Below, in pieces: positions 1 through 9,679 of a stretch of 9,679 nt of DNA. The DNA comes from Planctomycetota bacterium (lineage in GTDB: Bacteria; Planctomycetota; Planctomycetia; Pirellulales; Pirellulaceae): NCBI GenBank assembly GCA_026692885.1, contig JAPLNJ010000131.1, positions 1 through 9,679 on the forward strand, written 5' to 3'. Positions within the stretch are counted from its first letter, which is position 1; the number at the start of each line of letters is the position of its first letter. The notes beneath the pieces were generated by a model. The model made no database searches, was not told where the DNA came from, and saw only the letters and a program-made list of their open reading frames with translations. A program made the position numbers and the translations under genes.

Positions 1-36
1 TGACCCCCAGGCCGTCCGCTATGTCCAACCGCGACC

Positions 37-325
37 TTGATCATAACGTTGCGAAATACTAGCAGTGTCGTGATCGCCCCCGAGAAGCTCCCGACGTAAG
101 TCGGTGGGAGTGTTCCCGCCCTGTGCCTAACCCGGAGCCCCAACTCCGACCCGCCCGACTCGTCAGCGGCCCGCCGCCTCCGGCGGCGGGCAGCCGACGA
201 GTCGGGAGAACTCGGTGAGACGCCGCGGTGTTAGGAGTTGGCGGGACTGCTCTCACCGACTTACGTAGGGAGCTTCTCGGACGGGACCAGCTAGCAGTGA
301 CAGTATTTCGCAGTGTTACGATCAA
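37..325. repeat. Large imperfect palindrome (about 289 bp), possible MITE-like element or structured RNA
   Basis: Two arms of about 140 bases are inverted copies around a centre near 180. The outer ends match at TTGATC (37-42) and GATCAA (320-325). GCGAAATACT at 51-60 pairs with 302-311. CGAGAAGCTC at 81-90 pairs with its complement at 270-279, followed by the TACGT/CGACGTAAGTCGGTG region. The tip is CCCGCCGCC (170-178) against GGCGGCGGG (182-190) with a three-base loop. Pairing positions sum to 360-362 throughout, so the arms keep register with few indels. No flanking target duplication and no transposase are visible. The short open frames crossing it look like by-products of the palindrome. 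It could be a non-autonomous mobile element, a REP-like repeat, or a transcribed hairpin between genes. Confidence 0.8.
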
Positions 326-451
326 CGCCCCAACCCCGATTCTCACGCAGCCTTGCCCGGAAAAAACCACGCGATGTTTTCCGCCGTCTCACGTTTCACT
401 TCGGGACAGCCGATGGAGCGGCCTTCCGGGAGCGAGTGGTGATCTGCGTAG

Positions 452-471
452 GTCAGGCTTTCCAGCCTGAC
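452..471. repeat. Short perfect hairpin, 8-bp stem and 4-base loop
   Basis: GTCAGGCT (452-459) and AGCCTGAC (464-471) are perfect inverted copies separated by TTCC. From memory, intergenic repeats of this 'GTCAGGCTTTCCAGCCTGAC' kind are common in planctomycete genomes; I could not check that here. There is no T-run after it, so it is not an obvious intrinsic terminator. Confidence 0.75.
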
Positions 472-491
472 GTCAGCCCGGATGATTCATG

Positions 492-640
492 CTCCTGTAG
501 GCCGGAACAAGCAACCGGAAGCACTGCCGGAACTTCGGTCGCTTCCGGCGCGTGGCGTCTGCACCAAGCGGGTTCTTCCTGCGAGCGTCGGTTGCGCCGT
601 TCCGGCATAGTCTTGCGCGACCTCGTTCCGGCTACAAGAG
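492..640. repeat. Cluster of nested CCGGAA/TTCCGG inverted repeats
   Basis: The outer pair is the stretch at 492-510 (containing TGTAGGCCGGAAC) against 622-640 (containing GTTCCGGCTACA), matching over about 19 bases with one bulge. Inside, CCGGAAGC (515-522) pairs with GCTTCCGG (541-548), and TGCCGGAAC (525-533) is complementary to GTTCCGGCA (599-607). The last two pairings compete, so alternative folds are possible. No coding frame in this stretch has a ribosome binding site or recognisable product. It is probably a dispersed intergenic repeat. Confidence 0.65.
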
Positions 641-817
641 ATCCCCCCAAGACGTTGTTTGCTATGGCAGAACAGATACAATCACATCCCACCATAGCGA
701 AGGGAGCCGACTCTTCGACTTAGCATCGTTCGAGAAATAGGTGAGCGGAATGGCGCTAGCCGCCGGTTCCTGAAACGTCAGAATTGGCCTCCTGTTGAAT
801 CCCAAAAGGAGAACTCC
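641..817 (+). other. Leader region upstream of the giant gene
   Basis: This stretch has no supported gene. GCTATGG (661-667) and CCATAGC (692-698) could form a 7-bp stem with a 24-base loop. A seven-codon frame starting at ATG 750 ends at a TGA at 771-773 but has no clear ribosome binding site. I see no convincing promoter or riboswitch. It is probably the 5' untranslated region of the gene at 818. Confidence 0.4.
806..812 (+). promoter_or_regulatory. Ribosome binding site of the giant gene
   Basis: AAGGAGA lies at 806-812. The AGGAG core ends six bases before the ATG at 818, an ideal Shine-Dalgarno spacing. The frame stays open some way upstream of 818, so this site is the main reason for choosing that ATG. 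No convincing -35/-10 promoter pair could be assigned further upstream. Confidence 0.85.
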
Positions 818-943
818 ATGCATTTGCGAGCTTGGCTGCGGAAGCAGCATCAGCGGTTGGGGCGTCGGTCGGCAGACAAGCGATTGCGTGCCCGTCGGCA
901 GTCGCAGCGGCGGTTGGAACTGCTCGAGCCGCGGCTGGTTCTG
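818..943 (+). other. Arg-rich N-terminal leader with LEPRLVL motif
   Basis: Residues 1-32 are dense in Arg, Lys and Gln. They are followed by RRLELLEPRLVL at residues 31-42. An Arg-rich start followed by an LE.R.LL-like motif is a recurring N-terminus of giant planctomycete extracellular proteins, and I recognise it from that family. It has no classical hydrophobic signal core, so whether it directs export is unknown. Confidence 0.7.
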
Positions 944-3900
944 GAGGGTCCGGGAATCGCGGACTACGGGCAGGTGACCCCGGGTTGGTTCGGCGCCGTG
1001 CCTCAGATCTACACCGGAGTTGATGCCGTCACCACCAGCGGCCTGACCAACGGGAGCGACAGTCGTCAGACCGACGCCGGCTGGCCGCGCTGGATCGTGC
1101 GACTGAACGCCGACGACGCCGGGCACGCCAGTTCGCCGCGGAACGCCGAGCCACTGCTGAATGACGGGACCGTCGACTTCCAGGTGATTCGCGGCTTGGG
1201 TCTCCCCGGCCAGGTACTCGTCCGAGCCTTCGCCACCGCCGCCGACTCGCGTGCGGCGCTGGCCGCGAATCCCCACGTGGCCGCATTCGAAGCGGATAGT
1301 TTGGTCCAGGCCCAGGTGCTGCCCAACGATCCGGATTTCGGGTCGATGACGGACTTGCACAACGTAGGCCAGTTCAACTCGACGCTCGACGCCGACATTG
1401 ATGCACCAGAAGCTTGGGACCTGAACACGGGCAGCACCAACGTGGTCGTGGGCGTGATCGATTCCGGTATCGACGTAACGCATCCAGACTTGTACTTGAA
1501 CGTCTGGTTGAATCAAGGCGAAATTCCGGCGGGCCTGAAGACTCAACTGAGCGACACCGACGGCGACGGGCGGATCACCTTCTATGACTTGAATGATTCT
1601 GCGAACGCGTCGTTGGTGAGGGACACGAACGGGAATTCGTATATCGACGCCCAGGATCTACTGAATGATCTGCACTGGGGCGACGGTCTCGACACGGACC
1701 ACAATGGATTCGTGGATGACTTCTTCGGGTGGAACTTCCGCGTAGCCGCCAACGAACCATTTGCGCCGAACGACCCACGCGATACGCTCGGACACGGCAC
1801 GCATGTGGCGGGGACGATCGGCGCTGTTGGCGACAACGGCCGTGGAGTGACGGGGATCAACTGGCGGTCGTCGCTGATGGCGCTGAAGTTCCTGGACGAC
1901 AGCAATCAGGGGTTGACTTCGGATGCCGTCCTCGCGGTGAACTACGCCACGATGATGCGCACGGACTTCGGTGAGCCGGTCCGGGTATTGAACGCCAGTT
2001 GGGGACAGTCCGGCGGGTACAGTTCCGCGTTACGCACGGCGATCGAGGCGGCGGGCGAAGCCGGGATGCTGTTCATCGCTGCGGCCGGTAACGGCAATAT
2101 CCTGGGACAGGGCATGGACATTGACCGTCAGCCGTTCTACCCGGCCAGCTACGACCTGGACAACATCATCGGTGTGGCGGCCACCGGGCCGAACGACGAG
2201 TTGGCTCGTTTCAGCAACTACGGTGCGACCTCCGTCGACCTAGGGGCGCCGGGCATCGGCGTGCTCAGCACGTTACCCGGCGGCCGCTACGGCACGGCAA
2301 ACGGGACCAGCATGGCCGCGCCGCACGTGGCGGGCGCGGCGGCGTTGGTCTGGTCCGACGCTTCGCAGGCCAGCTTGGCCGAGGTGCGTCAGGCAATCCT
2401 GGGAGCTGCGAATCCGTTGGCCCAGCTCGACGGACTGACCGTAACCGGCGGACGCTTGAACGTTCATGGAGCCCTGGAGTCGGACGCCTTCGCGCCACGC
2501 GTGGTCTCGGTAACTGCCCCCAACATCACAGTGGCTGGAGGCTCAGACAACCTGATTACCATACAGTACCAGGACCGTTGGGGCATGGACGAGACCAGTC
2601 TGGACGATGGCGACATCCTGGTGTCTCGGCAGTGGGGCCCCAAGCACAAGATTCCAGCGACGCTCGTGCCGGGATCGGTCAGAGTCGCCGACGAGGGCAG
2701 GGAGTTGACGGCGAGCTACCGCGTGGCGGCTCCCGATGGGACGTGGGACCCGTTGGATTATGGCCCCTATCTGGTCACGATCGTCGAAAACGAGGTCAGC
2801 AACAACAGCGGCCTAACGGTACCGGGTGCCTCGATTGGTGAGTTCACAGTCCGCATCGTGGATTCCAAGGTGTTTTTCGTGAATCCATCCGAGGATGCCG
2901 TCGATGCGAACGTCGGCGACGGAATCTGCGCCGGCGCGAACGGGCAATGTACCCTACGGGCGGCCGTTCAAGAGGCCAACGCGGCTGCGCCGGCCGCCCG
3001 TACCGTGATTTTGGAGAAAGGCACGTTTGAACTGGGCATTCCGCCGGTGCCCGATTCGGCGGTGCAGTTTCCGACTCCTGCCGGTTGCGTTCTGAACGGT
3101 GGGATTCAGACGTGGTCCAACGACAGCACAGGCGATCTGGATATCCTTGGGAACATTACCATCGTCGGCGACGATGCGGCAACCAGTATCGTCGACGCGG
3201 ACGGAATGGATCGCGTATTCCGGGTCTATCCTGATGCAACGCTGAATCTTCAGCGAATCGGCATGACCGGAGGCCACGTGACGGACGTGAGCGGTGGGGG
3301 GATTTTGAGTATGGGCACGTTGCACCTGAATCTCGTCACGGTGGCCAATCACCGGGCGGACGGCAGCTCTGGCTTCGGTGGAGGTCTCGCGATATGGGGG
3401 GGTGTCACCACGATGTTCGACAGCACGGTCCGTGACAACCAAGCGGATAGTGGCGGCGGGCTGTTTGTCTGCAACCAAGCCACTGTGGACATCGCGGGCA
3501 GCACCTTGATGACCAATGTTGCGGCAGTTGGCGGCGGCGGGGTATACGCCTTCCGCGGGGCTGTTGACGTCACCAATAGCACGTTATCAAGCAATGAATC
3601 GCAATCGGGCAGTGCGATCTACGCCTCGGCAGCCGAGGACGACTACAGTTTCTACTTTCCTTCGCTCAGCGCCGACGGACGGTTTGTCGCTTTCGAATCC
3701 AACTCGTCGAATCTAGTGCCCGGAGACACCAACGGCTGGAGAGACGTGTTCGTTCTCGACCGCCAAACTCGCACGGTTGAGCGGGTCAGCGTCGCAGAGG
3801 ACGGGGCCCAAGGCAACGCTGAAAGCACTTGGCCGTCTCTGAGCGCGGATGGACGATTTGTCGCCTTTCAATCGAGGGCGTCGAATCTGGTGCCCGGAGA

Positions 3901-6900
3901 CACGAACGACTCGGTGGACGTGTTTGTCTTCGACCGCCAGACGCGAACCATCGAGCGGGTCAGCGTGGCGGGCGACGGGACCCAAGGCGACTTCGACAGC
4001 AACTCGCCGTCGCTGAGCGCCGACGGGCGATTCGTCGCCTTCGAATCCATCGCGTCGAATCTCGTACCAGGAGACACCAACGGGGAGAGTGACGTGTTCC
4101 TGTTCGACCTTCAGAACGGCACGATCGAACGTGTCAGCGTCGCAGAGAACGGCTCGCAGGGCAACAGTAGCTCGCATCCATCGCTGAGCGAAGACTCGCG
4201 GTTTGTCGCGTTCGAATCCAACTCGTCGAATCTGGTGCCCGGAGATACCAACGGATGGGGAGATGTGTTCGTTCTCGACCGCCAAGCCGGTACGGTCGAG
4301 CAGGTCAGCGTGGCGGACGATGGGACCGAGGGCAACGGCTTTAGCTACTTCCCCTCGCTGAGTGCGGACGGCCGGTTCGTCGCCTTTGAATCCTCGGCGT
4401 CCAACTTGGTGACCGGAGATACCAACGGGGCGAGCGACATGTTTGTCTTCGACCGGGAGTCCGCGACAATCCAACGGGTCAGCGTCGCGAACGACGGGAG
4501 CGAGGGCAACGGCATGAGCGATTACCCATCGCTGAGCGCGGACGGGCGGTTCGTCACTTTTCACTCTGACGCGTCGAATTTAGTGCCTGGAGACACGAAT
4601 GTTTCGCGAGACGTGTTTGTCTTCGACCGGCAGACCGCCAGGATCCAGCGAGTCAGCATCGCGGACGACGGGAGTCAGGGTAGCGCGGATAGCCAGTTGC
4701 CAGTGCTAAGCGCCGACGGTCAGTTCGTCGCATTCCTATCCTTCGCATCAAACTTGGTGCCCAACGAGACGAAAGACGGAGACATGTTTGTCTTCGACCG
4801 CCAGAACGGAACATTGGAGTGGGCGGGATTCGCTTCGTCCTCAGTTCTCCTCGAGAGTGTCACGGTAGCACAGAACAAAACGTCGGTTGGAGCGGCGGTG
4901 GATGGCGGGCCTCACACGGCGTCGATCCGACCGGTGCGCACTCATAATTCGCTGTTTGTCGCCAACCAGCTCTTCGACTTGATAGGAAGTGAGTCGCTGG
5001 GTCATAATCTGTGGGAATATGCCGTGGTTACGCCTCAGGCCAGTGACCAGGTCGTGCCCTACACTCAACCGGTGGTGGGACCGCTTCAACCCAACGGTGG
5101 ACCGACTTGGACACACGCGCTCATTCCAGGAAGTTTTGCTATCGACGCAGCCGACCCATTCGACTACCCGAATGCGGATCAACGAGGCCTCGCGCGGCCT
5201 CAAGACGGCGATGGCCAAGAGGGAAGTCGCGCGGATATTGGTGCGGTGGAATTGTTCTACGCGACGATCGAGGGGGCGGTCTTTTTGGATCGCAACCGCA
5301 ATGGGATAAGGGAAGCGGTCGAGCCTGGCATGCCAGGCTGGCCGGTGTGCGCAGACCTCAACAGCGACGGACGGTGCGACAGCAGCGAGCCGCAGGCTTG
5401 GACTCGCGAGGATGATCCCACCACTTTTGCGTTGCAGGAGGATGGGTGGTTCTCATTTGGCGAGTTAAGTCCGGGCAGCTTGGGTGTTGCCATCGCGATC
5501 CAAGCCGACTGGGCGCTGACTTTCGCTGATCTACGCCGGGTCAGCACGGCAGAGAACGGGATTCAGGGCAACGGCTCCAGCATGTCCCAGACGTTGAGCG
5601 CAGACGGGCGGTTCGTCGCCTTCGTGTCCTCGGCATCCAACCTGGTGCATGGAGACACGAATGGCCAGCGCGACGTGTTTGTCGTCGACCGTCAGAGCGG
5701 CTCGGTCGATCGGGTCAGCGTCGCCGATGATGGCACGCAGGGAATCAGTGGCGGCGGTAGCTACGACACGCCCCCTTCGCTGAGCGCAGACGGGCGGTTC
5801 GTCGCCTTCGAGTCGTCATCTTCAAACTTGGTGCCCGGAGACACGAACGGCAGGGACGACGTGTTTGTTTTCGACCGCCAAACCGCCACGGTCGAGCGGG
5901 TCAGCGTAGCGGACGACGGGACCCAGAGCAATCGTAGCAGCTTTTCGCCGTCGCTGAGCGCGGACGGTCGCTTCGTCGCCTTTGAGTCCGAGGCGTCGAA
6001 TCTGGTGCCCGGAGACACGAATGGCCAGCAAGATGTGTTCGTATTCGACCGGCAAACCCGCACCGTCGCGCGGGTCAGTGTGGCGGAAGACGGTACGCAG
6101 GGGAATGACTTTAGCGATTCCCCGACGCCAAGTGCGGACGGGCGATTCGTGGCGTTCAGATCCTCGGCATCGAACTTGGTGCCCGGAGACATAAACGGGT
6201 TTTCGGATGTGTTTGTCTTCGACCGCCAAGCCGGCACCGTCGAACGGGTCAGCGTGGCGGACGACGGGACCCAGGGCAATCACTATTGCTATTACCCGAC
6301 ACTGAGCGCGGACGGCCGCTTCGTCTCCTTCATGTCTGGGGCATCCAACCTGGTGCCCGGAGACACGAATAACAGGTTCGACGTGTTTGTTTTCGACCGG
6401 CAAACCGATTCGGTCGAGCGTGTCAGCGTGGCTAATGGCGGAATCCAGAGCAATGGCTTTAGCTATTCCCCGACGCTGAGCGCGGACGGACGCTTCGTCG
6501 CCTTCTATTCCCAAGCATCCAACTTGGTGCTCGGAGATACCAACGGCGAGGACGACGTATTTGTCGTCGACCGGGAGAGCGGGACGATCCAACGGGTGAG
6601 CATCGCGGAGGACGGAACCCAGGGCAACGGACAGAGCAATGCACCGACGCTGAGCGCGGACGGCCGGTTCGTGGCTTTCGCTTCATTTGCTTCAAGCCTC
6701 GTTTCCGGAGACACGAATCGCGGGGCAGACGTGTTTGTGGCCTATAACTCCCTGATTTCCGAGGCTCCTACCTATCCAGTCTGGGTGTATGCAGGCCAAG
6801 TTCTTTCGAATGTCGACTTGGGAGTAGCACCGAATCCTGGCGAAATTCGGGGCAGAGTGTTCGAGGATCTGATCGCCAACGGCATCTACGATGCTGGAGA

Positions 6901-9679
6901 ACCGGGCTGGGAAGGTAGCACCGTCTACCTGGATGTCAACGGAAATGAACAGCGGGACCCCGACGAACCCGCGACCCAAGCCGCCGCAGACGGTAGCTAC
7001 TTCTTTTCCGAGTTGCCATCCTACCAGGACTACCAAGTTGGCGTCGTGGTCCCCGCGGGCTTCACGCTGGTTCTCCCGACGCCCGACGAAAACGGCTTGT
7101 GGAAGGTTTTCCTGCCTGCCGGTGGCTCCATCACCGACCGCGATTTTGGATTCCGCGAGATAGCTACCGGTGGCCAGTTTGAAAACGGAGTCCTGGACGG
7201 TCGCGTGTATGTGGACCTCAACGGCAATGGCTCGCAGGACGCAGGGGAAGCTGGACTGGTAGATGTCACGTTGTTTCTGGATTTGGACAATGACGGCGTG
7301 CGCGACTTCGATGAACCAGGGGTTTTCTCGGCCAGCGACGATCCCAACACGCTCGATGTCGACGAAACAGGGCGGTACTCCTTTGACCACCTGGGGAACC
7401 GGCCGTATACCGTGCGCATTCTGGAAGCCGCGTACCACCAGCAGACGACTCCCGTCGGCAACACTTTCTCGCGACAAGCCTACTCGCTGGCCGTGCCCGG
7501 CAACGCGCAGGGCAGTCCCCAGGATGTGGCCGTGGCGGACTTCAACGGCGATGGGGCCAACGATCTGGCAACCGCCGTGTTCGACCGGAACGCGGTCGCC
7601 TTGCTGCTGAACGACGGCACCGGCGCGTTTGCACGTACGCCCCTCGAGATCCCGCTGGCCCCAGCAAACCGTCCATCTGCCGCGCCGCGCGGCTTTGGCC
7701 CCATTGCCTTGCTTGCTGCGGACTTCAATCGCAACGGCCAGCCCGACCTGGCGGTCGTGAACAACATCTCCTCGAACGTCACCATCCTGCTGGACTTCGA
7801 CGGCACGCGCTTCGCCAGCGAGGTGTATGTCACGGTGGGGGTGCTTCCCAACGCGGTAATCAGCGGCGACGTGGACCACGATGGTGATCTGGATCTGGTC
7901 GTGACGAACGAATTCAACAATAACGTGTCCATCCTGCGCAACGACGGCCAGGGCCACTTCACCGCCGATGCCGTCGCCCCTACCGTAGGCAACCATCCCT
8001 TCGGTGTGGCCACGGGGGACTTCAACGAGGACGGGCGGTTGGACTTGGCTGTGGCCGATTTCGGGACGAATCCGGGAGGCGCCGACTTGGGCGACGTGCG
8101 CGTACTGCTGGCCGACGGCTCGGGCGGGTTTCAGTCGTACATCGCCTGCCCCGTGGGATTCGGACCTGCCGCGCTGGTGGTGGGAGATCTGGACGGCGAC
8201 GGACATCTCGACCTGGCGGTAGCCAACTTCCTGTCGGACAACGTGACGGTGTGTCGAGGCCACGGAAACGGTACGTTCACGGCGGTGGCCACGTTGGCCG
8301 GCGGCTCCGGCCCTATGGACATTGATGCCGTCGACCTGGAGGGCGACGGTGATCTGGATCTGCTTGTGACCAGCGGCAAGTCGGAGAAAGTCGGGATTCT
8401 GCGAAACCGAGTCAGTCAGGGTGTCTTCGAGTTCGAGCCAGCGGAGAGTTTTGGCGTCGCGAATTTCCCCGGCGCGTCGCAGATCTCCCTGGCCACCGGA
8501 GATCTGGATGGCAACGGGACGGTGGACTTGGCACTGGCCAACAGTCAGGAGAACAACGTGGTCGTCCACTTGAATACGCTGGTCGGAGGGGCTTATCGCG
8601 TGGCACTCACCGGCACCGAAACCGTGACGGGCCTGGACTTCGGCCTGCAGCCGCTCGACACCACACGGAAGGTGGCCGCGTTCACGCCGAACAGCACGGG
8701 CTTCGTGGCCCGGTTCAACTGGGATTTGGCCGCGAGCGTGTTGAACCTGTACGACCAGGGCGGCGTGCTAGGGCCGGCGGATGTGACGGTCGTGGGCGCC
8801 ACGGTCGGCGAAGTGCGAGGGTCGCTGGTGGTGGATCCGGGGCTGCGGCAAGTGACGTTTATCAAGACCGGCGGACTGCTGGAACCGGATACCTATACCG
8901 TCACGTTGGTCAGCGGCGCCAACGCGTTTCGCGATACTACGGGGAACGTGCTGGACGGGAATGGCGACGGGACCGCAGGCGACAACTACACGACCAGCTT
9001 TGTGGTCGCGGCCCCGGTTGCCAACCGCGTGACGGTCGGCCTGCCGGATTTCGCGCGCGGCTATGGCCAACCGGTCAATCTGCCGGCCAATGACCTGGGC
9101 GCGGGCTTACCGTTGGAGCTGAGCGACGGTCGAGGCGTCTCGCGGGTCGCGTTGACGCTGCACTACGATCCGAGCCTGCTCAACGTGCAGGCGTTCACAC
9201 TCAACAGCACACTGGCATCGCGTGGTGTGTCGGCTCAGTTCAGCGTCGTGTCACCGGGAATCGCCACGTTGCTGGTCAACGGCTCAGGCAGCTTCAGTAC
9301 GGACTCTGGCCCGTTGACGGTGGGAGCCTTCACGGCAGCTGTGCCTGCCACGGCGCCCTACGGCGGTAAACACGTGTTGGATATCGCCGATCTGCACGTG
9401 TTCAACGCTGCGGCAGTGTCGGCGGAATTGCCGGCGGTGGATGACGACGCGATCCATGTGGCGGCCTTCTTCGGGGACACCAGCGGCAGCCGCGGCTACA
9501 ACTCGCCCGATGTGACACTGGTCCAGCGGCTGATCGGCCAGATCAATACCGGCCTGTCCGCCTACCAATTGGCCGATCCACGCTTGCTGGCGGATCTGAC
9601 GCGGAATAACTTGCTGCAGGCGAACGACACGGTCGGTCTCCAACGGGTGATTGGACAGGTGCCGATGGCGAACGTGCCG
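818..9679 (+). CDS. Giant multidomain subtilisin-like (S8) surface protein with three inserted beta-propellers, cohesin and dockerin; 3' end cut by window
   Basis: One frame is open from ATG 818 to the window edge (2,954 codons, no stop). The start is chosen for the AAGGAG ribosome binding site six bases upstream and for the Arg-rich N-terminus typical of large planctomycete surface proteins. Order by residue: Arg-rich leader with LEPRLVL (1-42), I9-like propeptide (about 89-168), S8 peptidase (about 170-554), Ig-like stretch (555-684), CSLREA and beta-helix (685-937, resuming 1340-1480), propeller 1 (938-1339), SdrD_B 1 (1483-1569, resuming 1983-2008), propeller 2 (1570-1982), SdrD_B 2 (2009-2115), SdrD_B 3 (2127-2214, resuming 2590-2612), FG-GAP propeller (2220-2588), Big_5-like (2615-2732), cohesin-like (2737-2865), dockerin-like (2886-2949). 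All four catalytic positions of an active S8 protease are present, so I infer a secreted protease with binding modules. No clear hydrophobic signal peptide is visible. The substrate is unknown. Because the dockerin is nearly complete, the true stop is probably close beyond the edge. Confidence 0.95.
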   Translation, partial: MHLRAWLRKQHQRLGRRSADKRLRARRQSQRRLELLEPRLVLEGPGIADYGQVTPGWFGAVPQIYTGVDAVTTSGLTNGSDSRQTDAGWPRWIVRLNADDAGHASSPRNAEPLLNDGTVDFQVIRGLGLPGQVLVRAFATAADSRAALAANPHVAAFEADSLVQAQVLPNDPDFGSMTDLHNVGQFNSTLDADIDAPEAWDLNTGSTNVVVGVIDSGIDVTHPDLYLNVWLNQGEIPAGLKTQLSDTDGDGRITFYDLNDSANASLVRDTNGNSYIDAQDLLNDLHWGDGLDTDHNGFVDDFFGWNFRVAANEPFAPNDPRDTLGHGTHVAGTIGAVGDNGRGVTGINWRSSLMALKFLDDSNQGLTSDAVLAVNYATMMRTDFGEPVRVLNASWGQSGGYSSALRTAIEAAGEAGMLFIAAAGNGNILGQGMDIDRQPFYPASYDLDNIIGVAATGPNDELARFSNYGATSVDLGAPGIGVLSTLPGGRYGTANGTSMAAPHVAGAAALVWSDASQASLAEVRQAILGAANPLAQLDGLTVTGGRLNVHGALESDAFAPRVVSVTAPNITVAGGSDNLITIQYQDRWGMDETSLDDGDILVSRQWGPKHKIPATLVPGSVRVADEGRELTASYRVAAPDGTWDPLDYGPYLVTIVENEVSNNSGLTVPGASIGEFTVRIVDSKVFFVNPSEDAVDANVGDGICAGANGQCTLRAAVQEANAAAPAARTVILEKGTFELGIPPVPDSAVQFPTPAGCVLNGGIQTWSNDSTGDLDILGNITIVGDDAATSIVDADGMDRVFRVYPDATLNLQRIGMTGGHVTDVSGGGILSMGTLHLNLVTVANHRADGSSGFGGGLAIWGGVTTMFDSTVRDNQADSGGGLFVCNQATVDIAGSTLMTNVAAVGGGGVYAFRGAVDVTNSTLSSNESQSGSAIYASAAEDDYSFYFPSLSADGRFVAFESNSSNLVPGDTNGWRDVFVLDRQTRTVERVSVAEDGAQGNAESTWPSLSADGRFVAFQSRASNLVPGDTNDSVDVFVFDRQTRTIERVSVAGDGTQGDFDSNSPSLSADGRFVAFESIASNLVPGDTNGESDVFLFDLQNGTIERVSVAENGSQGNSSSHPSLSEDSRFVAFESNSSNLVPGDTNGWGDVFVLDRQAGTVEQVSVADDGTEGNGFSYFPSLSADGRFVAFESSASNLVTGDTNGASDMFVFDRESATIQRVSVANDGSEGNGMSDYPSLSADGRFVTFHSDASNLVPGDTNVSRDVFVFDRQTARIQRVSIADDGSQGSADSQLPVLSADGQFVAFLSFASNLVPNETKDGDMFVFDRQNGTLEWAGFASSSVLLESVTVAQNKTSVGAAVDGGPHTASIRPVRTHNSLFVANQLFDLIGSESLGHNLWEYAVVTPQASDQVVPYTQPVVGPLQPNGGPTWTHALIPGSFAIDAADPFDYPNADQRGLARPQDGDGQEGSRADIGAVELFYATIEGAVFLDRNRNGIREAVEPGMPGWPVCADLNSDGRCDSSEPQAWTREDDPTTFALQEDGWFSFGELSPGSLGVAIAIQADWALTFADLRRVSTAENGIQGNGSSMSQTLSADGRFVAFVSSASNLVHGDTNGQRDVFVVDRQSGSVDRVSVADDGTQGISGGGSYDTPPSLSADGRFVAFESSSSNLVPGDTNGRDDVFVFDRQTATVERVSVADDGTQSNRSSFSPSLSADGRFVAFESEASNLVPGDTNGQQDVFVFDRQTRTVARVSVAEDGTQGNDFSDSPTPSADGRFVAFRSSASNLVPGDINGFSDVFVFDRQAGTVERVSVADDGTQGNHYCYYPTLSADGRFVSFMSGASNLVPGDTNNRFDVFVFDRQTDSVERVSVANGGIQSNGFSYSPTLSADGRFVAFYSQASNLVLGDTNGEDDVFVVDRESGTIQRVSIAEDGTQGNGQSNAPTLSADGRFVAFASFASSLVSGDTNRGADVFVAYNSLISEAPTYPVWVYAGQVLSNVDLGVAPNPGEIRGRVFEDLIANGIYDAGEPGWEGSTVYLDVNGNEQRDPDEPATQAAADGSYFFSELPSYQDYQVGVVVPAGFTLVLPTPDENGLWKVFLPAGGSITDRDFGFREIATGGQFENGVLDGRVYVDLNGNGSQDAGEAGLVDVTLFLDLDNDGVRDFDEPGVFSASDDPNTLDVDETGRYSFDHLGNRPYTVRILEAAYHQQTTPVGNTFSRQAYSLAVPGNAQGSPQDVAVADFNGDGANDLATAVFDRNAVALLLNDGTGAFARTPLEIPLAPANRPSAAPRGFGPIALLAADFNRNGQPDLAVVNNISSNVTILLDFDGTRFASEVYVTVGVLPNAVISGDVDHDGDLDLVVTNEFNNNVSILRNDGQGHFTADAVAPTVGNHPFGVATGDFNEDGRLDLAVADFGTNPGGADLGDVRVLLADGSGGFQSYIACPVGFGPAALVVGDLDGDGHLDLAVANFLSDNVTVCRGHGNGTFTAVATLAGGSGPMDIDAVDLEGDGDLDLLVTSGKSEKVGILRNRVSQGVFEFEPAESFGVANFPGASQISLATGDLDGNGTVDLALANSQENNVVVHLNTLVGGAYRVALTGTETVTGLDFGLQPLDTTRKVAAFTPNSTGFVARFNWDLAASVLNLYDQGGVLGPADVTVVGATVGEVRGSLVVDPGLRQVTFIKTGGLLEPDTYTVTLVSGANAFRDTTGNVLDGNGDGTAGDNYTTSFVVAAPVANRVTVGLPDFARGYGQPVNLPANDLGAGLPLELSDGRGVSRVALTLHYDPSLLNVQAFTLNSTLASRGVSAQFSVVSPGIATLLVNGSGSFSTDSGPLTVGAFTAAVPATAPYGGKHVLDIADLHVFNAAAVSAELPAVDDDAIHVAAFFGDTSGSRGYNSPDVTLVQRLIGQINTGLSAYQLADPRLLADLTRNNLLQANDTVGLQRVIGQVPMANVP
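1082..2479 (+). other. Propeptide and S8 (subtilisin) peptidase module
   Basis: Residues about 89-168 resemble an I9-type propeptide (WIVRLN at the start; a stretch with AALAANPHVAAFEAD near the end). The mature domain follows from PNDPDF (169-174). Catalytic motifs are VIDSGID with D215, GHGTHVAG with H326, AAAGN with N425 (oxyanion hole) and GTSMAAPHVAG with S498. The Asp-to-His spacing is 111 residues, against 32 in the textbook subtilisin. The extra length carries three acidic loops of EF-hand/dockerin type: D246-T-D248-G-D250, D269-T-N271-G-N273 and D292-T-D294-H-N296. These probably bind calcium. With all four key residues intact, I infer an active endopeptidase. Confidence 0.93.
2480..2869 (+). 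other. Ig-like linker domain
   Basis: Residues 555-684 follow the peptidase and look like a beta-sandwich. They start with APRVVSVTAPNITVAGG and end with a YLVTIVENEV strand followed by EFTVRI. Similar Ig-like stretches often follow S8 domains in planctomycete proteins. I cannot place it in a named family with confidence. Confidence 0.5.
2870..3628 (+). other. CSLREA-type segment and first half of parallel beta-helix
   Basis: VFFVNPSEDAVDANVGDG opens at residue 685. The motif CTLRAAVQEANA (from C711) is a clear variant of the CSLREA signature (C[ST]LRxAIxxAN). Repeated helix rungs then appear, each with a GGG(L/I/V) start and a short strand such as STLMTN or STLSSN (residues about 800-937). 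This is a right-handed beta-helix of the pectate-lyase-like type, generally used for adhesion or polysaccharide contact. It breaks off at AIYAS (residue 937) and resumes at residue 1340. Confidence 0.8.
3629..4831 (+). repeat. TolB/PD40-type beta-propeller 1: seven tandem repeats
   Basis: The core SLSADGRFVAF (or variant) recurs with Leu codons at 3665, 3839, 4013, 4184, 4358, 4532 and 4706. That gives steps of 174 bases (58 residues) except one of 171. Each unit continues with ASNLVPGDTNG, then DVFVFDRQT, then RVSVAxDGxQGN. Seven units predict a seven-bladed propeller. The acidic GDTNGxxD motif is present in units 1-6 and degraded to NETKDGD in unit 7, so up to six calcium sites are plausible. 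No enzymatic role can be inferred; such propellers usually bind partners. Confidence 0.88.
4832..5254 (+). other. Second half of the beta-helix with choice-of-anchor-Q type end
   Basis: The helix resumes with SVLLESVTVAQNKTSV, then a rung with HNSLFVANQ. It ends with PNGGPTWTHALIPGS, AIDAADP, DQRGLARP and DIGAVEL (residues about 1422-1479). That ending is the familiar C-terminal signature of CSLREA/choice-of-anchor-Q beta-helix proteins, so this part and residues 685-937 belong to the same domain. Confidence 0.8.
5264..5524 (+). other. SdrD_B-type domain 1, N-terminal part
   Basis: IEGAVFLDRNRNGIREAVEPG begins near residue 1484. It is followed by ADLNSDGRCDSSEP and WFSFGELSPGS, the usual order of an SdrD_B (Cna_B-like) domain with calcium-type D-x-N-x-N-G and D-x-N-x-D-G loops. 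The domain stops after ADWALTF (residue 1569). Its last strand is found about 410 residues later, beyond propeller 2. Confidence 0.8.
5525..6760 (+). repeat. TolB/PD40-type beta-propeller 2: seven tandem repeats
   Basis: The same repeat family as propeller 1, with core Leu codons at 5594, 5780, (Pro variant) 6128, 5954, 6302, 6476 and 6650 when read along the gene in order 5594, 5780, 5954, 6128, 6302, 6476, 6650. Steps are 174 bases except the first (186, with a Gly-rich linker GISGGGS). All seven carry a GDxNxxxD acidic motif, so up to seven calcium sites are plausible. The block opens with RRVSTAENG, a lone fourth strand, and the last repeat ends at DVFVAYNSL without its own RVSVA strand. 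The opening strand can therefore close the ring. Confidence 0.88.
6761..6838 (+). other. SdrD_B-type domain 1, C-terminal strand
   Basis: APTYPVWVYAGQVLSNVDLGV (residues about 1983-2003, split here as APTYPVWVYAGQ then VLSNVDLGV) has the form of the closing strand of an SdrD_B domain (a Y.V.V.AGQ strand followed by a 'vdFG' motif, here VDLG). It directly precedes the next SdrD_B domain, just as VDFG-type endings do in tandem arrays. It completes the domain that begins at residue 1484. Confidence 0.7.
6842..7165 (+). other. SdrD_B-type domain 2, uninterrupted
   Basis: EIRGRVFEDLIANGIYDAGEPG starts at residue 2009 (shown as EIRGRVFEDL and IANGIYDAGEPG). DVNGNEQRDPDEP, GSYFFSELPS and a final KVFLPAGGSITDRDFGF follow. 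The loop between FTLVLPTPDENGL and WKVFLPAG is short here. This domain shows what domains 1 and 3 would look like without their inserts. Confidence 0.82.
7196..7474 (+). other. SdrD_B-type domain 3, N-terminal part
   Basis: DGRVYVDLNGNGSQDAGEAG starts at residue 2127. LDLDNDGVRDFDEPG and GRYSFDHLGNRPYTVRILE follow. The chain reaches QQTTPVG (residue 2214), where the FG-GAP propeller begins. The closing strand lies at residues about 2590-2612. Confidence 0.8.
7475..8584 (+). repeat. FG-GAP/VCBS-type beta-propeller: seven repeats
   Basis: Seven acidic FG-GAP/VCBS loops of D-x-(N/D)-x-(D/N)-G-x-x-D-L form lie at residues D2241, D2302, D2351, D2401, D2457, D2506 and D2562, spaced 49-61 residues apart. 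Examples are DFNGDGANDL, DVDHDGDLDL and DLDGDGHLDL. Each is followed by a strand such as NVSILRNDGQGHF. The arrangement matches a seven-bladed, calcium-binding, integrin-alpha-like propeller. The last blade (VVVHLN) lacks the trailing strand; the stretch before the first loop (YSLAVPG to SPQDVAVAD) could supply it. Confidence 0.88.
8585..8653 (+). other. SdrD_B-type domain 3, C-terminal strand
   Basis: GAYRVALTGTETVTGLDFGL (residues about 2592-2611) is a textbook closing segment of an SdrD_B domain: Y.V.L..G..VTG.DFG. Joined to QQTTPVG at residue 2214, it gives a continuous domain. Confidence 0.82.
8660..9016 (+). other. SbsA Ig-like (Big_5-like) domain
   Basis: Residues 2615-2732 open with KVAAFTPNSTGFVARFN. 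FIKTGGLLEPDTYTVTL, then DTTGNVLDGNGDGTAGDN, follow. The order 'argument about extremes, T.GLLEPDTYTVTL, D..GN.LDG' is typical of Big_5/SbsA Ig-like domains in planctomycete proteins. It probably acts as a spacer. Confidence 0.7.
9026..9412 (+). other. Cohesin-like domain
   Basis: Residues 2737-2865 begin RVTVGLPDFARGYGQPVNLP. Diagnostic pieces are GVSRVALTLHYDPSLLNVQ (the strand carrying the YDP.LL motif of cohesins), then SGPLTVGAFTAAVP and the final HVLDIADLHVFN strand. Cohesins are receptor modules that bind dockerins. Here one sits directly before a dockerin in the same chain. Confidence 0.75.
9473..9664 (+). other. Type I dockerin-like domain at the C-terminus
   Basis: The first calcium loop starts at D2887, with S2889, S2891, G2893 and D2898 in the usual positions. 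The helix VTLVQRLIGQ follows. The second loop, D2926-x-T2928-x-N2930 to D2937, lacks the usual Gly but keeps the spacing, and is followed by TVGLQRVIGQ. Dockerins pair with cohesins; in planctomycetes such C-terminal dockerins are frequent, although cellulosomes are not known there. The chain runs on to the window end at residue 2954. Confidence 0.8.

Follow-up and report, generated by a model that had tools for sequence, protein, structure and literature searches.

The B domains of the staphylococcal surface proteins SdrD, SdrG and UafA (PF17210) are small Ig-like stalk units of ~13 kDa, for which a calcium ion held by aspartates of the fold-closing N- and C-terminal strands and unfolding forces of >2 nN are described (extract of PMC6232131). 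SdrD_B is also counted among the families with predicted intramolecular isopeptide bonds, and the CnaA and CnaB folds both accept domain insertions in their loops (extract of PMC12617251). The pilus adhesins RrgA, GBS104, Spy0125 and Mfa5 likewise carry a domain in a loop of an Ig-like CnaA/CnaB stalk, e.g., the vWF domain of Mfa5 between strands B and C (extract of PMC7835359), while in integrin alpha a vWA domain is inserted into a propeller (extract of PMC3192720). Guests within CnaA/CnaB stalk folds therefore have precedents; we found in the literature no description of an SdrD_B host, of its guest range or of the insertion frequency. The planctomycete SdrD_B domains considered here resemble the staphylococcal ones in profile match (SdrD 10ps_A, E 5.3e-16), in the Ig-like stalk and in D-x-N-x-D-G loops (of calcium binding and force resistance their sequence shows these loop motifs only), but they hold whole domains in the loop before the last strand. 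This loop, the SdrD_B host and the many kinds of guests, including peptidases and propellers, also set them apart from Mfa5, and in contrast to integrin alpha the propeller is here the inserted part.

The window, i.e., the whole 9,679-nt stretch of DNA analysed, to which all nucleotide positions refer, reads as one plus-strand frame (818..>9679, 2954 aa, open at its 3' end) for a giant secreted protein (P0001, the source of residue numbers) that combines an S8 peptidase, a beta-helix, SdrD_B domains and propellers. Across the whole protein Pfam gave SdrD_B 69.5 bits (PF17210, cut-off 29.7) in three stretches and PD40 86 bits (cut-off 20.9). Domain 2 (6851..7156, residues 2012-2113) is uninterrupted. 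The original prediction, that an FG-GAP propeller splits domain 3, is confirmed: the N-part (7199..7459, residues 2128-2214) and the closing strand (8588..8653, residues 2591-2612) belong to a single SdrD_B domain, and a seven-bladed propeller (7460..8587, residues 2215-2590) lies between them. The flanks of the loop, QQTTPVG (residues 2208-2214, 7439-7459) and GAYRVALTGTETVTGLDFG (residues 2591-2609, 8588-8644), lie where claimed, save that the latter starts at 2591 and not at 2592. The seven repeats said to lie between them are borne out by an FG-GAP_3 match (E 3.6e-52, Pfam search with 7463-8590 alone) and by seven FG-GAP-like motifs at residues 2241, 2302, 2351, 2401, 2457, 2506 and 2560 (a loose motif scan gave eight in the protein, one of them in the domain 3 host at 2142), and the insert classifies as a propeller fold of integrin-alpha type.

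As the closing strand was recovered beyond the 376-residue insert, domain 3 is complete but split. With a closing-strand matrix built from uninterrupted SdrD_B domains this strand scored 20.8, against a maximum of 18.1 and a mean of 10.8 for 20 shuffles of the downstream sequence. Splicing it, as the preselected best-scoring segment, to the N-part raised the domain-profile score from 65.5 to 77.8 bits, while 30 shuffled strands reached at most 69.4. With filters off, HMMER returned complementary profile pieces (1-91 and 82-104), the second worth only 1.4 bits. Against PF17210 the N-part alone scored 37.3 bits, but with the guest included only 24.7, below the cut-off of 29.7; SdrD_B annotation matches stop short of the domain end because the guest interrupts before the last strand. 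Both parts are kept in 13/13 aligned proteins (P0001 counted in), in which the downstream architecture is of two kinds (4 vs 9 proteins) and changes immediately past the closing strand, which therefore is part of the host. Within this strand the G, G, R, L, G and F positions are invariant in 11 aligned junctions with 56-94% identity to that of the window.

In domain 1 (N-part 5273..5521, residues 1486-1568; closing strand 6770..6835, residues 1985-2006) a PD40 propeller of seven repeats (5522..6769, residues 1569-1984) breaks the profile at the same position, before the closing strand, so that, as predicted, two propellers of different families seem to occupy an equivalent loop. Its support is significant and weaker than that of domain 3 (closing-strand matrix 13.0 vs a shuffle maximum of 11.5; spliced host 61.2 bits vs at most 57.3 with shuffled strands). 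The domain 1 alignment matched no PDB chain by sequence at E 0.001, which sets this guest apart from the CylK propeller (7fh6). An identity as TolB of the Tol-Pal system was rejected (NCBIfam equivalog, 56 bits vs a cut-off of 343.15).

AlphaFold modelled domain 3 well (pLDDT 83, pTM 0.82) and predicts that host strands flank the propeller, with pLDDT 74 and 82 for the closing-strand blocks (471-490); of the nine blocks of ten residues in the host N-part, seven have 73-80 and the other two 48 and 38, and confidence is low at model residues 45-60. The structural check of loop placement thus succeeded for this domain only, as both host parts of domain 1 have pLDDT <50 and the host was not resolved; the shared loop therefore rests on sequence there, whereas the position of the domain 3 guest within a stalk-domain loop is indicated by sequence and model alike.

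A survey for guests at this loop, suggested for propellers along with the prediction, covered 60 regions from one planctomycete family with 231 SdrD_B domains and found the closing strand 117-600 residues downstream in 42 of them; in 41, spread over 25 loci, the break lies in the loop before that strand. Profile matches in the same set end mostly at columns 95-99 of 99 (161/246) or at columns 75-84 (53/246). Recurrence in P0124, P0131, P0141 and P0142 supports reuse of the loop in non-orthologous proteins. In a further 15/231 domains the sole candidate strand was distant and did not rise above shuffles, and 7/49 spliced hosts failed to exceed all shuffles. Preference for this loop is not absolute: three domains in two loci (L271 twice and L233 once) are split at profile columns 27-40, a second and rarer site of insertion, and one domain (L262, residue 4104) is split near column 66. 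A search of 392 genomes of the phylum with narrow junction profiles, in which no more than 16 and 15 candidates were scored per genome, recovered no full junction. A Pfam scan of 39 inserts assigned FG-GAP or PD40 to 10, PQQ_2, glutamine-cyclotransferase or DUF4394 to nine (five below cut-offs), peptidases (S8, C25, trypsin) to six and beta-helices to three, and left 11 without a family. The proposed reusable docking loop is thus supported, as it serves several guest families, but a role for propellers only was too narrow, given the subtilases, gingipain-type and trypsin-type peptidases (the latter with their catalytic motifs retained), beta-helices and DUF642 among the guests. What the sequences demonstrate is that the host is split, that relatives conserve this split and that several guest families reuse one loop.

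We consider it probable that SdrD_B domains are stalk modules of giant planctomycete proteins and that the loop before their last strand is a socket for guests. The N-part and the last strand would close one calcium-type Ig-like sandwich, like that of domain 2, and a guest with neighbouring termini, e.g., a closed propeller, would loop out at the socket. Pull would then run through the first and last strands of the host, leaving the guest beside the load path and not in series, so that binding or cutting domains could remain folded under fibre load; the two propellers of the window protein may be ligand-binding platforms. Sideways display and force shielding by the stalk domains would follow from such an arrangement. 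More tentatively, and with somewhat less than even confidence, we suggest a general evolved socket, i.e., interchangeable sensors, binders and proteases held off the load path in the giant surface fibres of one planctomycete family, with host and guest spreading together as cassettes.

The propellers could instead be separate domains, arranged serially between SdrD_B units without a last strand, the strand-like segment being the start of the next domain, and indeed the Pfam match of domain 3 stops at profile column 74 and those to the solved chains of SdrD and UafA end at positions 76-80. This is very unlikely, as the segment fits the last columns of a profile from uninterrupted domains, persists in all 13 proteins despite two following architectures and is modelled as strands in domain 3. 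It is only slightly less improbable that the insertions are true and the hosts relics, i.e., unstable split sandwiches serving as linkers; the poorly modelled domain 1 host and residues 45-60 of the domain 3 model would fit, but the invariant closing-strand positions and the well-modelled host blocks of domain 3 argue otherwise (for domain 1 the alignment comprised only six rows). A stronger contender, though still rather unlikely, accepts the architecture and holds that loops take any domain with close termini, the site giving no benefit. The guests have no obvious function in common, and host sequences group by guest type, so few events may account for many cases; against this stand the favoured loop (41 cases vs three clean splits within columns 27-40 and a single one around column 66) and the catalytic motifs retained in trypsin-type guests.

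The usual picture of a surface protein is a string of beads, and these giant proteins seem to follow a second rule, in which small stalk domains provide a standard socket for propellers, lectin-like domains and peptidases. If the socket reading is right and guests lie off the load path, it would account for enzymes active on a tensed fibre and offer a natural engineering scaffold taking inserts of ~140-600 residues. A PD40 propeller (3629..4840) also lies within a third host, a CSLREA/choice-of-anchor-Q beta-helix (N-part 2951..3628, C-part 4841..5200; plus strand, all borders approximate), and is missing from 3 of the 10 proteins in which both helix ends were found.

The single long frame of the window (818 to beyond 9679, + strand) encodes a protein, P0001, with a subtilase match at residues 207-534, a CSLREA/choice-of-anchor-Q beta-helix, three SdrD_B stretches, and PD40 and FG-GAP propeller repeats. 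The third SdrD_B domain is indeed split by the FG-GAP propeller, as the original prediction had it: its N-part covers residues 2128-2214, ending in QQTTPVG, and AYRVALTGTETVTGLDFGLQ, which starts at residue 2592 after G2591, fits the last columns of a profile of uninterrupted domains. Against a strand matrix this closing strand scores 20.8 versus a maximum of 18.1 when the downstream sequence was shuffled 20 times, and the spliced host (N-part plus closing strand) reaches 77.8 bits on the domain profile versus at most 69.4 for 30 shuffled closing strands. The spliced test is partly selected because the best-scoring window was used, while the closing-strand test is not, because the shuffles, too, were each placed at their best-scoring window. 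Taken alone, the complementary hit that HMMER itself reports for the strand is weak (1.4 bits). Domain 1 (residues 1486-2006), for which an interruption at this loop had also been proposed, likewise has its closing strand beyond an insert (13.0 versus 11.5; spliced 61.2 versus 57.3, both against shuffle maxima), and the uninterrupted domain 2 (residues 2012-2113) serves as an internal control. Foldseek and VIA-align searches with whole models as queries returned propellers, the host parts being barely probed by them.

The relatives search scored 7994 candidates, and 12 proteins among the 120 listed of 3842 matches (at least 60% identity over 98-100% of the region) were aligned with P0001. The insert and the closing strand of domain 3 are kept in all 13. 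Downstream of that strand the proteins follow two different architectures (4 versus 9), and as both begin only after it, the strand belongs with the host. The closing strand of domain 1 is present in 13/13 and its N-side with the PD40 insert in 11/13, the other two (P0029 and P0065) starting within the PD40 region. In another protein, P0046, domain 1 (residues about 1150-1900) has at least 11 PD40-like motifs versus 7 in the window, perhaps two propellers in one loop.

How often the domain is split was surveyed in the family of G004, the genome containing Rhodopirellula sp. JC639 locus L077, where a profile of the uninterrupted domain (A5) matches 103 of 119 genomes. Sixty regions from 37 genomes were taken in order of match strength rather than randomly, with two G004 contigs and two short-frame contigs omitted, and a second profile built from 110 uninterrupted domains gave 246 hits in them, ending at columns 95-99 in 161 and at columns 75-84 in 53. 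Once 5 duplicates and 10 late-starting hits were dropped, 231 unique domains starting near the profile beginning remained: 158 intact, 42 with a closing strand 117-600 residues downstream that scored above all 50 shuffles, 15 whose best strand was distant and not above shuffles, 7 reaching the frame end or the next domain, 5 with the strand nearby (2 significant) and 4 short. On rechecking the 42, the domain in L262 at 4104 proved to be split earlier, because a QTFP strand directly precedes its closing strand. The survey for propellers at this loop suggested with the original prediction thus yielded 41 domains split there, in 25 loci of 17 genomes and including mutual orthologs (e.g., L230 and L232), with FG-GAP and PD40 among the guests. 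An earlier mixed set, assembled from 153 proteins together with frames from 201 loci, contained 732 unique domains, of which 457 were intact, 270 had an N-part only and 5 were short. It was not used for frequencies, because it was built from window-based searches and because many of its N-part-only hits are other SdrD_B types with the strand nearby. Regular expressions recovered only 43 host N-parts and were superseded by the profiles.

Guests were scanned in 39 of the 42 inserts (leaving out L262 at 4104 and 4337 and L213 at 4960). FG-GAP repeats account for 8 and PD40 for 2, and nine more match DUF4394, glutamine cyclotransferase or PQQ_2, five of them below Pfam cut-offs; all three of these families are counted as propeller-like. 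Peptidases also occur (S8, C25 and trypsin, two each), as do Beta_helix or NosD matches (3/39, one just below cut-off), and the family scans assigned nothing in 11/39. Three further inserts, trypsin in L239 and FG-GAP in L214 and L217, have strands that are not significant. The trypsin-type guests of L259, L251 and L239 retain TAAHC, GDSGG and an R-IVGG start of the kind seen in zymogens, where a cut would open the loop while the enzyme stayed tethered by its C-side. Two subtilase-type guests (L237 and L257) have GTSQA where the serine motif was sought, the motif as searched not being matched. HExxH is present in L222 and L245, whose metallopeptidase matches are no better than chance (E 0.08 to 0.2). 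Two guests of about 430 aa (L263:6735-8045 and L249:3411-4703, both +) had no family match; a DDTGSF stretch gives them a vWA-like look, in L263 resembling vWA or integrin beta, a reading that none of the profile libraries scanned supports.

The loop is also reused outside the orthologs of P0001. When only the N-part served as query, 37 of 186 candidates matched, bringing in proteins with different guests at the same position, guest types in P0124, P0131, P0141 and P0142 being taken from sequence reading and precomputed Pfam lists. P0124 (Stieleria sp.) has lactonase-type sequence after four SdrD_B N-parts and PD40 after one, with uninterrupted domains alongside; its closing strand exceeds shuffles in three lactonase cases and not at 2739, and the case at 1330 was discounted, the picked strand falling within the lactonase. 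Among those listed, the guests of P0131 are lactonase-type, glutamine-cyclotransferase-like and two PD40, with strands significant in 2/4 (not at 385 and 2850). Of the two FG-GAP-type guests of P0141, one has a significant strand and the other, at 1698, does not; in P0142 both of two are significant. In loci of G004 and G357, scanned by Pfam, the strand is significant for one of three lactonase inserts in L188 (not at 1147 and 1852), for three of four PD40 inserts in L163 (not at 1743) and for the single PD40 insert in L188. L182 carries a subtilase guest (E 8.4e-36; strand 22.6 versus 16.2) with all three sought motif types, and L193 a DUF642 guest (E 2.5e-18; 12.6 versus 11.2), a weaker case because its spliced host scores no higher than its N-part. 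The notion of a reusable docking loop therefore holds for reuse, but with guests beyond the propellers it had named. L192 is marginal by strand (13.7 versus 13.5) and above shuffles in the spliced test, the stretch scanned (8900-9400) being mainly host; the inserts of L049 and L200 lack a family match, and in the spliced test L049 passes by 0.8 bits and L200 fails. Junction profiles of the last FG-GAP (A1) or PD40 (A2) blade plus the closing strand, run over 392 genomes of the phylum with at most 16 and 15 candidates scored per genome, matched the repeats, and none of the matches listed spanned the whole junction.

On trees drawn from few columns, host N-parts group by guest type, with 14 changes versus a shuffled mean of 42.9 in the first and 29 versus 45.6 in the second, for which 70 of 157 intact domains were drawn and some guest labels were assigned by hand. 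This clustering suggests that host and guest have mostly been inherited together. In the first tree the well-supported branches require the PD40 label to change at least twice, consistent with either two gains or one gain plus one loss; in the second they require at most one change for any guest type.

The staphylococcal SdrG and SdrD B domains withstand more than 2 nN, with a calcium ion between the two closing strands, according to PMC6232131. Were the same to apply here, the load path would run through the first and last strands, and a guest looped out directly before the last strand would be by-passed; published mechanics and sequence together would place the guest outside the load path. 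Stalk domains of the CnaA and CnaB types with inserted domains are already described in PMC12617251 and PMC7835359, so the principle is not new. Our literature search found no description of SdrD_B hosts with such guest breadth and frequency; among sources naming SdrD_B, the accessible part of PMC9210967 has nothing on insertion, nesting, propellers or planctomycetes, and that of PMC12617251 does not mention planctomycetes.

The loop before the closing strand is not the exclusive insertion site of SdrD_B. In the same 60 regions, three domains for which both parts were found have the break at profile columns 27-40, with inserts of 131-145 aa. Two are in L271 (+ frame at 5028, residues 590-734 and 1880-2022) and one in L233 (- frame at 14257, residues 108-238); one insert is weakly FlgD_ig-like (E 5.4e-4), and the same scans gave the others no clear family. 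In the earlier mixed set, 12 of 14 split pairs reported by HMMER lie at columns 80-95, eight of them in the ortholog group of P0001; the remaining two were rejected as chance pairs (N-parts of 1.3 and 0.5 bits).

Insertion extends to the choice-of-anchor-Q beta-helix of P0001 (window 2951-5200, residues 712-1461), which is interrupted by a PD40 propeller with some seven repeats. Among ten proteins with both helix ends found, the insert is present in seven and absent in three (P0028, P0045 and P0141), i.e., the site is empty in some relatives. An opposite-strand (-) frame of 625 aa at window 6692-8569 lies beneath the propeller and is probably a by-product of base composition. Near the end of the window (9110-9679), a weak cohesin-like match (residues 2765-2853, E 0.011) is followed by two repeats of dockerin-like appearance.
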